In this document: positions 1-64,000 of the stretch, piece after piece
Layout of the letters: each line of letters starts with the position of its first letter
How positions within the stretch are numbered: position 1 is the first letter of the stretch
Source of the DNA: Prosthecobacter debontii
Lineage (GTDB): Bacteria; Verrucomicrobiota; Verrucomicrobiia; Verrucomicrobiales; Verrucomicrobiaceae
Direction: 5' to 3'
Length of the DNA stretch: 64,000 bases
NCBI RefSeq assembly: GCF_900167535.1
Contig: NZ_FUYE01000002.1
Span: 124,001-188,000, forward strand
Position numbers and translations under genes: made by a program
Notes under the pieces: generated by a model
Database searches by the model: none
Told to the model about the DNA's origin: nothing
Seen by the model: only the letters and a program-made list of their open reading frames with translations

Positions 1-2
1 CC

Positions 3-1442
3 ACGACACTAGATGCTGCTTTGCAACGACAGGTCGAGACCATCATCACCCAGAGGCTGAATGTGCTGAAGGATCGCCATGTCACTCAGGCTTCGGTGAT
101 CGTCATTGAAAACACCACTGGCCATGTGCTGGCGCTGGCTGGCTCTCGCGACTTTTTCGCGACGGATGGAGGTCAAATCAATGGTGCTTGGGTGCCCCAC
201 TCTCCGGGGTCAGCGATGAAGCCGTTCACGTATGTCATCGCACTGGAGCGAGGAGCGAGCGCTGCCAGCCTCGTGGCGGATCTGCCCGTGGAATACGCCA
301 CCAGCACCGGCACTTACCGCCCCGAAAACTATGCTCATCGGTTATACGGTCCGATGACCTATCGAGGTGCTCTGGGCAATAGCTTAAACATCTCGGCGGT
401 GAAAGTGCTGAGCAGCATCGGTGGTGCTGAGACCCTGCTGGAGCAAATGCACATGTTAGGCCTAACGACATTGACCGAAACACCTGACCATTACGGGCTC
501 GGCCTCACCATCGGCAATGCACCTGTACGCTTGATCGAATTGGCCAATGCCTATGCCTGCCTCGCACGTTTAGGGGTTGATCGCCCTTGGGCATTGGTGG
601 CGGATTCGAGCACTCATGAACCTCAGCGCCGGTTTGATGAACGTGCCTGTTATATCCTGGCGGATATTCTCGCCGACAATCAGGCTCGACAGCTCACCTT
701 CGGTCAGCATTCGCCTCTCCGTCTGCCCTTTCCGGCGGCGGTCAAAACGGGCACCAGCACCAGCTATCGAGATAACTGGTGCGTGGGGTTCACCCCCGAG
801 TTTACTGTAGGCGTCTGGGCCGGAAACTTTGATAATACCCCCATGCAGGAAGTCTCCGGCGTCACGGGAGCAGCGCCCATTTGGCGGGATGTCTTTTTAG
901 AGCTGCAACGGCGCTTTGGTGTCACTTGGTATTCCGAGCCCGCAGGCCTCGTGCATGCACGCATGGATCCCCGCACGGGGAAACGACTTTCGCCTCAGGT
1001 GCCCCCGGCCCGCGTCAGTCGAGAGGAAATCTTTTTGCCCGATCATCTCCCACCGACTGCGAGTGCAGCCGACTACGACCCCCAAGGACGCGCTCTGCTG
1101 CCTCCTGAATACAACGCCTGGGTGCGAAGCCGTGATAACTGGATGGGCGATCTCGTGATCGCCGATAGCAAGGCAAATGCCCCGCGTCCCTGGCATATCC
1201 GCCAGCCCATTCCAGGCACCGTAGTGCGGCTCGATCCCGATCTGCCTGGAGACGGTAAGCGCATGCTGCTCACCACGGAACCCCATCAGCCTCAAGTGCG
1301 CTGGGAGTGTGAGACGCTGACTATCCGAGATGACGCTGGGTCGCCCTACGTGGAGTTGAAACCCGGACGTCATGAGTTGCGTGCCATCGATCCCAACACG
1401 CAGGAAGTTCAGCGCACGTTCGTAATCGTACATCCAGAGTGA
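3..1442 (+). CDS. pbpC: Penicillin-binding protein 1C, 5' end outside window
   Basis: This is the transpeptidase half of a bifunctional peptidoglycan glycosyltransferase/transpeptidase, acting in the periplasm on lipid II-derived strands. The reading frame is open to the window edge and begins TTLDAALQRQVE, a stretch normally inside the protein, so the TTG at 21 is not the real start and the glycosyltransferase domain lies upstream. Active-site motifs are visible: SAMK (bases 210-221, the acylated serine), SLN (381-389) and KTGTS (from 744). The last ~90 residues match the immunoglobulin-like C-terminal domain typical of PBP1C rather than PBP1A or 1B. In Enterobacteria pbpC is paired with an alpha-2-macroglobulin gene; here that gene is 1.4 kb away on the other strand, with a DUF2254 gene between. 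The call rests on motif order and the C-terminal domain. Confidence 0.93.
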   Translation, partial: TTLDAALQRQVETIITQRLNVLKDRHVTQASVIVIENTTGHVLALAGSRDFFATDGGQINGAWVPHSPGSAMKPFTYVIALERGASAASLVADLPVEYATSTGTYRPENYAHRLYGPMTYRGALGNSLNISAVKVLSSIGGAETLLEQMHMLGLTTLTETPDHYGLGLTIGNAPVRLIELANAYACLARLGVDRPWALVADSSTHEPQRRFDERACYILADILADNQARQLTFGQHSPLRLPFPAAVKTGTSTSYRDNWCVGFTPEFTVGVWAGNFDNTPMQEVSGVTGAAPIWRDVFLELQRRFGVTWYSEPAGLVHARMDPRTGKRLSPQVPPARVSREEIFLPDHLPPTASAADYDPQGRALLPPEYNAWVRSRDNWMGDLVIADSKANAPRPWHIRQPIPGTVVRLDPDLPGDGKRMLLTTEPHQPQVRWECETLTIRDDAGSPYVELKPGRHELRAIDPNTQEVQRTFVIVHPE

Positions 1443-1459
1443 GTTGACAGCGGAACCTT

Positions 1460-2743
1460 CTACAATTTCCCAAGGTTATTGATCCGCTGACTACTTTCAG
1501 CGAAGGCTCGCAGTTTATCACGGTGATAGCCCGTGGGCACCTTGTCCAACGCTTGGTGGAGGGCAAGCTGGGCATGATGCCGAGCGGCTTGGGCGAGGAG
1601 AGGATGCTCAAGGGATTGCAAGGAACGGAAGGCCTTTTGCAGGCGCATACCCACCTCAAACATGGCGGCACCATCCCGGGCGATGGGAGTGAAGGCATCA
1701 TCCAGCAAGTCTTCGGCATCCAGCGGTGGCACCTCGATCTTGGGAAATTGCACCTTGGCTTGATCCAACTCGCGGGTGGCATCTGCCCACTGACTTAGCA
1801 AGCGCACCTGACTGCCGATGACGGCGATGGCAGTGCCTGGGTCATTGATCCCTGGAGACAGCGCACGGTCCGCGATTTCCGCCAGCATGACGAGGCCAAA
1901 GCGGGGGTCGGACTCGACATGGCGCTCCACCCCTAAGGTGAAGGCACGCACGAGCCGCTCTTTCAGTTCATCGTCTAGACTCGTGATTCCCTGCACGATG
2001 AGCAGAGGCCGACAGCGATCGAGAAAGGCGCCTGGACGCACTTCTAGACGCAGGGTGGATTTGCATTCCTCGGCCACCCCTTGCAGGGCTTCCATATCCA
2101 CAAACTGAAGATAACCAATTTTAGGGGTGTGGATCACTAAGCTCTTGGCATGATTGTCCCCTGTGGAGAGCGAGGCTGGTTTGCCACCGAGCGTGCCTGC
2201 AAGGATCGGATCGGTGAACGCTTCCAGAGCAGCGGTCTCTACTCGCTGGATGGTATCGTGCACACGGCCCAGCTTAGAGACCTGATCCACCCAGCGGATG
2301 AAGGAGACGAGCACCCACACCACGATGCCTACGTAACCGACAAAGAGAAAAAAGCGTCCCAGCCCCCCATACGGGATGGCGCTGAGAGCCACGAGCGCCA
2401 CGATGGCGTAGATGAAGGCGGAGAGAAAGGCTGCGAGGGTATTTTGAGAGCTGCGATCCTGCATCACCAGCCGACTGGCACGCGGCGTGGCGGTGGTGGT
2501 GACGGAGGCATACGCCCCCACCATGGCCGTGACGGCAAAGATGGCCACCGTGAGCATGGTGGAAGCCAGGATCTGCAGCAGGCTCAGCATCAGCTCCCGG
2601 TCGATCTCGAAGGGCGGGCGCATCCGCCAGTTACTGGCGATGAAGGCCGTCTCGATCCATACCGTAGCCGCGAGGCCCGTCAGGGCGGGTTTGATCCACA
2701 ATCGAGTGCGGAGCTGCATGAGCAGGTAGCGCCATTTTAACAT
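1460..2743 (-). CDS. DUF2254 family membrane protein
   Basis: Predicted inner-membrane protein of 427 residues. Four hydrophobic segments lie in the first ~150 residues (about 20-40, 55-80, 100-120 and 128-148), followed by a soluble domain of ~270 residues. The family signature is recognisable: an R-P-P-F-E-I-D segment after the first helix, an S-V-T-T-T-A segment after the second, and the soluble-domain stretch SPGINDPGTAIAVIG. The biochemical function of DUF2254 is not established. It converges on pbpC with only 17 bp between stops and lies between pbpC and the alpha-2-macroglobulin gene, which suggests an envelope role; that is inference from position. Confidence 0.85.
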   Translation of the reverse strand: MLKWRYLLMQLRTRLWIKPALTGLAATVWIETAFIASNWRMRPPFEIDRELMLSLLQILASTMLTVAIFAVTAMVGAYASVTTTATPRASRLVMQDRSSQNTLAAFLSAFIYAIVALVALSAIPYGGLGRFFLFVGYVGIVVWVLVSFIRWVDQVSKLGRVHDTIQRVETAALEAFTDPILAGTLGGKPASLSTGDNHAKSLVIHTPKIGYLQFVDMEALQGVAEECKSTLRLEVRPGAFLDRCRPLLIVQGITSLDDELKERLVRAFTLGVERHVESDPRFGLVMLAEIADRALSPGINDPGTAIAVIGSQVRLLSQWADATRELDQAKVQFPKIEVPPLDAEDLLDDAFTPIARDGAAMFEVGMRLQKAFRSLQSLEHPLLAQAARHHAQLALHQALDKVPTGYHRDKLRAFAESSQRINNLGKL

Positions 2744-2831
2744 GCGCGCAGCCTAGCGGCTACCGGAGCGTTGAGCAATGAAGGATGGGTTTTGCGCTCA
2801 AGATGAGGAGAAGTACTCTACAACCTCCCCC

Positions 2832-2859
2832 GCAAGCGGCCGCTATTTCAGCCGCTTGC
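2832..2859 (-). terminator. Hairpin downstream of the alpha-2-macroglobulin gene
   Basis: Perfect 9-bp inverted repeat, GCAAGCGGC at 2832-2840 and GCCGCTTGC at 2851-2859, with a 10-nt loop, 20 bp past the stop of the large gene read leftwards. No U-tract follows, so it may stabilise the 3' end rather than terminate intrinsically. Confidence 0.45.
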
Positions 2860-2878
2860 CCACCGTAATCGTCTTGGG

Positions 2879-5800
2879 TCACTTGCCAGCGACTTGACCA
2901 GCACCGGAGGGCAGGGTGCGGAGGCGGTGGCTGGGGCTGAGGCCGTATTTGTCGGGCTCATACATGGCCTCGATGCGGGCGGGTGGGGCGATGGTGTCGC
3001 CTTCGCCAGTTACGCGGGCCAGGTAGCGGAGCTGGAATTTGCCTTTCTCAGGGGCGTAGTCGGTGAAGAAGAGGGCACGGTCGGCACGCACCTCGCGGTG
3101 GTCGCAGAACCAAGCCCCGACGCCTTCCGGCAGTTGATCACCCTCACGCTCGTTTTGGGTGGCAAACTCGGGGTTGATGGCTTCTAGCACGCTCGGCAGC
3201 GGATCATTGATGGCGAGGTAACGATCTCCCCCACCGATCTCGATTTGCAGGGTGATCACGACCATGTCGCCGACGCGCAGGTTTTCGGCAGGGAGCATGG
3301 TGCCGTCATCTTGGAGCTTGTTGTAAGTGCGCTCGATGGCGAATCCCTTGTTCTCGCCTTTGAAGTCGCGATCTGGCGGATACGACACGGCCTCGATGCG
3401 GGAGAAAACTTCGCGCCCGGTGGGTAGGTCCACCTTCAGAGGAGCAGCGGAGAGCTGGTCATTGAGGGCAAAGGACACCTGGGCACTGCCCGGTGGGGTG
3501 GCGATGTTCAGGGGCTGCTCTTGAGCATCCCACAGCACCTTGGCCATGAGTGGCTCGGCGCTGAGCTTGAGGCTGCGCTCGTAGGCAGCCAGGGCGGTGA
3601 GAGTCCAGGCGTTGGTGAAGGTATTACCCCACTCGCCACGGCCATTGCGGCTTTGGAGAATGTTTTGCGCCAGGGTCTCGGCGTCCTGCTTCAGACCGAG
3701 GTGGGTGTAAACGATCAGGCGCAGGGCTTGATTGACCTTGTTACCGGCCCAGTGAGACCACGTAGGGGCGCTTGTCTTGGTGGGCAGGATCTTCTTGGTC
3801 TTCTTAGCTCCAGGCTTCTCAGGTGGTGGTGGTGGTGTCCAGCCGACCATTTCCTGGATTTGCTTGGAGGGAGCATCACTCAGGCACATGGCCAAGGCAG
3901 TGTAGAGGCGGGCGGCCTCGGGTAGGCGCTCGCGGCTTTCATGAAGCAAATTTTGGTAGGCGGGCTCAGCCTTTTTGCCTTTGGCCAGGGTGTAGAGTGC
4001 CAGCGCGCAGTCGGTGATGTTGTAGTAGTCCTTCTCCTGGTCCAGACCGCGCAGCTTTTTGGAGAGATACTCCAGCAGCTTGGTGGTGACCTCAGGCGGC
4101 ACGCTGGCTCCAGCGTCCTGGGCGCGCAGCAGCATGAGGCCGCCGTAGGCACTGGTCCAGAGGGAGGGCTCTTGGCCGCCGGGCCAGTAAGCGAGGCCGC
4201 CTTCATCGGTGACCATCTGCATGAGTCGATTCACCCCGCGCTGGATGGCCTCGCGGGTTTTGCCGGGCTCGATGAGCTCGGGGAAGAGGGTCTGATAACC
4301 GCCGAGCGCCAGCCAGGGCATGGTGGCGGAGGTGGTCTGCTCCGCGCAGCCGTAGGGGTAGGTGAGGATGTATTCCAGGGCGTCCTTGGCCTCGTAAAGG
4401 CGGGAGGTGCTCACGCTCACTTGCAGGCTGCCTTCTCCCTCCAGGAGGGCGGGATTGATCGGCTTGGCCAGGTTTTCCACCGGGCTATCGCCGCTGAGAC
4501 GGGCATAGCGTACTTCCTTGAGCTCAGGCACGGGATAAGTGACCTCGAAGGTAGAGATGGTGGCGTCATTCAGGGCGGGAGCACCAGCGGTCCAACTCAC
4601 GGTTTTGGCGGACCACTTCCACTGGGCGGTGCCCAGCTGGGTGAAACGCACGGGGTAGGCCACGGCGGTGGTTTCACCGGCCTTCACGGTGAGGGTTTGC
4701 TCCCACACTTTGGGATTGTCTTGCGCTTCGGGTTTAAGGCTCACGGGGATGAAGCTGCGCTCCTCGCGGATGAAGTCGGCGGAGTCATCCAGCTCCAGGC
4801 GCACGAGCACCTGGCCTTCATTCGCGGTGGTGTTATGGATCACGGCTTTCAGCAGAGTCTCATCCTCCAGCCGGGCAAAGCGCGGCACCACGGGGTCCAC
4901 CATGAGCGGCTTATTGACCTTGATGGCGGACTCACCACTACCGAAGAGATCCGCCCCGCTGCTGGCCACGGCCATGATGCGGTAGCGGGTGAGGTTATCC
5001 GGGGCGGTGACGCTGGCGCTAATCTTACCCTGGGCATCGGTGAGCACGGTGGCCAGCCAGAGAGGGGTGGCCACGAAGTTTTTCCGCACATCCATAGGCG
5101 GCTCTTCCATGTCTCCCCCTCCCCCAATGAGGAAACCTTTGTTACCCCGCTCACGGGCGGCGGACTCTTCAGGCAAGAGATCGTCAAAAGAGGTGTAGTT
5201 ATCAATAGCCAGTGGCATGGGCTCGTGGAAGTAGCTGGAGGGGTCCGGCGTCTGGTGCTTCATCAGGCTGAGCACACCTTCATCCACGGCATAAAGGGTG
5301 ACCTCACTGCTGGTGACGGGCTGGCCTTTAAAGTCGGTGACGGTGCAGCTGACGGTAAATGCCTGGGCAGGCTTCACCTCGGGCTGATCAGGTGCCACAG
5401 CCACGGTCAGCACCTTGGCCTGGGAGTCCACTTCGAGCTGGCAGTAGCCCACCTTGTATTCAGGCATCTTGTGCTGTTTCGGGCTGGCGTCACTGCCACG
5501 CACGAGGATGACGGAGACGAACACATTTGGTGCCTCCGCATCCTGCACGGGCACGCGGATGACGGGCTGCTCCGGGGAGATGGAGGTGATGAACTGGCGG
5601 TGGATGCTGTTACGCTCCACGCTCACCAAGGCGGTGCCAGCGATGGGGGTCTTCACCACGATCACGGCCTCTTCACCCGGCTTCAGTTTCTTTTTCTCCG
5701 GCTGGAGATTGATGCGCACGCCATCTTCCATGGCCCAGGGGAATTCACCACCACCCAGCACATACACGGGCAGGCGGGAGAGCATCTTTTTACCCATGGC

Positions 5801-8776
5801 ATCCACGGACTCGGCGGTGATGAAATACACCCCGCCACGTGCAGGGGTGAAGCGCACCATCGCCGAAGGGGGGCTGCCTGCAGAGGCGGCCTTCAGGGCC
5901 AGAGACTGCTTCAGCTCCTCCCGCAGGATGACCTGATCTTTTGTGGTGCTGCCACCACCAGCGGTGGCGATCTTCAGGGTGTGATATTCCTGGCGCTCCA
6001 CCTTCACATCCACCTGCACAGCACCTAGGGCTGGCTGGCCCTTTGAGTCAATGGCCACCAGATCCACCGCCACTTCCTGGCCGGCCGTGCCGAAGAACTG
6101 CGGGCCTTTCAGACCGAGGATGTAGGCTGCCCCAGGCACCTCGAATTCCGTGGCCGCGGTGATGGTTTGCTGATTGATGTCGGTGATCTCCGCCGTCACC
6201 CGCACCTGCTGCGGGAGCGAGGCGCGCTCAGGGGGCGGCATGGGCATCTCCAGGGTGGCGGTACCATCTGGGGAGAGAAAGACATCCCCGTTCACCCACC
6301 AGTCACTCTCTTCGTCGGTGTCGCTGTCATCATAGTGGCCTTCCGCATCGCGGTCCTTGCCATAGTTCGCCCAGCGGGGAGCTTCCCCAAAGTGATAGTC
6401 ATCAAAGCCAGAGGGGGCGGTGAAAGCGCGTGTGGAGTAGGCGGACCACGTGGCCTTGGCCTGGCTCAGGGCCTTGCCCATGTAGTAGTTGGCGCTGAGA
6501 GGCAGCTTCAGCCGATCCGCCAGCACCTCCAGCTTTTGGCCGTCCAGCTTCACCTCGAAACTGTTCGGCTTGTAGTCGTCAATGCGGAAGGAGTAGAAGC
6601 CGCTGGCCCCTTGATGATCATCCTCATTCTCTGCCGCATGGATCATCAGTTCATACCAGCCGAGCGGACCCTCCGGCAATTTGAAATCGTCCGCCCAGGA
6701 GCCATTGCCCGTGAAGGTGATTTCCTTCTCCACCACCACACGATATCGAGGATCGCGGATCACCACGCGGGCCTTGCTGCCTGCGGCGTCCAGCTTCAGC
6801 TCATCGGCGATGCGGGTGCGGCTGAGCGCCTTCACGTGCATGGTGTCACCGGGCCGATAGAGAGGTCGGTCGGAGAAGATGAAGGTCTTATTCACCGGCT
6901 TCCACACATCTTCCCAAGCCGTGGGGATATCATACGGGATGGCGCCGCCGATGTGGGAGCCGTTGCAGTCCAGCGCGGTGCAGTCGCCGGCTTTCTCCGC
7001 CAGGATCAGCGCGGGGTTGGGGCCCTTCATAATGGCGATGCCCTTCTCGTCCGTATCTGCATAGCTAATGAGCTTTTGCTCCGCATCCACCGCCGTCAGG
7101 CGCACGCCGCTGACGGGCTGGCCGGTCTGGAGCGAGGTGACGAAGACCAGGGTCTCCTTGCCATTGCTCTTTTGCATCAAACCGAGGTCGGTGAACTGCA
7201 CCAGCGTCTGCGTCAGCACGCCCTTTTGCTCCACGCCATCCGCCGCCCGTCCCTCGAACTCCAGGAACAGCGGAGCCGCTGCCTGCCCACCGAGCACCTC
7301 ACGCCAATTTAGGCGGATCATGTCGCTCTGGTCGAGGGGCTTATTGATCGGGAACGTACGCTCAAAGACCACCGTGCCGGAGTAGGCGTCGAAGGGTTCG
7401 GGCTTGAACGCGTTCTTCTTCTTTTCCTCCAGGTAGAAGGCGTTGCGGTAGGACTTGTATTTGTTCAGCGCCTGCAGAAGCTCCGGCCCCACGAGGCGCT
7501 TGGCCCGCACCCGGACCTCCCGCACATTGGCCGCCGAGACTTCGAAGTCGCCACTGCCCTTCGAGAGCTGCGTGCGCACAAAGGTAGGTGCGGCGACATA
7601 GGGCGCATTCGGTTTAAACGTCACCTCATTCTCCGACACCGCCTGGAGGGGCAATCCATCCCCCGAGACCATCCCCGGCTCCACCACCACCCGGTAGGGC
7701 GTGTGCAGGGAGAAGCCACCGCTGAGACGCAGGGAATAACCCACGATCTCGGCCTTCACCCCCGCCACCTCGGGCGTGATGTGCACCGCCCCGGCCAGCT
7801 TATCCGCCAGGGTTTGCAGTTCCTCTGGGGTGTAACCTTCATCCTTCGCAGGTAGCAGCGCTTTGTTAAAAGACACTTCCACATAGTAAGATTGGTCAAA
7901 AGGTGTGTGGGCACTCACGTTTCTAACGCTGAAAGGTTTCACGCTACCCAGCGAAACCTCATCCCCAACCGCCAGGGTGGCATAACCCGAAGCATTCACC
8001 AGCGAGGGGGAGATGACCAGACGCCACTTTTCCGCCACAGGCAGCGGCTCCGCAGGCTCCACCACGATGGCGCTCATGCGCGTGGCCTCGGGAGCGACGG
8101 TCGGTTTGACCTTGCCAATCTCCTCCGCCCACGTGGGCTGGGGTTCACTGTAGCGGGGGAAGTCCTTCCCCAACGCATGCCGCACCACGGCAGGGATGGT
8201 TAGCTTCGGATTCTCTGAGGTGAAGCTGATGTGAGCCACACTGTCGGAGGCATTGACATTGTCATTGAACTCGAAGAGAAACCGAGGCTTCCGACGTGCT
8301 TCATCATCGTTAAACCATTTGGGCGATTGATCGACGATGCGGAACTGCGCGCTCTGCACGGAGGCCAGAGATTCCGTGGAGAGAGCCTTGCCCTCCACAT
8401 CCCGCAGGCCCTGACGCAGGGCGAAGTCGTAGCTGGCATTGAACTTCGGCGTCTGAGTCAGCTTATACTGACCACTGCGCGTGCTCACCCACTGGAATTC
8501 ACCGGTGAGTGCCGGAGTCACCACCAGAGGAGATTCCGGGTCCACGCTGCCAATCTTTTCCTTCGCGATCATCGGCGTGGGGAATACGACCTCGATGGTG
8601 CAGTCCGGGGCTAACTCCGCCGGATGCATGTTCAACTCCGCCTCTAAGACCGGTTGAACACTGGGCTTCGATTCGACGCGGCTCTTTTTCACAGGAGCCG
8701 CCGGGGACACGGAGACGGGCAGCAGAGCTGCCAAACACAGGGCTGAAACCAGCCGACGACATGCAATGGTTTTCAT
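2879..8776 (-). CDS. Secreted bacterial alpha-2-macroglobulin, thioester type
   Basis: A 1965-residue envelope protein of the bacterial alpha-2-macroglobulin family, which traps attacking proteases by covalent capture. A Sec signal peptide covers roughly residues 1-26 and ends before APVKK. Macroglobulin-type beta domains fill the N-terminal two thirds, with an MG2-like segment near DRPLYRPGDTMHVKA. The thioester motif CAEQ lies in YPYGCAEQT at bases 4337-4348 (about residue 1477), followed by the alpha/alpha-toroid helices of the thioester domain and a C-terminal receptor-binding-like domain. The signal peptide lacks a lipobox cysteine, whereas E. coli YfhM is a lipoprotein, so this one may be free in the periplasm or secreted. 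An Asp/Glu-rich insert (DDSDTDEESDWW) lies near the middle. Proximity to pbpC fits the known link between the two families. Confidence 0.93.
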   Translation of the reverse strand: MKTIACRRLVSALCLAALLPVSVSPAAPVKKSRVESKPSVQPVLEAELNMHPAELAPDCTIEVVFPTPMIAKEKIGSVDPESPLVVTPALTGEFQWVSTRSGQYKLTQTPKFNASYDFALRQGLRDVEGKALSTESLASVQSAQFRIVDQSPKWFNDDEARRKPRFLFEFNDNVNASDSVAHISFTSENPKLTIPAVVRHALGKDFPRYSEPQPTWAEEIGKVKPTVAPEATRMSAIVVEPAEPLPVAEKWRLVISPSLVNASGYATLAVGDEVSLGSVKPFSVRNVSAHTPFDQSYYVEVSFNKALLPAKDEGYTPEELQTLADKLAGAVHITPEVAGVKAEIVGYSLRLSGGFSLHTPYRVVVEPGMVSGDGLPLQAVSENEVTFKPNAPYVAAPTFVRTQLSKGSGDFEVSAANVREVRVRAKRLVGPELLQALNKYKSYRNAFYLEEKKKNAFKPEPFDAYSGTVVFERTFPINKPLDQSDMIRLNWREVLGGQAAAPLFLEFEGRAADGVEQKGVLTQTLVQFTDLGLMQKSNGKETLVFVTSLQTGQPVSGVRLTAVDAEQKLISYADTDEKGIAIMKGPNPALILAEKAGDCTALDCNGSHIGGAIPYDIPTAWEDVWKPVNKTFIFSDRPLYRPGDTMHVKALSRTRIADELKLDAAGSKARVVIRDPRYRVVVEKEITFTGNGSWADDFKLPEGPLGWYELMIHAAENEDDHQGASGFYSFRIDDYKPNSFEVKLDGQKLEVLADRLKLPLSANYYMGKALSQAKATWSAYSTRAFTAPSGFDDYHFGEAPRWANYGKDRDAEGHYDDSDTDEESDWWVNGDVFLSPDGTATLEMPMPPPERASLPQQVRVTAEITDINQQTITAATEFEVPGAAYILGLKGPQFFGTAGQEVAVDLVAIDSKGQPALGAVQVDVKVERQEYHTLKIATAGGGSTTKDQVILREELKQSLALKAASAGSPPSAMVRFTPARGGVYFITAESVDAMGKKMLSRLPVYVLGGGEFPWAMEDGVRINLQPEKKKLKPGEEAVIVVKTPIAGTALVSVERNSIHRQFITSISPEQPVIRVPVQDAEAPNVFVSVILVRGSDASPKQHKMPEYKVGYCQLEVDSQAKVLTVAVAPDQPEVKPAQAFTVSCTVTDFKGQPVTSSEVTLYAVDEGVLSLMKHQTPDPSSYFHEPMPLAIDNYTSFDDLLPEESAARERGNKGFLIGGGGDMEEPPMDVRKNFVATPLWLATVLTDAQGKISASVTAPDNLTRYRIMAVASSGADLFGSGESAIKVNKPLMVDPVVPRFARLEDETLLKAVIHNTTANEGQVLVRLELDDSADFIREERSFIPVSLKPEAQDNPKVWEQTLTVKAGETTAVAYPVRFTQLGTAQWKWSAKTVSWTAGAPALNDATISTFEVTYPVPELKEVRYARLSGDSPVENLAKPINPALLEGEGSLQVSVSTSRLYEAKDALEYILTYPYGCAEQTTSATMPWLALGGYQTLFPELIEPGKTREAIQRGVNRLMQMVTDEGGLAYWPGGQEPSLWTSAYGGLMLLRAQDAGASVPPEVTTKLLEYLSKKLRGLDQEKDYYNITDCALALYTLAKGKKAEPAYQNLLHESRERLPEAARLYTALAMCLSDAPSKQIQEMVGWTPPPPPEKPGAKKTKKILPTKTSAPTWSHWAGNKVNQALRLIVYTHLGLKQDAETLAQNILQSRNGRGEWGNTFTNAWTLTALAAYERSLKLSAEPLMAKVLWDAQEQPLNIATPPGSAQVSFALNDQLSAAPLKVDLPTGREVFSRIEAVSYPPDRDFKGENKGFAIERTYNKLQDDGTMLPAENLRVGDMVVITLQIEIGGGDRYLAINDPLPSVLEAINPEFATQNEREGDQLPEGVGAWFCDHREVRADRALFFTDYAPEKGKFQLRYLARVTGEGDTIAPPARIEAMYEPDKYGLSPSHRLRTLPSGAGQVAGK

Positions 8777-8973
8777 GGCTTGCGGGGAAATTCGCTCACG
8801 CGGAGAGTATCATAGACGAGGGACCGCGAAAAAGATTTTAAGACTTTTTCAAAAGATGTCCCAAGCATGGAACCACCGGTCGCAAAAGAGGAAACACTGC
8901 TTTCGGCTGTAGGTTACCGAGGGAGGTGTGACAATACTGACATTGCCAAAAATGCGTTCCTCTCGTTCCACAC

Positions 8974-9798
8974 TCAATACAGCACTCGCACGAGATAAAG
9001 CCCTCCCGCAGGAGCCATCTGGTTACTCTGGACAGCTTTTGGATTGGTGAGGAGATCTTGAAACCAGTCCGCAGTGGCGCGCCCACGAGCAACTTGCATC
9101 AGGCTGCCGACCATCAGACGCACCATTTTATAAAGAAAACCGTCACCCTCGAACTCCAGTTCCAAGATGCCTCCCTCCAAGCGCATCTCAGCACGATGGA
9201 TGGTGCGGGTGGTTTTCTCGGGCATCGTGCGGCGTAGAGTCTCTGGCATATCGCCACGATTAGCCGACAAGCAGGCGAAGTTGTGCGTGCCTACGAGACT
9301 GCTGAGACATGTCTGAAGGGAGTCCATATCTAGGGGGCCATGCACAGGCCAGACACGATCTGCCTCGAAGGGGGATAACCAAGGATTACGCCAAATGCGA
9401 TACCGATAGACCTTACCGCAGGCACTGAAGCGAGCGTGAAAGGAGGGCTCACAATAAGCGACCTCGACCACTCTTATGGTCAGGGGTAAGCAAGCATTCA
9501 AGGCCTTCATCCAGGCTTCAGGACGTAGATTCAGCGACTCTGGCACATCCATGTGGGCCACCTGTTCGAGGGCATGGACCCCGGCATCCGTGCGACCGGA
9601 GCCATGCACCATCGTCTGCACACGAGTGGCTTTCAAGACGGCCGCATTGAGCTCATCTTGGATACCTCCACCGATCGTTTGGCTCTGCCAGCCACGCCAG
9701 GGAGTGCCGCAGTAGGCAATGTGCAGCCGTAAACGTCGCCAGCCCGGAGGCGGTCCCACATTCAGGCCCAGCTCACTTTCGACGTCGCTTCGGCTCAT
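8974..9798 (-). CDS. truA: tRNA pseudouridine(38-40) synthase
   Basis: TruA converts uridines 38-40 of the tRNA anticodon stem-loop to pseudouridine. The catalytic-aspartate motif GRTDAGVHA is intact, and the N-terminal Y-C-G-T-P-W-R-G-W-Q and C-terminal F-L-Y-K-M-V-R segments also fit the family. An ATG at 9828 would add ten residues; I prefer the ATG at 9796-9798 (MSRSDVES), which gives 274 residues and a 26-bp overlap with ruvX, typical of translational coupling. The gene is relevant to the unusual tRNA array at 58-60 kb, because the substrates of TruA lie in the anticodon arm and not in the altered elbow. Confidence 0.93.
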   Translation of the reverse strand: MSRSDVESELGLNVGPPPGWRRLRLHIAYCGTPWRGWQSQTIGGGIQDELNAAVLKATRVQTMVHGSGRTDAGVHALEQVAHMDVPESLNLRPEAWMKALNACLPLTIRVVEVAYCEPSFHARFSACGKVYRYRIWRNPWLSPFEADRVWPVHGPLDMDSLQTCLSSLVGTHNFACLSANRGDMPETLRRTMPEKTTRTIHRAEMRLEGGILELEFEGDGFLYKMVRLMVGSLMQVARGRATADWFQDLLTNPKAVQSNQMAPAGGLYLVRVLY

Positions 9799-10267
9799 GC
9801 TGTGTCCACTCCAGATCGTAGGCTTCATCGGGCAGGAGAAAACCCGCCGGTCCGCGCTGATTGTTCAGATAGTCTTGCAGGATCACCACCGCCGCGAGTT
9901 GATCCACAATCTTCTCGCGCTCACGTTTGTCGGTAATGCCTGAACGAGACATGGAGGCCTCGGCTTCCACCGAGGAAAGGCGCTCGTCCACAAAATCGAT
10001 GGGGACCTCATGCTCCACCGCTCGGCTCAACCGTTCGGCAAATTTCTCGACCCGTTCTGCGGCTTCTCCGCGATTGCCACTCATGAGAAAGGGCATCCCG
10101 ATAATGATGCGCGACACGTGCTTCTCCCGCACCAGGCGCGCGATCTCTCGCTCGGCCTCTTGCTTGGCATCCACGGTTTTCAGCGGACTGGCCGTCAACT
10201 CCATCTCGTCGCTAATGGCCAAGCCGATGCGGACGGTTCCGTGATCTATGGCAAGAATACGAGGCAT
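9773..10267 (-). CDS. ruvX: RuvX/YqgF RNase H-fold nuclease
   Basis: A 164-residue YqgF family protein, known as putative Holliday-junction resolvase RuvX and implicated in 16S rRNA 5' processing in E. coli. The N-terminal motif ILAIDHGTVRIGLA carries the first catalytic Asp. The central IIIGMPFLMSGNRGE and the later DERLSS segment (second acidic residue) match the family, and the length is normal. It is upstream of and overlaps truA on the same strand, so the two are probably cotranscribed. Confidence 0.92.
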   Translation of the reverse strand: MPRILAIDHGTVRIGLAISDEMELTASPLKTVDAKQEAEREIARLVREKHVSRIIIGMPFLMSGNRGEAAERVEKFAERLSRAVEHEVPIDFVDERLSSVEAEASMSRSGITDKREREKIVDQLAAVVILQDYLNNQRGPAGFLLPDEAYDLEWTQHEPKRRRK

Positions 10268-10309
10268 GGGGCAAGAAAGGGCTCCAAGATGACCGTAAAG
10301 CCAGCCGGA

Positions 10310-11074
10310 TCAAGTCTGCGACGACCATTGATCCCAAAGCAATCTCAGAATCATGGCAAAGACGACGATGAGAAAGACCACCCGGATGAAGGGTGCCCCA
10401 TGCCGAATCACCAGTCCAGACCCTAATCTCGCACCGATCAACTGCCCCACGATCATGATGCCAGCCACATCATATCGCACCTGGCCAGCAGAGATGAAGA
10501 CCATCAGTGAGGCCACATTGCTGGTGAGATTGACCACTTTGGTATAGGCCGTAGCACGCGTGAGTTCCAATCCCAGCAAAGTAAGGCAAGCGATCGTCCA
10601 AAACGACCCTGTTCCAGGTCCGAGAAATCCATCATAGAAGCCCAACACACAACCGCCGGCACAAGCGAACGCGTGAGGCGAAAGCCGGGCGGCCACAGGT
10701 TGCTTACTCATTCTGGGACTCAATAAGACGTAGGCAGCGATGCCCAGAAGCAGCCATGGCACCCACTCTTTCAGCCGAGCATTGCTCACCTGGGTCACCG
10801 CATAGGTGCCGAGCATGGCAAAGACGAAGGTCACCGCCACCGCCAAACGCATGTCCCGCCAATGCACCAGCCCGGCGTTCATGTAGCGGCGCACCGCCAT
10901 CAGGGTTCCCCAGGTGCTCTGCATTTTGTTCGTGCCCAGAGCCAGATGAGGTGGCAACCCGATGCTGAGCAAAACCGGTAACGAGATCAATCCACCGCCT
11001 CCCGCGATGGAATCGATGAAACCAGCACCGAGCCCCGCTAAAAATAAAAGCAAGGCGGCATCGGGACTGGGCAT
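10310..11074 (-). CDS. TSUP (TauE/SafE) family anion permease
   Basis: Inner-membrane transporter of 254 residues with about seven to eight hydrophobic segments. The characteristic N-terminal G-A-G-F-I-D-S-I-A-G-G-G-G-L-I-S-L-P motif and the L-G-T-N-K-M-Q-S segment of the TauE/SafE family are present, along with a second-half G-F-Y-D-G-F-L-G-P-G-T-G-S repeat of the first. Family members move sulfite, sulfoacetate or other organosulfur anions; the substrate cannot be told from sequence. It lies 42 bp upstream of ruvX on the same strand and may be in that transcript. Confidence 0.88.
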   Translation of the reverse strand: MPSPDAALLLFLAGLGAGFIDSIAGGGGLISLPVLLSIGLPPHLALGTNKMQSTWGTLMAVRRYMNAGLVHWRDMRLAVAVTFVFAMLGTYAVTQVSNARLKEWVPWLLLGIAAYVLLSPRMSKQPVAARLSPHAFACAGGCVLGFYDGFLGPGTGSFWTIACLTLLGLELTRATAYTKVVNLTSNVASLMVFISAGQVRYDVAGIMIVGQLIGARLGSGLVIRHGAPFIRVVFLIVVFAMILRLLWDQWSSQT

Positions 11075-11143
11075 TCGAATGAGGAGAAGACCAGACCTCG
11101 AGCCCTGATCAAATCAAGCCTTTAATGGTAAAATAGCCCGGCT

Positions 11144-13777
11144 TCAGAGTTGGACCGCAGCTTCTAAATTCGCGGTCAGTCCTCTTTCACTGAGCACGGC
11201 CGCCAGTTGTGTGTAAGCACTCCGAAGTCCGGCCAAGACACGCTCCCTGGCATCCCTGCTCGTTGCATCAAACTCCGCCTCGTGGAAAAGCGCTGCCATG
11301 GCCGTAAACCCGAGGGTTCCTGTAGAACCCCGCACACGATGTGCAGCATGGCGCCAGACTGCATCCGCTCCCTCTTGAAGAGCTGTCTGCATCTTCTCCA
11401 GGGTTTCTTCGACTTGTTTAAGGGCCATCTGAATCAAATCCTGATCCAGCTCCAAGTCTCCAGTCAGACACGTGGCGAATTGCTCTTCATCGATGATCGG
11501 TTCCTGATGTTTGCTGTTAGGCAATTCATCCGCCCCACCCGATTGAGCCTTTGTCATCGTGGGCAGCCATTGTGAAAGCATCACTTGCAGCTTCTCCAGC
11601 TCCATCGGCTTGGACAGATAGGCGTTCATGCCTGACTCCAGGCATTGCTCGGCATCACCACTCATCACATGCGCCGTGATGGCAATGATCGGAATTGCGG
11701 GCCGACTCTCTTCTTTTTCCCAACGTCGAATCGCACGAGTGGCCTCAAACCCATCCATCTCAGGCATCTCGCAATCCATCAAAATCAGACATCCCTCGTC
11801 ACGCTGTGCAGCTTCCAAGGCCTGACGTCCGTGACCACAAAGGACCACCTCCATCCCGAGATATTCGAGCTGGTTACGCAGGACCCTTTGGTTTACGGGG
11901 TTGTCATCGGCCACGATGATCCGAGAGGGTGGTAGATCCAGTTTGGTTTCGAGCTCGACCACCTCACTGGAGGCGTGAGAGCCTGCCAACCGGTTATAGA
12001 GTTCTGAAGGCCGAAATGGATATTTCAGTGTGCCGACAATGCCCTCTCGGAGCAAGGCATGCTCGCTGAGTTCTTCCTGATCCGTCATGAGGAAGACAGG
12101 GACATGACGCAGCCACTCTCGAGATCGCAATTGACGAAGCGGCTGTAACCAGTCCTGAGAAGTAGCGGACCCGATGATCAACGCCTGAAATTCCTCACCC
12201 ATCTTGTTAGGCCCTTCTTTCGGAATCTCTGCCAAACTCCGATACATGTAAGGACGTAAACCCCAAGCCACGGCATGAGCCTGCAAAGCATCCGCCGTCA
12301 TGGGTCGATTTTCGAGAACCATAATCGACCGATCTTCCAGCCTCTTCACCTCCGAGTCCGCGTCACTCGCGCCAAAGATCGCCGTAAACCAAAAGGTGGC
12401 ACCATGGCCAAGCGTGCTTTCCACTCCCATCGCCCCATTCATCCGCTGCACAAGTTCGCGGGAAATGGCCAACCCAAGACCTGTTCCTCCATGCTGGCGA
12501 GCGAGCTTGGTATCCACCTGAGTGAAGGGTTGGAACAAGCGAAACTGGACTTCCTTGGCAATCCCAGGTCCTGTATCGCTGACATCAAAACGAAGGCACA
12601 CCTTGCCGTCGAACTCCACTTCACGACGCCGGGTCACGTGAACGGAAATGCCCCCACTTTCCGTAAATTTGACCGCATTTGACACAAGGTTTGCCAAAAC
12701 TTGGCGGAGCCTCAGTCGATCCCCCGACACCTGCTGAGGCACATCCGCTGAAATGTGTGGAGTCAATTCGATCCTCTTTTTCGCTGCCGCCGCAGCGAAG
12801 AGATTGATCACCTCCTCCACCACATCCTCAGGGCAATAAAGTTCGTTAACGAAGGACATTTCTCCAGCCTGAAGTTTGGAGAGATCGAGGATGTCATTGA
12901 TGATATTTAGGAGTGCGCGTCCGGAACCCCGGATGGTCTCGATGCCGTCTCTTTGCTTCGCACTAAGCGTGGCATCCCTGAGCAGAAGATCAGCAGTGCC
13001 TAACACTCCATTCATCGGAGTCCGTATCTCATGGCTGACTGAAGCGACAAATGCTGAAGTCGTCTTGACCGCATCCAGAGCGGCATCTCTGGCATCGGCC
13101 AATCTAACTTCATAGAGCGACCGGGATCGACTCTCCTTGCGGAGCAAAAAGCCAACGCCACTGAGGAGCAAGAATCCGCCAGCGACCGTCCAACCCGCGA
13201 TGTTTTGAAACTGTTTATTCGCGGCTTCAAAACGAACCCGCCTCTCATCGAGTAGCTTTTGCTCGATGATTGCCAATTCTCGGAGTTCAAGATTCAACTG
13301 CTCGGATTTCTTAGCCCCCACCTCCAACCGCACGTTCAAATCTTGATCATTTAAGGTGCTGATCTCACGAGCATTGGCATCAAGTATGGCTATCCGCTCC
13401 TTCAGGGTCTTTTGCATCTGGTCGAACCGCTTTACCTGCGCCTCGTTATCCTGAATCAACACTGAAAACTCACCGCCTTTGTCGGGTATTTTTGCCACCA
13501 GTTCCCGAAATCGGGTTTCGAAATGTTCACTTTTGGTTAGGAGATAGGCCCGCTGACTGCTCTCGGCTTCACCAATCAATCCATGAATTTCATCCAGTTT
13601 AGCGAGGACCTTATGCGTATGCTGGACCCATCGATAACTCTCTTCGGCAAGTCGGGATTGGACCAAGAGCAATCCTCCCAAAACCATGGGTAAAATCAGG
13701 ATAATGGCCACCCCAAGGACCATTCCCCACCAAGAGCTCGATTTCACCCGATAAGTCACAGATGCAATATTTACCAT
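11144..13777 (-). CDS. CHASE3 hybrid histidine kinase with receiver and HPt domains
   Basis: Membrane sensor kinase with a complete internal phosphorelay. Order: transmembrane helix (~15-35), CHASE3-like extracytoplasmic helical domain (~38-185), second membrane helix (~195-215), HisKA with H box SVSHEIRTPMNG (~245), HATPase_c with G boxes, a degenerate receiver-like segment without the acceptor Asp, a true receiver (acceptor Asp in LILMDCEMPEMDG, Lys in YLSKPM) and a C-terminal HPt domain with H-R-V-R-G-S-T-G. I start at ATG 13775-13777 because the upstream GTG extension of 34 residues is hydrophilic and not conserved-looking. No separate response regulator is adjacent, so the output partner is unknown. 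It is divergent from the TM2 gene. Confidence 0.9.
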   Translation of the reverse strand: MVNIASVTYRVKSSSWWGMVLGVAIILILPMVLGGLLLVQSRLAEESYRWVQHTHKVLAKLDEIHGLIGEAESSQRAYLLTKSEHFETRFRELVAKIPDKGGEFSVLIQDNEAQVKRFDQMQKTLKERIAILDANAREISTLNDQDLNVRLEVGAKKSEQLNLELRELAIIEQKLLDERRVRFEAANKQFQNIAGWTVAGGFLLLSGVGFLLRKESRSRSLYEVRLADARDAALDAVKTTSAFVASVSHEIRTPMNGVLGTADLLLRDATLSAKQRDGIETIRGSGRALLNIINDILDLSKLQAGEMSFVNELYCPEDVVEEVINLFAAAAAKKRIELTPHISADVPQQVSGDRLRLRQVLANLVSNAVKFTESGGISVHVTRRREVEFDGKVCLRFDVSDTGPGIAKEVQFRLFQPFTQVDTKLARQHGGTGLGLAISRELVQRMNGAMGVESTLGHGATFWFTAIFGASDADSEVKRLEDRSIMVLENRPMTADALQAHAVAWGLRPYMYRSLAEIPKEGPNKMGEEFQALIIGSATSQDWLQPLRQLRSREWLRHVPVFLMTDQEELSEHALLREGIVGTLKYPFRPSELYNRLAGSHASSEVVELETKLDLPPSRIIVADDNPVNQRVLRNQLEYLGMEVVLCGHGRQALEAAQRDEGCLILMDCEMPEMDGFEATRAIRRWEKEESRPAIPIIAITAHVMSGDAEQCLESGMNAYLSKPMELEKLQVMLSQWLPTMTKAQSGGADELPNSKHQEPIIDEEQFATCLTGDLELDQDLIQMALKQVEETLEKMQTALQEGADAVWRHAAHRVRGSTGTLGFTAMAALFHEAEFDATSRDARERVLAGLRSAYTQLAAVLSERGLTANLEAAVQL

Positions 13778-13926
13778 AAATGGGAATGTTGCACCACTTT
13801 TTCTAAGGTCCTCAGCAGGATTGTTTGGGGCCAGTTGCCCTTGCGCATTCCATGCGCGAGAGGGTTCCAAACCCCTCACAAAATTGCAGTGGCCGACCCA
13901 CTGACAAAGGGAATGCTAATACCGCT

Positions 13927-14334
13927 ATGAACGCAGCTCCCACATCGACACATAACAAAGCCATCGGTTACATCCTCTGGATCTTCGGTTTCACCGGATC
14001 TCATCGATTTTACTTTGGCAAACCGATCACCGGAATCATCTGGCTCTTCACAGGCGGCCTGTTTTTAATTGGTTGGATCGTGGACCTCTTCTTGATTCCA
14101 TCCATGGATCGCGATGCGGATGCACGCTATGCCACCGGGCCCTATGAGTATTCAGTCGCTTGGCTGCTGCTGACTTTCCTCGGTATCTTCGGAGTCCACC
14201 GCTTCTATCAGCGCAAGTGGCTGAGTGCGATCCTGTATCTTCTCACCGGGGGCGGTTTCCTCATCGGGGTCATTTACGACTTTTGCACGCTGAACGGCCA
14301 GATTGATGAGCTAAACCGCAAACCTGCTCAGTAA
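13927..14334 (+). CDS. Protein with two tandem TM2 domains
   Basis: Small membrane protein of 135 residues from ATG 13927. Two copies of the TM2 pattern are visible. The first has [20 protein letters not shown], a G-x-x-x-G-I-I-W helix and a D-L-F-L turn. The second has [26 protein letters not shown] and a Y-D-F-C turn. Each TM2 unit is two helices joined by a tight turn, so four membrane helices are expected. The function of bacterial TM2 proteins is not known. The ORF could extend upstream to 13825, but that part is low quality and overlaps the divergent promoter. Confidence 0.85.
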
Positions 14335-14374
14335 AACTGACAGAATCTTCCTCCGCGCATCGTGGAAGGCTGGC

Positions 14375-15439
14375 ATGAAGTTATCTCTCCTAGCCAGCCT
14401 TCTCCTCGCGATGTCTTCCCTTTTGGCATCGGCCAAGAACCTCGAGATCCACTGGATTGATTCAGAAGGCGGTGGCTCCACCTTGATCGTGACGCCTGAA
14501 GGTGAATCGGTGCTCGTGGACACGGGCAACCCGGGGGGCCGTGATGCTCAACGCATCCTCCATGTGGCTCAAGAAGTCGCAGGGCTGAAGCGTCTGGACC
14601 ACGTCATTATCACTCATTTTCATGGAGATCATTTCGGCGGCTTGGCCGACCTCGCAGCCCTCATCCCCGTGGGCACCCTTTATGACAAAGGCGTACCTGA
14701 AAGCAGCCCCGATGGGAAACCACAAGACATGCGTTGGACTCTACTCAAGCGCCCCTACCAGACGGCGCCTGTAGAAAAACGTGTGACTCTCCACGCAGGT
14801 GACGAAGTCTCCCTCCGTCAAAGTGAGAGCGGACCTCCATTGAAGTTGCGATGCCTGGGTGCCAACCAAAAGTTTATTTCCGCACCTAGCACCTGGCCGC
14901 AGAACCCACTCACGGGAAGCGTGCCGAGTAAGCCTGTGGATACCAGTGACAATGCCAACAGCGTCGTGCTCCTCCTGGAATTCGGAGATTTCCGCTTCTT
15001 CGACGGCGGTGACCTAACCTGGAATGTGGAAGAAAAGCTCGTCACACCCGTAAATTTGGTCGGTATGGTGGATCTTTATCAGGTCAATCATCACGGGCTC
15101 GATAGCAGCAATAATCCTCTGCTCATTCGTAGCCTCCAACCAACGGTTTCAGTGATGAACAACGGCCCCAAGAAAGGCACCAGCGCCTCCGCCATGGCAG
15201 CTCTGAAATCGGTGCCAGATCTCCAGGCCATGTATCAGATGCACGAAAACATCCGTGATGATCGTGAAAACACAGCGGATCCAAGCATGATCGCCAACCA
15301 CGGGGACCTCGGAGATAGCTGCCAAGCTCATCAAATCCGCTGCACTGTGACGGCAGACGCCCAGAGTTACACGATTCAGGTTCCCTCACAAAATCACCGC
15401 CGGACCTTCAAGACTCGTGCTAAGCCTCACTTGAACTGA
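14375..15439 (+). CDS. Secreted metallo-beta-lactamase-fold hydrolase
   Basis: A 354-residue exported hydrolase. A signal peptide covers residues 1-20 ([20 protein letters not shown]). The metal-binding HxHxDH motif is present as [10 protein letters not shown] after a V-D-T-G-N-P segment, and further ligands are likely at D-G-G-D-L and N-H-H-G-L-D. The fold resembles the ComEC/Rec2 C-terminal hydrolase domain without the channel. The substrate is unknown; phosphodiesters are the usual targets in this branch. It starts 40 bp after the TM2 gene on the same strand, and its last 13 bp overlap the convergent gene. Confidence 0.85.
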
Positions 15440-16002
15440 AGGTCCGGAGGAAAATTCCGCACGAGGTCATCCTCGGTATAAGGCACTCCGTCCGGGCCAT
15501 CGTAAATTAACTGAAAGGCACAGCCGCTGCTGGAGATCACATGCAGGCGAATGCCCGGTGCCTCAGGTGATGAGCGAAACGCGTCTTTCTGCAAAGCCGG
15601 ATGCTCCTTGGGAATGAAGGCCAACTTTTTTCGGTTAGCTCCTGAAAGCTGGGCACACACCTCTTCCCAAGTGCCATTCGGCAGTGAACGAACCGTCGTC
15701 CAATAATCCACCAGCATCTGACCCACGATGTCCGTTTGCTGCTCGGGCGTTAGATCGGATTTGAGCAAATCATTGAGGGGGTTCGGCGGCAATCCGGCTG
15801 CTGGGTCGGGCTTGGGGAGGCTGGCTGTTAAAGCAGGATCATCAGGAGCAAACTTACCCGAGGAACCACTGACCCAGCCTCTGAGATCAGCCCATAGACC
15901 CGCGATACCACCGCCTTTTCCGAGCATCAGCCCGAAGAGAATGGCAAGCATCAGTGCCACACCAAAAACCAAGGACCGCAGGGTGCGTGACATCAGATTC
16001 AA
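15427..16002 (-). CDS. Membrane-anchored protein of unknown function
   Basis: A 191-residue protein with one N-terminal hydrophobic helix (about residues 10-30), then a Pro-rich linker and a soluble domain of about 110 residues. The C-terminus carries [15 protein letters not shown], reminiscent of the calcium-binding tail loop of major pseudopilins (GspG type), but the N-terminus lacks a prepilin motif. It begins 1 bp after the DUF1501 stop, so it is the third gene of the DUF1800-DUF1501 operon and may act with them at the envelope. I do not recognise a named family. Confidence 0.75.
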
Positions 16003-16003
16003 G

Positions 16004-17416
16004 TTAAGACACCGGCTTCATGAAGCCCAGATCAGCATCGAAGTTCACGATGTTGGGGAACACTTCTCGAATCTGTGTGGACGATAGGCCAAACCACTTG
16101 CCCATCGTCGCCGCATATTGATCCACACTGGTTGTAGGCACCCAACGGCCACGCCCCGTGTCCAAAGGATTTCCAGACACGGTGATGTCAGGATCAGGGA
16201 AGGAACCATAGGCACGCTGCCCCACAAGATCCCCCCCCATGATGAGATGGTGACCGCCCCAACCATGGTCAGATCCACGCCCATTGGAGTCAAAGGTGCG
16301 GTTAAAATCCGAAGCCGTAAAGGTAGTCACCGCATTGCCCATGCCGATGCTCTCCAGGCCGTCTTGGAAGCCTTTCATTGCCGCACTCACGCCGCCCAAA
16401 AGATTGGCGTGATCACCTAGCTGAGGTCCGTGCGTGTCGAACCCGCCTGTCGCAACAAAGAAGATCTGACGTGTAATCCCAAGCGGACCTTGTGCTTGAA
16501 TCATTTTCGCGACCACACGCAATTGCTCACCTAACCCAGAGTTGGGAATCGTTGGAAAATTCGAGGTGCCTTGCAAAGCCGTATTGATCGTATCCGCCTC
16601 AACAATGGACTTGTTGGAGAGGTCTGCAAAAGCGTCTTCCATCAGGTTGGCATATTCCGCATTGAGGATATTGCGGAAAGCGGTGTAGCGTGTCACATCC
16701 TGGCTGCTACTCCCCTGCCCCAATCGAAAAACAGGGGTGCCTCCTGGGCCTGGACGGAAGGGCAGCATGGTCTTTCCCACCTGGAAGAAATTGGTGCCAT
16801 TCAAAGAAACCAACATGGAGACCGAGGTCCTCTCCTGCCCCCCCACCAGTGCCTCCGCCATGCGTGCACCCCAGCCCGTTTGGTTGTAGGCTGCGTTCAT
16901 CGTGCTGGCCGAGGTTTGCCACTGCATCTGTTGATCACTGTGTGAGAACAGATTCTCGGGGATCGCCGCCGTGCCATTGTAATAGTCTTGCAAGGTCGCC
17001 GGAGCAATGAGAGTGCCCACATTGGTCAGGAGGGCCAATTTGCCTTGATTGTAGAGATCCCGGCAGCCCGTCATGGACGGATGCAGCCCGAGATTCAGGC
17101 CGTTATCATTCTGAGTGTTTAGCGCTAGAATGTCCGATTGGGGAATCGTTAAGACCGTGCGGCTCGCTGCATACTTCGCATGCGCGCTGGATTCACGCGG
17201 CATCACCATGTTGTTGGAGTCATTACCCCCGTAGAGGAAGACACAAACGATGGCTTTATAGGGTGTGCCAGGAGTGAGGACATCGGCCGCCTGGGCATTC
17301 ATTTGCCTCAGCGTAAGGATGGTATTCAGCAGACATGTCGTGGACATGGCTGAACACGCCGAGCGCCCCAGGAAAGTCCGCCGCGTCAGCAGCGTAGGCA
17401 TATCGTTTGGTTGCAT
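16004..17416 (-). CDS. DUF1501 family protein, Tat-exported
   Basis: A 470-residue DUF1501 (sulfatase-fold related) protein. The N-terminus carries a twin-arginine signal, LLTRRTFLGRSA, followed by a hydrophobic segment. Family hallmarks are F-L-Y-G-G-N-D-S-N-N-M-V near residue 55, a central G-F-D-T-H-G-P-Q segment and S-D-F-N-R-T-F-D-S-N-G-R-G-S-D-H-G-W-G-G-H near the C-terminus. DUF1501 genes are habitually found directly after DUF1800 genes in Planctomycetes, Verrucomicrobia and Proteobacteria, as here (21-bp spacing). The role is not established; surface or secretion-related functions are usually proposed. Confidence 0.92.
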   Translation of the reverse strand: MQPNDMPTLLTRRTFLGRSACSAMSTTCLLNTILTLRQMNAQAADVLTPGTPYKAIVCVFLYGGNDSNNMVMPRESSAHAKYAASRTVLTIPQSDILALNTQNDNGLNLGLHPSMTGCRDLYNQGKLALLTNVGTLIAPATLQDYYNGTAAIPENLFSHSDQQMQWQTSASTMNAAYNQTGWGARMAEALVGGQERTSVSMLVSLNGTNFFQVGKTMLPFRPGPGGTPVFRLGQGSSSQDVTRYTAFRNILNAEYANLMEDAFADLSNKSIVEADTINTALQGTSNFPTIPNSGLGEQLRVVAKMIQAQGPLGITRQIFFVATGGFDTHGPQLGDHANLLGGVSAAMKGFQDGLESIGMGNAVTTFTASDFNRTFDSNGRGSDHGWGGHHLIMGGDLVGQRAYGSFPDPDITVSGNPLDTGRGRWVPTTSVDQYAATMGKWFGLSSTQIREVFPNIVNFDADLGFMKPVS

Positions 17417-17437
17417 GACGAAAGAAGGGCTTGGGGA

Positions 17438-20400
17438 TTAAAGCTCCGTGGAAAATTCCGGAGAGGCCGTGAGGATCTGCAGCATCACTTTCACGCCTGT
17501 GGTGGCATTGCTAGGATACAGCGAATGGATATTGAGCAAGGAGGCACGCAACTCAGCCGACATTGAGCGACCTAACAAAAGAGTTTCAAATTTCGCCAAA
17601 ACGGCCTGCGGGTCTGCCCACAGCGCATTGAGCGGTGTAAGGTCCAGACCTATGCGGGAACCCGTGTTGACGTAAAAACCGTTCGTCACGCCTTCAAAGA
17701 AGTAGTTCGCCGTATCGGTCACCGTGAGTTCCGTGGTGATCTCAAACTCAGGCGCACGGATACCCGCATCTAGAACAGCTCCAGGTGGAGCGTAATCCGG
17801 CAAGAAGAAGTTGAAGACTGTCGGAGCCTGAAGCGGCCATTGGCCCAGCTCATCCAAAGCATTCCACATGAAGTAACGGCCTAAAATCGGCGGATTGCTG
17901 CTCGGAGCCTTGGGGAAAGCTCGCATGAGACGTGTCAGCCGGACCATGGGTTCACTCAGCTTACCTGCTCCTGCTGTGGCACTCATCGTCCGCGCTTCGG
18001 AGTCGAGCAGGATGGCTTTGACCACCGCTCCTAGGTCTCCACGCACACCTTTGCCGTTGTTATCCCACACACGAGAGACTCGATAAATGTAGGCCGGGCT
18101 AGGATTACTGGTGGTCAACCGCTGAATCAACCGGCGCGCCATAAACGGCCCGACATTCGGATGCGCGGCTAGCACATCCAAACAACGCCGCACATCTTCC
18201 ATCGCCGTTTGACCTGCCGGAACGGTAGCCCCACCCACAATCACCTTGAGTCCGCGATCATGATAATCTTCGAACGACATCATCGGGTTGATATCATCCG
18301 TCGTGTTACCAGCCCAGGTAAAGGTGCGGGAGTTATTGAACGTCCACCCAGTGAAGGCTCGGGAGAGTTCCAGAATGTCTTTCTGAGTGTAAGTCGGGAT
18401 GGTATCACCGGAACCGTTGCGTTTGAAGGTGCCATCCTTATTGAGGTGATTCAATCCGATGCTGAAAAGCTGCATGATTTCACGCGGATAGTTTTCATCC
18501 GGCTGAGCTTTAGAACTCCGCGCCATCGTCAACCACATGCCCATGACTGGGTTCAGCGTGATGTCTTCCAGCAGCTTTCGGTAAGTGACTCCAGAGCCAA
18601 CACTATGAACCAACAGGTCGTAGTAGTTCGTGCAACCGCGTGGGTAATTACGCAACCCGCCATTGCGATCTGAGATGACTAAAATCTCACTCAAGGCCAG
18701 GGCCACGCGCTGACGCAGCTGATCTGGAGTCGTCACAGCAAGCGTCCACCACGTGTAGAGTCGATCTTCCGTATCGAGCGGCGTGTTGGTCATCGGCATC
18801 ACCGCGCCTGGCAGCCCGAGAGTGCCTGCGGCTTTCGATAGCTCCAGCAACTCCTCTTGAGCACCCTCAAAGAGGGCCATCCTATCCAGATGGGTGAGAT
18901 GCGAGCTCGGGGGCAGGGCCAATTGTTCATCGATCCATTTCGAGAATCCCAATTGCTTCACCCGTGCGATGTCTGCTTCGGAAGGGCCAAAGGTGGCTTG
19001 TTTCAAGAAGCGAGCGGCTTCCACATCTGAAATGGACGCCGGAGTTGCCCAGGCGGTGGTGGAATGTGTGCCACTAGCGTCGGGGGGATACACAGGATCG
19101 CTCCCCTCAGCGACGGCCACCGTCACCTGCCGGGTCATCACGGCGGACTGATTTCCCGCTGAGTCCGTCACCACATAACGCAGCAGATAAGTCCCGGGCT
19201 TGCTCGTGTCCACGCTGCCTTCTACCGTCACTTTTCCATTCAGATTTCCATCTTCCAGATCACTGGCGAGGAAACCGGGGTCCACGAAACTGGACCCTAC
19301 ATTCACCGTCATGTTCGAACCGCCTGTCAGAGTGATGGTGGGCGCTTGCTTATCCCCTAACTGAAAGGGAGATAAAAAGGGTCCATCAATGATTTCGAAG
19401 GCATTCGTCCCAGGCCGCATCCAGGCCAGGGCCATGTGATCCCTCCAGCTCGACTCTTTGTAACGGATCTCGATGTAGTAGCTCGCACCTTTCTTCAAGG
19501 TGATCGGACGAGAGAGCTGATAATCAGGAAACTTCCGCCATTCATAGTAGTCCGTTCCCGCTGGCACAAAGCACACGAGTTCCTTTTTCTCAGGGGTGCG
19601 GTCCGTGCTGAGATAAACCTCACTCCAGTCATCGGAAGCAATGTTAAAGCGATACACACCCGCCACAGGTGGATGCAGGTAACCTCGCAACAGCATGCCG
19701 TAATTGTCCGCTGTATTCGTGACGATCTCCGCACTCTTCAACTGGAAGCGATTGTCGGGATTGTTCGGGAACTTGGGCGACTTTGTCAGGTCGGTGACCC
19801 AACTGCCCGTGATGTTGTTAAACACCTCCGCTAAAATCGATCCCGTGCCTGGAGCCACTTGAGGTGCGATGGTGATGGCAACCACTGCGGCTCGGGTATT
19901 CGTGCCATCGGTCGCGGTCAGTTGAATTTTATAAGCCCCTGCGGCAGACAGTTCCACATCCGTCGTTAGGCTGGTGGGCGCCGTAAACAGAGCCTTATCA
20001 GCCGCACCTTTAGGACCGCTGATCACCGTCCACCGGAACGCCAAAGCTTGCGGCCCCGGTTTATAATCCACGGCTGTCCCACGCAGGGTAAAGCGATTGC
20101 GCGGCCACCAAGCCGTCTGATCCTCACCTGCCTTCACCAAGATCTCGCTTTCATGAGCTTCTGCCTTCACCCCATCTGGCGGGCTCAGCAAAACAGAAGG
20201 GATAATTTGTGCCTCATCGTCCGTTTGTGAAGCGAGGCGATAAGCCACGGCGAAGTAGTCATCACTGCCTCCTTCTTTATGCAAGGCTTGAACATAATAG
20301 CGCTGGCCAGGAACCAGATGAATGGGCGCTGATTTCTGCGAGGCATACCTTGTCCAGTTGTAGCGACCTGTAGCCGAGGCCGTGGAGCAAATCTTTTGAG

Positions 20401-23400
20401 CACCAGCGGCAGCTTCCCCCGTGCTGTTCAACCAAAAGGCGCTTTCATCATCACTGGCCAAGAGGAATACATAGTCGCCTTCCATCGGCACCTGAAGGAA
20501 TCCAGTCAAGCGCTGGCCATAGTTGTCCGCCCAATTGCTAGGCGTCTCTAGGTTTGGCAGGATATCCGTGATGTTCGGCGTCCCAGCATAGGCGCTCGAG
20601 TTGGTCAAATTCGCCAACTGATAACCAGACACAGCTGTCCAGACCTCGCGGAGCAGTCCGCCAGCTTTGGCGGTCAGCGGATTCTGAACGGTGATCAAGA
20701 CGGTGTCGCTACCCGTATTAATTCCATCGGTCGCAGTCACGGTCACTTCATGAATGCCTGGAGCCCCAAACTTTAAAACAGCGACTGGACCTGTCGTGTT
20801 ATCGAAGGTGAGTTTCTTCGACTTCGTTGTCCATTTATAGGTTAGGGGCTGCGGTCCTTGCTTGAGATCATAAACCAGCGCAGCGACGGCCAACTCATTT
20901 TGAGGCCAGAGAATGGTTCGATCAGCCCCAAGCACCACTGTGATTTCTGCATTGTGAGCCGGGGCCGCATGATCTGGCGCCAAGAAAGCTCGCGAAATGA
21001 CCTCACGGCCATTGGTCGCTGGGCCATCCATGGCGATGGAAAGATGATCCGCCCCCGTGCGGTCTTTATGCAGTGCCTGAATCGGATAAGCCACGCCTGC
21101 CTGCAACGTGTAGGTGCTCGACTTCTGAAGAGGGTGCCCATCCCAATCCCTCACGGCATGTCCCTCATGATCCAGATAGGCGATCCGGGTCAGACCAGAA
21201 CCATCCTTGAGATCAAGCTGCAGGTCTGCGGTATCTTCGCCTGTGATCCAAAACGTGTAAGCCCCGGTCACGGGCACTGTCAGGAAGCCCTTCAAACGCG
21301 TGCCGTAATAGTCGGCCCAATTCGTGGGAGGCTCGACACTCGGAAGCAGATCTTCCAAATGAGGATTGGAGAGTGTGGGATCGAAATTCAGCAGATCTTG
21401 CAAGGTGTTCCCCTCCACATCCAGCCAGACGGAGCGAGTCAGATGCCCAGTTCCGTTAACAAACGATTTGTTCACCTGAATCGTCACACTGTCGCGATGA
21501 GAGAAATCCCCCGCGGTCACGGTGAGTTCATACACATAGGTGCCAGCCGCTGAGAAGATCACATCTGAAGTCAGACTGCTAGGCTCAGTCAACGTGGACT
21601 TGGGCCCGGAGACTTGCTTCCACAAGGAGGTGGGCGTCAAACTCGAAGACAGCACCTTCACCACCGACCCAGCCAGCTTTGTCTGCTGATGCGGCCACCA
21701 GTAGATGCGGTCTGCACCTGCCTTGGCATAAAAGGCAAGGTTGGGATCGAAGGCCGGGGCATTGAGGGAAGGCTCCAGCAAAGTGCCTTCGATCAGCTTT
21801 GGGCGTCGGTCGCCTTCAAGTGCCCAAGCGACTGCGAAGTGATCACTGCTCCAGGTCTCTTTGTGCAAGACTTCCACAAAATATCGCCCGCCAGGTTTTA
21901 ATGCGACCGGAGCCGAAGTTTGCGAGGCCTCAGTCGTCCAGACCTCCCGCCCCGTCGCTGTGGTGGTGTAACAAACGCGGCGCAGGTTCGCCTCCGTCGC
22001 ATCGGTGCTGATGGAAAACTCTGCGACATCATCCCCCGAGACGTAGAAGACATAGTTCACGGGACTGCTGCCACCCGCAGGCACATTCAGAATGCCCGTC
22101 ACCCGTGTGGCATATCGATCTGCCCAGCTATTGCTCTGCTTGAGATCAGGAATGGCATCCGTGATGTCGGGTTGATTCGGATAGGAGGGATCCGCCTTGA
22201 AGGCCTGAATAGTCGCAAAGTTCCGGTTCCACCAGACTTGACGTGTCAAACTCCCAACTTGCTTATTGATGGGTGCTTTCACCACGACCGTCAGCTCATC
22301 CGTGCTGGTGTTATTCAGTGTGGTCACACTGTAGCGCAGCACATAGGTTCCCGCTTTGGGAAAGGTGGCGAGCGTCTGCGTCGCATCTGGGGCCGAGAAG
22401 AGCACCCCGGAAGGACCGCTGACCTGAGACCAAGCACGCGTCGGCGTATCACTACCCCAAATCCGGCGCGATTCATAGGCACTCAGAGAAACCGAGTTCC
22501 GTGGCATATAGAGCACCACATCGCGTCCGGCATTGAGGATGTAATCATGCGTCAGATCGAATTCCTGCGTTCCAGTCACCACCGCACTCGCATCGATCGG
22601 AGGAGCCAGATACTCTCCGGTGATCTCACCGAGATAGTTTTGGCCGGGCTGCTGCCACATCAGGGAGCAGTGATCGGTGCCCCAGTCCTCTTTGTGGCGG
22701 ATTTCAAAAGCATACTTCTGGCCGCCCACGAGTGACAATGTTTGCGACCCCTGAGAGGCATGATTGGAAAAATCCGCCACATTCACGGCGGTCGTCACCG
22801 AAGAACGCAGCTGAAGATTCTCCGGAGAATCGTTGGTGCTGAGATAAAACTCCGCCTTCTCATTGGCCGCCAGAAAAAAACGATAGCTGCCGGTCACTGG
22901 CACCAGGATGACACCGCGAATGCGCTGACCATACACCTCGCCGAGGTTCTGGGTTTGTGTCAGCGTTGTGATCAGACGATGCGCGTGTGGGTAATTCGGG
23001 TAATCCAAGCTATTGGACAGTGATGCGACCGTATTGCCGCTCACGTTGAACCAATATTCCGCTAAGGCCCGCCCCGCATCCGTGGCAAGAGCTGGCATGA
23101 TAGTCACTGTCACATCATCCGTGGCCGAATTGGTCGAATGAGTGGCGGTAGCTCTAAACACATAGGTGCCCACCTGAGTGAAGGTCACTTGGGTAGCCGC
23201 CACGGCGGGGGTGACGATTGTGGCTGTTGTCGGCCCGCTGACCTGTGTCCATTCGATGGCAGGCGCAGTATTGGCATTGGCGATATTCAGAGCCTGCGCC
23301 ACCAGATCGACTTTGTAGTTAGGCGCATATTGCTGAATAGGTTTCCCTGCTTCAACGATCAAACCGGTGGGAATCGAGGCAGGCAATTCGAAGGGGGTCA

Positions 23401-23932
23401 GATAGGCTCCCTGAATCACCTGCGGTGTGCCATCTGGTAAAGTGGCCCAACCGACCGCCAAGCTGTCGCCACCATAGCCCTCTTTCATCAACGCTTCGAT
23501 GTAATAACGACGTCCGGCCTGAAGCGTGATCGGAGCGGATTTCTGCTCTGGAAACTTGTCCCAGCGTTGAGCCTCCGTCCATCCCGGCACCGTGGCGATC
23601 TGGACCTTGTTGGTCGCCTGATCGTCGCTGCTCAGCCACAGCTCGCAGTTATCATCCCCACTCACCCAAAATGTATAGCTGCCACCTGTGCTCGGTGTCA
23701 GGTAGGCACGCATGCGCACGCCATACCGCTCCGACCAATTCACGGGGCTGGCAAAATGAGCATCCACCGTCCGCAGGATCGGATGCGTGGGATAGTCGGG
23801 AGACAGTGTGAGGTCAGCGATTTCGCCGCCGTCGAGGTTGTTCCAGACTTCCCGCAACACGCCTGTTTGGGCTTGGCTGAAAGACGCCAGCACCGAGATA
23901 AGGCCAAAGATCAGAGCGGAAACTTTGTGCAT
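17438..23932 (-). CDS. Giant secreted protein: six PA14/PKD repeats, DUF5011, DUF1800
   Basis: A 2164-residue exported protein (signal peptide ~1-21, ending S-Q-A-Q). It contains six PA14 carbohydrate-binding-type modules, each opening with a variant of G-x-L-x-R-x-V-W, starting near residues 22, 282, 560, 824, 1087 and 1362. Each is followed by a PKD/Ig-like domain, giving a period of about 270 residues. An Ig-like DUF5011 domain follows (~1525-1610, T-Y-L-L-R-Y-V-V-T-D-S-A-G-N), then the DUF1800 catalytic-looking domain (~1630-2164, beginning A-A-R-F-L-K-Q-A-T-F-G-P). It is the first gene of an operon with DUF1501. Most DUF1800 proteins are 450-600 residues, so the repeat arm is an add-on suggesting polysaccharide or surface adhesion. 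Function is inferred only. Confidence 0.92.
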   Translation of the reverse strand: MHKVSALIFGLISVLASFSQAQTGVLREVWNNLDGGEIADLTLSPDYPTHPILRTVDAHFASPVNWSERYGVRMRAYLTPSTGGSYTFWVSGDDNCELWLSSDDQATNKVQIATVPGWTEAQRWDKFPEQKSAPITLQAGRRYYIEALMKEGYGGDSLAVGWATLPDGTPQVIQGAYLTPFELPASIPTGLIVEAGKPIQQYAPNYKVDLVAQALNIANANTAPAIEWTQVSGPTTATIVTPAVAATQVTFTQVGTYVFRATATHSTNSATDDVTVTIMPALATDAGRALAEYWFNVSGNTVASLSNSLDYPNYPHAHRLITTLTQTQNLGEVYGQRIRGVILVPVTGSYRFFLAANEKAEFYLSTNDSPENLQLRSSVTTAVNVADFSNHASQGSQTLSLVGGQKYAFEIRHKEDWGTDHCSLMWQQPGQNYLGEITGEYLAPPIDASAVVTGTQEFDLTHDYILNAGRDVVLYMPRNSVSLSAYESRRIWGSDTPTRAWSQVSGPSGVLFSAPDATQTLATFPKAGTYVLRYSVTTLNNTSTDELTVVVKAPINKQVGSLTRQVWWNRNFATIQAFKADPSYPNQPDITDAIPDLKQSNSWADRYATRVTGILNVPAGGSSPVNYVFYVSGDDVAEFSISTDATEANLRRVCYTTTATGREVWTTEASQTSAPVALKPGGRYFVEVLHKETWSSDHFAVAWALEGDRRPKLIEGTLLEPSLNAPAFDPNLAFYAKAGADRIYWWPHQQTKLAGSVVKVLSSSLTPTSLWKQVSGPKSTLTEPSSLTSDVIFSAAGTYVYELTVTAGDFSHRDSVTIQVNKSFVNGTGHLTRSVWLDVEGNTLQDLLNFDPTLSNPHLEDLLPSVEPPTNWADYYGTRLKGFLTVPVTGAYTFWITGEDTADLQLDLKDGSGLTRIAYLDHEGHAVRDWDGHPLQKSSTYTLQAGVAYPIQALHKDRTGADHLSIAMDGPATNGREVISRAFLAPDHAAPAHNAEITVVLGADRTILWPQNELAVAALVYDLKQGPQPLTYKWTTKSKKLTFDNTTGPVAVLKFGAPGIHEVTVTATDGINTGSDTVLITVQNPLTAKAGGLLREVWTAVSGYQLANLTNSSAYAGTPNITDILPNLETPSNWADNYGQRLTGFLQVPMEGDYVFLLASDDESAFWLNSTGEAAAGAQKICSTASATGRYNWTRYASQKSAPIHLVPGQRYYVQALHKEGGSDDYFAVAYRLASQTDDEAQIIPSVLLSPPDGVKAEAHESEILVKAGEDQTAWWPRNRFTLRGTAVDYKPGPQALAFRWTVISGPKGAADKALFTAPTSLTTDVELSAAGAYKIQLTATDGTNTRAAVVAITIAPQVAPGTGSILAEVFNNITGSWVTDLTKSPKFPNNPDNRFQLKSAEIVTNTADNYGMLLRGYLHPPVAGVYRFNIASDDWSEVYLSTDRTPEKKELVCFVPAGTDYYEWRKFPDYQLSRPITLKKGASYYIEIRYKESSWRDHMALAWMRPGTNAFEIIDGPFLSPFQLGDKQAPTITLTGGSNMTVNVGSSFVDPGFLASDLEDGNLNGKVTVEGSVDTSKPGTYLLRYVVTDSAGNQSAVMTRQVTVAVAEGSDPVYPPDASGTHSTTAWATPASISDVEAARFLKQATFGPSEADIARVKQLGFSKWIDEQLALPPSSHLTHLDRMALFEGAQEELLELSKAAGTLGLPGAVMPMTNTPLDTEDRLYTWWTLAVTTPDQLRQRVALALSEILVISDRNGGLRNYPRGCTNYYDLLVHSVGSGVTYRKLLEDITLNPVMGMWLTMARSSKAQPDENYPREIMQLFSIGLNHLNKDGTFKRNGSGDTIPTYTQKDILELSRAFTGWTFNNSRTFTWAGNTTDDINPMMSFEDYHDRGLKVIVGGATVPAGQTAMEDVRRCLDVLAAHPNVGPFMARRLIQRLTTSNPSPAYIYRVSRVWDNNGKGVRGDLGAVVKAILLDSEARTMSATAGAGKLSEPMVRLTRLMRAFPKAPSSNPPILGRYFMWNALDELGQWPLQAPTVFNFFLPDYAPPGAVLDAGIRAPEFEITTELTVTDTANYFFEGVTNGFYVNTGSRIGLDLTPLNALWADPQAVLAKFETLLLGRSMSAELRASLLNIHSLYPSNATTGVKVMLQILTASPEFSTEL

Positions 23933-24059
23933 TTGATGAAGTCACTATAATAGCTGAAAAGCCCCTTTGACGCAATGGTTGCAGTCCAACGATCACGCTC
24001 GACCCGTGCTTTTTGTGATTCCGGGGTATTTACCCTATCTCTGAGGTTAGACCCTTCTC

Positions 24060-24863
24060 CTAGACACGTTGCGAGTCGCCAAAAAGCCGCTGATAATTCG
24101 CGGCAATTTGCCCGATGAGTTCATCTACAGGCATCTCTTTGACTTTTGCTAACAATTCATAGCTCACCCTTAGATTGGCCGGGTGATTCAAGGGCTTAGC
24201 CGGACTTCCCAAGGGATGCGGGTTCAGTTCAGCAGGCGGCCACATATCTGGAGCATCCGTTTCGGCCAGCAGTCGCTCGAGAGGCACCGCTTTGAAAACC
24301 TCCAATTGAGCGGCTTTGCGTGGGTGGCCAAAATACGGTGAAAGCGAAAAATACGCGCCGCGTTTGGCAAAGCCTGGAATCATTTCCACCGGTCCCCCAT
24401 AAGAATGGAGCAGGAACCCACGCTCTGGAATCTTGACGATGCGCAACTGCTCTTCCAGCAGTCCCCAGGCACGCAGGCAATGGACGGTGGCGGGGCGCTC
24501 AAGATCATGTGCCAAGTCCATCTGCCAGCGGAAGCACTCCACCTGGGCCTCGATATCGGGATTTTCGATCCAGCGGTCCAGCCCAATCTCCCCGACAGCC
24601 GCTCCTGAGCAACCGTGAAGCCATCCTAACAAATGATCTTTCCAATGAGATGTCCGTTCTTTGACATACCACGGATGGAGACCGTAGGAGGGACGCACCC
24701 AGGGGTAGTGACGAGCCAGTTCCGCGACCGCGCTCCAGTCCTCTTCACTGGAGCCGTTAACCACAGCCTCCCCCAAATCACAACGGCTGAGTTCTGCCAT
24801 CACCGCGGGTCGCCAAGGGTCGAGCCGGTCATCTTGCAGGTGATTGTGAGCATCGTGAAGCAT
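24060..24863 (-). CDS. TatD-family metal-dependent hydrolase
   Basis: A 267-residue amidohydrolase-fold protein of the TatD DNase family. Metal ligands are visible: H-N-H in DAHNHLQDD at the N-terminus, Glu in A-V-G-E-I-G-L-D, His in T-V-H-C-L-R, His in L-L-H-S-Y-G-G, and the C-terminal ETDAPD aspartate. TatD enzymes are Mg-dependent 3'-5' exonucleases acting on DNA and RNA. The length is normal. It stands alone, divergent from the peroxiredoxin gene across a ~90-bp gap. Confidence 0.88.
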   Translation of the reverse strand: MLHDAHNHLQDDRLDPWRPAVMAELSRCDLGEAVVNGSSEEDWSAVAELARHYPWVRPSYGLHPWYVKERTSHWKDHLLGWLHGCSGAAVGEIGLDRWIENPDIEAQVECFRWQMDLAHDLERPATVHCLRAWGLLEEQLRIVKIPERGFLLHSYGGPVEMIPGFAKRGAYFSLSPYFGHPRKAAQLEVFKAVPLERLLAETDAPDMWPPAELNPHPLGSPAKPLNHPANLRVSYELLAKVKEMPVDELIGQIAANYQRLFGDSQRV

Positions 24864-24954
24864 GAGTTAATGCAGTCTCCGGAATAAGTTGCGCGTATGT
24901 AGCGTTTTATGAAGCGTTTTCAGCCTAAGCGCTGACATCTTCCCCGCTCAACCC

Positions 24955-25476
24955 ATGAAATATACTCTGACCATCCTCGCCCTCGCCGCCAGTCTATTCA
25001 CCTCCGCCCAGGCGGGCCAAGGTGAAAAAGTGGACCTCCCTGCCCCCCAAGTTTCCGGCGTCAATCAAGACGGCACGACTGTGAATTTCGCCGACGTCTA
25101 TGCCAAAGGCCCCACCGTAGTTTTCTTTTATCCCAAGGCCAACACCCCAGGTTGCACGAAGCAGGCCTGCTCTCTGCGCGACGCCTTCGGCGATCTGACC
25201 AAGGAAGGTGTCCAGGTGCTGGGCGTCTCTTTTGACGGCGTGGAAGCTCAGCTCAAGTTCAAAAATGACCATACCCTGCCCTACGATCTGATCGCCGATC
25301 CTGAGGGTAAAATCGTGGATGCCTTCAATGTGGACCGCATTGTCAAAGGCCCCATGACCTTGGCCAGCCGCCAGGCTTTCCTGATCAAGGGCGACAAGAT
25401 CGTCTGGAAAGATTCAAAAGCTTCCACCGACCAACAAGCCGCTGACATCAAGCGCGTGTTGGCTGAGACGAAGTAA
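24955..25476 (+). CDS. Exported PrxQ/Bcp-type peroxiredoxin
   Basis: Thiol peroxidase of 173 residues that reduces hydrogen peroxide and organic peroxides. Residues 1-20 form a Sec signal peptide (to A-Q-A), so it acts in the periplasm. The active site is F-Y-P-K-A-N-T-P-G-C-T-K-Q-A-C: peroxidatic Cys67 and resolving Cys72 spaced by four residues, the atypical two-Cys arrangement of the PrxQ/BCP subfamily. An exported PrxQ needs an envelope thiol reductant, and none is in the window. Confidence 0.92.
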   Translation: MKYTLTILALAASLFTSAQAGQGEKVDLPAPQVSGVNQDGTTVNFADVYAKGPTVVFFYPKANTPGCTKQACSLRDAFGDLTKEGVQVLGVSFDGVEAQLKFKNDHTLPYDLIADPEGKIVDAFNVDRIVKGPMTLASRQAFLIKGDKIVWKDSKASTDQQAADIKRVLAETK

Positions 25477-25494
25477 TCAAGCTACCCACTTTTG

Positions 25495-25522
25495 TTCCTC
25501 TCTTCATTCAAGGAGAGAGGAA
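25495..25522. terminator. Hairpin between convergent genes
   Basis: Perfect 9-bp inverted repeat, TTCCTCTCT (25495-25503) and AGAGAGGAA (25514-25522), loop 10 nt, placed between the convergent peroxiredoxin and kinase genes. There is no clear U-tract on either strand; a shared 3'-end hairpin is the likeliest reading. Confidence 0.45.
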
Positions 25523-25559
25523 TGACCCTTTGCATAAAAGGGCTCAGACTCTTCTCGTT

Positions 25560-27869
25560 TCACTTCCTGACTTCACGCTGGGCCAAGACAGCCTTCACAA
25601 GCCGCAGCATATCCGCAGGCTCATAAGGTTTGGGCAAGACGGCAGCAAAGCCATAAGCCGCAGGCTTGGCCATGACAGGATCATCGGAGTAGCCGCTGGA
25701 CACGATTGCCAGCACTTCAGGATCCAGTTGGCGTAAACGCTCCATGGTCCTGACTCCGCCCATGCCATTTGGGATCGACAAATCGAGGATGACCAAGTCG
25801 AAAGGTTGCCCCTGCTGAAGGGCTTCTTGATAGAGCCTCACCGTCTCGGTGCCTTCGGCGCTTTCCGCGATTTCGTAATTCTGGCTGCTGAGATTACGTA
25901 CGATGAGATTCCGCACCAGAGGATCATCCTCAAGCACGAGAATGCGCGGCACGGCAGATTGTGGTGGGCTATCGAAGGCGGTGCTTAACCCCATCGCCTC
26001 GACTTCATCGCCCTCGGCATCGACGGGGAGATAAAAGCGCACGGTGGTGCCTTTCCCGGGTTCACTTCGCACGGAGATGGAACCGCCGTGGGCTTTGGCA
26101 ATGGATTCACAAACCGTCAGGCCTAAACCAGTGGCGTTCTCTGCCTTGCGAGTGCTGTAATAGGGCTCGAAAATGTGCGCGAGATTTTCTGGGGCAATGC
26201 CTTCACCCCGGTCATGGACTTCAATGACCACGCCCGTAGGCTGCATGGGATGATCCTGGAGCATTTCATGCGGGAACATCTCTCCCGGATCTGCGGGCAC
26301 ACAACGAACGGTGATCAATCCCCCTTCCGGCTGTGCTTGCTCCGCATTGCGGATGAGATTCCCTAACAAACGACGCAACTGCGCAGGATCAACAGCAAGA
26401 TTCGGCAGGCGTGGAGCTAACTCCAATCGATACTCGATGCGAGTAGCCCGGCTATGATGCAGGAAAAACTGCTCCACAAGATCGCCGAGTTGCGTCGGCC
26501 GTTTGATTGGCGCTCCACCGCGAGCGAAGGTGAGCAACTGCTGCACGAGGCCCTGGGCCTGCAGCGTGGCTTGTTTGGCGGTGTGCAACTCAGGCAGTTG
26601 CACCGCGCTGCGCAGGCGCATTTCTGCAAGAGAGATATTCCCCAGCAGCACCGTCAGCAGATTGTTGAATTCATGAGCAAAGCCACGGGCCAGCAGCCCA
26701 AGAGATTCCAAGCGGTCCAGACGATTGCGACGATCTGCCTCTTCACGGCGGCTGGTGATGTCCTGCATCAGCACAAGCAGCCCTTCCGCAAAAGGATGAC
26801 CTCTGATTTCTAACCACGTTTGCTTTTCTTCAAAGTAGAGTTCCCGTGTGACGGATTCGCGATGCAGCAGGGCATGAGCCAGAGCTTCGTAATGTGATTC
26901 GCGCGTCGCCGTGGGGAGCAGGTCCCAGAAGTTGGCCCCGAGCAGCTTCTCCGGTCCGCGCTCGAACAGTTTTTGCGCGCTCGCGTTGGCATAGATGAGC
27001 TGCCACTTGCCATCCAAGGCGACCAGAGGGTCGGAAATGCTTTCCACCACATCCACCAGAGGTGCTTGGGCGGCACGCTCAGCAGGAGAAACGGTGGTCG
27101 GTAAATTTTCAGATACCGGAACTGCCAAACCCCGGAAGAGAATGACGACACCTGTCAATTGACCCGATTGATCCTTCAGGGGCGTGGAGCGGTCCTGCAC
27201 GGCCACGCGGGTGCCGTCTTGGGTGGTCAGCCAAACGGTGCGCTCACGAGCGGGTTGGGTAGCAGTGCTCAACTCCACCGCAGCAGGTTCACCACTCGGA
27301 TGATAGATGCGGAAAACCTCGTGTAGGGAACGACCAACGCCCTGTTGCTCGGCCCAACCAGTGATGCGGGCCGCCGCAGGATTCATGAAGACAATGACGC
27401 CGGCTAAATCCGCAGCGATGACGCCATCGGTCAAACTTTGAAAGGCTTCAAAGTAGCTCTGCTCACGCTTCAAACGCTCTTTCTCAGCAAGGTGACGGCT
27501 GGCGGCGACCTCCACCGTCAGGCGCAACTCATCCTGATTGAAAGGCTTGAGGAGATATCCCTGCGGATTGGTGTCGCGTGCTCGATTGACGGTTTCGAGA
27601 TCCGCACAAGCTGTGACATAGACGACGCCCACATGCCCCTTGCGCTGGAGTCGGCGCGTCGTTTCAATGCCATCCAATGTCCCGTCGAGATGGACATCCA
27701 TGAGCACAAGATCTGGATGCACCTCGTCATAGAGACGCAGGGCATCTTCACCTGTCGCACAGTTGCCTACCACGCGGTAGCCCAGGCCACTCAGGCACGA
27801 CGCCATGTCACATCCGACGAGACCTTCGTTCTCGACGATGAGGATGCGAATGCGTTCAGGACCATTCAT
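25560..27869 (-). CDS. Hybrid histidine kinase: receiver-PAS-PAS-HisKA-HATPase-receiver
   Basis: Cytoplasmic signalling protein of 769 residues with no membrane helix. Order: N-terminal receiver (~6-120; acceptor Asp in LVLMDVHLDG, Lys in Y-L-L-K-P-F), two PAS domains (~140-255 and ~275-385), HisKA with FAHEFNNLLTVLLGN (~400), HATPase_c with the G-L-G-L-T-V box, and a C-terminal receiver (~645-765; L-V-I-L-D-L-S-I-P). The double receiver allows input from an upstream kinase and output or phosphate sink in one chain. It begins 27 bp after the stop of the 1001-residue kinase gene, so the two form an operon, and that kinase is the natural candidate to phosphorylate its N-terminal receiver. Confidence 0.92.
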   Translation of the reverse strand: MNGPERIRILIVENEGLVGCDMASCLSGLGYRVVGNCATGEDALRLYDEVHPDLVLMDVHLDGTLDGIETTRRLQRKGHVGVVYVTACADLETVNRARDTNPQGYLLKPFNQDELRLTVEVAASRHLAEKERLKREQSYFEAFQSLTDGVIAADLAGVIVFMNPAAARITGWAEQQGVGRSLHEVFRIYHPSGEPAAVELSTATQPARERTVWLTTQDGTRVAVQDRSTPLKDQSGQLTGVVILFRGLAVPVSENLPTTVSPAERAAQAPLVDVVESISDPLVALDGKWQLIYANASAQKLFERGPEKLLGANFWDLLPTATRESHYEALAHALLHRESVTRELYFEEKQTWLEIRGHPFAEGLLVLMQDITSRREEADRRNRLDRLESLGLLARGFAHEFNNLLTVLLGNISLAEMRLRSAVQLPELHTAKQATLQAQGLVQQLLTFARGGAPIKRPTQLGDLVEQFFLHHSRATRIEYRLELAPRLPNLAVDPAQLRRLLGNLIRNAEQAQPEGGLITVRCVPADPGEMFPHEMLQDHPMQPTGVVIEVHDRGEGIAPENLAHIFEPYYSTRKAENATGLGLTVCESIAKAHGGSISVRSEPGKGTTVRFYLPVDAEGDEVEAMGLSTAFDSPPQSAVPRILVLEDDPLVRNLIVRNLSSQNYEIAESAEGTETVRLYQEALQQGQPFDLVILDLSIPNGMGGVRTMERLRQLDPEVLAIVSSGYSDDPVMAKPAAYGFAAVLPKPYEPADMLRLVKAVLAQREVRK

Positions 27870-27896
27870 GGGCGAATTAGCAATACCACGCTAATT

Positions 27897-30800
27897 CTAA
27901 ATATCAGCATATGCTATAGGAAATCGCAATTGAATTTCTGTTCCACCGGAATTTGAGCTCCCGACACTGAACTGACCGCGCATTTGCTCGGCGAAAACAG
28001 CCAGGATTTTCAGCCCCAACCCAGCAGAGGCCCCAGCTTCGAAGCCGGCTGGTAAGCCGACGCCGTCGTCTTCGACGATCAGTTGCCCGCCTTGAGAACC
28101 AAAACTCAGTCGTACCTGGATATGACCTGGCCGTCCTCCGGGGAACGCGTGTTCAAAGCTATTGGACAGCGTTTCATTCAATGTCAGAGCCAGCGGCATG
28201 AGCCATTCCTGCTGGATTTCGCCCTCTTCCAAGAAAAGTTGCACTGCCACCTGGTCGGTGGAGACTTGATAGCAGTCCCGCAGACGTCTGACGAGCCCTT
28301 CCGCGAAGGCCTTGAAACTTTCCGCCGCCCCTAGGGCGATTTGATAAAGATGCTGGTGCAGCTCCGCAATCGCTCGGACTCGGTTCTGGCTGGAGCGCAG
28401 CGCAGAAAGCGCATCGGGATTCGCCACCGTGTTCGACTCCAAGTTCAGGAGGCTCGAAATGATCTGCAGGTGATTTTTGATCCGGTGATGAGTTTCGCTC
28501 AAGAGTAACTTTTCCCGGGAGAGATCTGCGACTGGCCAACTGACTGTGGGCTGAATTTGCACTACGGTTTGCGGCACTTGGGGAGTGGCGGCCGCCTGTA
28601 CGTTTGGCAGCCCCACCATCGCCACCTCCTGCACGTGGAAATCAAAGCCACCGCCATCGAGAGGCGTCACCTTGAGCCGAACGGCCTGCCTCTGACCATC
28701 GCGATTGAAGCAAGCCAAATCGGCCTCGCCCTCCACACTTTCCGCCAACCGTTTCAATTGAGCATAGAATCCGGAAGGATCTGACGGACTAAAATGCAGG
28801 TGCAGCGCGCGGCCACGGGCTTCGATCTCAGTCAATCCGAGAAGCTCCAATCCCCGAGGTGTGATCTCACGGATGCGTCCATTCACATTCGTTTTCAGCA
28901 GAGACCGTCTCACACTGCCTCCAGCCGCCCCACCGTAAGCAGCGGCATCCATCGGTGGCGCAAAAAACGCTGCTGAGGTGGGTATTGCCATCTGAGGAGC
29001 CATCTCCCGAGGCGCAAATGCCATTGAACCAGACACCGCAGCTGGAGTTTTCTTCTGGAAGAGGAAGATGGTGCAGTGCGGCTGCCCCTGAGCATCCATG
29101 ACCGGAGCCATGATCAGGCTCACAGGAACCGAGCTTTGACTCGCCTGCCGCACCCGGACTTCCACCACAGCGCTGCGTCCTCCCGTTTCCAGCAATTGCC
29201 GCAAGGCCGCACGACGGGCGGAGGCATCTTCAGGCTCCAGCCAAGCATCCAACGGATAGCGGCGCAATTCCGTCTTCGGATGACCCAGTAGAGTCTCCGC
29301 CAGATGATTCACTTCAAACACTGCCCCGGCTTTATCCATCAGCACCACAGGCAGAGGCACCTCATGCAACAACGTGCGGAACTTGGCCTCCGTGGAGCGC
29401 AATTGCTCCTCCTGGCGGCAAGGTTCGGTCACATCCTGGATGCAGACGAGCAGTCCCCCTCCCGGTAGGCTGGCAGGTTGGAATTCCAGTTCTTTGAGCA
29501 AGCCGTCTGCGGTCGCCAGGGAAAAAGTGCGGGTCAGTTGACGGCGCCACACATCCTCCCGCCACATCGTCATCACCTCTTCACGATGATCGCCGTTCGG
29601 GCACGCAGCGGCTAACCAAGTCTCGACCGTCTCATCTTTTTGCAAGCCCCGCCCCAGCAATCGGGTCAGTGGCTCGTTTTGCCCCATGGGCATGCCATGC
29701 TCATCCAGCACCAGCACCCCGCAGGGTAAGGCATCCAGATATTGGCGCACGCGCGCTTCCTTTTGGGTAAAAACACGTTCCGCTTCATGCAATGTACGCA
29801 ATTCCTGGCGAGCACGGGCCAGTTCATCTTGCAGCCGACGCATCTCCAGCATCCGAGTGGCAGTCTCAGAGACCCCTGGAGTGGCTTGAGAAATCGAAGC
29901 CACCGCAGTGGCAAGGCTCGCGAGATCAGGCGCTCCACCTCCGCTAGCACCACCCCGCTCCGCTGCCGAGAAAGGCGATGGAGCCGCTGCTGACGCTGGC
30001 AGCCGCATGGCGAGGTAACGTTTTTCCCCCTCCTGAGTTGACACCGTATGGGTCACTAGCCAGCGCTGAGATGGTAGGCGGCTGGCATCGGAGAAGGACT
30101 GCGCCTGGAGCGCAGGCACATCCAGTATCCAGCCTTCATGTTTGTGGTCTCCGGCCAGCTTCTCCAGAGTCAAACCCCACTGCAGTTGCACACGGCCCGA
30201 CTCCCGAGATTCGGCAAAGACATCCCAGAAAGCCGAAAACCCTTCCTGAATCCCACGGGCCAATCCCAACTCCACCGCCGCTGGATTGGCCTGATGGATC
30301 ACCGCCCGCTCATCCAACAGAACCATCGGCAGCGGACTGAGGTTCAACTCACTGGCCAGATTCGACGCGGCGGTCGCAGCTGCCGGCGCTTCCGAAACAG
30401 TTCCTTCTTCGGCAGGGAGGGATTGGAGCGCAGCGGCATTGCCAAATTTCTCGCAAGTCACCATCAAGCCCCCGACGCTGGCATCCTGCTTACGACGCCA
30501 TGGCCTCACCTCCCAGCGATAAATGACCCTGCGACCGTCAGGACCTGAAAGAGCATCGTGCTCACTGCGCACCACATGCCCCTGCAGGGCGCGGTCATAG
30601 ACCTGCTTCCAGCCTGGATGCATGCCTGGAAAAACCTCATACTGACTGCGGCCCATAAGCGGCTGCGCTGCCTGGAGTGAAAACTCTTCCACCCACGCCC
30701 GGTTGGCCAGCATGTAGCGCATCTGGTCATCGAACATGGCCATCGCCACAGGCGCGTTTTCAATCAGTACCCCTAGGACTGCCTCCATCTCCTCAGGGAC

Positions 30801-30902
30801 CTTGCAGGGATCAGCAAGCCCTTGATCCCCACCCTCCATCTTCGCTGCCGAAGAAGGAAATTGGCGGGGCTGAATCACGTTTCGAAGGACGGAGGAAGAC
30901 AT
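27897..30902 (-). CDS. Multi-PAS histidine kinase of the HisKA_2 type
   Basis: A 1001-residue cytoplasmic kinase. At least four PAS-like domains precede the transmitter, separated by a coiled-coil stretch (~residues 355-395, rich in E-L-A-R-A-R-Q-E-L). The phosphoacceptor segment SETHHRIKNHLQIISSLLNL near residue 800 is the HisKA_2 signature, followed by a HATPase_c domain with N-E-T-L-S-N-S-F-E-H-A-F and G-L-G-L-K-I. HisKA_2 kinases often lack a membrane anchor and feed diguanylate or stress pathways. Cotranscription with the receiver-bearing kinase downstream suggests a two-protein relay. No sensory ligand can be named. Confidence 0.9.
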   Translation of the reverse strand: MSSSVLRNVIQPRQFPSSAAKMEGGDQGLADPCKVPEEMEAVLGVLIENAPVAMAMFDDQMRYMLANRAWVEEFSLQAAQPLMGRSQYEVFPGMHPGWKQVYDRALQGHVVRSEHDALSGPDGRRVIYRWEVRPWRRKQDASVGGLMVTCEKFGNAAALQSLPAEEGTVSEAPAAATAASNLASELNLSPLPMVLLDERAVIHQANPAAVELGLARGIQEGFSAFWDVFAESRESGRVQLQWGLTLEKLAGDHKHEGWILDVPALQAQSFSDASRLPSQRWLVTHTVSTQEGEKRYLAMRLPASAAAPSPFSAAERGGASGGGAPDLASLATAVASISQATPGVSETATRMLEMRRLQDELARARQELRTLHEAERVFTQKEARVRQYLDALPCGVLVLDEHGMPMGQNEPLTRLLGRGLQKDETVETWLAAACPNGDHREEVMTMWREDVWRRQLTRTFSLATADGLLKELEFQPASLPGGGLLVCIQDVTEPCRQEEQLRSTEAKFRTLLHEVPLPVVLMDKAGAVFEVNHLAETLLGHPKTELRRYPLDAWLEPEDASARRAALRQLLETGGRSAVVEVRVRQASQSSVPVSLIMAPVMDAQGQPHCTIFLFQKKTPAAVSGSMAFAPREMAPQMAIPTSAAFFAPPMDAAAYGGAAGGSVRRSLLKTNVNGRIREITPRGLELLGLTEIEARGRALHLHFSPSDPSGFYAQLKRLAESVEGEADLACFNRDGQRQAVRLKVTPLDGGGFDFHVQEVAMVGLPNVQAAATPQVPQTVVQIQPTVSWPVADLSREKLLLSETHHRIKNHLQIISSLLNLESNTVANPDALSALRSSQNRVRAIAELHQHLYQIALGAAESFKAFAEGLVRRLRDCYQVSTDQVAVQLFLEEGEIQQEWLMPLALTLNETLSNSFEHAFPGGRPGHIQVRLSFGSQGGQLIVEDDGVGLPAGFEAGASAGLGLKILAVFAEQMRGQFSVGSSNSGGTEIQLRFPIAYADI

Positions 30903-31020
30903 TGAATGCCGAGGGTGACTGAAAGTCGAAATTTTTTAAATATAAAGGAACCTCAAGTTCCCAACAACAAAGAAATCATCAGTCTTGCGTCGCAATTTAG
31001 AGAAAATTGAGCTCCTCATT

Positions 31021-31461
31021 TTACTCGCGATGATACGGTTCATTTCGAAGAATACTATAAGCACGATAGAGCTGTTCGGCCAGCACAACGAGCGCAATCT
31101 CGTGCTGTAGGGTAAACGAAGACAGCGTCCAACACTCATCAGCCTGCGCGCGAAAGGCGGCGCTGTGACCGTCCGCCCCTCCGATAATCAAGCTCGCTCG
31201 CTTGGTCCCGTGAAGGTCTTTTTGCTCGATCCATCGCGCTAGATCCAAGCTGCGATAAGCCTTGCCGCGTTCATCCAACACAATTCGAAAGCTATCCGCA
31301 CTGGCCTGAAGAAGCTGCGTCTCCACATGATCGCGGGGTCCTTCTTTAATCACCACATGCTCCACCTTTGCCACACGGCGGAGCCGATGGAGGTAATCAT
31401 CCAGGCCTTGACGGGCCCAAGACAACGCAGGTTTGCCAACAGTTACAATTCGCCAGTGCAT
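31021..31461 (-). CDS. rlmH: 23S rRNA pseudouridine-1915 N3-methyltransferase
   Basis: A SPOUT-fold methyltransferase of 146 residues that methylates pseudouridine 1915 in helix 69 of 23S rRNA using S-adenosylmethionine. The knotted C-terminal motif L-Q-H-E-I-A-L-V-V-L-A-E-Q-L-Y-R-A-Y-S-I and the final E-P-Y-H-R are diagnostic, and the I-I-G-G-A-D-G-H loop matches the SAM site. Length is close to the E. coli protein (155 residues). It is monocistronic and divergent from a lipoprotein gene across an AT-rich 160-bp region. Confidence 0.95.
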   Translation of the reverse strand: MHWRIVTVGKPALSWARQGLDDYLHRLRRVAKVEHVVIKEGPRDHVETQLLQASADSFRIVLDERGKAYRSLDLARWIEQKDLHGTKRASLIIGGADGHSAAFRAQADECWTLSSFTLQHEIALVVLAEQLYRAYSILRNEPYHRE

Positions 31462-31622
31462 ATGAGAGATCGGGCAGAATACACATCGCCTCAGTTTATG
31501 AAAAATCTAAGAAAAATAGAATTTAAGTTCATTCTGATAGTCCTTCGCTACCATTGCTGTTGCATAATCTAAAAAAAACACTATAAATGCGAAAGCGGCT
31601 TCAAAAAATCGCACCTACGCCC

Positions 31623-32414
31623 ATGCTTCACTCCCAGATGCTCCACCGGCTCCGTCTGCCTTTATTAGGCTGTTCTGTCATCTCCCTCGTTTCCTGTGAG
31701 ATACCTCCGAGGGAAGCCTGGAGTCAGATTCAAAGCGAGGGATTGATCTCTTATTACATGGCCAAGCCTTCGGGAGCACCTCTGACTTCGACCTCCGCGA
31801 AGCCGATGGTGGCGCAGAACACCGCACCAGTGGCCGCTAAACGTGAAGTGGCTCCCGCACCCGTGGACAACAGCAATCTGCCTGTCGCCCGCGCTGTCAG
31901 CGATCTTCCAGGCTATGTTCGTTCTCCTTACACCAATCCAGGTCGCCTCGTGGATGTGCGTGGCATGAGCGCTGGATCTAAGGTTGTGTGCCCTTATACT
32001 CAGAAGCCTTTTGTGGTGCCAAACAATGTGGCGCGTGAATCCACAGCTCCACGAATCGCAGCTTCTCCAACGCCATCCTCTCCCGAAGTGAAGCCCAAGC
32101 CACGGTCCAGCGTGAGCGTGCCCGTGCCTTCTTCCACTCCGACGACACCCACCAATGTGGCTGCTATGACGGCTCCAGAGCCCAAGCTGGAAACACCGAC
32201 GACTCCAGCCCCTGAGAATCCAACTCCCTCGGTCGCTACTACCCCTGCCCCCGCTTCAGACCTCCCTTACGGTTCCGCCATCCCCGGACGCCCTGGTTTT
32301 GTGAACAGCCCCTACGCCGCCAAGCATCAGCTCGTCGATGTGACAGGCCTGCCTGTGGGGATGGAAGTGAAGTGCCCCTACACGGGTAAACTCTTCCGGG
32401 TGCCGCCACAGTAA
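31623..32414 (+). CDS. Lipoprotein with two copies of an SPY/CPYT motif
   Basis: From ATG 31623 the protein has 263 residues and a lipoprotein signal (hydrophobic core, then L-V-S-C). A longer start at 31587 is possible but would delay the signal. A Pro/Ala/Thr-rich linker separates two copies of a ~37-residue motif: [18 protein letters not shown] with [13 protein letters not shown], and [18 protein letters not shown] with [13 protein letters not shown] at the C-terminus. Each copy has a single Cys in C-P-Y-T. I do not recognise the domain by name; a small sorting or binding module at the envelope is a guess. An intrinsic terminator follows 38 bp after the stop. Confidence 0.8.
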
Positions 32415-32451
32415 GCGCTGCCGCTTTCCCACTTTCTGTTCGTTGTGAACA

Positions 32452-32486
32452 CCCCGCTTTGAGCAATCAAGCGGGGTTTTTCTTTT
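32452..32486 (+). terminator. Intrinsic terminator of the SPY/CPYT lipoprotein gene
   Basis: Stem CCCCGCTT (32452-32459) with AAGCGGGG (32469-32476), 9-nt loop, then TTTTTCTTTT. A textbook rho-independent terminator for rightward transcription. Confidence 0.92.
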
Positions 32487-32501
32487 CACCTGGGAATAGC
32501 C

Positions 32502-32535
32502 AAAATAAAAGGCGAGGGATGAGCCCTCGCCTTTT
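32502..32535 (-). terminator. Intrinsic terminator of the oxidoreductase gene
   Basis: Stem GGCGAGGG (32511-32518) with CCCTCGCC (32524-32531), 5-nt loop. On the minus strand it is followed by a T-rich run (complement of AAAATAAAA at 32502-32510), and TTTT also follows on the plus strand, so it could work both ways. It lies 28 bp past the leftward gene's stop. Confidence 0.88.
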
Positions 32536-32562
32536 GTGATTGATCACTGCCCATTCGTGAGA

Positions 32563-34350
32563 TCACACCTTCGCCATGGCCTTCTCCACACCGGTAACAA
32601 TCTCGCCGATGCGGAAGTTCAGGCCGTCGGTTTTGCATACGGACTGAATCTTGGGATCAGCAAGGCTGGCACGCAGCAACATCGCTAGCTGACCGTAACC
32701 ATAGACCCCCACATCATTCATCTCGATGACGATGATGTGTTTGTATTTGGCAAAGAGGCTGTCCAGATTCGCTGGCATCGGGTGCAGATGACGCAGGTGG
32801 GCAGCACCGATCTTGTGTCCTTCAGCACGCAAGCGGTTCACACTCTCTTTGATCGGACCATAGCTGCTGCCCCAGCCGACAAGCAGAGCATCGCCTTCTT
32901 GATCGCCATACACCTCAGGCAGAGGCAGTTGTTTGGAGAGTTCCACCAGCTTATTGCGACGCTTATCCGTCATCTTCTGGTGCATCTTGGGGTTACCACT
33001 TGGATGGCCCCATTCGTCGTGTTCCAGACCGGTCACGTGAGGATAACGCCCGCCTTCCATCTTCGCCCCAGGAGGTGCGTGACGTGTGATCTGATCCAGC
33101 GGATACGGTTTGAAATCGGCGGGGCGATCCGAAAGATCAAGGGTCGGTTCGACCCAATGCTTATCGAGATCAGGCTCCGTGAAGGCTTCGATACGGCTGC
33201 TCAGAGCTTGGTCGCTGAGAATGATCACCGGGCAGGAGTATTCGCGCGCCAGCTTGCCTGCCTCGAGGGCAATGTAGAAACAATCCTCCACATCTTTGGG
33301 CGCCAACACAATGCGTGGGCTATCGCCATGGCTGCCATAGATGGCCTGCAGGAGATCACTCTGTTCCACACTTGTCGGTAGGCCGGTCGAAGGACCGCCG
33401 CGCTGGACGTTGATCACAATCAGCGGAATCTCCGCCATGCTGGCATAACTAAGCGCTTCCATCTTCAAGCTCAGGCCAGGCCCAGCACTGCCGGTCACGG
33501 CCAGATGCCCGGCGTAGGCAGCCCCGATGGTCATGGCCACCGCAGCCAGTTCATCTTCGGCCTGGACATAAATGCCACCATATTTGGGTAACTCTGTGCG
33601 AAGCGTCTCCATGATGCTGGACCACGGTGTGATGGGATAAGCCGCACCGTAACGCACGCCAGCAGCGATCAAGCCCATGGTCATGAGTGTGTTACCATCC
33701 GTGCTCAGACGATGCTCATCTTTGTGCTCCCCCTCTTCAAAATTAAAGGTACCAATGTCACCGATGGGATAGGCGTAACCCGCATCGAAAGCCAACATCG
33801 CATTGCGCAGCACACTTTCATCCTTCTTGCCAAACTGTCGGCTCACAATGCCCACCAGCTTGTCTTTATCGAGCTGATAAACGGCGCACAAAAGGCCTAA
33901 CACAAACATGTTTTTACCTCGGTCACGAGCGCTCCCGCCGATGGCCTCCACCGTCGCGGCGGTGAATGGAATGCCGATGTGGTGAATGCCACGCTCCTGC
34001 TTCAGCTCAGTCACTTCTCCACTGTCGTAAAAGCAGATGCCGCCCTCACGCAGAGAATTGAAGTGCGCATCATAGCTATGCTGATAAAACGCCACGAGAA
34101 CATCACTCTCATCACCTGGGTGCAACACCTCGCCTGAGCCCAGATGAAGTTGGAAGATCGAAGGCCCGCCCGAGATCGTGGACGGGATGGTCATATAGGT
34201 CATCACATCGTGCTGGGTCCTGCCGGCGAGGCGGGCGAGGAATCCCCCGATGGATTGGATCCCGTCCTGCGAGTTACCTGCAAGACGGATGACGGCATTG
34301 CGAAGGGTCGTGCTAACGGACGACGCCGGTGAAGCGGTGGCTGTGGACAT
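32563..34350 (-). CDS. korA: 2-oxoacid:ferredoxin oxidoreductase, fused gamma-alpha subunit
   Basis: A 595-residue KorA-type subunit. The first ~190 residues are the gamma domain (A-G-N-S-Q-D-G-I-Q-S-I-G-G at the N-terminus). The rest is the alpha (pyrimidine-binding) domain with G-A-A-Y-P-I-T-P-W-S-S and the E-D-E-L-A-A-V-A-M-T-I-G-A motif, ending in domain II. With a beta subunit carrying thiamine diphosphate and an Fe-S cluster, the enzyme interconverts 2-oxoglutarate and succinyl-CoA using ferredoxin. No beta-subunit gene is in this window: an intrinsic terminator follows directly, and upstream is an unrelated operon. The substrate could also be another 2-oxoacid; 2-oxoglutarate is the usual assignment for this fusion. 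Confidence 0.9.
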   Translation of the reverse strand: MSTATASPASSVSTTLRNAVIRLAGNSQDGIQSIGGFLARLAGRTQHDVMTYMTIPSTISGGPSIFQLHLGSGEVLHPGDESDVLVAFYQHSYDAHFNSLREGGICFYDSGEVTELKQERGIHHIGIPFTAATVEAIGGSARDRGKNMFVLGLLCAVYQLDKDKLVGIVSRQFGKKDESVLRNAMLAFDAGYAYPIGDIGTFNFEEGEHKDEHRLSTDGNTLMTMGLIAAGVRYGAAYPITPWSSIMETLRTELPKYGGIYVQAEDELAAVAMTIGAAYAGHLAVTGSAGPGLSLKMEALSYASMAEIPLIVINVQRGGPSTGLPTSVEQSDLLQAIYGSHGDSPRIVLAPKDVEDCFYIALEAGKLAREYSCPVIILSDQALSSRIEAFTEPDLDKHWVEPTLDLSDRPADFKPYPLDQITRHAPPGAKMEGGRYPHVTGLEHDEWGHPSGNPKMHQKMTDKRRNKLVELSKQLPLPEVYGDQEGDALLVGWGSSYGPIKESVNRLRAEGHKIGAAHLRHLHPMPANLDSLFAKYKHIIVIEMNDVGVYGYGQLAMLLRASLADPKIQSVCKTDGLNFRIGEIVTGVEKAMAKV

Positions 34351-34483
34351 GGCTGGTCGGAGATCAGATCAACGCGCTTGATTGGGGAAATTGATCTTAA
34401 ATCTGATGCTGCGATGAACCCGCCCCTGGCGTCAAGCCAGCGTTTCGCTGCTTTCATTGCTTTTTTCGACCAACTTTCCGACG

Positions 34484-36390
34484 TCAAAAAGCAAAACAAT
34501 CGCAGCCTGAGCCCCAGAGTTGGCTCAGAGGCACTGGCTCGGCCTGGACCCCGCTACGACGCATTACTTTCGGTGAGGCCCAAGGGGAGAAAGACACGGA
34601 CCGTTCGCTGCGCAGAAAGTGCGGTGCTCCATAGCCCCCGAATTTTGCCACCGGTGACCAATCCGGCGTCACGGGCAATTCTGGCGGCGCGTGATCTTTG
34701 AATTCTGCTTCCGCCCAGACCGGTTTCCCGCCTAACAAAGTAAGCACACTGTGCAGGCTTTTGATTTTCTCCTCCGGCACACTGAAGTAATCGTCACTGA
34801 GCACGATGAGATCGGCGAGCTGCCCGGGCTTGATCACACCTTTGACTTCTTCATCCCTGCTGAACCAAGCACTGCCTTGAGTGTAGAGCCGCAAAGCTTC
34901 CTCACGGCTGAGGCAGTTCTTTTCAGGATACAAAGAGAGCCCCCCGACTGTCTTGCCAGCGACAAGCCAATAGAGAGAGTTCCAAGGATTGTAGTTCGCA
35001 ACACGGGTCGCATCGGTGCCAGCTCCTACGGGCAATCCCATCTCCAGCATTCGCCGCACGGGTGGAGTTCGCGCGGCAGTCGCCGCTCCATAGCGGTTCA
35101 CAAAATACTCCCCCTGGAAAGCCATCCGATGCTGGATGGCGATACCACCGCCCAGAGCCTTCACCCTTTCCAGGCTGCGATCACTGATCGTTTCGCAATG
35201 GTCGAAGAACCAGTGCAAACCTTGCAGGGGCACTTCTCGATTCACTTCTTCAAAGACATTGAGGAAGCGGTTAATGCTCTCTTCATAGGTGGCATGCAGC
35301 CGGAATGGCCAACGGTTCTGTGCCAGCAACGTCACCACCTCTTTCAGTTCTGGTTCAAGCGAGGTCGGCAGATCAGGGCGCGGTTCCAGGAAATCCTCAA
35401 AATCCGCCGCGCTGAAGACCAGCATCTCTCCGGCACCATTGACCTTGTAATAATCATCGCCACTGCCAGGCCGGGTCATGCCGATCCAACGCTGAAAGTC
35501 GGCTTTCTCGCCCCCTTTATTCTGCGTAAACAAATTATAGGCAATGCGCAGACTCAGCTCACCGCGCTGATGGAGCTCAGAGATAACTGCGTAATCATCG
35601 GGGTAATTTTGGAAGCCTCCTCCGGCATCACAAACACTGGTTAAACCCAGCCGATTGAGCTCGCGCATAAAATGCCGCGTCGAATTGTATTGATACTCCA
35701 AAGGCAGTTTCGGCCCTTTGGCCAAAGTTGCATAAAGGATCAAAGCGTTTGGTCGTGCGATGAGCAGGCCTGTAGGCTCGCCATTTTTGTCTCGCTGGAT
35801 TTCACCCCCGGGGGGTGAGGCGTGTTCTTGTCATAACCCACCGCTTTTAAGGCGGCTCGATTCAACATGGCTTGGCAATAGAGATGTAGGATGAAAACGG
35901 GGGTATCGGGAGCCGCGGCATTGATCTCATCGAGAGTAGGAAGTCGCTTTTCTTTGAACTGAAATTCACTCCACCCACCGACCACCCGCACCCATTGCGG
36001 AGCCGGTGTGCGCTCAGCCTGGAGCTTGAGCATGGTCAAGGCGTCCGCCAGCGAGGTCACGCCATCCCAACGCAATTCCAGATTGTAGTTCAATCCCCCC
36101 CGAATGACATGCAGATGACTGTCATAGAGGCCAGGCACCACGCGCTTGCCTTTCAGGTCAATACGCACCGTCTGCGGCGTGGTGATGTCGGCATATTCCT
36201 CACCTTCATCCACACCGAGAATTTTGCCCCCTCCAATGGCCACGTTGCTGGCTTCGGGATAGGCCGGATCCAGAGTCGTAATGCGTCCATTGTAGAGAAT
36301 GAGTTCGGCTTTGGTCGTGGTATCGAGGGACATGGCGGCAGCGGGGATCAGGTTAATCGTGGATTGGAGAAAGCGGCGACGAGTGGACAT
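34484..36390 (-). pseudogene. YtcJ-like amidohydrolase, single-base frameshift
   Basis: Two adjacent frames together make one complete amidohydrolase of about 635 residues. The first part (36390 to ~35810) starts MSTRRRFLQS, a Tat-like signal, and includes the metal-binding Y-D-S-H-L-H-V. The second part runs from ~35810 to 34484 in the next frame. At C6G5 (bases 35806-35816) the N-terminal frame reads P-P-G-V-K-S and stops at once. Adding one base to the run restores P-P-G-G-E-I-Q-R-D-K-N-G-E-P-T-G, the expected family sequence, which joins directly to L-I-L-Y-A-T-L-A-K-G. So a base is missing from a 12-base C/G run, either a real mutation (possibly phase-variable) or a sequencing error. It is the last gene of the HxlR-divergent operon, 16 bp after the porin. 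Substrates of YtcJ-type enzymes are mostly unknown. Confidence 0.85.
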
Positions 36391-36406
36391 GAGAAAAGAT
36401 ATGCAG

Positions 36407-37762
36407 TCAGAATTCGAGACGGGCAGCGACTTGGAGATAATCCACGCTTTGCCCGCCCACAGCGGTGAGAGACGGACCCGCTTCATGATGCGTGAAACCG
36501 AAAGCGATATTGAAAGCCGGATGCGGGTCCCAGCTCAAAGCGAGGTTGTAGGCTGTGCCCAGATACTTTTCTCCATTCGGTGCCGGACCACCGAGTTCAT
36601 TGAATGGCGGGCCATAAACGGCGTCATCCGCAGCGTAGCGCCAGAGGAAATTAACCCCGAGGGTGAGAGACACTGATCGATGCAATTGCAGGACCAGATA
36701 CGGATTCACATTCCACAGGTTTGAGGGTGAGATAAAACCGCCTTCGTTGAAGTAATTGTTGGCCTGAAAGAGTGGATGAAAGGTGTGAGATTCACCTCCA
36801 CTCTGGCCACCACTGATGAGATCTCCCTTAAACCCGAGCAAGGGGCTCAGAGGCACATGTTTGAACAGCCGCCCCAGACCAAGGCTGAGCGCACCTGCGA
36901 GAATGTCTTCCTCCCCGGTTTGGCCGGTCTGTAAAATCAATTCATGGTTATAGCGCCAACGTTCCGTCTGACCAAACCAGCGGGTGCCAAAGGTGTGGCG
37001 GATTTCATTCTGGCTTGGCCTCAGCGGAGACTCATCCACATGAAGGCCTAGATAATACAGATCCACACCGTGCCCGGCCCCGAACCAGGACGGCCCCGTG
37101 GCATAAAGCCCCCAAAGCTGAGTCTGGTAGAAACGGGATTCATTGTCAAAAGCACCTGATTGAACACGAACGGGCGATGCGCCAAGAACGTCAACCTGCC
37201 AACCTGCGTGACGCCAAGAAAGGCGCAAAGCATCGTGACTCAATCGCTGGTTAGCCCCTTCCCGGTGCGCAAGTAAACGGCCCGAGCCGTAATAAAGCAT
37301 CTGTCGCCCCACCCTCAACACCAACTCTCCGACTGGCAGTTCCCACCGCGTTTGAATATAACCTTGGAGCAAATCCGGCTCGTCTTCATCCACGGGCGAC
37401 AACTCGCCCCGTTTCCCTTGTATCTCCCCCCAGGTCAGCTCGGCTGCGAGCGTGAAATCTTGCTCATGATCCACGGCCAGAAAGGCCTGCACACGATGAT
37501 GCACCCAGGCATCTTCACTCAGGCCCGTAAGGCCAAAATCGGGGTTCCGATACGCTTCAGCCATCGTGCGAGCATGCCCAGCCAACCGTGTCTGCCATCC
37601 TTGATCATTCGATAGCCTCCATGTGCTCACCATGAGAGAATCCGCCGGTGGAGGCACACGGTCCCAGGGCTCGAGGTGAGCGTCTGCAGCCAAAGCTACC
37701 GTCACAAGTCCCAACGAACACCCCAAAGGCCAGCCGATATTTCTCGGTAAGGGGCGTTTCAT
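36407..37762 (-). CDS. Alginate-export-type outer-membrane porin
   Basis: A 451-residue beta-barrel protein with signal peptide (1-25, ending A-L-A-A-D-A) and a C-terminal aromatic residue (…A-R-L-E-F), as required for outer-membrane insertion. Alternating amphipathic strands and the W-x-x-R-x-x-Y-Y-G-S-G-R-L segment (V-G-R-Q-M-L-Y-Y-G-S-G-R) match the alginate export domain family, whose members pass diverse small or polymeric solutes. It starts 4 bp after the ABM-domain gene and is followed by the amidohydrolase, so it probably admits the substrate of this small catabolic operon. Confidence 0.82.
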   Translation of the reverse strand: MKRPLPRNIGWPLGCSLGLVTVALAADAHLEPWDRVPPPADSLMVSTWRLSNDQGWQTRLAGHARTMAEAYRNPDFGLTGLSEDAWVHHRVQAFLAVDHEQDFTLAAELTWGEIQGKRGELSPVDEDEPDLLQGYIQTRWELPVGELVLRVGRQMLYYGSGRLLAHREGANQRLSHDALRLSWRHAGWQVDVLGASPVRVQSGAFDNESRFYQTQLWGLYATGPSWFGAGHGVDLYYLGLHVDESPLRPSQNEIRHTFGTRWFGQTERWRYNHELILQTGQTGEEDILAGALSLGLGRLFKHVPLSPLLGFKGDLISGGQSGGESHTFHPLFQANNYFNEGGFISPSNLWNVNPYLVLQLHRSVSLTLGVNFLWRYAADDAVYGPPFNELGGPAPNGEKYLGTAYNLALSWDPHPAFNIAFGFTHHEAGPSLTAVGGQSVDYLQVAARLEF

Positions 37763-37766
37763 GGCT

Positions 37767-38300
37767 TTATTTTTGAGGGTGTAGCCAAGCGTGCAGCATT
37801 TTTGTCACGAAAGGCATGACCAGCCAAGTCAAGCAGATGACCATGCAGCCAGAAATGATCAGCGCAGAAATGGCACGCGGCAAAACATGCAGATGAGGTG
37901 CCAGAACCAAACCTAGAACGAGGCTCGTCGGATACACGCCTAACCACGTCGCCAGAGCCATTTTCCAGCGCGGTGGACGCGGAGCATCGGGTTGCCGAAA
38001 CCAAGCTTCCAATCCATGCAGATCTCGAAATTCCGGAGCACCATCGGTGAGATGCGCGATCTCTTTTTCCCAGTTCAAATAATCTTCCGAGGCATAAAAA
38101 GCATCGCGATCCTCCGCATTAGCGAAGGTGCGCAGGATACCGTACTCCGGCGCGGTATCACCCGGCGTAGGATGCAGGAGTTGGACGCCGCGTGTGCCAC
38201 GAACATCAAGAGACCGCTGAGCAAAGCGCCGCAGCCGTTCTTCGAACTCCGCTTCGCTACCAAGACGAACTCGACGGGTAATGGCCACATGAATGCTCAT
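37767..38300 (-). CDS. ABM-domain protein with C-terminal membrane helices
   Basis: A 177-residue protein. Residues 1-100 form an antibiotic-biosynthesis-monooxygenase (ferredoxin-like) fold: V-A-I-T-R-R-V-R-L-G-S-E-A-E-F-E at the start and a Y-G-I-L-R-T-F strand. Residues 115-170 hold two hydrophobic segments, as in the membrane-anchored ABM subfamily found next to YcaC-like hydrolases. Soluble ABM relatives oxygenate aromatic compounds or degrade haem without a cofactor. The activity here is unknown. It is the second gene of the four-gene operon. Confidence 0.82.
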   Translation of the reverse strand: MSIHVAITRRVRLGSEAEFEERLRRFAQRSLDVRGTRGVQLLHPTPGDTAPEYGILRTFANAEDRDAFYASEDYLNWEKEIAHLTDGAPEFRDLHGLEAWFRQPDAPRPPRWKMALATWLGVYPTSLVLGLVLAPHLHVLPRAISALIISGCMVICLTWLVMPFVTKMLHAWLHPQK

Positions 38301-38363
38301 AGAAAATGATCGTGCGCGTGAAGCTAACTTAAGGCCAACTTCACGCGCAAAAAGAAACTCAGA

Positions 38364-39041
38364 TCAGTGTTTAAGTCCACCGGTCACCACCTGAGGCACC
38401 TGAGCGGATTGCGGTGCTTTGTGCACCATGGTGTAAGCATACTCGACTCCTACGCCATACGCCCCGCCCTGCTCTTTGATGATGCTCATGAGGTTGTTGT
38501 AATGCTCACGGTTCTTCCAGTCCCGCTGCCATTCCAGCAGTGCCGGGATCGTGGTCACGCGAGTGGCACCGGCCTGCACCATGCGGCTTAGCGCTGCCTC
38601 ATGCGCTGCCGGAGAGGTGGCACCACAGCAGTCCTCCACGACATAGATGTTATATCCGGCACCGATCATTTCGATGGTGGGCCAAGTCACACATACCTCG
38701 GTCCAGAGACCGGTCATCAGGATATTCTTTTTACCCGTCGCCTCGATCGCGGCTCGGAAACCGGCATCGTCCCAGGAATTCATCGACGTGCGTTCCACGA
38801 TGGGCTGCCCAGGAAAAACATCCAGGAGTTGCGGCCAAATGTAGCCACTGAAAGACTCTGTCTCCACAGCGGTCAAGACTGTAGGCACATTGAACTCCTT
38901 GGCGGCTTTAGCTAACAGCACAACATTGTTGATCAAAGTCGCACGATCAATATTGGCAACCCCGAAGGTCATTTGGGGCTGATGGTCGATGAAGACCACG
39001 GCAGTGTCTTCTGCCGTGTAGAGTTGATGGTAGTGGCTCAT
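38364..39041 (-). CDS. YcaC-like isochorismatase-family cysteine hydrolase
   Basis: A 225-residue hydrolase. The catalytic Asp is in V-V-F-I-D-H-Q-P-Q and the nucleophilic Cys in G-L-W-T-E-V-C-V-T-W, both typical of the YcaC branch. YcaC proteins form octamers and act on undefined amides or esters. The gene is first in the operon and divergent from the HxlR regulator, an arrangement repeated in many genomes where the regulator responds to an electrophile or quinone and induces the hydrolase. Confidence 0.88.
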   Translation of the reverse strand: MSHYHQLYTAEDTAVVFIDHQPQMTFGVANIDRATLINNVVLLAKAAKEFNVPTVLTAVETESFSGYIWPQLLDVFPGQPIVERTSMNSWDDAGFRAAIEATGKKNILMTGLWTEVCVTWPTIEMIGAGYNIYVVEDCCGATSPAAHEAALSRMVQAGATRVTTIPALLEWQRDWKNREHYNNLMSIIKEQGGAYGVGVEYAYTMVHKAPQSAQVPQVVTGGLKH

Positions 39042-39109
39042 AACGTCGTTTGATGGAGAAAAATCCCAGCAGTGTGCTGACTATGAGCCGAATCAATTTT
39101 CGCACAATA

Positions 39110-39127
39110 AGGCACAAAAAAGTGCCT
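39110..39127. promoter_or_regulatory. Candidate HxlR operator
   Basis: Perfect inverted repeat AGGCAC-AAAAAA-GTGCCT, 6-bp arms with a 6-nt A-rich centre, in the 124-bp gap between the divergent hydrolase operon and the HxlR gene. Dimeric winged-helix regulators of this family bind such palindromes. The assignment rests on symmetry and position. Confidence 0.5.
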
Positions 39128-39165
39128 GCTTGCTTTGCCCTCATGAATTGTGTTTTAGAAGCATC

Positions 39166-39513
39166 ATGAAGGGACCCAAGATTTGTTGTCACGTGGAAGA
39201 ACTGCTCCGGATGGTCGGCGGCCGCTGGAAAGTGGTTTTGATTCGTGAACTGGAATCAGGTCCACGTCGGCATGGTCAGCTCCGCCGTAGCCTCACGGGC
39301 ATCACCCAGAAAATGCTGACCCAACGTCTGCGTGAACTGGAGCGAGATGGTGTCGTCACTCGCAAAGACGTCCTCGAAGGTAAAATCAAGACAGTGGAAT
39401 ATTCCCTGACGGATTGGGGTCGCAAGGTGATGGAGGTGATCATGCAGCTTCATGATTGGACCCTCCAGCATCAGGGCCATTTCCCCGCTCAACAGGCCCA
39501 CGAAGTGGCTTAA
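39166..39513 (+). CDS. HxlR-family winged-helix regulator
   Basis: From ATG 39166 the product has 115 residues. The HxlR core is clear: G-G-R-W-K-V-V-L-I-R-E-L, H-G-Q-L-R-R-S-L-T-G-I-T-Q-K-M-L-T-Q-R-L-R-E-L-E-R-D-G-V-V and Y-S-L-T-D-W-G. A Cys-Cys pair near the N-terminus (K-I-C-C-H-V) is placed like the redox-sensing cysteine of HypR/QorR-type members, so thiol-reactive signals are plausible. It is divergent from the isochorismatase-family operon and most likely controls it. Confidence 0.9.
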   Translation: MKGPKICCHVEELLRMVGGRWKVVLIRELESGPRRHGQLRRSLTGITQKMLTQRLRELERDGVVTRKDVLEGKIKTVEYSLTDWGRKVMEVIMQLHDWTLQHQGHFPAQQAHEVA

Positions 39514-39636
39514 CTTCAGGCGGCAGAGGCAGCATCGAGGAGTCCCCTCCCCTTTTGTTCTTGAGCTTGCATCATCGGGTGGTTCTCCATCATCCTTTTT
39601 GACAAATCCCAGCGCCCGCTCTCGTTACCCCCTGCC

Positions 39637-41109
39637 ATGTTTCGCGTTCTCGTTCTCTTTTACTTCCTGCTCGCCGCTGTTTGTCAGGCAGCCTCGCGCC
39701 CCAATGTTCTCGTCATCCTCTGCGATGACCTCCGTCCAGATGCTCTTGGCTGTTATGGCTCCAAGCATGTAAAGACGCCGAACATTGACCGCCTCGCTGC
39801 GGAGGGGGTGTTGTTCCAAAACTCCTTCTGCACCACCTCCCTTTGCTCCCCGAGCCGCGCCTCTATCCTCAGTGGCTTGTATGCCCACACCCATGGAGTG
39901 ACCAACAACTTCACGGAGTATCCCTCCGCAATGAAGAGCTTCCCCCAGGTGCTTCATGACTCTGGGTATGCCACGGCCTACATCGGTAAGTATCACATGG
40001 GTGAAGAGAATGACGAACCCCGCCCCGGTTACGACTGGTTCGTCACCCACAAAGGCCAGGGCAAATACTTCGACACGGAGTTCAACCTCAACGGTCAGAA
40101 GCGTGAAGTCATCAAAGGTTATTACACCACGATCGTCACCGACATGACGCTGGATTGGCTGAAAAAGCAGTCTTCCGAGAAGCCTTGGTGCATGTTCCTC
40201 GGCCACAAGGCCCCCCACAGCTTCTACACTCCAGAGCCGAAATATGAGCATGCCTTCGATGACGTCCGCGTGCCCTACCCTGCCACCGCTTTCCAGCTCG
40301 ACGACAAGCCCAAGTGGATCAAAGAGCGTCTCTACACCTGGCACGGCATCTACGGCCCGCTGTTCGAGTGGCGGAAAAAATTCCCCGACGACCGCCCCGA
40401 AGCTGTGAAGGACTTCGAGGCCATGGTGCATGGTTACTGGGGCACTATCCTCAGCGTCGATGACAGCGTCGCCCGCCTCCGCACTTACCTTGAGGAAACT
40501 GGCCAACTCGATAACACCATCATCGTCTTCATGGGTGACAACGGGCTCCTCGAAGGTGAGCACGGCATGGTGGACAAGCGTACCGCTCATGAGGCCAGCC
40601 TGCGCATCCCGATCGTCGCTCGCTTCCCGAGCCTAACCAAAGACGCCAAAAAAATCCCTCAGCAGGTCCTCACGGTGGACATCGCCCCTAGCATTCTGGA
40701 ACTGTGCGGCGCTCCGACGGTGCCGAACATCCATGGCAAATCCTGGGTCAAGCTCGTGCAGTCCGGCGACCCGGCATGGCGCAAAAGCTGGTTCTACCAC
40801 TACAACTACGAGAAGCAATTCCCCTACACCCCGAACGTCCGCGCCATCCGCACCGACGAGTGGAAATACATCCATTACCCGCACGGCAACGGCAAACCTG
40901 ACCGCCACCTGGCCGAGCTGTATAACCTGAAGGATGACCCCGGCGAGACCACCAACCTCATCGGCAAGCCCGAGCTGGCCAGTAAAGTCACCGAACTCCA
41001 GGCTGAACTGGCCAAACTCATGGCCGCCACAGGCCTCACCCCCGCTACCGACAAGATGCCCCTGGACGAAGGTGTGAAGAATGAGCTGCCCGACGCTGAA
41101 ATCCGCTGA
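39637..41109 (+). CDS. Secreted type I sulfatase
   Basis: A 490-residue sulfatase with signal peptide (~1-19, to C-Q-A). The formylglycine motif is [12 protein letters not shown] (Cys-type, needing a formylglycine-generating enzyme). Metal ligands D-D occur in [10 protein letters not shown] and D-N in F-M-G-D-N-G-L-L. It probably cleaves sulfate from polysaccharide or steroid sulfates outside the cytoplasm; Verrucomicrobia often carry many such genes. The C-terminal part resembles iduronate-2-sulfatase and heparan-type enzymes, but the substrate cannot be fixed. A hairpin terminator follows at 41144. Confidence 0.93.
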
Positions 41110-41143
41110 GTCCAGCCTCCCGCTCCATCATTAAGGACGCCAC

Positions 41144-41183
41144 ACGCCACCTAGCCTGCTGTTTGCAGTTTAGGTGGCGTTTG
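41144..41183 (+). terminator. Hairpin terminator after the sulfatase
   Basis: Outer arms ACGCCACCTA (41144-41153) and TAGGTGGCGT (41171-41180), with an inner stem CTGC/GCAG around TGTTT and a short T run after. The inner hairpin recurs in the repeat at 41420 as TTGC/GCAA, a compensated base pair. Confidence 0.65.
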
Positions 41184-41380
41184 CATTGAGGTGACAAGTG
41201 AGGTCAGGCCCGACTTCCTGTTTGCCGGACAGGATGGTCTGTTGCACCCATGGTGTTAGCTACCTATCCGTCGGCGCACTTCATTCAGTCACTTTGCTTG
41301 GAGCAGATGAGGTTAGACGCTCCGGCCATGGGCACCGTTTCCACGGCTGCTGCACAACGAGGCGAGTTCTTGGAACGACC
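41157..41380 (+). repeat. Decayed upstream copy of a kinase gene's leader and 5' end
   Basis: This is the first copy of an imperfect near-tandem direct repeat. The first 91 bp (41157-41247) match 41420-41510 at about 74 of 91 positions by hand count, without gaps. Similarity continues through GAGCAGATGAGGTTAGACGC (41301) against GAGCAGACGACGTTAGTCGC (41562) to CGAGTTCTTGGA (41363 against 41634), i.e. into the coding region of the kinase at 41514, with about 10 bp of indel. This copy has no usable reading frame, so it is a remnant. Confidence 0.75.
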
Positions 41381-41419
41381 ATGCTGTAGCTCATTAAGCA
41401 CGGAATCCCTCACTTAGAT

Positions 41420-41655
41420 TGCTGTTTGCAATTTAGGCGGTGTTTGCATGGAGGTGACAAACCAAGTCGGGCGCTATTTCTTGTTTGCCGGACATAATTG
41501 TTTGTTGCACTAAATGCCGGGGCCCATTGGCCATCACCCTCCCTTCATGCACCCTTTTTTTGAGCAGACGACGTTAGTCGCTCTGGCTATCGACGCATCT
41601 CGCAACCTCATTCACGCCAGCTCTGCCGCGAGCCGAGTTCTTGGATATTCGACCA
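41420..41655 (+). repeat. Second copy: leader and first ~45 codons of the PAS kinase
   Basis: Partner of the repeat at 41157-41380, offset 261-271 bp. It contains the presumed promoter/leader of the kinase and its start region. Conserved blocks are TGCTGTTTGCA, GAGGTGACAA, TGTTTGCCGGACA and TGTTGCAC. The 400-bp gap between the sulfatase and the kinase is mostly made of these two copies. Confidence 0.75.
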
Positions 41656-44216
41656 GCGAACTTCTTCAGCGCCCCTTCATCAGTCTGCTCCAGGCGCCTT
41701 CCAGCATCACACCGGCGGTTTTCCCTCACGAGCTGACCCAGGTGAGTCCGACCCAGCCGACTTGCTGTGATCTCACGCTGATTTGCCGTGATGGCCGACC
41801 TCTCCCCGCCAGCTTCAGCGTTTCCACCTATCTCTCTCCTGCCACAGGTAGCCAGCACCTCCTGCTGCTGATGCAGCCTCCGCTGAAAGCCCTCACTCAG
41901 CAGGTCACATCCAAGGAAGAACTCTTCCTCCGCGCCTCCCTCAATGCGCTCCCCATCGGCTTAGCCGTTCTCGATGGAGACGGCGTCATCGTCATCACCA
42001 ACAAGGCCTGGGGTCAGCCGGAAAATCAGGCTGTGCTTCCCTGGACGGCAGGCTGCCCGGGGGACAACTACCTCGATCTCTGCGAAAAAATCGCCGCCAG
42101 CGGCAGTGAACCCGCCCGCAACACCCTCGATCAGGTGCGCAGCGTCCTGGTCGGCCAGCTTGCCGAGGCCTGCATCGAGCTCAGCGGCACCTATCAGGAC
42201 GAGGAAAGGAACCTCCTCTGCAAAGCCACCCGCTTCCAAAACCACGGTCCCGTCCACGTCGCCATCACCCACGAGGACATCACCGCCATGCGCCAGACAC
42301 AGCGGCGGGCCGAGCGGAATCGCCAGCAATTCCAAGACCTCTTCGAGTGCGCGCCTGACGCCATGGTCATGACCAATGCCGAAGGCCTCATCACCCTCGT
42401 CAACCGCCAGGCCGAGCAGCTCTTCGGCTACCAGCGTGACGAACTCATTGGCCAACCCGTGGAGATCCTCATGCAGGAGCAGACCCGCCGGAGCCACGTC
42501 GGCCTGCGCCAGCAATACCTCGCCTCCGCCATCCCCCGCCCCATGGGCGTCGGCCGCTCCAATCTCAAAGGCCGCAAGCGCGATGGCTCCGTCTTCCACG
42601 TGGACATCAGCCTCAGCCCCATGCAGTCGGACCACGGCCCCCAGGTCGTCGCCGCCGTGCGGGACATCACCGAGCGCGTGCAGGCGGAAAGCCAGGTCCG
42701 CCAAGCTCTGGCCATGCTCAATGCCACCGATGACGGCGCCTTCATCTTCCAGCCCGAGACCCTGGCCTTCATCTTTGTCAATGAGGGAGCCACTCGTCAG
42801 CTCCAGTATAACCGCGAGGAGCTCCTCGGCATGACCGCCCTGGATATTCTGCCCGAATATGATGAGCCCCGTCTGCGCAGTCTCCTCCAGCCCCTCCTGA
42901 CCGGAGAGAAGACCGTCCGCCGCGTCACCACCCAGCACCGCACCCGCAGCGGCAGCCAGCTCCCGGTCGAGATCAGCCTCCAGGTCGTCACCACCGAGGA
43001 AGGCCAGCGCCGCTGCATCGCCATCGCCCGCGACATCACTGAGCGCCTCCAGCGCGAGCGCAAGGAGCGCCGCACCCAGCGTCTGGAAAGCATCGGCACC
43101 CTCGCCGGCGGTGTCGCGCATGACCTCAACAACGCCCTCACCCCCGTCCTCATGATCTGCGATCTCCTCAAAGAGCGCTACCCTGAGGCCGCCGAACTCC
43201 TCCACACCGCCGAGTCCGGTGCCCAGCGCGGGGCCGACATGGTCCGCCACCTCCTCACCTTCTCACGTGGCGTCGAGGGCGAGCGCCAGCCCGTCAGCCT
43301 CAGTGATCTCTTCAATGAGATCGCCTTCATCATCAACGGCACCTTCCCGAAGAACATCCAGCTCCACCTCCAGCACTCCCCCGGGCTCAATCTCGTCCTC
43401 GGAGACCCCACCCAGCTCCACCAGGTCATCCTCAACCTCTGCGTCAACGCCCGCGACGCCATGCCTACCGGCGGCAGCCTCAAAATCACCGCCGAAAACA
43501 TCCAGCTCCACGCCCCCCTCATCGGCGCCCAGCCCGAGTCCCCCGCCGGCAGCTACATCGTCTGCCAGATCAGCGACACCGGCCTCGGCATCCAGCCCGA
43601 GCTGCTCGACCGCATCTTCGAGCCCTTCTTCAGCACCAAAGGGCCCGACCGCGGCACCGGCCTCGGCCTCTCCACCGCCCTCGGTATCATCCGCAGCCAT
43701 GGCGGCTTCATCCGCGTCGAGTCCACCCCCGGCCAGGGCTCCACCTTCTCCATCTACCTCCCCGAGGCCCCCCTCAGCAGCGACTTCCTCATCGATCTCG
43801 ATCCCCCGCCCGCCCCCGCCAGCAGCAGCGACTACACCGGCCAGGGCCAGCTCATCCTCATCGTCGATGACGAGCCCGCCGTGCGCGACACCATCACCAC
43901 CGTCCTCACCGCCCTGAACTACCGCGTCCTCGCCGCCGCCGACGGCACCGAGGCCATCATCCACGCCGTCGAGAACAAGGACTCCCTCCACGCCGTCATT
44001 ACCGATCTCCACATGCCTGAGATGGACGGGCTGAATTTCGTCCGCGCCCTCCGCCGCATCATCCCCACCACCCGCGTCATCGTCGCCAGCGGTCGTTTTG
44101 AGCCGCCCCAGGTCCAGCAGTTTGAGCTCCTCGGTCACTGCACCCTCCTGCCCAAGCCCTTCACCCAGCCCCAGCTCCTGGAGGCCCTCCACCACGCCCT
44201 CCACGCGTCTGTGTAG
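41514..44216 (+). CDS. Four-PAS hybrid histidine kinase with C-terminal receiver
   Basis: A 900-residue cytoplasmic kinase. Four PAS domains (~10-120, ~140-255, ~265-385, ~395-515) are followed by HisKA (V-A-H-D-L-N-N-A-L-T-P near 545), HATPase_c (G-T-G-L-G-L-S-T-A) and a receiver (~785-900; acceptor Asp in A-V-I-T-D-L-H-M-P-E-M-D-G, Lys in L-L-P-K-P-F). From about 42.0 kb the third codon position is overwhelmingly C, far more than in neighbouring genes, and this gives long spurious antisense frames. The start could also be ATG 41547 (M-H-P-F-F-E-Q), since no convincing ribosome-binding site precedes 41514. The target is unknown; the gene has a decayed duplicate of its own 5' end upstream. 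Confidence 0.9.
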   Translation: MPGPIGHHPPFMHPFFEQTTLVALAIDASRNLIHASSAASRVLGYSTSELLQRPFISLLQAPSSITPAVFPHELTQVSPTQPTCCDLTLICRDGRPLPASFSVSTYLSPATGSQHLLLLMQPPLKALTQQVTSKEELFLRASLNALPIGLAVLDGDGVIVITNKAWGQPENQAVLPWTAGCPGDNYLDLCEKIAASGSEPARNTLDQVRSVLVGQLAEACIELSGTYQDEERNLLCKATRFQNHGPVHVAITHEDITAMRQTQRRAERNRQQFQDLFECAPDAMVMTNAEGLITLVNRQAEQLFGYQRDELIGQPVEILMQEQTRRSHVGLRQQYLASAIPRPMGVGRSNLKGRKRDGSVFHVDISLSPMQSDHGPQVVAAVRDITERVQAESQVRQALAMLNATDDGAFIFQPETLAFIFVNEGATRQLQYNREELLGMTALDILPEYDEPRLRSLLQPLLTGEKTVRRVTTQHRTRSGSQLPVEISLQVVTTEEGQRRCIAIARDITERLQRERKERRTQRLESIGTLAGGVAHDLNNALTPVLMICDLLKERYPEAAELLHTAESGAQRGADMVRHLLTFSRGVEGERQPVSLSDLFNEIAFIINGTFPKNIQLHLQHSPGLNLVLGDPTQLHQVILNLCVNARDAMPTGGSLKITAENIQLHAPLIGAQPESPAGSYIVCQISDTGLGIQPELLDRIFEPFFSTKGPDRGTGLGLSTALGIIRSHGGFIRVESTPGQGSTFSIYLPEAPLSSDFLIDLDPPPAPASSSDYTGQGQLILIVDDEPAVRDTITTVLTALNYRVLAAADGTEAIIHAVENKDSLHAVITDLHMPEMDGLNFVRALRRIIPTTRVIVASGRFEPPQVQQFELLGHCTLLPKPFTQPQLLEALHHALHASV

Positions 44217-44327
44217 GCCCGCTAGCGTTTTTCCCCACATCCGCCCGCCACCTGGGTCAAAATCCCAGCCGTCATGCTAAAATCCTCTTTACCCCCTGTC
44301 ATCTTCAGGCGAAAACCGAGGCAGGAC

Positions 44328-46217
44328 ATGACCACGCGGCCCGTCATCTTCATCTCTGCTGTTTCTAAGGAGCTCAAAACAGCGCGCGACCACGTCGCCA
44401 AGACCCTCATCTCCCTCGGTTACGAGCCCAAGTGGCAAGACATCGCCCCCACCGAGACCGGCAACCTCAGCGGCGTCCTGCGCAAGTGGGTGGATGACTC
44501 CCAGGCCGTCGTCCAGCTCATCGGCAAATGCTACGGTTACGAGGCCCCCCAGCCCGACCCCCAGTTCGGCCGCTGCAGCTACACCCAATACGAAGCCCTC
44601 TACGCCCGCAGCCGGGGCAAGAAAGTCTGGTATCTCCCCGTCGGTCCCGACTACACCTGCGACACCTGCACCGACGAACCCGAGGAGTTGCGACAGCTCC
44701 AGGCCGACTACCTCCAGCGCATCCGCGCCCAAGGCGACCTCCGCCACGGCTTCGCCAGCCCCACCGAATTGGAAAACTTGGTCCTCAAGCTCCGCGACGA
44801 CCTAGCCCGCCTCCGCCGCTGGTCCTACCAAGGGGCCATCGCCATCCTTGTGCTTCTCCTGCTCGTTGCAGGGGGAATCGTTTGGTTACAAATAGGGCAA
44901 CAGCAGACCCACCAGACGCAGAAGCAGTCCCTTCAAAACGACGATCAGATCAAAGAAGACATCGCCGATGTAAAGCGCATTATCGCCGATTTTAACCAAG
45001 CTGCCGACTACCTCATTAAAGGTGGCAGTAAAGAAAAACTCGCCCAAGAATACGATAGCGTCCTGCGATTTACCGCCAAGCGGTGGAGTATACCAGCCAC
45101 CCGTCTGCATAACCTTATCGAGGCCAATACAGCTAGTATTCTTAGCGATCCAAACATTTCTCTTCTAGTCAAAATCGGGGCGCTAAGAGATGCTGGCCAA
45201 TTTATTGAAGCACGTAATCTTGCAGTCCAAGGAGCTAAAAACCTTGAAACAGTTCAAGTAGGTCAAACTCATGAACAAGTTCAGTTATGGATAGAATCCT
45301 CCATTTCCGAAATCCAGTTAGGCAATTATGAGCAAGCTTATATATATGCAAAAAAAGCGGACAGCTTAGCAAATCGAGAAGATCATTTTGAGACATGGGC
45401 TTCGGCTCGCCATACTTTGGGAAGAACACTGATATTATTGTCCCGTTATAAGGAGGCCCTGGAAATCTATAATGAAATCCTGCCTTTACGTCAAAAGGAA
45501 CTAGGAGATGAAAATGAGGATACCCTCATGACACGAAATAATAGGGCTTATGTATATGAAAAAATGGGAAACCATAAACAAGCCTTAGAGGAACATACAA
45601 AGGTTTTTGAAATCAGGAAACGAACTTTGGGGGAATATCACAAAGACACAATTCAAAGCCGAAGCAATCTGATAACAGTACTATATAGACTAAACAGATC
45701 TAAAGAAGCCGAGCAACTTGCTAGAGGCACTATTGAATTACTAGAAGATAAATATGGAGAAGATAGTCTAGAAGTTTCATCTGAACGGCTAAATCTTGGA
45801 AATACATTATTTTCTCAGGAAAAATACATTGAGGCCGCAAAAGAATATCAAAGGTCAGCCGAGATAAAATCTCGCCTTTTGGGGGCCGAACACCACGGGA
45901 CGTTAATGAGTCGAATGGGCCACGCCAACGCTTTAAATGAACTAAAACAAAGTAAAGCAGCAGAAGTTGAACATAGGATTGTATTAGCCTGTCTAAAACG
46001 CACTTTAGGCCCTGACCATGCAGATGTATTGCTAGCGAATCACAACCTAGCATTGACATTGGAAAATCAGGAACGCTACCACGAAGCACTGACCTTCATG
46101 AAAGGTGCATATGAAGGAAGATTAAAGATCTTTGGATCGGCTCATTGGCTTACGGAATACTCCTTGGACGGCTGCAAACGACTAGAGAGGGAGATAAAGG
46201 AAGCCAAGGCCAATTAG
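44328..46217 (+). CDS. DUF4062-transmembrane-TPR protein, compositionally chimeric
   Basis: From ATG 44328 (GAGGCAGG upstream is a good ribosome-binding site) the product has 629 residues. Residues ~5-95 match DUF4062 (V-I-F-I-S-A-V-S-K-E-L-K-T-A-R and V-V-Q-L-I-G-K-C-Y-G-Y-E-A-P), a TIR-like fold found in NTPase and defence/signalling proteins. A single membrane helix (~164-189) follows, then a low-complexity linker and at least six tetratricopeptide repeats of the kinesin-light-chain type (H-x-D-T-L, L-G-x-E-x-H-x-x-T patterns). Up to about base 44,950 the gene is C-rich like the kinase upstream. After that it is AT-rich with different codon use, so the sensor half appears to have been swapped in. 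No nucleotidase or NTPase domain is joined to it. A receptor-like protein with an intracellular effector is inferred. Confidence 0.8.
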   Translation: MTTRPVIFISAVSKELKTARDHVAKTLISLGYEPKWQDIAPTETGNLSGVLRKWVDDSQAVVQLIGKCYGYEAPQPDPQFGRCSYTQYEALYARSRGKKVWYLPVGPDYTCDTCTDEPEELRQLQADYLQRIRAQGDLRHGFASPTELENLVLKLRDDLARLRRWSYQGAIAILVLLLLVAGGIVWLQIGQQQTHQTQKQSLQNDDQIKEDIADVKRIIADFNQAADYLIKGGSKEKLAQEYDSVLRFTAKRWSIPATRLHNLIEANTASILSDPNISLLVKIGALRDAGQFIEARNLAVQGAKNLETVQVGQTHEQVQLWIESSISEIQLGNYEQAYIYAKKADSLANREDHFETWASARHTLGRTLILLSRYKEALEIYNEILPLRQKELGDENEDTLMTRNNRAYVYEKMGNHKQALEEHTKVFEIRKRTLGEYHKDTIQSRSNLITVLYRLNRSKEAEQLARGTIELLEDKYGEDSLEVSSERLNLGNTLFSQEKYIEAAKEYQRSAEIKSRLLGAEHHGTLMSRMGHANALNELKQSKAAEVEHRIVLACLKRTLGPDHADVLLANHNLALTLENQERYHEALTFMKGAYEGRLKIFGSAHWLTEYSLDGCKRLEREIKEAKAN

Positions 46218-46419
46218 CCTGGGAAATAGCCCGGTGTGGAATGCGAGCACGACGCTGGCGGATGTGACCTGGGCGGCGAGTGCGGACCCTGACCTGAAGG
46301 AATACAAGGTGCGCGCGGCCCCTGGGGAGGACTATGATGCGGATGATGAGGTGGTGCTGAATACGGGCCGGGAACGCGGCAGCCCGCCGGTGTATGTGAC
46401 GCGCCCGATCGTGACGTGA
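46213..46419 (+). pseudogene. Stranded C-terminal fragment of a fibronectin-III-like protein
   Basis: An open frame that starts inside the last codons of the TPR gene and has no start of its own, reading S-L-G-N-S-P-V-W-N-A-S-T-T and then V-T-W-A-A-S-A-D-P-D-L-K-E-Y-K-V-R. This is the usual strand pattern of a fibronectin type III domain near the end of a protein. It is GC-rich, in contrast to the preceding 1.2 kb. The junction falls exactly at the end of the AT-rich block, so the rest of the gene was probably lost when that block arrived. Could also be a chance frame. Confidence 0.45.
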
Positions 46420-46470
46420 GTGGCTGGAGGGTTGGAGTGCCCCTACCCCTGAGCTCTGAAACGCGCAGTC

Positions 46471-46673
46471 GCGTCCCGGAGTGCGGTGGTCCCGCATGCG
46501 GGACTCAAGCGCGACACCGCCCTGGGCGCTGAGGGGTCCTTCCCGTAACCTTAACCCTCTGAGCCCACGGACGCCTGAAGACCTCTGCCTTCGTTGCCGC
46601 CGTCTCCTCTCCGCCACAAGCGGTGTCGCCGAGGCGAGTGCCCTCGCCTCTCTGCCACCGCACTCCGGGACGC
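46471..46673. repeat. 203-bp palindromic element (MITE/REP-like)
   Basis: Exact 19-bp terminal inverted repeats, GCGTCCCGGAGTGCGGTGG (46471-46489) and its complement at 46655-46673, enclose a second inverted pair GCGACACCGC (46511-46520) and GCGGTGTCGC (46620-46629) centred on the same axis. A perfect 16-bp palindrome GTCCCGCATGCGGGAC lies at 46489-46504. No open frame of note is inside. The nested symmetry is that of a miniature mobile element or a large REP hairpin. It fills most of the 335-bp gap between the fibronectin-like fragment and the next gene. Confidence 0.65.
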
Positions 46674-46754
46674 CCCGCGCCTCCATCAGACGACGGATGT
46701 GCCCGGGGATCTTTGGGACCCAGCGCCCGACCTTCCGAGCCGGGCGGCGAGTCC

Positions 46755-47540
46755 CTACAGCTTGCGTTTATAGCCGTCGCAGCGGTTGTGCCAACCGGCG
46801 AGCCAGCGCTGCTCCTTGCGGGCAGGCGGGGCGTTTTTCACACGGCGGGTGAGGACGGCTTTGGCGGAGTCGGCAAAGGCGGCGGGGGTGGCGGCTTTCA
46901 TGCCTTCCAGCACCTGGAGGAGGCCCCAGCCCTGGCCGTTGTAGCGCTCGGAGGGGGCGGTGCCTTCGCCTTTGAAGTTGACATAATCAATGAGGCAGAA
47001 GGCACCTTCGGGGCTGCCGAGGAGGGTCTGGAAGCGCGACTCGACAAGCTGGGGCTGGGTGGACGCGGCCTTCATCTTCGGCAGGGCACGCTGGAGTCGG
47101 GCGATGATGAACTCGGTCTGGAGGCCGACGGTTTCACCGAGCAAACGGCGCAGTTCCCTCTGGCGCGGGCCTTCGCGGTCAATCAAGAAAGCGCTGCGGC
47201 TGGACCAGGGACAGGGGCCGTGGGTCCAGTCGGGCACCTGGACGCCGCGCTGGGCGAGGAAGGCAGCCAGAGGCGGGAAGCTTTCTTCAAAGGGGCCGCG
47301 TTTGCCCTGCGGATACCAGATGAAGTGGCCGATGCCGAGGGAGGCGAAGTCCTCGCCCATGTTCCAACTGGTGAGCCCCTCCACGGTGCCGCCACATTCG
47401 TTCTGCCAGATGCGCTGGCCCACCCGCTGGAGCTGGGGTCCGGTGAGTTGCGGGCCGGAGCCGGAGATCTGCGGCACCTGAGCGCAGGCGCTGAGGGTGA
47501 GGAGGAAGCCGGAAAGGGTGAGAAAGCGTCGGGCGGTCAT
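46755..47540 (-). CDS. Conserved lipoprotein, possible lysozyme-like fold
   Basis: A 261-residue lipoprotein: the signal peptide ends in the lipobox L-S-A-C at about residue 19. The most conserved-looking region is I-W-Q-N-E-C-G-G-T-V-E-G-L-T-S-W-N-M-G-E and S-L-G-I-G-H-F-I-W-Y-P, where an N-E-x-G and an N-x-G-E-D-F motif could hold a catalytic Glu as in lysozyme-like enzymes. I do not recognise a named family, and the catalytic suggestion is weak. It stands alone, divergent from the FHA-coiled-coil operon. Confidence 0.75.
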   Translation of the reverse strand: MTARRFLTLSGFLLTLSACAQVPQISGSGPQLTGPQLQRVGQRIWQNECGGTVEGLTSWNMGEDFASLGIGHFIWYPQGKRGPFEESFPPLAAFLAQRGVQVPDWTHGPCPWSSRSAFLIDREGPRQRELRRLLGETVGLQTEFIIARLQRALPKMKAASTQPQLVESRFQTLLGSPEGAFCLIDYVNFKGEGTAPSERYNGQGWGLLQVLEGMKAATPAAFADSAKAVLTRRVKNAPPARKEQRWLAGWHNRCDGYKRKL

Positions 47541-47696
47541 ATTTTAGTGGCCTTAACTTTAGCGGGTGATTGTGGCAGCGCCTGAAATGATGGCACAGAG
47601 CGAGCTGACGGATGTTAGGCAGCAATTGATTAAGATTGATTCAATGATTTTCCAAAAGTAATCTGCATTTTCCACACGCCTTTCTGCGCCGCTGCG

Positions 47697-50600
47697 ATGC
47701 CTTATCTGGCCTTTAACCTCAATGATGGGAACGAGTTTGTCTTCGACCTGCTCGATGAGCGGTTATCCATCGGCCGAGACATCAAGAACGACATCGTCAT
47801 CGATAACACCTACATCTCGGGCTTTCACGCGGAGTTCGTGCGCCAAGCGGACGGCGGTTATGAGCTGGTGGACCTGAAGTCTTCGAACGGGACCTTTGTG
47901 AATGGCAAGCGGGTGGAACGTAGCCGGGTGAAAGGAGGGGACAAGATCCGTTTCGGTCAACTGGACTCGCGCTTCCGCGAGCGGGCCCCGAAAGGCACAG
48001 CCCCAGCCACGGAGGTGAAACCCGCCACGGCGAGTAAGGGGAGCCCAGCACGCACCGATGGCCGCCGAGGTGATACGGAATCCATCCCGGCTCGGGATGC
48101 GAAGCCGAGCGAGAACACTAGCCCGATCGAGCCCACGAAGCTGCCCCTGGCCCGGTCGGACGCGACCGCCAAAGGCCCCTCGGTAGCGCCGCCACCGATG
48201 GCACCGATCTCCCGCCCTGCCACCCTGGACCCCGCCCTGCAAAAACAGGCGGAGGAACTGCGGGAGGAACTGGCGAAACTGAAGCAGGAGCGCGATCTGC
48301 TGCGCACTGAAAATGAGAAGGAAGCCCGCCGCCGGGATGAGGTGCGTGCCCTGGAGAAGCAGATCGAAGATCACCGCAAGACCATGGCTGAAACGGAGCA
48401 GAAACTCGCCAGCCTGAAGACGGCTCTCACCACCTCCGAGACCGATGTGGCCGGACTGGACGGCAAGCGCCGAGAAGCCGCCAACCTGGAAAGCGAACTG
48501 GAGAGCACTCGCAGCGAATTGGGCAAGGTGCAGACCGACATCGCCATGGCCACCAAGAGCCTGCAATCTCTCCATACGGAAGCGGATCAGGTGAACACCG
48601 AGCGCAGCCGCCAGCTCAAGGAAAAGGAAGCACTGGCCGAAGAACTGGCTGCTCTGCGCAAGCAGATCAGCGAAGCCGAAGCGACTAAAACCGCCGCCAG
48701 CCAGCAGCAGGTGGAGGCGAAGAAGGCGGAAGCGGAAACACTGAGCAGCCGTGGTGCTGAGCTGGCGGATCTAGAAAGCCGCCTGACCTCCCGCCGTGAG
48801 GACCTCGCCTCGCTGGAGAAGCAGTGTGAGGAAGCCTCCTCCAAACTGAGTGGCCTGAGCACCAAGAGCACGCAAGCTACGGCCACTCACGAGAAGCTGA
48901 AAGCGGAACAGCTCCAGCTGGAGAACCAGATCAAGGATCTGCACCAGCAGCAGGAGAAACTGAAGGCGGAGCAGTCTCAAGCGGAGGCCACGGCCCAGCA
49001 AAAGCTGAGCGAGATCGAGGTCCAACTCCGCACGAAGACGGAGGCCGTCAAAGCCCTGGAAACCCGCGAGGCGGACCTCACGAATAAACTGGATGACCTC
49101 GCCTCAGCCGACAGCCGGCTCGGCACTGCCACGGAAGCGTTGAAAGCAGTGGAATCTCACAAGGCGGAGATCGCTGCGGCCATCATCCAGATCACCCAGG
49201 AGCGGGATAGCCTGACGCGCGAACTTTTGACCACCACCGAGAAGGGCAAGGCCCAGCACAGTCTCACGCAGACGCTGGTGACCCGGCGGGAGGCCCTGGA
49301 GAAGCAGATCCAAGAACTGTCCACCCAGCAGGAGGCTGCCTCGACCACTCTGGGAAAAACCCGCGAGGACTTGCGTCAAGTCGAGACCCATCTCACCGAA
49401 CGGCAGGAGGAGAAAAAGAAGCTCGAGGCCGCGGAGAAACGTCTCCAGGACCAGACCACCACCCTGCGCCAAGAGGTGACGACTGCGGAAACCAAGCTGG
49501 CAGAACTGAAAAAGCAGGTCGCGGCTCAAGAGGATCGGGTGAAGACCCTGAATGACGAAGAGAAAAAGCTGGCGGAGATCCGTTCCGCACTCGTCACCAG
49601 CACGCAGGAGCGGGACAAGGTGCAGAGTGAACTGCAAAACCTCACCCTCCAACAGACCGCGCAGGAAAACCGCCTAACCACCCTCAAAACAGACGTGGAG
49701 AAGGTGCAGGCCGACCTCGCCACCAAGCTGAAGGAATTGGCGGAGGCCGAGAGCCGCACCCAAGCTCTGAAAAAGGAAGCCGAAGCCCTAGACATCCAGG
49801 TGCGCGAGCACGCCGACATCCAGAGCAAGCTGGAGCAGACCCGCACGTCCCTCACCAGCGCCACCGAAGAGCGCGAGAAGCTCACGGCCATCCTGGCCCC
49901 GCTCATCCAGCAGCGCGAAGATCATGAGAAGACCCTCCCGGGCCTGAAAGCCGAAGCCGAGGCCCTGCGCGCCGAGATGACGACGCTTTTACGCGATAAG
50001 CAGTCCACCATGGCCGCCCTGGAGAAGGCCCAGACGGATCGTAAAGCGGCCCTGGATCAGACCGATGCCCTGCGCAAGGAAGCCGCCAACCTGGAAAAAC
50101 TGCTCTCTGACAAACGCAGCAGCCTCGAAGCCGAAACGGAGGCCAAGCTCGCCGAAGCCACGGCCGCGGAGACCCGCCTGAAGGACCTACAAAACAACAT
50201 CGAAGCCGCCGAGAAACGCACCGTCGGACTGGCCGAAACCGAGAAGAAACTGGCCAGCGCCACCCAGGCCCTGCAAGAAGCTGAAAAGCGCCGTCAGACG
50301 GAAGAAAAGACCCTGACCGACCTAACTCGTCAGCAGGAGAACTTGCGCTTAGAGATCGCTCGCCTGCAGGCTGAGGCGCAGAACCACAACACGCAGATTG
50401 TGGATCTCGGCAGGAAGAGTCATAGCGAACAGACGCGGCTCGCCGATCTGGTGGAGAAGTTTGAGAAAGCCCAGACGGCCCTTCAGACGGCGGATTCTAA
50501 GCGCTTAGAAGCCGAAGCCTCCCTCGCCAAAGCCCGCGAAGAAGAAAAGATCCTGCGCAAGCAAGTCCCTGCACTCAACACGGAGGTGGCCGGTCTCCAG

Positions 50601-51923
50601 GCCATGCTGGTCGGGCTGAACAAAGAACGCGACGAAGCCTCCCAGTTCGTCATGCGGTTGAATGTCGCCACCGAGAATAACAACAAGAAACTCGGCGAGC
50701 TGCAGCAGCAAATTTCCCAACTCGAAGAGGCCCACAAGGTCCGTGAAGAACGCCTGATGAAAGCCCAAGCCGAGGTGGATCGTGAAGCCGCCCGCCTGAA
50801 GACGGCTCAAGAAGCCACCCGCGCCGCCGAGCTTGCCCAGCAGGAAGCTGAAAAGGAGACCAAAGAAGCCCGAGCCAAAGCCGATGCCGCCCGCACCCAA
50901 TCCACTGGCCTGGAGACGGAGCTCAGCACCCGCATGGACCGCATCGAGAAGCTGAAGCTGGAGGAGACACGGATGCAGAAGGAAGTGGAAGGGCAGAAAC
51001 TGGAAATCCAGGGAGCCCAAGCTGTGCTCGCCGAGCTCAACGACAAAATCCGGCACGAAGAGAGCCGCCTCTCCGAATTCACCCAGGTGGGCGGTAAAGT
51101 CCTCACCCTCGGGGCGGTGCTGGCCGGACTGGAGACTCGCCAAACCGAAGCCGGTAAGACGCTCCGCGATGCTGCCGAACGTGAGCTCGCCCTCCAAGTG
51201 AAGATCAATGCTCTGCAAGAGGCTGTGAACCGGGAGACCTCGCGGGCTGAGCAGATCAAAAAGGAACGAGTCTCTCTCGAAGCCGAACTTTCTGAGGCCA
51301 CCCAAAAATCGGAGAAGCAGCAGGCGGTCCTCAAAGCTCAGGAGTCCGAGCAACGGAAACGCCTAGCCGAAAACGAGCAGCAGCTTCACGAGCAAATCGC
51401 CCATACGGAACGGCTCAAGGCCGAACTCGCGGACCTCAATGATCGCCGGGCTGAATTCACCCAAGCCGAGGCTCAACTCCGCCACTGGCAGGAGATCGAG
51501 GCGCGCCTGCGCGGACAACTCCTGGAACTGGAAGAGAAGCACGAGATCATGCGCCGCGGCCTCTCCACCGAGGATTCCACCGTGATCATGTTCGCCAATG
51601 ACATCATCAAGCGCATTGACTTGATCGATGCGCTGTCCTCCCGCTATGCCGGACACAACGGCGGCGACGTGGTTTCTCAGATCCGCACCCTACGTCATTC
51701 GTTCGAGGATATCCTGCTCCAGCACGGCATCAGCGAGTTTGACATCACAGCAGGCACCGAAGTGGACGTGGATCTGCGGAAGCGCATCACCGTCGTGGAA
51801 TCCGTGCCTGGCAAAAATAAGCCACGCGTGGTGGAAACCTGCCGCTCAGGGTTTATCTACTCTCGCGAGGAAGGCCACGAGGTCATCCTCCGCAAAGTGG
51901 AGGTGCGAACCTCCAGTCAGTAA
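47697..51923 (+). CDS. FHA domain, ~1100-residue coiled coil, GrpE-like C-terminus
   Basis: A 1408-residue protein in three parts. Residues ~15-95 form an FHA phosphothreonine-binding domain (L-S-I-G-R-D-I-K-N-D-I-V, S-G-F-H-A-E-F, K-S-S-N-G-T-F-V-N-G). After a Pro/Ala-rich linker, residues ~180-1290 are almost continuous heptad coiled coil rich in Glu, Lys, Gln and Ala. The last ~100 residues look like the GrpE head: L-R-H-S-F-E-D-I-L-L-Q-H-G-I-S-E-F-D-I, then V-V-E-T-C-R-S-G-F-I-Y-S-R-E-E-G and V-I-L-R-K-V-E-V-R. GrpE is itself a long-helix dimer ending in such a beta head that opens the Hsp70 nucleotide pocket. The next gene, 29 bp on, is an Hsp70. FHA and coiled coil are certain; the GrpE relation is inferred from pattern and context. 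Confidence 0.88.
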   Translation: MPYLAFNLNDGNEFVFDLLDERLSIGRDIKNDIVIDNTYISGFHAEFVRQADGGYELVDLKSSNGTFVNGKRVERSRVKGGDKIRFGQLDSRFRERAPKGTAPATEVKPATASKGSPARTDGRRGDTESIPARDAKPSENTSPIEPTKLPLARSDATAKGPSVAPPPMAPISRPATLDPALQKQAEELREELAKLKQERDLLRTENEKEARRRDEVRALEKQIEDHRKTMAETEQKLASLKTALTTSETDVAGLDGKRREAANLESELESTRSELGKVQTDIAMATKSLQSLHTEADQVNTERSRQLKEKEALAEELAALRKQISEAEATKTAASQQQVEAKKAEAETLSSRGAELADLESRLTSRREDLASLEKQCEEASSKLSGLSTKSTQATATHEKLKAEQLQLENQIKDLHQQQEKLKAEQSQAEATAQQKLSEIEVQLRTKTEAVKALETREADLTNKLDDLASADSRLGTATEALKAVESHKAEIAAAIIQITQERDSLTRELLTTTEKGKAQHSLTQTLVTRREALEKQIQELSTQQEAASTTLGKTREDLRQVETHLTERQEEKKKLEAAEKRLQDQTTTLRQEVTTAETKLAELKKQVAAQEDRVKTLNDEEKKLAEIRSALVTSTQERDKVQSELQNLTLQQTAQENRLTTLKTDVEKVQADLATKLKELAEAESRTQALKKEAEALDIQVREHADIQSKLEQTRTSLTSATEEREKLTAILAPLIQQREDHEKTLPGLKAEAEALRAEMTTLLRDKQSTMAALEKAQTDRKAALDQTDALRKEAANLEKLLSDKRSSLEAETEAKLAEATAAETRLKDLQNNIEAAEKRTVGLAETEKKLASATQALQEAEKRRQTEEKTLTDLTRQQENLRLEIARLQAEAQNHNTQIVDLGRKSHSEQTRLADLVEKFEKAQTALQTADSKRLEAEASLAKAREEEKILRKQVPALNTEVAGLQAMLVGLNKERDEASQFVMRLNVATENNNKKLGELQQQISQLEEAHKVREERLMKAQAEVDREAARLKTAQEATRAAELAQQEAEKETKEARAKADAARTQSTGLETELSTRMDRIEKLKLEETRMQKEVEGQKLEIQGAQAVLAELNDKIRHEESRLSEFTQVGGKVLTLGAVLAGLETRQTEAGKTLRDAAERELALQVKINALQEAVNRETSRAEQIKKERVSLEAELSEATQKSEKQQAVLKAQESEQRKRLAENEQQLHEQIAHTERLKAELADLNDRRAEFTQAEAQLRHWQEIEARLRGQLLELEEKHEIMRRGLSTEDSTVIMFANDIIKRIDLIDALSSRYAGHNGGDVVSQIRTLRHSFEDILLQHGISEFDITAGTEVDVDLRKRITVVESVPGKNKPRVVETCRSGFIYSREEGHEVILRKVEVRTSSQ

Positions 51924-51952
51924 CTTTCTTTTGATTTAGCATTCTTTTTGTT

Positions 51953-53443
51953 ATGGCAGAATACGTTGGCATTGACCTCGGAACCACGCTCTCCGGGCTC
52001 GCTTATCTAAAACCGGATGGCAATCCGGAAATCGTTCCCAATTCCGATGGCGAACGGCTGACGCCTTCCGTCGTTTTCTTTGAGGCGCACGAAGACATCA
52101 AGCTTGTGGGTAGCCCGGCCCGGGATGGTGGCGACCCTGATCGCACGGTCTTCCAGATCAAACGCCACATGGATGACCCCGAGTATCTGGTGGAAATCGA
52201 TGGCAAGAAATGGACCCCCGCCGAGATCTCCGCCCTCATCTTGGCCAAGCTCAAGCGCGATTGCACCAAGATCATCGGCGACATCAACGAGGTGGTCATC
52301 ACCGTGCCGGCGAACTTTAACGAACTGGCACGTAAGAGCACCATCGCTGCGGCAGAGATGGCGGGCATGCGCGTGCGTCGCCTCGTGAATGAACCGACCG
52401 CAGCCGCGGTTTATTATGCGCATCACCAAGGGGTGAAGGGCCGCATCCTGGTCTATGACTTGGGCGGTGGCACCTTGGACGTGACCATCCTGCAGGTGGA
52501 GGGCGATAACATCCGCATCCTCACCAGTGAAGGCGCACGCCATCTGGGCGGCAGCAACTTCGATGATCTACTGCTGGAGTCCTACGCCGAGCAATACACG
52601 AAGCAGACCGGTGCTCCCTTGTATTCCGATGAGCGCCATCGCCGCCGTGTGTTGCTGGCCACCGAAGACGCCAAAAAGATGCTGTCGAAGCTGCAACGCG
52701 TGAATGACACCGTGGCCAATGACAAAAACGATGGTCTGGCTCGCATTGATCTCACTCGCGATGGCTTTGAAAAAACGATCCGGCACATGCTGACCCGCAC
52801 CGTGATGCTGGTGGAGCAGGCTCTGGATTCCGCCAAGCTCAAAGCCTCGGAGATTGACCATGTGGTGTTGGTCGGCGGCTCGACGCGTATTCCCAAGGTC
52901 AAAACCATCTTGGAGAAGATGTTCGGGAAGACCCCGAAATCCTGCGGCAACGTAGACGAATGCGTGGCCCTCGGTGCTGCCTTGTTCGCCAAAAAATCCT
53001 CCCGCATCCAAGAGGTGTGCAATGCCAGCTACGGCACGGTGGCGATGGTCTATAACGCCAAGACGGGTGAGGAAAAACTGATGAACTCCATCGTCATCCC
53101 AAAGAACACCCCCATCCCCTGCTCACGCACGCAGGTTTACCAAACCAGCGAGGATAATGAGCGCGTGATCGAGGTGGACATCACCCAGGGCGAGGATGAA
53201 GACGCGAAGTTCGTGGACATCATTGGCCGAATCACCCTGGAAGTGCCGCCCAATCGCCCTAAGGGTTGCGAAGTGGCCGTGACCTTCAGCTACGATGAAA
53301 ACCAGCGCGTGCGCGCCCTGGTGGTGGACAAGCAATCGGGCCGCAGCCGTGAGGTGGCGGTCAGCTACAAGGGGGCTGGCGTGCTCTCAGACGAAGACCT
53401 TAAACGCAAGAGCGCCCACCTGCGCACCATGCGCATCGAGTAA
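51953..53443 (+). CDS. Short Hsp70-family chaperone
   Basis: A 496-residue Hsp70. The ATPase signatures are intact: Y-V-G-I-D-L-G-T-T-L-S, V-Y-D-L-G-G-G-T-L-D-V and V-V-L-V-G-G-S-T-R-I-P. About 130 residues of substrate-binding beta domain follow, but the alpha-helical lid is missing (DnaK has ~640 residues), so substrate holding must differ from DnaK. The linker after F-A-K-K-S-S-R-I-Q-E also differs from the DnaK D-V-L-L-L-D-V type, which may alter allosteric coupling. It is the middle gene of a three-gene operon between the FHA/GrpE-like protein and a J-like small protein, and is a specialised paralogue rather than the housekeeping DnaK. Confidence 0.92.
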   Translation: MAEYVGIDLGTTLSGLAYLKPDGNPEIVPNSDGERLTPSVVFFEAHEDIKLVGSPARDGGDPDRTVFQIKRHMDDPEYLVEIDGKKWTPAEISALILAKLKRDCTKIIGDINEVVITVPANFNELARKSTIAAAEMAGMRVRRLVNEPTAAAVYYAHHQGVKGRILVYDLGGGTLDVTILQVEGDNIRILTSEGARHLGGSNFDDLLLESYAEQYTKQTGAPLYSDERHRRRVLLATEDAKKMLSKLQRVNDTVANDKNDGLARIDLTRDGFEKTIRHMLTRTVMLVEQALDSAKLKASEIDHVVLVGGSTRIPKVKTILEKMFGKTPKSCGNVDECVALGAALFAKKSSRIQEVCNASYGTVAMVYNAKTGEEKLMNSIVIPKNTPIPCSRTQVYQTSEDNERVIEVDITQGEDEDAKFVDIIGRITLEVPPNRPKGCEVAVTFSYDENQRVRALVVDKQSGRSREVAVSYKGAGVLSDEDLKRKSAHLRTMRIE

Positions 53444-53481
53444 ACCGGCACTCGCCCTGCCCAACACACCCCCCGCACGCC

Positions 53482-53820
53482 ATGTTCAAAAAGATCCTCC
53501 AATCCCTGTCCAAATCGCAAGCCGCCAAGCCCACCGCCGCAGCTCCCCCACCGCGCCAGGAAACCGCGAAACCCGGTGAAGTGCTGCAGAAGATCTCCAA
53601 GGTCAGCCCTGCGTCCGCAGCCCCTGTGGAGAAAACCCCCGATGAGCTGTGCGAAATCGCCCCGAAGACTCCCAAAGATCAAGTCCAAGCCCGGCTCAAA
53701 CTGCTTTACCGACGCTACAATCGTGGTGCTTCCAGCCTCGACCCTAAAATCCGCGCCGAAGCGGACCTCATGCTGGATGCCATCGTGAAAGTACGGGAAA
53801 AGTATTTTGGCGAGATTTGA
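53482..53820 (+). CDS. Small protein resembling a J-domain without HPD
   Basis: A 112-residue protein. Residues 1-50 are low complexity (Ala/Pro/Lys). Residues ~53-110 can be laid over a J-domain: D-E-L-C-E-I for Y-E-V-L-G-V, helix II Q-V-Q-A-R-L-K-L-L-Y-R-R-Y ending in the conserved Tyr, then N-R-G (80-82) where HPD should be, and helix III A-D-L-M-L-D-A-I-V-K-V-R-E-K-Y. HPD is essential for stimulating Hsp70 ATPase, so this would be a J-like binder rather than an activator. The similarity is modest and seen by eye. It follows the Hsp70 gene by 38 bp and completes a K-E-J-like set. Confidence 0.7.
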   Translation: MFKKILQSLSKSQAAKPTAAAPPPRQETAKPGEVLQKISKVSPASAAPVEKTPDELCEIAPKTPKDQVQARLKLLYRRYNRGASSLDPKIRAEADLMLDAIVKVREKYFGEI

Positions 53821-53869
53821 GCCTCACTAGGCCACGGACGCGGCATTCCTCAGCTTGGACGAGGTGACA

Positions 53870-53945
53870 AACCACTGATAGGCCCCCATCGACACTCACG
53901 TCTTGCATCGGGACGATGTGTGCCCAGGAGTGAACATCAGTGGTT
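53870..53945. repeat. Long-range inverted repeat between convergent genes
   Basis: AACCACTGAT (53870-53879) and ATCAGTGGTT (53936-53945), 10-bp arms separated by 56 nt, in the gap between the chaperone operon and the HNH gene. No U-tract; possibly a 3'-end structure. Confidence 0.35.
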
Positions 53946-54004
53946 CATCCGTTTAAATTGGCCGCTCTGACGTGAGCCAACCTGGATACCACCATCCGGT
54001 CGCC

Positions 54005-54622
54005 TCAGCTTACCGCACGATCCGTCTGGAAGATCCCCGCATGGGCCAGGAAGACCTCCCAATCCCGCACTTGATAGGTGTTGCGGATGAGTTGGGTCAC
54101 GGGCACTTCACGAGGTGCAGAAGGGCGGCGGAGCAGCTTGAGACCCGCTTCTTCAGGCAGCTTGCTGCCCTTTTTGCTATTCACCTTTTTATCGGCCAGC
54201 ACGCAGTTATCCCAGGTGCTTTTGCCTCCACGAGAAACGGGAATGACGTGGTCAATGTTCCCCTCACTAGGCTTCAGCTTACGCCCGGTGTATTGACAGA
54301 CTCCACCATCGCGCTCCCAGATGGCCTTGGCACAGAATTTAGGACGACGCTTCGGCACCCGGTCAAATCGAGCGAGCACGAGCACCGTGGGCACACGAAC
54401 GGGACCGTGGACGGTGCCAATGGAGTTGTCTCCCTCGTTGACGGGCAGCTTGACCCAGTCTTCCCAGGTGACAGGCGTCATGTCATCTTCGGCAGAGATT
54501 TTCAGCGCTGTGGCATTGCCTGTCGCCATCATGCTGAAGGCATCGGCGGGCGTTTTGACGCCGATGGCCTGCCAGTTTCGATTCAAAACCAACACGGTCG
54601 TTTTATTCAACACATCGTTCAT
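54005..54622 (-). CDS. HNH endonuclease-family protein
   Basis: A 205-residue protein of a widespread chromosomal HNH family. The N-terminal segment is V-L-V-L-N-R-N-W-Q-A-I-G-V with an A-D-A-F-S-M-M helix. The nuclease core is C-Q-Y-T-G-R-K-L, I-D-H-V-I-P-V-S-R-G-G and W-D-N-C-V-L-A-D-K-K-V-N-S-K-K-G, giving the zinc/HNH pattern. Family members are present in many free-living bacteria without known function, so a homing role should not be assumed. It lies 200 bp downstream of rtcB on the same strand, within the RNA-ligase/tRNA region. Confidence 0.85.
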   Translation of the reverse strand: MNDVLNKTTVLVLNRNWQAIGVKTPADAFSMMATGNATALKISAEDDMTPVTWEDWVKLPVNEGDNSIGTVHGPVRVPTVLVLARFDRVPKRRPKFCAKAIWERDGGVCQYTGRKLKPSEGNIDHVIPVSRGGKSTWDNCVLADKKVNSKKGSKLPEEAGLKLLRRPSAPREVPVTQLIRNTYQVRDWEVFLAHAGIFQTDRAVS

Positions 54623-54822
54623 GCTTTAGCTCCTAATAACGGGAATTGACGGCACGAAGGGACGAAGCGGTGTTCGTTCCTTTATGTTGGGCCAATATCC
54701 TGCCGCATCATCGGCGTTTGCCAAGTGGCAATTTTGCCAGCTTTGATGTTACGCCGCTCATCCCCCAGCCTTATGGAGGAAAATCAGCAGGCTTATCGAG
54801 GACATTGCTCAAGCGGGAGCGA

Positions 54823-56241
54823 TCAATCCTCCGCCTTTTCTCCTGCAGGGCACATCTTAACGATACGCGGCAGGAATTGCCCGAGCACCTCCACGAGGTC
54901 CTGCTGAGCCGCCATCACGCCATGGATGTCTTTGTAAACTCCAGGCACTTCGTCGAGCCCGGCGCTGAGGAGTTCCACCCCGGCCGAGGCGAGTTGCTTG
55001 CGCACGCCGCTCCAGGTGAAGCTCTGCTGGGCCTTGCTGCGGCTCATGACGCGACCGGCTCCGTGTGAGGCGCTGTTGAGAGACTCCGCTTTGCCTTGAC
55101 CACGCACCACGAAGCCTGGTGTGGCCATGGAACCGGGAATGACTCCCAGCTCACCCTGAGAGGCGGGAGTGGCACCTTTACGATGCACCACGACCTCGCG
55201 CTCTTGACCGTTGATGAGGTGCGTTTCCTTCCAGGCAAAGTTGTGATGGTTCTCGATGTCTAGGATCACATGAGCTCCTACCTTTTTGGCGATGCGCTTG
55301 TGAATGAGAGCATGGTTAGCCGCTGCATAGCGGCCCATCAGGTTCATGGCCGCCCAGTATTCCTGGCCCGCTTCTTCCTCAAAGGTCAGCCAGGCGAGGT
55401 GTTTCATCTCTTTGGGCAGGTCGTAACGACGCTCCATGGCGATCTGGCTGTAGTGCTGGCACACTTGAGCTCCAGCGCCTCGCGATCCACTGTGAGACAG
55501 CAGAGCCAGATACTCTCCCGGAGGGAGATCAAAACCCGACTCCGTCAGCGCGGCGGCCTGATCGGCATTCACATCGAAAGCACCAAACTCGACGAAGTGA
55601 TTGCCCGAGCCACTGGTGCCGAGCTGAGCCCAGGCCTTGTCTTTGAATCGTCGGGTGATGGGCGAGACATTCCAGTCCTCATCCATCACCTCATGGTGTC
55701 GCTTGTCTTTGAAGGCACCACCCATACCAAAGTTGGTTTCGCTCTCCAGGATATTGGCGAGTCGTCCTTTTTGGCCGGGGATGATATTGGCCTTACGATC
55801 ATACACACTGAGTCGCATGCGACAGGCGATATCCACGCCCACGGCATAGGGGATCACGCAGTGATCCGTGGCCAGCACACCGCCAATGGGTAGGCCGTAA
55901 CCTGGATGTGCATCCGGCATCAAAGCACCCGCCACTGCAACAGGCAAAGCACAGGCATTGGCCAGTTGCCGCACCGCTTCAGCATCGAGTCCCGATCCCC
56001 ATTGCTGCCAGGGGGCAAGCGTATCACGCTGCTTGTAGGCCGGGGCGTAAAGATGACGGGCAAAGACCTCGCGCAGAGGATCACCGAGAAACTTGGCTGG
56101 ATCTGCGACAATCGCACTGATTTCCTCCTCCAGCTTAGAGGTGTCACCACCCTCGCGGACATAACAGGCGATGAACGCCATGCCCGAAGCAAGAGCCAGT
56201 CCCTCGGGCACGCCGAGGTGGATGAGAGATTGAGAGTTCAT
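54823..56241 (-). CDS. rtcB: RtcB-type RNA ligase
   Basis: GTP- and Mn-dependent ligase joining 2',3'-cyclic phosphate and 5'-OH RNA ends; in Archaea and Metazoa it seals tRNA exons. From ATG 56239-56241 the protein has 472 residues. Metal and guanylylation motifs are visible: M-P-D-A-H-P-G-Y-G-L-P-I-G-G, G-V-D-I-A-C-R-M (metal-binding Cys kept), G-S-G-N-H-F-V-E, S-H-S-G-S-R-G-A-G, E-N-H-H-N-F-A, and C-terminal S-A-S-H-G-A-G-R with the His that accepts GMP. G-V-D-I-A-C-R-M departs from the usual G-V-D-I-G-C-G-M, which places it in a divergent subgroup. No RtcA or RtcR gene is near. A co-oriented unknown gene and a 16-gene tRNA array lie upstream. Confidence 0.93.
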   Translation of the reverse strand: MNSQSLIHLGVPEGLALASGMAFIACYVREGGDTSKLEEEISAIVADPAKFLGDPLREVFARHLYAPAYKQRDTLAPWQQWGSGLDAEAVRQLANACALPVAVAGALMPDAHPGYGLPIGGVLATDHCVIPYAVGVDIACRMRLSVYDRKANIIPGQKGRLANILESETNFGMGGAFKDKRHHEVMDEDWNVSPITRRFKDKAWAQLGTSGSGNHFVEFGAFDVNADQAAALTESGFDLPPGEYLALLSHSGSRGAGAQVCQHYSQIAMERRYDLPKEMKHLAWLTFEEEAGQEYWAAMNLMGRYAAANHALIHKRIAKKVGAHVILDIENHHNFAWKETHLINGQEREVVVHRKGATPASQGELGVIPGSMATPGFVVRGQGKAESLNSASHGAGRVMSRSKAQQSFTWSGVRKQLASAGVELLSAGLDEVPGVYKDIHGVMAAQQDLVEVLGQFLPRIVKMCPAGEKAED

Positions 56242-56324
56242 GGGGAAAGGGGATAGAGGAATAATGGCCAAAGCGGACTGTCTTGAGCTTTGCGCACGGT
56301 CACTATTAATGATGACTATAAACT

Positions 56325-56720
56325 ATGATGAGACCCACTGAGCTGATCGCATTGAATGACGTGTCCTCGCTTCGCGATTATGATCCTTCGCTCGACTGGA
56401 TTGCCCCAGTTGTGACTGGGGGCGGTTTGATTTTGTTTTTGGTTTGCTGGCTACCCTGTGTCATCAAGGTGTGGACGACGGAAGAAGTCATGTCAGGCAT
56501 GATGAGGGGATGGGGTGGCCTGATCGTTTGGGGACTCATCATGGATTTATCAGGCCCGGCACTCTGGTGGTTGACTGGTAAATCGCAGGTTTTGTATTAT
56601 TTCCCGCAAGCTCCTAACTTCATGGGTGCTCTTATCGCAGGCTGGCTGAGTGCAGGAATATTGGCGATCTTGGTCTGGGGAGTGAAGCGATCTTGGGTGA
56701 GGCTCAGGAGGTGCGTGTAG
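56325..56720 (+). CDS. Small membrane protein of unknown function
   Basis: A 131-residue product with three hydrophobic segments (about 26-47, 63-85 and 98-120), short loops and a basic C-terminus. It is the only rightward gene in the RtcB region and is divergent from rtcB across ~80 bp. No family recognised. Codon use is ordinary, and there is a tandem ATG at 56325/56328. Confidence 0.6.
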   Translation: MMRPTELIALNDVSSLRDYDPSLDWIAPVVTGGGLILFLVCWLPCVIKVWTTEEVMSGMMRGWGGLIVWGLIMDLSGPALWWLTGKSQVLYYFPQAPNFMGALIAGWLSAGILAILVWGVKRSWVRLRRCV

Positions 56721-56750
56721 CGCGCACATAAATCGACGGATCAAATGTCG

Positions 56751-56788
56751 AAAACGCGTGCGGCATACTTTCCAGCATGCCGCACGCG
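56751..56788 (-). terminator. Hairpin terminator of the 275-residue protein gene
   Basis: Perfect 12-bp arms CGCGTGCGGCAT (56755-56766) and ATGCCGCACGCG (56777-56788), 10-nt loop. Reading leftwards a TTTT follows (complement of 56751-56754). It lies 37 bp past the leftward stop. Confidence 0.8.
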
Positions 56789-56824
56789 CGAGGGTTTGAA
56801 CGAGACGTTTGCGATGGGATCGGC

Positions 56825-57652
56825 TCAGTCGAGGAAGGCCAAGTTGCTGCGTGAAGGAGAGAGATGCTCTTCATTCATCAGCACACGGCACCAATCGTGA
56901 AGCACGATGGTTTCGTGGTCAGGATGACGTACAGAACCACGGGCATACACCCCGGGATTCCGATGCATCTGACGCCAAGACCAACGTTTCGCGGTCGGAC
57001 GACGCAAGAGCACTTCTTCATACTGCTTCGGCGTGAGTCCGCGTGGGTAGTTTTGGTGCACATACACGACCTCACCGCCTGTGCGATAAAGCTGCTCGAC
57101 GAGGTGCGGCTTACCACCACCACTGCGTGAGATGGGCTCGTGACGCAGAATGAGCTTGGGATCGACGGCCAGTGGTTTATCCAAAGGCACGAAGAACCAC
57201 TCTCCCTGACGGCGAAAAGCCACGTTATGACGAGTGTTAGCCTGCCGAGCATTCAGACCTTTACGGGCCTGAGCTTGACGAACAGTCGCTGGTTTGAGGG
57301 CCTCCTTGGCCTGCATCACGGTGGATGCACTGCCTGGAACAGCAGCAATAAACCATTCACGTTCATCATGACCACAGAGGAAGCGATCCTTGCGCTTGCC
57401 GCCCTCGCTTTTGGCGAGCAGTAGCAGGTGACGGTCATGCTTCTTCTGGTTAAGCAGGAGGAACTCTGCCGTCGCAAGGCTCTCTTCATCACCACTGACA
57501 GTAAAATACTGGCCATGACGATCGTGGCCAATATTCAGGGAGTAACCTGAACTGATCTTCGTGCCATCCCAACGCAGAGCACCGGGATGGACTTCCACTT
57601 GGAATCGTGCACCGATAGCCTCAAACGCACGTTCAAGATGTTCGAGTTTCAT
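56825..57652 (-). CDS. Unrecognised 275-residue protein between tRNA array and rtcB
   Basis: Soluble, basic protein of 275 residues. The N-terminal ~80 residues (L-E-R-A-F-E-A-I-G-A-R-F-Q-V-E-V, then Y-S-L-N-I-G-H-D) look like a small alpha/beta domain. The middle has an R-F-L-C-G-H-D-E-R-E-W-F-I-A-A-V-P strand pair and an A-R-K-G-L-N-A-R-Q-A-N-T-R-H-N segment. The C-terminus has H-E-P-I-S-R-S-G-G-G-K-P-H and a helix rich in Trp and Arg. The many Arg, Lys and His residues suit an RNA-binding role. It is transcribed in the same direction as the tRNA array (173 bp away) and rtcB. I do not know the family; a partner of RtcB is inferred only from position. Confidence 0.8.
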   Translation of the reverse strand: MKLEHLERAFEAIGARFQVEVHPGALRWDGTKISSGYSLNIGHDRHGQYFTVSGDEESLATAEFLLLNQKKHDRHLLLLAKSEGGKRKDRFLCGHDEREWFIAAVPGSASTVMQAKEALKPATVRQAQARKGLNARQANTRHNVAFRRQGEWFFVPLDKPLAVDPKLILRHEPISRSGGGKPHLVEQLYRTGGEVVYVHQNYPRGLTPKQYEEVLLRRPTAKRWSWRQMHRNPGVYARGSVRHPDHETIVLHDWCRVLMNEEHLSPSRSNLAFLD

Positions 57653-57825
57653 AAGGAATCATCGAATCATCACCCGTGCGATTTTGCCTTCATCAGGCAC
57701 GCTGGACGGGTGTCACAGCGATCTTCCAAACAAAAGGGAGGTCGGCTGGAAGACGGACCGACGAGCTAGGTTGTTTTGTCATAGTGTTATGGGTGTTAAA
57801 GATGGATATCCCTCATTCGAGGAAA

Positions 57826-57897
57826 TAGACCTGCAGGGACACGCACCCTGCTCTGCCGGTTAAAAGCCGACTGCTTCGCTGCCTAAGCTTCAGGTCT
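57826..57897 (-). tRNA. tRNA-Lys(UUU), non-standard T-loop
   Basis: 72-nt cloverleaf: acceptor AGACCTG/CAGGTCT perfect, D-stem GCTT/AAGC, anticodon stem GTCGG/CCGGC with loop CTTTTAA (anticodon TTT), T-stem CAGGG/CCCTG with loop TGCGTGT (G55-C56 instead of U55-C56). The D-loop AGGCAGCG has A-G at the elbow position. A73; CCA not encoded. Last gene of the array in transcription order. Confidence 0.85.
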
Positions 57898-57915
57898 GAA
57901 AAATGAAAAGAACCT

Positions 57916-57991
57916 TGGCAACCCTGACGGGATTCGAACCCGTATTGTCCGGGCGAAAGCCGGATGTCCTGAGCCATTAGACGACAGGGTC
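57916..57991 (-). tRNA. tRNA-Glu(UUC), canonical
   Basis: 76 nt with encoded CCA. Acceptor GACCCTG/CAGGGTT, anticodon loop CTTTCGC (TTC), canonical T-loop TTCGAAT and D-loop with G-G. One of only two array members with a normal elbow. Confidence 0.92.
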
Positions 57992-58006
57992 ATGAAGGAA
58001 CCAAAT

Positions 58007-58101
58007 TGGCGGAACGCGGAGGGCATGCTCCCCATGCGAGTGGAGTCACCGCACGATCTCTTTAGCAAAGAGTCCCGGAGCCTTGTCCGGATCACGTTTC
58101 C
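58007..58101 (-). tRNA. tRNA-Ser(GCU), irregular class II
   Basis: 95 nt with encoded CCA and long variable arm. Anticodon stem around TTTGCTAAA (GCT). T-loop reads AGCATGC (G55-C56). The acceptor pairs only imperfectly (GGAAACG against GCGTTCC; a bulged A would improve it), so it may be a degenerating or unusual gene. Confidence 0.65.
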
Positions 58102-58116
58102 GTATGAAAAGAAAAG

Positions 58117-58189
58117 TGTCCCCGGCAGGAGTCGCACCTGCGGCCTGCTGATTCGTAATCAGCCGCTCTCTCTACTGAGCTACGGAGAC
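58117..58189 (-). tRNA. tRNA-Arg(ACG), non-standard T-loop
   Basis: 73 nt. Acceptor GTCTCCG/CGGGGAC (one G:U), D-stem GCTC/GAGC, anticodon stem GCTGA/TCAGC with loop TTACGAA (ACG, presumably inosine-modified), T-loop TGCGACT (G55-C56), D-loop AGTAGAGA without G-G. A73; no encoded CCA. Confidence 0.85.
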
Positions 58190-58202
58190 ATGGAATGAAA
58201 AG

Positions 58203-58276
58203 TGCCACACCTTGGATTCGAACCAAGATCCTCTGAGGTCTGAGCTCAGCGCCTCTGCCAGTTGGGCCAGTGCGGC
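58203..58276 (-). tRNA. Class I tRNA with CAG anticodon (Leu codon CUG)
   Basis: 74 nt. Acceptor GCCGCAC/GTGTGGC, anticodon stem CTGAG/CTCAG with loop CTCAGAC (anticodon CAG), a five-nt variable loop and canonical T-loop TTCGAAT with G-G in the D-loop. Bacterial tRNA-Leu is normally class II with a long variable arm, so the amino-acid identity is uncertain although the codon is Leu. No encoded CCA. Confidence 0.75.
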
Positions 58277-58286
58277 ATAACAAGGA

Positions 58287-58307
58287 GTGAGGCCATATTG
58301 GCCTCAC
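58287..58307. repeat. Hairpin in tRNA spacer
   Basis: GTGAGGCCA-TAT-TGGCCTCAC, 9-bp perfect stem, between the Leu and Met tRNA genes. Could be a processing or stability element of the array transcript. Confidence 0.6.
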
Positions 58308-58345
58308 GATGACGACAGGATGCCGTCACTCCTAGAGTGATAAAG

Positions 58346-58417
58346 TCGGTCCGGCTGGATTTGCACCTGCACCTACCGGGTTATGAGCCCGACGCTCTTC
58401 TATTAAGCTACAGACCA
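58346..58417 (-). tRNA. tRNA-Met(CAU), non-standard T-loop
   Basis: 72 nt. Acceptor TGGTCTG/CGGACCG, anticodon stem TCGGG/CCCGG with loop CTCATAA (CAT), T-loop TGCAAAT (G55-C56) in a stem with one mismatch, D-loop AATAGAAG lacking G-G. No encoded CCA. CAT could be elongator Met or a lysidine-modified Ile acceptor; not distinguishable here. Confidence 0.8.
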
Positions 58418-58426
58418 AAAAAGGAG

Positions 58427-58499
58427 TCGGATACCCCGGTGCTGCCCCGGGCGCCTCTTGTCTCCAAAACAAGCGAGTTCGCTGGCTCTCTCGTATCCG
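58427..58499 (-). tRNA. tRNA-Pro(UGG), T-loop GGCAGCA
   Basis: 73 nt. Acceptor CGGATAC/GTATCCG perfect, anticodon stem CTTGT/ACAAG with loop TTTGGAG (TGG), T-stem CCCGG/CCGGG with loop GGCAGCA, D-loop containing C-A-G in place of G-G. A73; no encoded CCA. Confidence 0.83.
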
Positions 58500-58507
58500 G
58501 TGGAAAA

Positions 58508-58582
58508 TGGACGCGTGCCCCAGACTTGCACTGGGTAAAGTGGCTTTGCAGGCCACCAACTCGGCTCTTTGTCTTGCACGCC
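58508..58582 (-). tRNA. tRNA-Cys(GCA), non-standard T-loop
   Basis: 75 nt with encoded CCA. Anticodon stem GTGGC/GCCAC with loop CTGCAAA (GCA), T-stem CCCAG/CTGGG with loop TGCAAGT (G55-C56). The discriminator is U73, the main identity base for CysRS. The first acceptor pair is G-G, the other six pair. Confidence 0.85.
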
Positions 58583-58594
58583 AAAAATGAAAAG

Positions 58595-58669
58595 TGGTTC
58601 CCTCGGCCGGTGCTGCCCCGGCACCGTCTCCGTCACAGGGAGGAATGCTACTGTTACACTACGAAGGGA
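58595..58669 (-). tRNA. tRNA with GUG anticodon (His), lacking G-1
   Basis: 75 nt with encoded CCA. Anticodon loop CTGTGAC (GTG) in a stem with four pairs, T-stem GCCGG/CCGGC with loop GGCAGCA, D-loop with C-A-G. The base before position 1 is C and the discriminator is A73, so the G-1:C73 pair usual for bacterial tRNA-His is absent. Confidence 0.78.
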
Positions 58670-58698
58670 GTTGCCGAAAAGTCGGAATGCCGAATGCT

Positions 58699-58777
58699 CA
58701 ATGACGAATGCGCGCCAAGCAGAAGATTGAGCCCCAATAGCCATCTTCGTCATTCGACATTCAATCATTCGTCATTG
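58699..58777. repeat. Inverted CATTCG-type repeat in tRNA spacer
   Basis: CAATGACGAATG (58699-58710) and CATTCGTCATTG (58766-58777), exact 12-bp arms. Further AATGCCGAATG and CATTCGACATTC units extend the partial symmetry to the left arm's outer side. It fills the 116-nt spacer between the His and Gly tRNA genes; no tRNA is there. Confidence 0.6.
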
Positions 58778-58785
58778 TGAAAGAG

Positions 58786-58857
58786 TGCGGTCTGCCGGTG
58801 CTGCCCCGGCGCGCTCTGTTTGGAAGACAGACATGCTGGCTGTTACATCAAGACCGC
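58786..58857 (-). tRNA. tRNA-Gly(UCC), T-loop GGCAGCA
   Basis: 72 nt. Acceptor GCGGTCT/AGACCGC perfect, anticodon stem TCTGT/ACAGA with loop CTTCCAA (TCC), T-stem GCCGG/CCGGC with loop GGCAGCA, D-loop AACAGCCAG. A73; no encoded CCA. Variable loop only 4 nt. Confidence 0.87.
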
Positions 58858-58865
58858 TGAAAAGG

Positions 58866-58937
58866 TCGCTGGAGTTGGTAGCGTGCCAACCTGTGCGGAG
58901 CTTCAGTCCGCCGCTCATCTGTCTGAGCCATCCAGCG
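58866..58937 (-). tRNA. tRNA-Phe(GAA), T-loop CACGCTA
   Basis: 72 nt. Acceptor CGCTGGA/TCCAGCG perfect, D-stem GCTC/GAGC, anticodon stem GCGGA/TCCGC with loop CTGAAGC (GAA), T-stem GTTGG/CCAAC with loop CACGCTA (A55-C56). D-loop AGACAGAT without G-G. Its 5' end touches the CCA of tRNA-Ile with no spacer. No encoded CCA. Confidence 0.85.
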
Positions 58938-59011
58938 TGGTCCCTCCGCGTGGTGACGCTCCACGGTCTTCCGGTTATCAACCGGGTGCTCTACTGTTGA
59001 GCTACGGAGGG
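58938..59011 (-). tRNA. tRNA-Ile(GAU), non-standard T-loop
   Basis: 74 nt with encoded CCA. Acceptor CCCTCCG/CGGAGGG perfect, D-stem GCTC/GAGC with loop AACAGTA, anticodon loop TTGATAA (GAT), T-stem CGTGG/CCACG with loop AGCGTCA (G55-C56). It directly abuts tRNA-Phe. Confidence 0.87.
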
Positions 59012-59024
59012 GAAGGAAAAGTAA

Positions 59025-59044
59025 TGCGGCCACTCTTGGCCGCA
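59025..59044. repeat. Hairpin in tRNA spacer
   Basis: TGCGGCCA-CTCT-TGGCCGCA, 8-bp perfect stem with tetraloop, between the Ser(UGA) and Ile tRNA genes; similar in design to the spacer hairpin at 58287. Confidence 0.6.
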
Positions 59045-59064
59045 GTTGCTGAGGGTGGTTGTAT

Positions 59065-59153
59065 TGGCGGAGCACCCGAGAATCGCACTCGGGACGCCTT
59101 CGTGGGCGCAGCGGTTTTCAAGACCGTTTCCTCGTCTATGCCGGACCTGCTCC
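59065..59153 (-). tRNA. tRNA-Ser(UGA), class II, non-standard T-loop
   Basis: 89 nt with encoded CCA and a long variable arm. Acceptor GGAGCAG against GTGCTCC (six pairs), anticodon loop CTTGAAA (TGA), T-stem CCGAG/CTCGG with loop TGCGATT (G55-C56). G73 as in bacterial tRNA-Ser. Confidence 0.83.
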
Positions 59154-59161
59154 TTTTGAAA

Positions 59162-59239
59162 TGGCACCCGCGCCAGGATTTGCACCTGGAACCTCAACCG
59201 TTAGAACCGTCTTATGCAAGTCTGTTACATCTTGCGGGC
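59162..59239 (-). tRNA. tRNA-Arg(UCU), non-standard T-loop
   Basis: 78 nt with encoded CCA. Anticodon arm AGACG-GTTCTAA-CGGTT (TCT; four of five pairs form), T-stem CCAGG/CCTGG with loop TGCAAAT (G55-C56), D-loop with C-A-G. A register shifted by one would give CTA, but the stem would then not pair, so UCU is preferred. Confidence 0.75.
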
Positions 59240-59250
59240 ATGGAAATGAA

Positions 59251-59392
59251 TGGTGGACCTGGACGGTAACGCTCCGTCACCTGCTGGGTGCAGCGCCATG
59301 CGCGATAGCGCAAAGTCGATGGGGTGCGGAGCACTGACTGCCCAGCCGCCGGAGCGGCAAGCCAACTGTGCAACCTTCTACACGACAGGCCC
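59251..59392 (-). tRNA. tRNA-Ala(UGC) interrupted in the anticodon loop
   Basis: 142 nt including a 67-nt insertion; the remaining 75 nt form a full cloverleaf with encoded CCA. Acceptor GGGCCTG/CAGGTCC contains G3:U70, the decisive alanine identity pair, with A73. D-stem GTGT/GCAC. Anticodon stem GTTGG (59362-59366) pairs with CCAGC (59283-59287). T-stem GACGG/CCGTC with loop AGCGTTA (G55-C56). Removing 67 nt leaves the loop CTTGCAC, anticodon TGC. Without removal the molecule has no anticodon loop. It sits between the Trp and Arg(UCU) genes, 11 nt from the latter. Confidence 0.8.
59290..59356 (-). other. 67-nt putative intron in tRNA-Ala
   Basis: Insertion between the anticodon-loop halves CTTGC and AC. 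TGC occurs at both junctions (59357-59359 and 59290-59292), so the exact splice point is ambiguous over four positions, always giving 67 nt. Two hairpins form within or at its edge: GCCGC-TCCG-GCGGC (59345-59358) and TGCGC-TATC-GCGCA (59299-59312). It is far too short for a group I or II intron. No clear bulge-helix-bulge was found by eye. The 3-bp direct repeat would also fit a small insertion. Confidence 0.6.
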
Positions 59393-59413
59393 AAACAATG
59401 AGTATGGCCACGA

Positions 59414-59516
59414 AGAGCGAGGCAGAGACAGCCTACCCGAGCCTAGCACCCCTCCGATGGGCGATCCTGTTTCCCAGGGATGTGGCGGATGATCTTCTGC
59501 TGTTCTGCCTCGCTCT
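59414..59516. repeat. Long hairpin between tRNA-Trp and tRNA-Ala
   Basis: Arms AGAGCGAGGCAGA+ACAGC (59414-59432, one bulged G) and GCTGT+TCTGCCTCGCTCT (59499-59516): an 18-bp stem closing a 66-nt partly structured loop. Encoded in the array transcript; role unknown. Confidence 0.65.
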
Positions 59517-59548
59517 CCATGATTGATCGTTGGTGGATCGAAATGAAA

Positions 59549-59623
59549 TGGCACGGCGGGTGGGTGCTGCCCCCACATCTTCAGGTTTTGGAGGCCTGCG
59601 CATTCCTGGTCTGCCACCGCCGC
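59549..59623 (-). tRNA. tRNA-Trp(CCA), T-loop GGCAGCA
   Basis: 75 nt with encoded CCA. Acceptor GCGGCGG/CCGCCGT, anticodon loop CTCCAAA (CCA), G73 as expected for Trp, T-stem GTGGG/CCCAC with loop GGCAGCA, D-loop containing C-A-G-G. First tRNA of the array in transcription order. Confidence 0.83.
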
Positions 59624-59652
59624 TTCATGTCGAAAAGCAAGAAAATGAAACT

Positions 59653-59711
59653 GAAGGGTCGCAGCAAACCACGATCTAGATGTGAGATGAGATGAGTTGC
59701 TGCGACCCTTC
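59653..59711. repeat. 15-bp inverted repeat upstream of the tRNA array
   Basis: GAAGGGTCGCAGCAA (59653-59667) and TTGCTGCGACCCTTC (59697-59711), perfect, 29-nt loop, 30 bp upstream of tRNA-Trp. Either a leader hairpin of the array transcript or a protein-binding palindrome. Confidence 0.7.
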
Positions 59712-60171
59712 ATAACGTGACGCGGATGGGCATGGGCACATCTCGCGTCACGCATGAAAAGAACGAACACCGCTGCCACGCACGGGATGAAGTCATTCAT
59801 CGCTGGCGTCGCACCCGCAGGGTATTTCACGGCGGATGTTTCGGTGTTTATGGCACACCTTCCAAAAAGCCTCTTCGTGATGTCTAAAAATGGGCGTGGA
59901 CTCTCGTTATTCCTGCATCATTGCTTAGGAATACTTACTCGTTCACAAAGGCATGTTTTGATGCGTGAGCATCCATGCCTAGACCTCGTGGGTCAGGGCG
60001 ACTCCGATGCCCGGCGCATGAGCACTGGAGCCGCTGGCTGGTTGGCATGACAGGCACCTCCTTTAAAAGGTAGAGCCTGCAATGCGCTCTCTATGGGAAT
60101 AGGTCGGGGTAGGTCTGAAAATCTCCTGGGTTAAAGTGGATCAGGATCCGACAAGGAACTGAAATCGAATC
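59712..60171. other. Non-coding stretch with several hairpins
   Basis: No convincing gene. Contains CGTGACGCG/CGCGTCACG (59716-59724, 59744-59752), a compound hairpin AGGCATG…GATGC-GTGA-GCATC…CATGCCT (59949-59980), and CAGGC/GCCTG (60051-60055, 60075-60079). The promoter of the leftward tRNA array must lie in or near its left part. Structured RNA or decayed tRNA genes are possible. Confidence 0.4.
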
Positions 60172-60214
60172 GAAAAACAAAAAGCCCTGCTGCCTTCAGT
60201 GGGCGAGCAGGGCT
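60172..60214 (-). terminator. Intrinsic terminator of the 53-residue protein gene
   Basis: Stem AGCCCTGCT (60183-60191) with AGCAGGGCT (60206-60214). Read leftwards it is followed by TTTTTGTTTTT (complement of 60172-60182). A strong terminator 35 bp past the small gene. Confidence 0.88.
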
Positions 60215-60248
60215 GGAAAGCCTGGTTCTATGGAATAAAACCTGCGGT

Positions 60249-60410
60249 CTAACCGCGCTGCTCGTAAACCTCCTTGAGTCGGTTAAAACTCCAACCGCCC
60301 TCAGGATGGGTGGGGACCATGAAGCCTTTCGTCTCGATGGCACAATACCCCCGCTCCAATGATCCTGGCAGGATCGCCAAGTAGTCGGAGGTGGTGTGTA
60401 TCGGGTTCAT
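60249..60410 (-). CDS. Small protein of 53 residues, unknown function
   Basis: ATG at 60408-60410, TAG at 60249-60251. The product (MNPIHTTSDYLAILPG…, ending L-K-E-V-Y-E-Q-R-G) is soluble and has ordinary composition. The gene is supported by an intrinsic terminator shortly after its stop and good codon use; no clear ribosome-binding site is visible. No family recognised. Confidence 0.6.
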   Translation of the reverse strand: MNPIHTTSDYLAILPGSLERGYCAIETKGFMVPTHPEGGWSFNRLKEVYEQRG

Positions 60411-60532
60411 GGAAGGCGTGGGTGAAGTTGTGCTGAGTTTGACATCTCTTTGAGAAACGTCAACTCCATTTCAAAACTTTTTTTATTCGGCGATCTCTTG
60501 TTGGAGCTTTTGATCCTTAAGAATACCTAGAG

Positions 60533-61447
60533 CTAGGGAAAGGCCTTCTCCAAGGCCTCCACATTCGCCTGCATAACGCTCAAGAAATCGCTCTTTTCAG
60601 GAACGTTCCCACAGGGAGCAAAGACGAGACTTTTCAGCCCCAGCGCCTGGATCTTAGCCACACTCTCTTGGTTAGGCTCACCTTCCCAGATCATCCACTG
60701 AGCGGGATGGGTAGCGAGGATCTTTTGAAGGCCTTCCAGTGCTTGCCCATCGGGCACCGTCTCCGGCTCCCAGAGCACGGCCTGAAGGTTGAGGTCATAG
60801 CGTCGGGCCAGGTATTGATACACGGGGTGAGAAGCCATTAATGGTGCTTTCGCAATGCGCTTACCTACCGCTAACAATCTTTGATCCAAAGTCTCCAAGT
60901 CTTTTTTCAACGCTGCAAAGCGCTGAGAGATCTCGTCTCCCTTCCCTGTCGGCACGAGTGCCTGTAAAGCGGTGGCGACTTCTTTGGCCTGCAGGATGGC
61001 CTGCTGCATATCTAGCCAAGTGGTGAACGCCGTGCCGCTGTGGCTGTGCTCACCGCCAGGGCCATGGCTATGAGTCACTGCATCTTTAACCTCAATGAAA
61101 TCTTTGGAAAACTCGCTGGAGGAATTCACCACCTTTTCATCCGGTAGAGTCGTGTTATCAACCCATTTGGAGTAGCTGGCTCCATTCATCAGGATGAGAT
61201 CCGCGGCTTGGAATTTCGCTATGGTTTCATCGTCGGGTTGCCAGAAGGCAGGATCTTCATCCGCGGGTGCTGGGAAATGAACGTCCACCTCATCACCACC
61301 GATCCGCTCGGCAAAATACTTGAGTGGGTAATTGGCGACATAGACCTGAGGCTTTGCAGAGGTCTTACCCGCGTTGACCGGAGTTTCCGTCGCAGGTTTG
61401 CAAGCCGCCAATAGCAGTCCCAGAGAGAGAGCAAAAAAAGGTTTCAT
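60533..61447 (-). CDS. Metal ABC transporter substrate-binding lipoprotein (ZnuA-like)
   Basis: A 304-residue lipoprotein (lipobox L-L-A-A-C at about residue 16) of the cluster A-I zinc/manganese-binding family. A short His-rich loop, T-H-S-H-G-P-G-G-E-H-S-H-S-G, lies near residue 130, as in ZnuA, pointing to zinc. Further likely ligands are the His of M-A-S-H-P-V-Y-Q-Y and a C-terminal acidic residue. The expected permease and ATPase genes are not adjacent in this window: downstream (left) is the small gene and the non-coding region, upstream is an unrelated oxidase. Confidence 0.88.
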   Translation of the reverse strand: MKPFFALSLGLLLAACKPATETPVNAGKTSAKPQVYVANYPLKYFAERIGGDEVDVHFPAPADEDPAFWQPDDETIAKFQAADLILMNGASYSKWVDNTTLPDEKVVNSSSEFSKDFIEVKDAVTHSHGPGGEHSHSGTAFTTWLDMQQAILQAKEVATALQALVPTGKGDEISQRFAALKKDLETLDQRLLAVGKRIAKAPLMASHPVYQYLARRYDLNLQAVLWEPETVPDGQALEGLQKILATHPAQWMIWEGEPNQESVAKIQALGLKSLVFAPCGNVPEKSDFLSVMQANVEALEKAFP

Positions 61448-61475
61448 GAGTGAGGATTAAATACGGTCCAAGGGC

Positions 61476-62582
61476 TTAACGTGGCCACACCACAGAACGT
61501 GAAATGTCTGCCACGGTCTTGCAGCCCGTCAGCCCCATGGCCACTTCAAATTCGGCGCGCAGGATGTTCAGCACATGCGCTACACCCACGGCACCTGCCA
61601 CACTCAGCCCGTAAATGTAAGGGCGACCAATGAGCACTGCACTTGCGCCTAGAGCGATGGCTTTCAAAACATCCGTGCCACGGCGAATACCACCATCCAA
61701 AAGCAAAGGCACACGACCTGCCACGGCTGCACTGATCTCCGGCAAAATATCAATGGTCGCAGGAGCCGTATCCAGCACCCGTCCTCCGTGGTTCGAGACG
61801 ATGATACCCGCCACACCATGCTCCAGTGCTAGAAGCGCATCCTCAGCAGAAAGCACGCCCTTCAGGAGGATCGGCAGGCTTGTAATGGATCGCAGCCAAG
61901 CGAGGTCCTCCCAGGTCGGCGCGTCATTGAGGAAAGAACCAAAGGCCACATTTTCTCCCGCTTGTTTCGGGCGGAGATCTGGACCCTTCATGCCTTTCAG
62001 ATTCACGGCCTCCACACCCGGCGGCATGCGGAACTGCGCACGCTGTAAGCGATTGCGAATGCCATTCAGCGGCGCATCAACCGTCAACACCAGGGCTTGA
62101 TAACCTGCCGTCTCAGCGCGCTGCACCAGATCTCGTGTAAACGCTCTGTCAGGCTGAATGTAGAGCTGAAACCAAAGGTGTGTCTCGGCGGATCGCGCAA
62201 TGTCTTCAATGGGCACGGAAGCCCGTGTGCTCACCACCATACCAGCCTTCATAGCAGAAGCGCCCAAAACTGTCGCCAACTCACCCTCTCGATGCGCCAT
62301 CTTATGATAGGCAATCGGGGCTAGCAAAATCGGATAGTCATGCACCTGCCCCAGCAAGGTCGTTTGAGTGCCGCCGCCTTTCATGTCGCGTAGCACGCGC
62401 GGCAGCAGCTTCAGTTTATCGAAGGCCTGGCGGTTCTCGCGAATGGTCACCTCATCTCCGGCACCACCCGAAAAATAAGCCCAGGCTTGCTCACCCAAGT
62501 GCTCCCGCGCCAGCGGCTCGTAGTCGGTCAAAGCGACAAGCTCCGGCGGGATCTGGTTCAAGGCTGGCAGAGGAAACGACAT
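61476..62582 (-). CDS. FMN-dependent alpha-hydroxy-acid oxidizing protein
   Basis: A 368-residue TIM-barrel flavoenzyme of the lactate/glycolate oxidase family that oxidises L-2-hydroxy acids to 2-oxo acids. Start at ATG 62580-62582 (M-S-F-P-L-P). FMN and catalytic residues are recognisable: Y-F-S-G-G-A-G-D-E near residue 40, F-Q-L-Y-I-Q-P-D-R, K-G-V-L-S-A-E-D-A, V-S-N-H-G-G-R-V-L-D with the catalytic His, and D-G-G-I-R-R-G-T-D-V. The electron acceptor (oxygen or quinone) and substrate cannot be told. It lies 28 bp upstream of the metal-binding lipoprotein gene on the same strand. Confidence 0.92.
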   Translation of the reverse strand: MSFPLPALNQIPPELVALTDYEPLAREHLGEQAWAYFSGGAGDEVTIRENRQAFDKLKLLPRVLRDMKGGGTQTTLLGQVHDYPILLAPIAYHKMAHREGELATVLGASAMKAGMVVSTRASVPIEDIARSAETHLWFQLYIQPDRAFTRDLVQRAETAGYQALVLTVDAPLNGIRNRLQRAQFRMPPGVEAVNLKGMKGPDLRPKQAGENVAFGSFLNDAPTWEDLAWLRSITSLPILLKGVLSAEDALLALEHGVAGIIVSNHGGRVLDTAPATIDILPEISAAVAGRVPLLLDGGIRRGTDVLKAIALGASAVLIGRPYIYGLSVAGAVGVAHVLNILRAEFEVAMGLTGCKTVADISRSVVWPR

Positions 62583-62716
62583 CCGTGATGGCCTCAACTC
62601 ATGCCGCAGAGTTCAGAGCCTGCAAAGTCAAAAGCCCACCTCCAGCATGGAAGCCAGAGATGGGCGTGGTAAAACCGGAAGATGGAAACGGACGCCTCGC
62701 TCAGACTTGAAGTGGT

Positions 62717-63442
62717 TTACTCCGCCTTCTTTTTCTTCTTACCCTTGCCTTTGGCATTGCCCTTTGCAGGCGCAGCGGCAGGAGCCACTTTCTCACCGGG
62801 TTTAGGCAGGGCGGCTTTCACGGAGTCCCATTCGGGGTTCAGGGTGGCGGCACGGATGGTCAGGTTACGGAAATCCACCGACTGACCTGCGACAGTGAAG
62901 CCTGGGTTCATTTTATCCGTCTTGAAGAGGGCGTCACTGCCCCAGGCGGTCAAGTCGTCCACTTGACCCAGCATGGTGTCGCCCACCATCTCCAGGCGCA
63001 CTTTGTGCCAGGTGCCGGGACTCAGTTCCGCAGGCAAGCGGGCGAAGACCACCGCTTTATCGGGACCTTCATGATCGTTGTCGTCGCGCTGCACGGTCAC
63101 GCTTTTGGGCGTGATGTTGATGCGGGCCATGTGATCTTTCACAGCATTGATGGACAGGCTGGTCGTGCGGGCACCCTCAAACTTGAATTCATATTCGATG
63201 ACGAAATCATTCAGTTTGTTAGGCAGGCGGGTGACCGCGCCGTGTTTATCGGCTTCCAACTCTGAACCGCGCATCACGCCATCCTTGAGTTCCCACTGGC
63301 CTTTAGCGGCTTTCCAAGGGGCAGCAGGAGCGGTGTCGAGTTTGCTTTGGTAGATGACCTCACCTGGAATGGCGAGCAAAGGTAGATCAGCAGCACTGGC
63401 GATGGAGGCCAGGGCCAGGAAGAGGAGGGCTGGGACTTTCAT
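62717..63442 (-). CDS. Secreted DUF1080-like protein
   Basis: Start at ATG 63440-63442, giving 241 residues with a signal peptide (M-K-V-P-A-L-L-F-L-A-L-A-S-I-A-S-A). The middle forms a concanavalin-like beta sandwich in the manner of DUF1080 (G-Q-W-E-L-K-D-G-V-M-R-G-S-E, F-V-I-E-Y-E-F-K-F, W-H-K-V-R-L-E-M-V-G-D). The family includes 3-keto-disaccharide hydrolases and is much expanded in Planctomycetes and Verrucomicrobia. The last ~30 residues are Ala/Pro/Lys low complexity ending K-G-K-K-K-K-K. Function is inferred from fold only. Confidence 0.82.
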   Translation of the reverse strand: MKVPALLFLALASIASAADLPLLAIPGEVIYQSKLDTAPAAPWKAAKGQWELKDGVMRGSELEADKHGAVTRLPNKLNDFVIEYEFKFEGARTTSLSINAVKDHMARINITPKSVTVQRDDNDHEGPDKAVVFARLPAELSPGTWHKVRLEMVGDTMLGQVDDLTAWGSDALFKTDKMNPGFTVAGQSVDFRNLTIRAATLNPEWDSVKAALPKPGEKVAPAAAPAKGNAKGKGKKKKKAE

Positions 63443-63529
63443 GGGCCGCTGGAAACGTCCGATAAAACCCGATGTTGCCATGATTTGCATCTCTTGCACC
63501 CGCAGCGAGTCCGATGCACTCTGCGGACG

Positions 63530-64000
63530 ATGCGCCTTTTTCTCCGTCCGCTCCTAGCCACCTGCCTCATGCTCCTCAGTGCATGCGCACCTGAGCGGGA
63601 CCGCGCGGATCTCGTTTTCATCCAAAGCGCCGAGCCTGAGACACTAGACCCAGCCCTGGTGACGGATCAGGTTTCCATGCGCCTTTCCTCAGCCTTGTTT
63701 GAGGGCCTCTGCCGGGTCAATCAGGCAGGCCGACCTGAGCCGGGCATGGCCGAGCGATGGGAAGTTTCTGAAGATCGCAAAACCTACACCTTCCACCTGC
63801 GTCAGGGCACAACCTGGAGCGATGGCAAACCGGTGACAGCCCAGGATTTCGCCGCTTCCTGGCAACGGGCGCTCGATCCCTCCACGGGGGCAGATTACGC
63901 CAGTCTCATGCATGTGATCCGAGGTGGAAAGGATTTCAGCGAGGGCAAGATCCCCTTCTCTGAGGTGGGGGTGAAGGTCGTAAATAATCAGACGCTTCAG
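63530..64000 (+). CDS. OppA-type peptide-binding lipoprotein, 3' end outside window
   Basis: First 157 codons of a solute-binding protein for an oligopeptide ABC transporter. ATG 63530, signal with lipobox L-L-S-A-C. Family hallmarks follow: E-P-E-T-L-D-P-A-L, R-L-S-S-A-L-F-E-G-L, G-R-P-E-P-G-M-A-E-R-W-E-V-S-E-D and Y-T-F-H-L-R-Q-G-T-T-W-S-D-G-K-P-V-T-A-Q-D-F. The frame is open to the end of the window. Divergent from the DUF1080-like gene across 87 bp. Confidence 0.93.
   Translation, partial: MRLFLRPLLATCLMLLSACAPERDRADLVFIQSAEPETLDPALVTDQVSMRLSSALFEGLCRVNQAGRPEPGMAERWEVSEDRKTYTFHLRQGTTWSDGKPVTAQDFAASWQRALDPSTGADYASLMHVIRGGKDFSEGKIPFSEVGVKVVNNQTLQ

Follow-up and report, generated by a model that had tools for sequence, protein, structure and literature searches.

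In the standard Hsp70 scheme, the HPD motif of a J-protein drives ATP hydrolysis, the helical lid closes and GrpE resets the cycle. Canonical GrpE forms dimers that have a long helical stalk, and J-proteins of the DjlA type have a transmembrane (TM) segment, a TerB domain and a J-domain in this order. In DnaK, the HPD aspartate targets R167, a residue that also pairs with D393 of the interdomain linker and with D481 of the substrate-binding domain (SBD) (PMC7289447). DnaK without its lid binds and releases peptides 10-100 times faster (PMC7083937). Among eukaryotic systems, Ssz1 of the yeast RAC (Ssz1-Zuo1) likewise lacks a lid, has an unusual linker and is completed by a J partner; it does not hydrolyze ATP and does not need a classical exchange factor (PMC7083937). 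Because some J-like proteins, Pam16 among them, act without HPD (PMC11349236), the loss of HPD alone does not amount to a loss of function. In bacteria, mainly actinobacteria and firmicutes, GAP1-N2 GTPase systems carry extra HSP70 and GrpE genes in an accessory locus, and some of them have a further HSP70 lacking the peptide-binding domain, and DnaJ fusions (PMC7159879). Here, we describe a bacterial locus in which an FHA-coiled coil-GrpE protein, a lidless Hsp70 and a small J-like protein are encoded side by side.

Results

The window analyzed is a 64,000-nucleotide stretch of the Prosthecobacter debontii genome (contig NZ_FUYE01000002.1, positions 124,001-188,000). Three co-directed genes occupy positions 47697-53820 of its plus strand (Table 1), and the ORF listing gives intergenic distances of 29 and 38 bp, in agreement with the original prediction of three close genes on one strand. 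Elsewhere in the genome are canonical-type genes: one grpE, two of the dnaJ type, a dnaK and a further long hsp70. The three-gene locus is thus an additional set. Purifying selection acts on each of the three genes, with dN/dS ranging from 0.02 to 0.18: it is 0.18 in the FHA-coil-GrpE gene (one pair; a second pair was saturated), 0.02-0.04 in the Hsp70 and 0.08-0.11 in the J-like gene. Because these ratios are low and the genes are conserved, a pseudogene or chance ORF can be ruled out. A known anti-phage defense system was also ruled out, as PADLOC has no model that matches the products of genes 2 and 3 or the GrpE-like domain. Upstream of the locus and divergent from the FHA gene is a gene for a 261-aa protein with no Pfam match (46755-47540, minus strand), which has a clear homolog at the same place in the lake metagenome-assembled contig L067 (1447-2259). 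Further away are a DUF4062 and TPR protein of 647 aa (44274-46217) and, adjoining it, a PAS/histidine-kinase/receiver hybrid (41514-44216).

Table 1. Positions of the three genes, their domains and motifs in the window, and of the related clusters in remote lineages
Feature	Position	Strand	Basis
Gene 1, FHA-coiled coil-GrpE protein, 1408 aa	47697-51923	+	ORF, Pfam
FHA domain, residues 24-87	47766..47957	+	Pfam PF00498 (E 4e-19); 25-homolog alignment
Coiled coil, about residues 181-1239	48237..51413	+	Hydrophobic period, Pro+Gly content
GrpE-like C-terminal domain, residues 1240-1408	51414..51920	+	PF01025, hhalign, PDB profile match
Gene 2, lidless Hsp70 (ATPase domain and SBD-beta), 496 aa	51953-53443	+	ORF, Pfam PF00012
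Rewired interdomain linker, residues 354-361 (EVCNASYG)	53012..53035	+	Alignment; replaces DVLLLD of DnaK
Gene 3, HPD-less J-like protein, 112 aa	53482-53820	+	ORF, homolog alignment
Basic amphipathic conserved N-terminus (MFKKILQSLSKS)	53482..53517	+	Alignment, hydrophobic moment
J-like helical core, residues 53-109	53638..53808	+	Alignment, hhalign, AlphaFold
N80-R81-G82, at the aligned HPD place	53719-53727	+	Alignment
GrpE-like/lidless Hsp70/TerB-J/M48 clusters	L070 7400-11826; L071 2967-9252; L167 6244-11111		

The C-terminus of gene 1 is firmly identified as GrpE by sequence profiles, as the original prediction had claimed. PF01025 covers residues 1240-1389, and the excised domain scores 33.6 bits against the Pfam cut-off of 25.8. 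In a profile-profile comparison with canonical GrpEs, which came from the loci of relatives, hhalign gives a probability of 94% (E 1.5e-7). Moreover, when a profile of 12 GrpE-like ends was searched against all PDB chains, the top match was E. coli GrpE (1dkg_A, E 2.3e-5) and the second was GrpE 4ani (E 0.007); a phmmer search of the PDB with the GrpE domain of the window alone found no match. An AlphaFold model of this end, built from three sequences, shows three helices followed by strands, the order expected of GrpE. Because its pLDDT is only 54 and its structural matches are generic helical bundles, this model was left out of the evidence. From these profile matches, the domain is predicted to exchange ADP.

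At the other end of the same protein, the FHA domain retains the phosphothreonine-binding residues G26, R27, S41, H44, N64 and G65, each at least 95% conserved among 25 homologs, and the protein may dock on phosphothreonine targets. In the genome, 28 genes score above the Pfam cut-off for Ser/Thr kinases, and in one relative (G053) a Ser/Thr kinase gene of 919 aa (L171, 2459-5218) is convergent to the FHA-coil-GrpE gene. The suggestion of a chaperone targeted by phosphorylation would fit these three observations.

The two ends are connected by a coiled coil with a heptad-type hydrophobic period of 3.5 residues and a Pro+Gly content of 2.4%. A DNA tandem repeat was considered as its source and ruled out, since the DNA has no such repeat. 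If the coil of about 1070 residues were one unbroken helix it would span ~159 nm, which is an upper bound because glycines and a few prolines break the helix. Judged on total protein lengths only, the coil varies hugely among the FHA-GrpE homologs, from 294 aa in L039, which has no coil, through 477, 621 and 1262 aa up to 2086 aa in L054, and both ends are retained throughout. Of the two roles first proposed for the coil, this variable length between constant ends therefore points to a spacer, and a filament fits less well. Since canonical GrpE is dimeric with a long stalk, the coiled coil can be read as an extension of a GrpE-type stalk.

Gene 2 is an Hsp70 without the helical lid, as predicted. 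It matches PF00012 with E 2.5e-102 up to position 509 of the 599 in the profile, and all 11 aligned orthologs have the same C-terminal end point. In NCBIfam, DnaK models rank first, far below their cut-offs. In E. coli DnaK numbering (the reference sequence was verified at known positions), the catalytic residues K70, E171, D194, T199 and D201, as well as P143 and R151, are retained in 57 of 57 lidless orthologs. The canonical linker DVLLLD is absent, and E-V-C-N-x-S is conserved instead: E388, V389 and N391 are invariant, 56 of 57 have C at position 390, and the position of D393 holds S or G. R167 is retained in the clade of the window, where its linker and HPD partners are lost, and is replaced by G in L071 and L147. 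Position 481 is uninformative in the lidless set because canonical DnaKs also often have N there. In a maximum likelihood tree, 12 lidless and five remote Hsp70s form one clade with 100/100 support, apart from 25 canonical DnaKs, with the caution that the branches are long. One remote copy (L071, 5312-6907) has altered N-terminal catalytic positions.

It is also evident that the small protein carries N-R-G where HPD would be expected: N80 is invariant in 21 aligned homologs, and HPD is absent from all of them and from the homologous tails of remote proteins. AlphaFold predicts helices at residues 53-56, 65-83 and 88-109 (pLDDT about 80-92 in this block; as for the GrpE end, from a shallow alignment of window and related-locus sequences), and N-R-G is inside helix II of the model, not in a loop. 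Compared with J-domains, the model reaches Z 5-6 (5.6 for the DnaJ J-domain 5nro_B and 5.4 for Tim16 2guz_B), and ribosomal hairpins of the uL29 type and designed hairpins reach equal values. The small protein has no match in Pfam, and its profile has none in the PDB. When aligned by hhalign with 66 canonical J-domains, it matches in register and weakly (probability 1-16%). This score was reached by 0 of 150 column shuffles of the J-like set with the remote tails, by 1 of 150 for the J-like set alone and by 2 of 150 for the remote tails alone. The remote tails (E 4e-9 in G232 and 3e-4 in G420) form the C-terminal part of longer proteins, in which a hydrophobic, TM-like segment lies at the N-terminus; the proteins in L071 and L167 also have TerB, which Pfam did not detect in the G232 protein. 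In the order of the window, the place of the hydrophobic segment is taken by an N-terminus that is basic and mostly amphipathic (weak in L040), through which the J-like protein may contact the membrane. A J-like nature was thus favored by the in-register profile match, the hairpin and the DjlA-like remote layout, with unrelated hairpins fitting the model equally well; a relationship to J-domains is plausible, not proven. The J-like protein may couple to the Hsp70 without HPD. Taken together, the altered Hsp70-GrpE-J triad that was originally proposed stands for the Hsp70 and the GrpE, and is plausible and unproven in its J-like part.

To describe the distribution of the genes, we searched 56 genomes, the counts of which are phylogenetically non-independent. 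The J-like gene was found in 38 genomes and the Hsp70 in 35 (E<=1e-130). In the three discordant genomes (G025, G038 and G050) the J-like gene is near a contig end, in G050 with a partial Hsp70; when these loci are allowed for, both genes are present in 38 genomes and neither is in 18. The Hsp70 and J-like genes are thus strictly linked, being kept or lost together over the 56 genomes, and in this respect the expected conservation of the genes was found. The GrpE-like profile has a match in 40 of 56 genomes. Among the 38 genomes with the pair it has no match in G025, G038 and G050, at contig ends, or in G040, in which the FHA-coil ORF ends without GrpE. The FHA-coil ORF at L044 (8647-11874, 1075 aa) has no GrpE domain and is followed by lidless Hsp70 and J-like genes. 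Among the 18 genomes without the pair, it is present in G007, G017, G021, G036, G039 and G055; the contig of G017 stops just past the GrpE-like gene, and G021 is 52% complete. FHA-GrpE without lidless Hsp70 thus occurs in G007, G036, G039 and G055, and no Hsp70 is found among the FHA-GrpE neighbors in G007, G036 and G039. In G024 and G120 the Hsp70/J pair is present with FHA-GrpE on another contig, and of the two Hsp70/J loci in G052 only one adjoins FHA-GrpE. A strict tie of FHA-GrpE to the other two genes is ruled out by solitary FHA-GrpE genes, and the assumption of a fixed trio did not survive, given these genomes and the remote triads without FHA described below. The loci L173, L174, L175 and L176 have solitary FHA-coil-GrpE genes with no adjoining lidless Hsp70 or J-like gene.

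The order FHA-GrpE, Hsp70 and J-like recurs across families of the bacterial order. The closest relative of the Hsp70 (91% identity) is in the lake contig L067 (CAMCWM010000110.1), followed by Verrucomicrobiales and Verrucomicrobiia records. The record of L067 is titled Akkermansia muciniphila, a label that looks wrong because its Hsp70 is 91% identical to that of the window, yet none of the sampled small-genome relatives of family f2 has the locus.

Related clusters are found in more remote lineages. In L071 (Kiritimatiellae), L167 (G516) and L070 (Planctomycetota), genes for a GrpE-like protein, a lidless Hsp70, a TerB-J-type protein and an M48-type peptidase follow each other in this order, with two lidless Hsp70 genes in L071; the cluster itself appears to be an undescribed operon. 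Pfam detects TerB in both L071 and L167, and M48 in L071; in L070, the TerB-J and M48 genes were assigned by alignment to those of L071 and L167 and by reading the sequence. G232 (L147) has the GrpE-like, Hsp70 and J-like genes and no M48. The GrpE match of the short protein in L071 (E 6e-4) is below the cut-off and that in G232 is 16 bits, so the GrpE call is weaker in these lineages. FHA is absent from all four remote triads (L071, L167, L070 and L147), which suggests that the GrpE-like/Hsp70/J-like core is probably older than the FHA fusion. The TerB-J protein is found in 2 of 193 genomes in a survey of the class of G420, a Kiritimatiellae-type record of the same phylum as the window, and a plasmid search for this protein found none.

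Discussion

We tentatively favor, at a probability of roughly 0.4, a dedicated Hsp70 cycle that would run beside the DnaK-GrpE-DnaJ of the cell, with a GrpE-type exchange factor tethered by a phosphothreonine reader. The GrpE end would dimerize via its long helix, extended here into the coiled coil, and the FHA heads at the far end would anchor the exchange factor to targets phosphorylated on threonine. Nucleotide exchange may then be concentrated at phosphorylation-marked places, with the coil setting reach and not specificity. Given the faster peptide exchange of lidless DnaK, contacts of the Hsp70 with clients would be weak and quick, and it would serve not as a clamp but as a transient holder timed by ATP. 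The J-like protein would bind the Hsp70 through a changed interface matching the changed linker, with no HPD trigger, and its basic N-terminus may keep the Hsp70 near the membrane.

The small protein could instead be an unrelated helical hairpin that binds the Hsp70, the set then being an Hsp70, its exchange factor and a private adaptor. The missing Pfam and PDB profile matches, the equal resemblance of the model to uL29-type and designed hairpins, and a helix II that continues through N-R-G all agree with such an adaptor. However, the in-register J-domain match was reached by only 0-2 of 150 column shuffles, homologous tails end proteins of DjlA layout (a hydrophobic segment, with TerB in two), and the small gene is always beside an Hsp70, which make this explanation somewhat unlikely. 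A scaffold like RAC, in which a non-cycling Hsp70 similar to Ssz1 is stably complemented by the J-like protein and the GrpE-like end serves as a structural dock, not in exchange, seems unlikely: this Hsp70 has lost the linker and the D393 position, R167 is also lost in remote members, and the L071 copy at 5312-6907 has altered catalytic positions, as such a scaffold would have, but the catalytic residues are retained in 57 of 57 orthologs and GrpE is kept, neither of which Ssz1 would call for.

Because FHA-GrpE occurs without the lidless Hsp70, it may also serve canonical DnaK or have another role. That FHA-coil-GrpE brings canonical DnaK to phosphorylated sites, the lidless Hsp70/J pair being a separate two-protein device, would explain why FHA-GrpE stands alone in four genomes (G007, G036, G039 and G055) and lies apart from the pair, on a different contig, in G024 and G120. 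This is improbable, since the order FHA-GrpE, Hsp70 and J-like recurs in several families, and GrpE-like genes directly precede lidless Hsp70 in the remote lineages without FHA.

Returning to the dedicated cycle, a wider form of it would be a separate family of Hsp70s in Verrucomicrobiota and Planctomycetota, which would run a full ATP cycle without lid or HPD, and which in Verrucomicrobiales would have its exchange, and so client release, at phosphorylated sites through a phosphothreonine-docked arm of varying length. This wider form is unlikely. Since lid, HPD and canonical linker are lost together and the ATPase and GrpE are kept, the locus offers a natural test of which parts an Hsp70 cycle needs. 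Furthermore, an exchange factor joined to a phosphothreonine reader by a freely varying spacer could be a direct link between bacterial Ser/Thr kinase signaling and chaperone action.

Comparison with Known Systems

A search of mostly open-access literature for a set of FHA-GrpE, lidless Hsp70 and J-like protein found no description, which is weak evidence; PMC7159879 describes other Hsp70/GrpE loci. The locus resembles canonical DnaK-GrpE-DnaJ in having an Hsp70 ATPase with SBD-beta, a GrpE domain and a small partner at the place of the J-protein, and differs in that the lid and HPD are absent, the linker is changed and GrpE is fused via a coil to FHA. With yeast RAC it shares a lidless Hsp70, an unusual linker and a J or J-like partner of its own (PMC7083937); in RAC, however, Ssz1 hydrolyzes no ATP and the J-domain of Zuo1 works, whereas here the catalytic residues are retained, HPD is absent and GrpE is present. 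As in mitochondrial Pam16/Tim16, to which the model is similar (2guz_B, Z 5.4), a J-like domain without HPD is found beside an Hsp70, but Pam16 pairs with the true J-protein Pam18 and no such partner gene is seen here. The remote relatives have the hydrophobic segment-TerB-J-like layout of DjlA-type J-proteins; unlike DjlA, they have no HPD, and the window protein has lost both TerB and the TM segment. Finally, the locus and the GAP1-N2 GTPase systems (PMC7159879) are alike in placing extra HSP70 and GrpE genes in an accessory locus, and unlike in that here there is no GTPase, GrpE is fused to FHA and the SBD-beta is retained.

Follow-up and report, generated by a model that had tools for sequence, protein, structure and literature searches.

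A tRNA gene array with a predicted A18-G55 elbow beside an RNA-repair gene in a Verrucomicrobiota chromosome

Are tRNA genes without G18 and U55 still genes for working tRNAs, and why would a bacterium keep a whole array of them? U55, or its modified form psi55, has been called universal in tRNA together with G18 (PMC4810234, PMC7912444). The question is raised by an array beside an RNA-repair gene in the chromosome of Prosthecobacter debontii. In the 64,000-nucleotide stretch analysed here (the window), 16 tRNA genes lie on the minus strand at 57827-59623. The initial annotation had described thirteen of them as having G55-C56, Phe as having A55-C56, and Glu and Leu as having TTCGAAT with G-G in the D-loop. 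This division was reproduced, and every T-loop string it quoted was correct. It had also reported A-G in the D-loop instead of G18-G19, which was found in 14 of the 14 altered genes, while the two canonical genes keep G18-G19 (14/14 versus 2/2 inside the window, Fisher p = 0.008). The D-loop register is ambiguous in two genes, Ala (AGAAGGTT) and Trp (GACCAGGAA). The D-loops of their relatives, AGAAGACT or AGAAGCCT for Ala and GACAAGCAA for Trp (array L059), put the second G at position 20; thus, both genes were read as A18G19 and a G18G19 reading was ruled out.

The genes are described here from the high coordinates downward, all on the minus strand. The tRNA-Trp(CCA) gene (59553..59623; T-loop GGCAGCA) has A18, G19, and G20. 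It is followed by tRNA-Ala(UGC) (59255..59392; AGCGTTA), which keeps G3-U70 and is interrupted in the anticodon loop by a 67-nt insertion, and by tRNA-Arg(UCU) (59166..59239; TGCAAAT) and the class II tRNA-Ser(UGA) (59069..59153; TGCGATT), both with A18G19. The D-loop AACAGTA of tRNA-Ile(GAU) (58942..59011; AGCGTCA) gives A18G19 unambiguously. Next come tRNA-Phe(GAA) (58867..58937; CACGCTA, hence A55) and tRNA-Gly(UCC) (58787..58857; GGCAGCA), both with A18G19, the latter with A73 versus the host's U73. The tRNA-His(GUG) gene (58599..58668; GGCAGCA; D-loop AACAGTA) has A73 and C1-A72 and is without G-1. After tRNA-Cys(GCA) (58512..58582; TGCAAGT) and tRNA-Pro(UGG) (58428..58499; GGCAGCA), again with A18G19, there is an initiator-like tRNA-Met(CAU) (58347..58417; TGCAAAT; D-loop AATAGAA) with U1-G72 and an anticodon stem that contains three G-C pairs. 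The canonical tRNA-Leu(CAG) (58204..58276; TTCGAAT, G18G19) has a short variable loop. The remaining genes are tRNA-Arg(ACG) (58118..58189; TGCGACT) and tRNA-Ser(GCU) (58011..58100; AGCATGC; bulged acceptor stem), both with A18G19, the canonical tRNA-Glu(UUC) (57920..57991; TTCGAAT, G18G19), and tRNA-Lys(UUU) (57827..57897; TGCGTGT, A18G19). An encoded CCA is absent from 7 of the 16 genes, six isotypes found in relatives' arrays are missing, and A55 in Phe occurs in this genome alone among the relatives compared, which have G55. This copy of the array is eroding.

The genes were located with a structure-only scanner in which bases 18, 19, 54, and 55 are unscored and C56 alone earns a bonus. 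Between 57827 and 59623 on the minus strand it recovered 15 complete cloverleaves whose T-loops are those quoted, and 13 of the 15 score 28-46 (25.7 for Ser(GCU)). Chance folds in six shuffles, which preserve base composition alone, were all below 28. The sixteenth gene, tRNA-Ala(UGC), folds only when its 67-nt anticodon-loop insertion is permitted. ARAGORN called 5 genes in the array and Rfam 6 at the gathering threshold. Since common tRNA finders overlook most of the array, tRNA counts for genomes and phages of this kind may be too low.

Is the altered elbow a habit of the whole genome? It is not: all 46 of the remaining host tRNAs have T55-C56 with G18-G19, which rules out use of the same T-loops throughout. 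The suggestion that A18-G55 stands in place of G18-psi55, with G19-C56 retained, is supported well outside the window by covariation. Among 335 unique tRNAs in fixed geometry, 18-55 was the top non-stem pair by mutual information and 54-58 the next; mutual information was used in place of RNA pair-counting, A-G being non-standard as a pair in that method. Without preselection, unique tRNAs with unambiguous 7-nt D-loops comprised 185 GG/UC and 133 AG/GC (bases 18-19/55-56), and intermediates were nearly lacking (AG/UC 0 and GG/GC 1 of 348). The 54-58 pair is re-paired too, the 19-56 pair occasionally, and G55 tRNAs frequently have G, A, or C at position 54. In blind tests, D-arms picked for A18G19 had G55 in 82 of 84 genome tRNAs, and T-arms picked for G55 had A18 in 5 of 6 clean cases and AG without GG in 28 of 33. 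Chance or mis-folding is ruled out by the shuffles and by these blind tests in both directions. I infer the geometry of the A18-G55 contact from sequence; that such tRNAs could not receive psi55, as had been noted, follows from chemistry.

Apart from G18 and U55, which they lack, the G55 tRNAs have the stems, U33, anticodons, and identity bases of functional tRNAs. Stems are equally intact (98%) in 716 unique G55 and 734 unique T55 tRNAs from the same loci. U33 is present in 639 of the 716, mostly as in T55 tRNAs, and G3-U70 in 27 of 27 G55 tRNAs for Ala. Discriminator bases are mostly alike in the two groups, except for A73 in Gly and some His, and anticodons, U33, purine 37, and most discriminators are retained across nearly all isotypes.

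Beyond the window, hundreds of array tRNAs from other bacteria and from phages have the swap, and so do a few everyday tRNAs. Related arrays include nearly all tRNAs in the A18-G55 form. Some arrays are wholly or almost wholly G55, such as those of the phage contig L304 (28/28, with RtcB and HNH), L141 (25/25), and Geminisphaera colitermitum TAV2, a named strain with 29 A18-G55 genes among the 30 of one array; mixed arrays of G55 and T55 genes also occur. Single A18-G55 genes for tRNA-Gly, -His, -Cys, and -Thr were found in Patescibacteria and Planctomycetota. For His and Cys, the only tRNA genes found in one Levyibacteriota genome carry A18-G55, so a working role of the elbow in translation is very probable.

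What lies beside the array? The genes for an RtcB RNA ligase (54823..56271, minus strand; PF01139, E 2.4e-85) and an HNH endonuclease (54005..54622, minus strand) are both within 4 kb of it, and relatives of the HNH protein adjoin arrays in other Verrucomicrobiota, Nostoc plasmids, and phages. Between RtcB and the array lies a gene for a 275-residue protein, U275 (56825..57652, minus strand), which is conserved beside relatives' arrays. It has no Pfam match and only a weak PADLOC match, and Foldseek searches of PDB and BFVD with its AlphaFold model (pLDDT 83) gave no match at E <= 0.001. Relatives' arrays are flanked by RtcB, HNH, U275, TROVE/Ro60, RlaP, and RNA ligase, and RtcB adjoins the array in at least one phage contig. 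TROVE and the nucleotidyltransferase are absent from the window locus and lie elsewhere in the same genome, and the identified neighbours of the array include neither rtcA nor rtcR. The initial annotation had proposed a search for G55 clusters near rtcB. Within the stretch fetched around each array, RtcB was found in 14 of 41 G55-rich arrays versus 1 of 63 others, a linkage that is mostly Verrucomicrobiota and confounded by descent.

Some array tRNAs carry hairpin insertions of 48-75 nt in their loops, tRNA-Lys(CUU) of TAV2 being one with a loop insertion. The hairpin-rich insertion of the window tRNA-Ala (59290..59356, minus strand) follows C36, and the same site is used in three other arrays (L063, L150, and L164). 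A dispersed repeat was rejected as its source, the core pattern occurring once in the 6.3-Mb genome. Matches in relatives, where they can be placed, are all in arrays; some others are at contig ends. It may be that A18-G55 tRNAs form an orthogonal-elbow class across bacteria and phages, with complete reserve sets shielded from enzymes that read G18 and U55 and deployed with RNA repair, and that in some of them RtcB excises the 48-75-nt T-loop or anticodon-loop insertions as introns. I consider this rather unlikely. To my knowledge, no protein-spliced tRNA introns have been known in bacteria; introns removed by RtcB would be the first.

The explanation I favour, about evenly balanced between right and wrong, is that the chromosomal island encodes a partial second set of real adaptor tRNAs beside RNA-repair genes, a reserve in which A18-G55 would replace G18-psi55 and hide most members from readers of G18, U54, and U55. 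The exposed G19-C56 pair, a contact point for the ribosome and RNase P, is retained. The array might be expressed upon damage to ordinary tRNAs or translation stress, by analogy with Anabaena, where a silent tRNA array shares both its repression and its induction by stress with rtcB and an HNH gene (PMC10272220). The elbow may make the reserve tRNAs poor substrates for TruB, TrmH, TrmK-like enzymes, and T-loop nucleases, and they would survive while RtcB mends the remaining tRNAs. TrmK reads G18 and U55 directly, and a swapped pair gives no rescue (PMC9801127); a CdiA toxin makes its T-loop cut between T and psi (PMC9086364). Some observations speak against this explanation: the Nostoc arrays, kin of the stress-tested one, are mostly canonical at 18/55, the discriminator bases of the window Gly and His are unexpected, and the window array is eroding. 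Against a link with damage, Patescibacteria have the A18-G55 elbow in ordinary tRNAs, so the elbow need not concern damage.

Could the swap have no special purpose? Neutral drift along a compensated path, with A18-G55 as a nearly equivalent elbow in weakly selected tRNAs (spare or phage arrays, small genomes), is a possible but tentative explanation. The swap recurs in unrelated settings (Verrucomicrobiota arrays, phages, and single tRNAs of Patescibacteria and Planctomycetota), mixed arrays exist, and G55 tRNAs closer to same-isotype T55 than to other-isotype G55 tRNAs number 543 versus 132, suggesting many separate switches. However, the near absence of intermediates tells against drift, and the uniform arrays of L304, L141, and TAV2 are not readily made by drift alone. 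It is quite unlikely that the purpose is independence from modification, whereby array tRNAs that hop between hosts or are produced in bursts fold without the host's psi55, m5U54, and Gm18 enzymes and A18-G55 is stable unmodified. Arrays are indeed found in phages and plasmids, G55 leaves TruB, and A18 leaves TrmH, without a target, and the varied base 54 is in keeping with this; yet TruB is encoded by the host, and many mobile arrays are canonical (35 T55-rich viral loci).

The tRNAs might instead not translate at all. As mimics, they could bind TROVE/Ro60 or soak up nucleases, comparable to YrlA, a tRNA-like RNA of rsr-yrlBA-rtcBA operons suggested as a competitive inhibitor (PMC7790460). 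TROVE, RlaP, and RtcB adjoin relatives' arrays, base 73 is deviant in Gly and His of the window, and the Ala anticodon loop is interrupted, but the retention of anticodons, U33, purine 37, G3-U70, and most discriminators and the sole His and Cys genes found in the one Levyibacteriota genome make this role very improbable. Decaying pseudogenes are scarcely credible: the missing isotypes, the interrupted Ala, A55 in Phe, and the seven genes without CCA would fit decay of the window's own copy at most, while 98% stem pairing and strong tertiary covariation across genomes contradict a class-wide reading.

Hundreds of natural, compensated A18-G55 tRNAs mean that the "universal" elbow contact can be rebuilt, and they are natural double mutants for probing the roles of psi55, Gm18, and m5U54. 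The elbow also suggests a tRNA escape route from tRNA-cutting weapons, and the presence of such an array in the named strain TAV2 makes the idea testable.

How does the array compare with known systems? The trn operon of Anabaena sp. PCC 7120, 26 tRNAs on the delta plasmid in the TrcR regulon (PMC10272220), is likewise a large extra tRNA array, with HNH and rtcB in the same regulon. As there, the 16 tandem, multi-isotype genes of the window stand apart from the 46 canonical host tRNAs. In contrast, two Nostoc plasmid arrays are nearly all canonical at 18/55 (altered are one Ile in each and one Glu in one), whereas the window has 14 altered genes of 16 and a physical link to rtcB. The Salmonella rsr-yrlBA-rtcBA operon (PMC7790460) and the RlaP/TROVE/RNA ligase loci share RtcB with the window and TROVE, RlaP, and RNA ligase with its relatives; in the window a whole tRNA set occupies the place of the Y RNAs, and TROVE and RlaP are lacking at the locus. 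Phage arrays that replace cleaved host tRNAs share the tandem isotypes and, at times, RtcB; evasion of tRNA-targeting attack has been proposed for them via anticodon-loop changes (PMC10264068, PMC7824862). The accessible part of the eLife phage-array paper mentions neither T-loop, D-loop, nor elbow, and G55 T-loops may have been noticed earlier elsewhere. With the canonical elbow (PMC4810234, PMC7912444) the array shares G19-C56, the 54-58 closing pair, the 53-61 G-C pair, and the cloverleaf, and it differs in that G18 and the "universally conserved" psi55 are both replaced.

The minus strand at 57827-59623 was searched with a structure scanner whose score covers stems, U33, U8, A14, C56 and loop sizes, and in which bases 18, 19, 54 and 55 carry no weight. 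It found 15 cloverleaves, and also tRNA-Ala(UGC) when a 67-nt insertion is allowed for. With the same scanner, no chance fold scoring at least 28 was found in shuffled sequence. All T-loop strings quoted in the initial annotation are present, and its description of the elbow stands: 13 genes have G55-C56, tRNA-Phe has A55-C56, all 14 altered genes have A18-G19, and tRNA-Glu and tRNA-Leu combine TTCGAAT with G18-G19. This is not a genome-wide habit, since the host's 46 other tRNAs, covering all 20 amino acids, have T55-C56 and GG. ARAGORN detected 5 of the 16 array genes, and Rfam 6 of 16 at the gathering threshold. The CAU tRNA (58347-58417) looks initiator-like (U1-G72 and a GGG/CCC anticodon stem), yet has C11-G24. 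The tRNA-Leu(CAG) (58204-58276) has a short variable loop of class I, and other Leu tRNAs whose variable loop is short recur in arrays of relatives and Nostoc. Directly upstream of the array lies a near-perfect inverted repeat, GAAGGGTCGCAGCAA...TTGCTGCGACCCTTC (59645-59718), possibly a leader or terminator. Another long inverted repeat, GAGAGCGAGGCAGA...TCTGCCTCGCTCT (59405-59524), separates tRNA-Trp from tRNA-Ala, at the place occupied by a tRNA-Asp in relatives.

Are positions 18 and 55 linked outside this array? About 85,000 genomes and 2.9 million viral contigs were scanned with an A18G19 D-arm pattern, the T-loop being disregarded in the choice. Among the matches listed, G55 was found in 82 of 84 tRNA-folding genome hits and 91 of 98 viral ones; among the seven viral exceptions, three represent a single fold, present in copies and in a shifted register. 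A reverse scan with a G55 T-arm pattern gave 33 unique tRNAs, 28 of them with AG without GG; six of the 33 had an unambiguous 7-nt loop (five AG, one TG, no GG), the register being ambiguous in D-loops longer than 7 nt. The remaining tRNAs with 7-nt D-loops from the first loci gave the combinations GG/UC (185), AG/GC (133), GG/GC (1) and AG/UC (0); these are not population frequencies, because A18G19 seeds had led to these loci, and the Fisher p-values treat tRNAs as unrelated, ignoring kinship. In a ranking of non-stem pairs by corrected mutual information over 335 tRNAs with 7-nt D-loops (effective number 269), 18-55 came first, which upholds the covariation proposed initially. The second is 54-58, and the known tertiary pairs 9-23, 15-48 and 22-46 were recovered. 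The 54-58 pair takes the forms U-A, G-G, A-U, C-A, C-C, U-U and A-A, other combinations being nearly absent; 19-56 is also swapped in a few genes, for example to A-U or C-G.

The array is followed by genes for a 275-aa protein (56825-57652), RtcB (54823-56271) and HNH (54005-54622), all on the minus strand. The 275-aa protein, which has neither a Pfam match nor a fold match, is present in 10 of 56 related genomes, including P. debontii. It is kept beside arrays in relatives and at two distant Verrucomicrobiota loci (L111 and L134). Congener arrays adjoining its gene hold as many as about 20 scored tRNAs, whose T-loops nearly match those of the window and whose D-loops likewise have A18-G19; they include tRNAs for Asp, Asn, Thr, Val, Gln and Tyr, isotypes missing from the window copy. 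In these congeners, RtcB is separated from the 275-aa gene by TROVE (Ro60) and RlaP, and an RNA ligase is found inside some arrays. In P. debontii, the contig of the array also carries, at another place, a second RtcB with a weak TROVE match nearby; the RlaP genes are on a different contig. G55 clusters adjoining rtcB, which the initial annotation had proposed to seek in other genomes, were found: RtcB lies inside the fetched stretch for 14 of 41 G55-rich arrays versus 1 of 63 others. The named strain Geminisphaera colitermitum TAV2 has one array with G55-C56 in 29 of 30 tRNAs and a second, smaller one, each with RtcB and HNH. An IMG/VR contig (L304) has G55 in 28 of 28 tRNAs plus RtcB and HNH, and its long ORFs, read by eye, look like terminase, portal, protease and capsid.

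Some fetched loci are metagenome assemblies, for which mis-binning is possible. A single array from a more distant family (L065) has ten G55 genes, all AG, and five T55 genes, all GG. On two Nostoc plasmid arrays nearly all tRNAs are canonical; those altered, with A-G, are an Ile in each array (T-loop GGCAGTA) and one Glu(CUC) (TGCAACT). An orphan A18-G55 tRNA also occurs in Nostoc-group cyanobacteria (L068, L069, L110, L126, L140, L144, L183 and L185); its body is nearly constant (acceptor TACATAC), but its anticodon varies (AGU, CUA, GCA and AUU). Streptomyces and Nocardiopsis (L077, L142, L166 and L173) have a lone A18-G55 tRNA-like gene with the acceptor CGACGTG, the anticodon CGG or CCG, and no CCA.

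Stem pairing is 98.1% in G55 tRNAs versus 98.2% in T55 tRNAs of the same loci. G3-U70 is kept in 27 of 27 G55 tRNA-Ala, and discriminator bases are mostly kept, the deviants being Gly (A73 in 35 of 47) and some His. In the stretches around tRNA matches of a roughly 1-Mb Levyibacteriota genome, tRNAs cover all amino acids but Met, which the scanner left unresolved; the sole tRNA-His and sole tRNA-Cys found are A18-G55, as is tRNA-Gly(GCC), and the rest are canonical. If the assembly is as complete as it appears, A18-G55 tRNAs must translate there. G55 tRNAs resembled T55 tRNAs of their own isotype more closely in 543 cases, versus 132 in which G55 tRNAs of other isotypes were closer, and these sequence relationships suggest that the switch to G55 arose separately in many isotypes.

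The 67-nt, hairpin-rich insertion in tRNA-Ala follows C36 in the anticodon loop (59290-59356). The same site is filled with similar sequence in three fetched loci, L063 (8086-8151; 85% over 67 nt), L150 (5449-5492) and L164 (2724-2757; both 86-88% over shorter stretches). The L150 acceptor stem has compensatory changes relative to the window (GGGCCTG/CAGGTCC and GGGCTCG/CGAGTCC); the L063 acceptor stem contains two mismatches. Other full-stem array tRNAs have T-loop insertions of 48-70 nt in either orientation. Strict cases number 15 (one in an anticodon loop), from 14 of 50 G55-array loci, and none was found in 36 T55-rich viral loci. Overall, hairpin-rich insertions of 48-75 nt, also seen in L103, L061, L064, L135 and others, occur in the anticodon loop of Ala and Gly and the T-loop of Phe, Gln, Arg, Cys, Lys, Leu, Trp, Ser and Met; in the best cases the stems on either side are intact. 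They may be introns whose removal involves RtcB, extra arms that are tolerated, or mobile palindromes that inserted there.

These results establish the anatomy, covariation, spread and gene linkage of altered-elbow arrays. As to their role, the array may be a reserve tRNA set used together with RNA repair, whose elbow would spare it from enzymes reading G18/U55. The strongest competing reading takes A18-G55 to be a compensated elbow that is selectively neutral; the scarce intermediates and all-G55 arrays favor selection, but leave its agent unnamed. According to earlier work, the ribosome and RNase P contact the exposed G19-C56 face (PMC4810234), and G19-C56 is retained in the array tRNAs. G18 and U55 themselves are read by TrmK (PMC9801127), and a CdiA toxin cleaves tRNA inside the T-loop, at the T-psi junction (PMC9086364). 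In Anabaena, translation inhibitors switch on a silent tRNA array, an HNH gene and rtcB together (PMC10272220).
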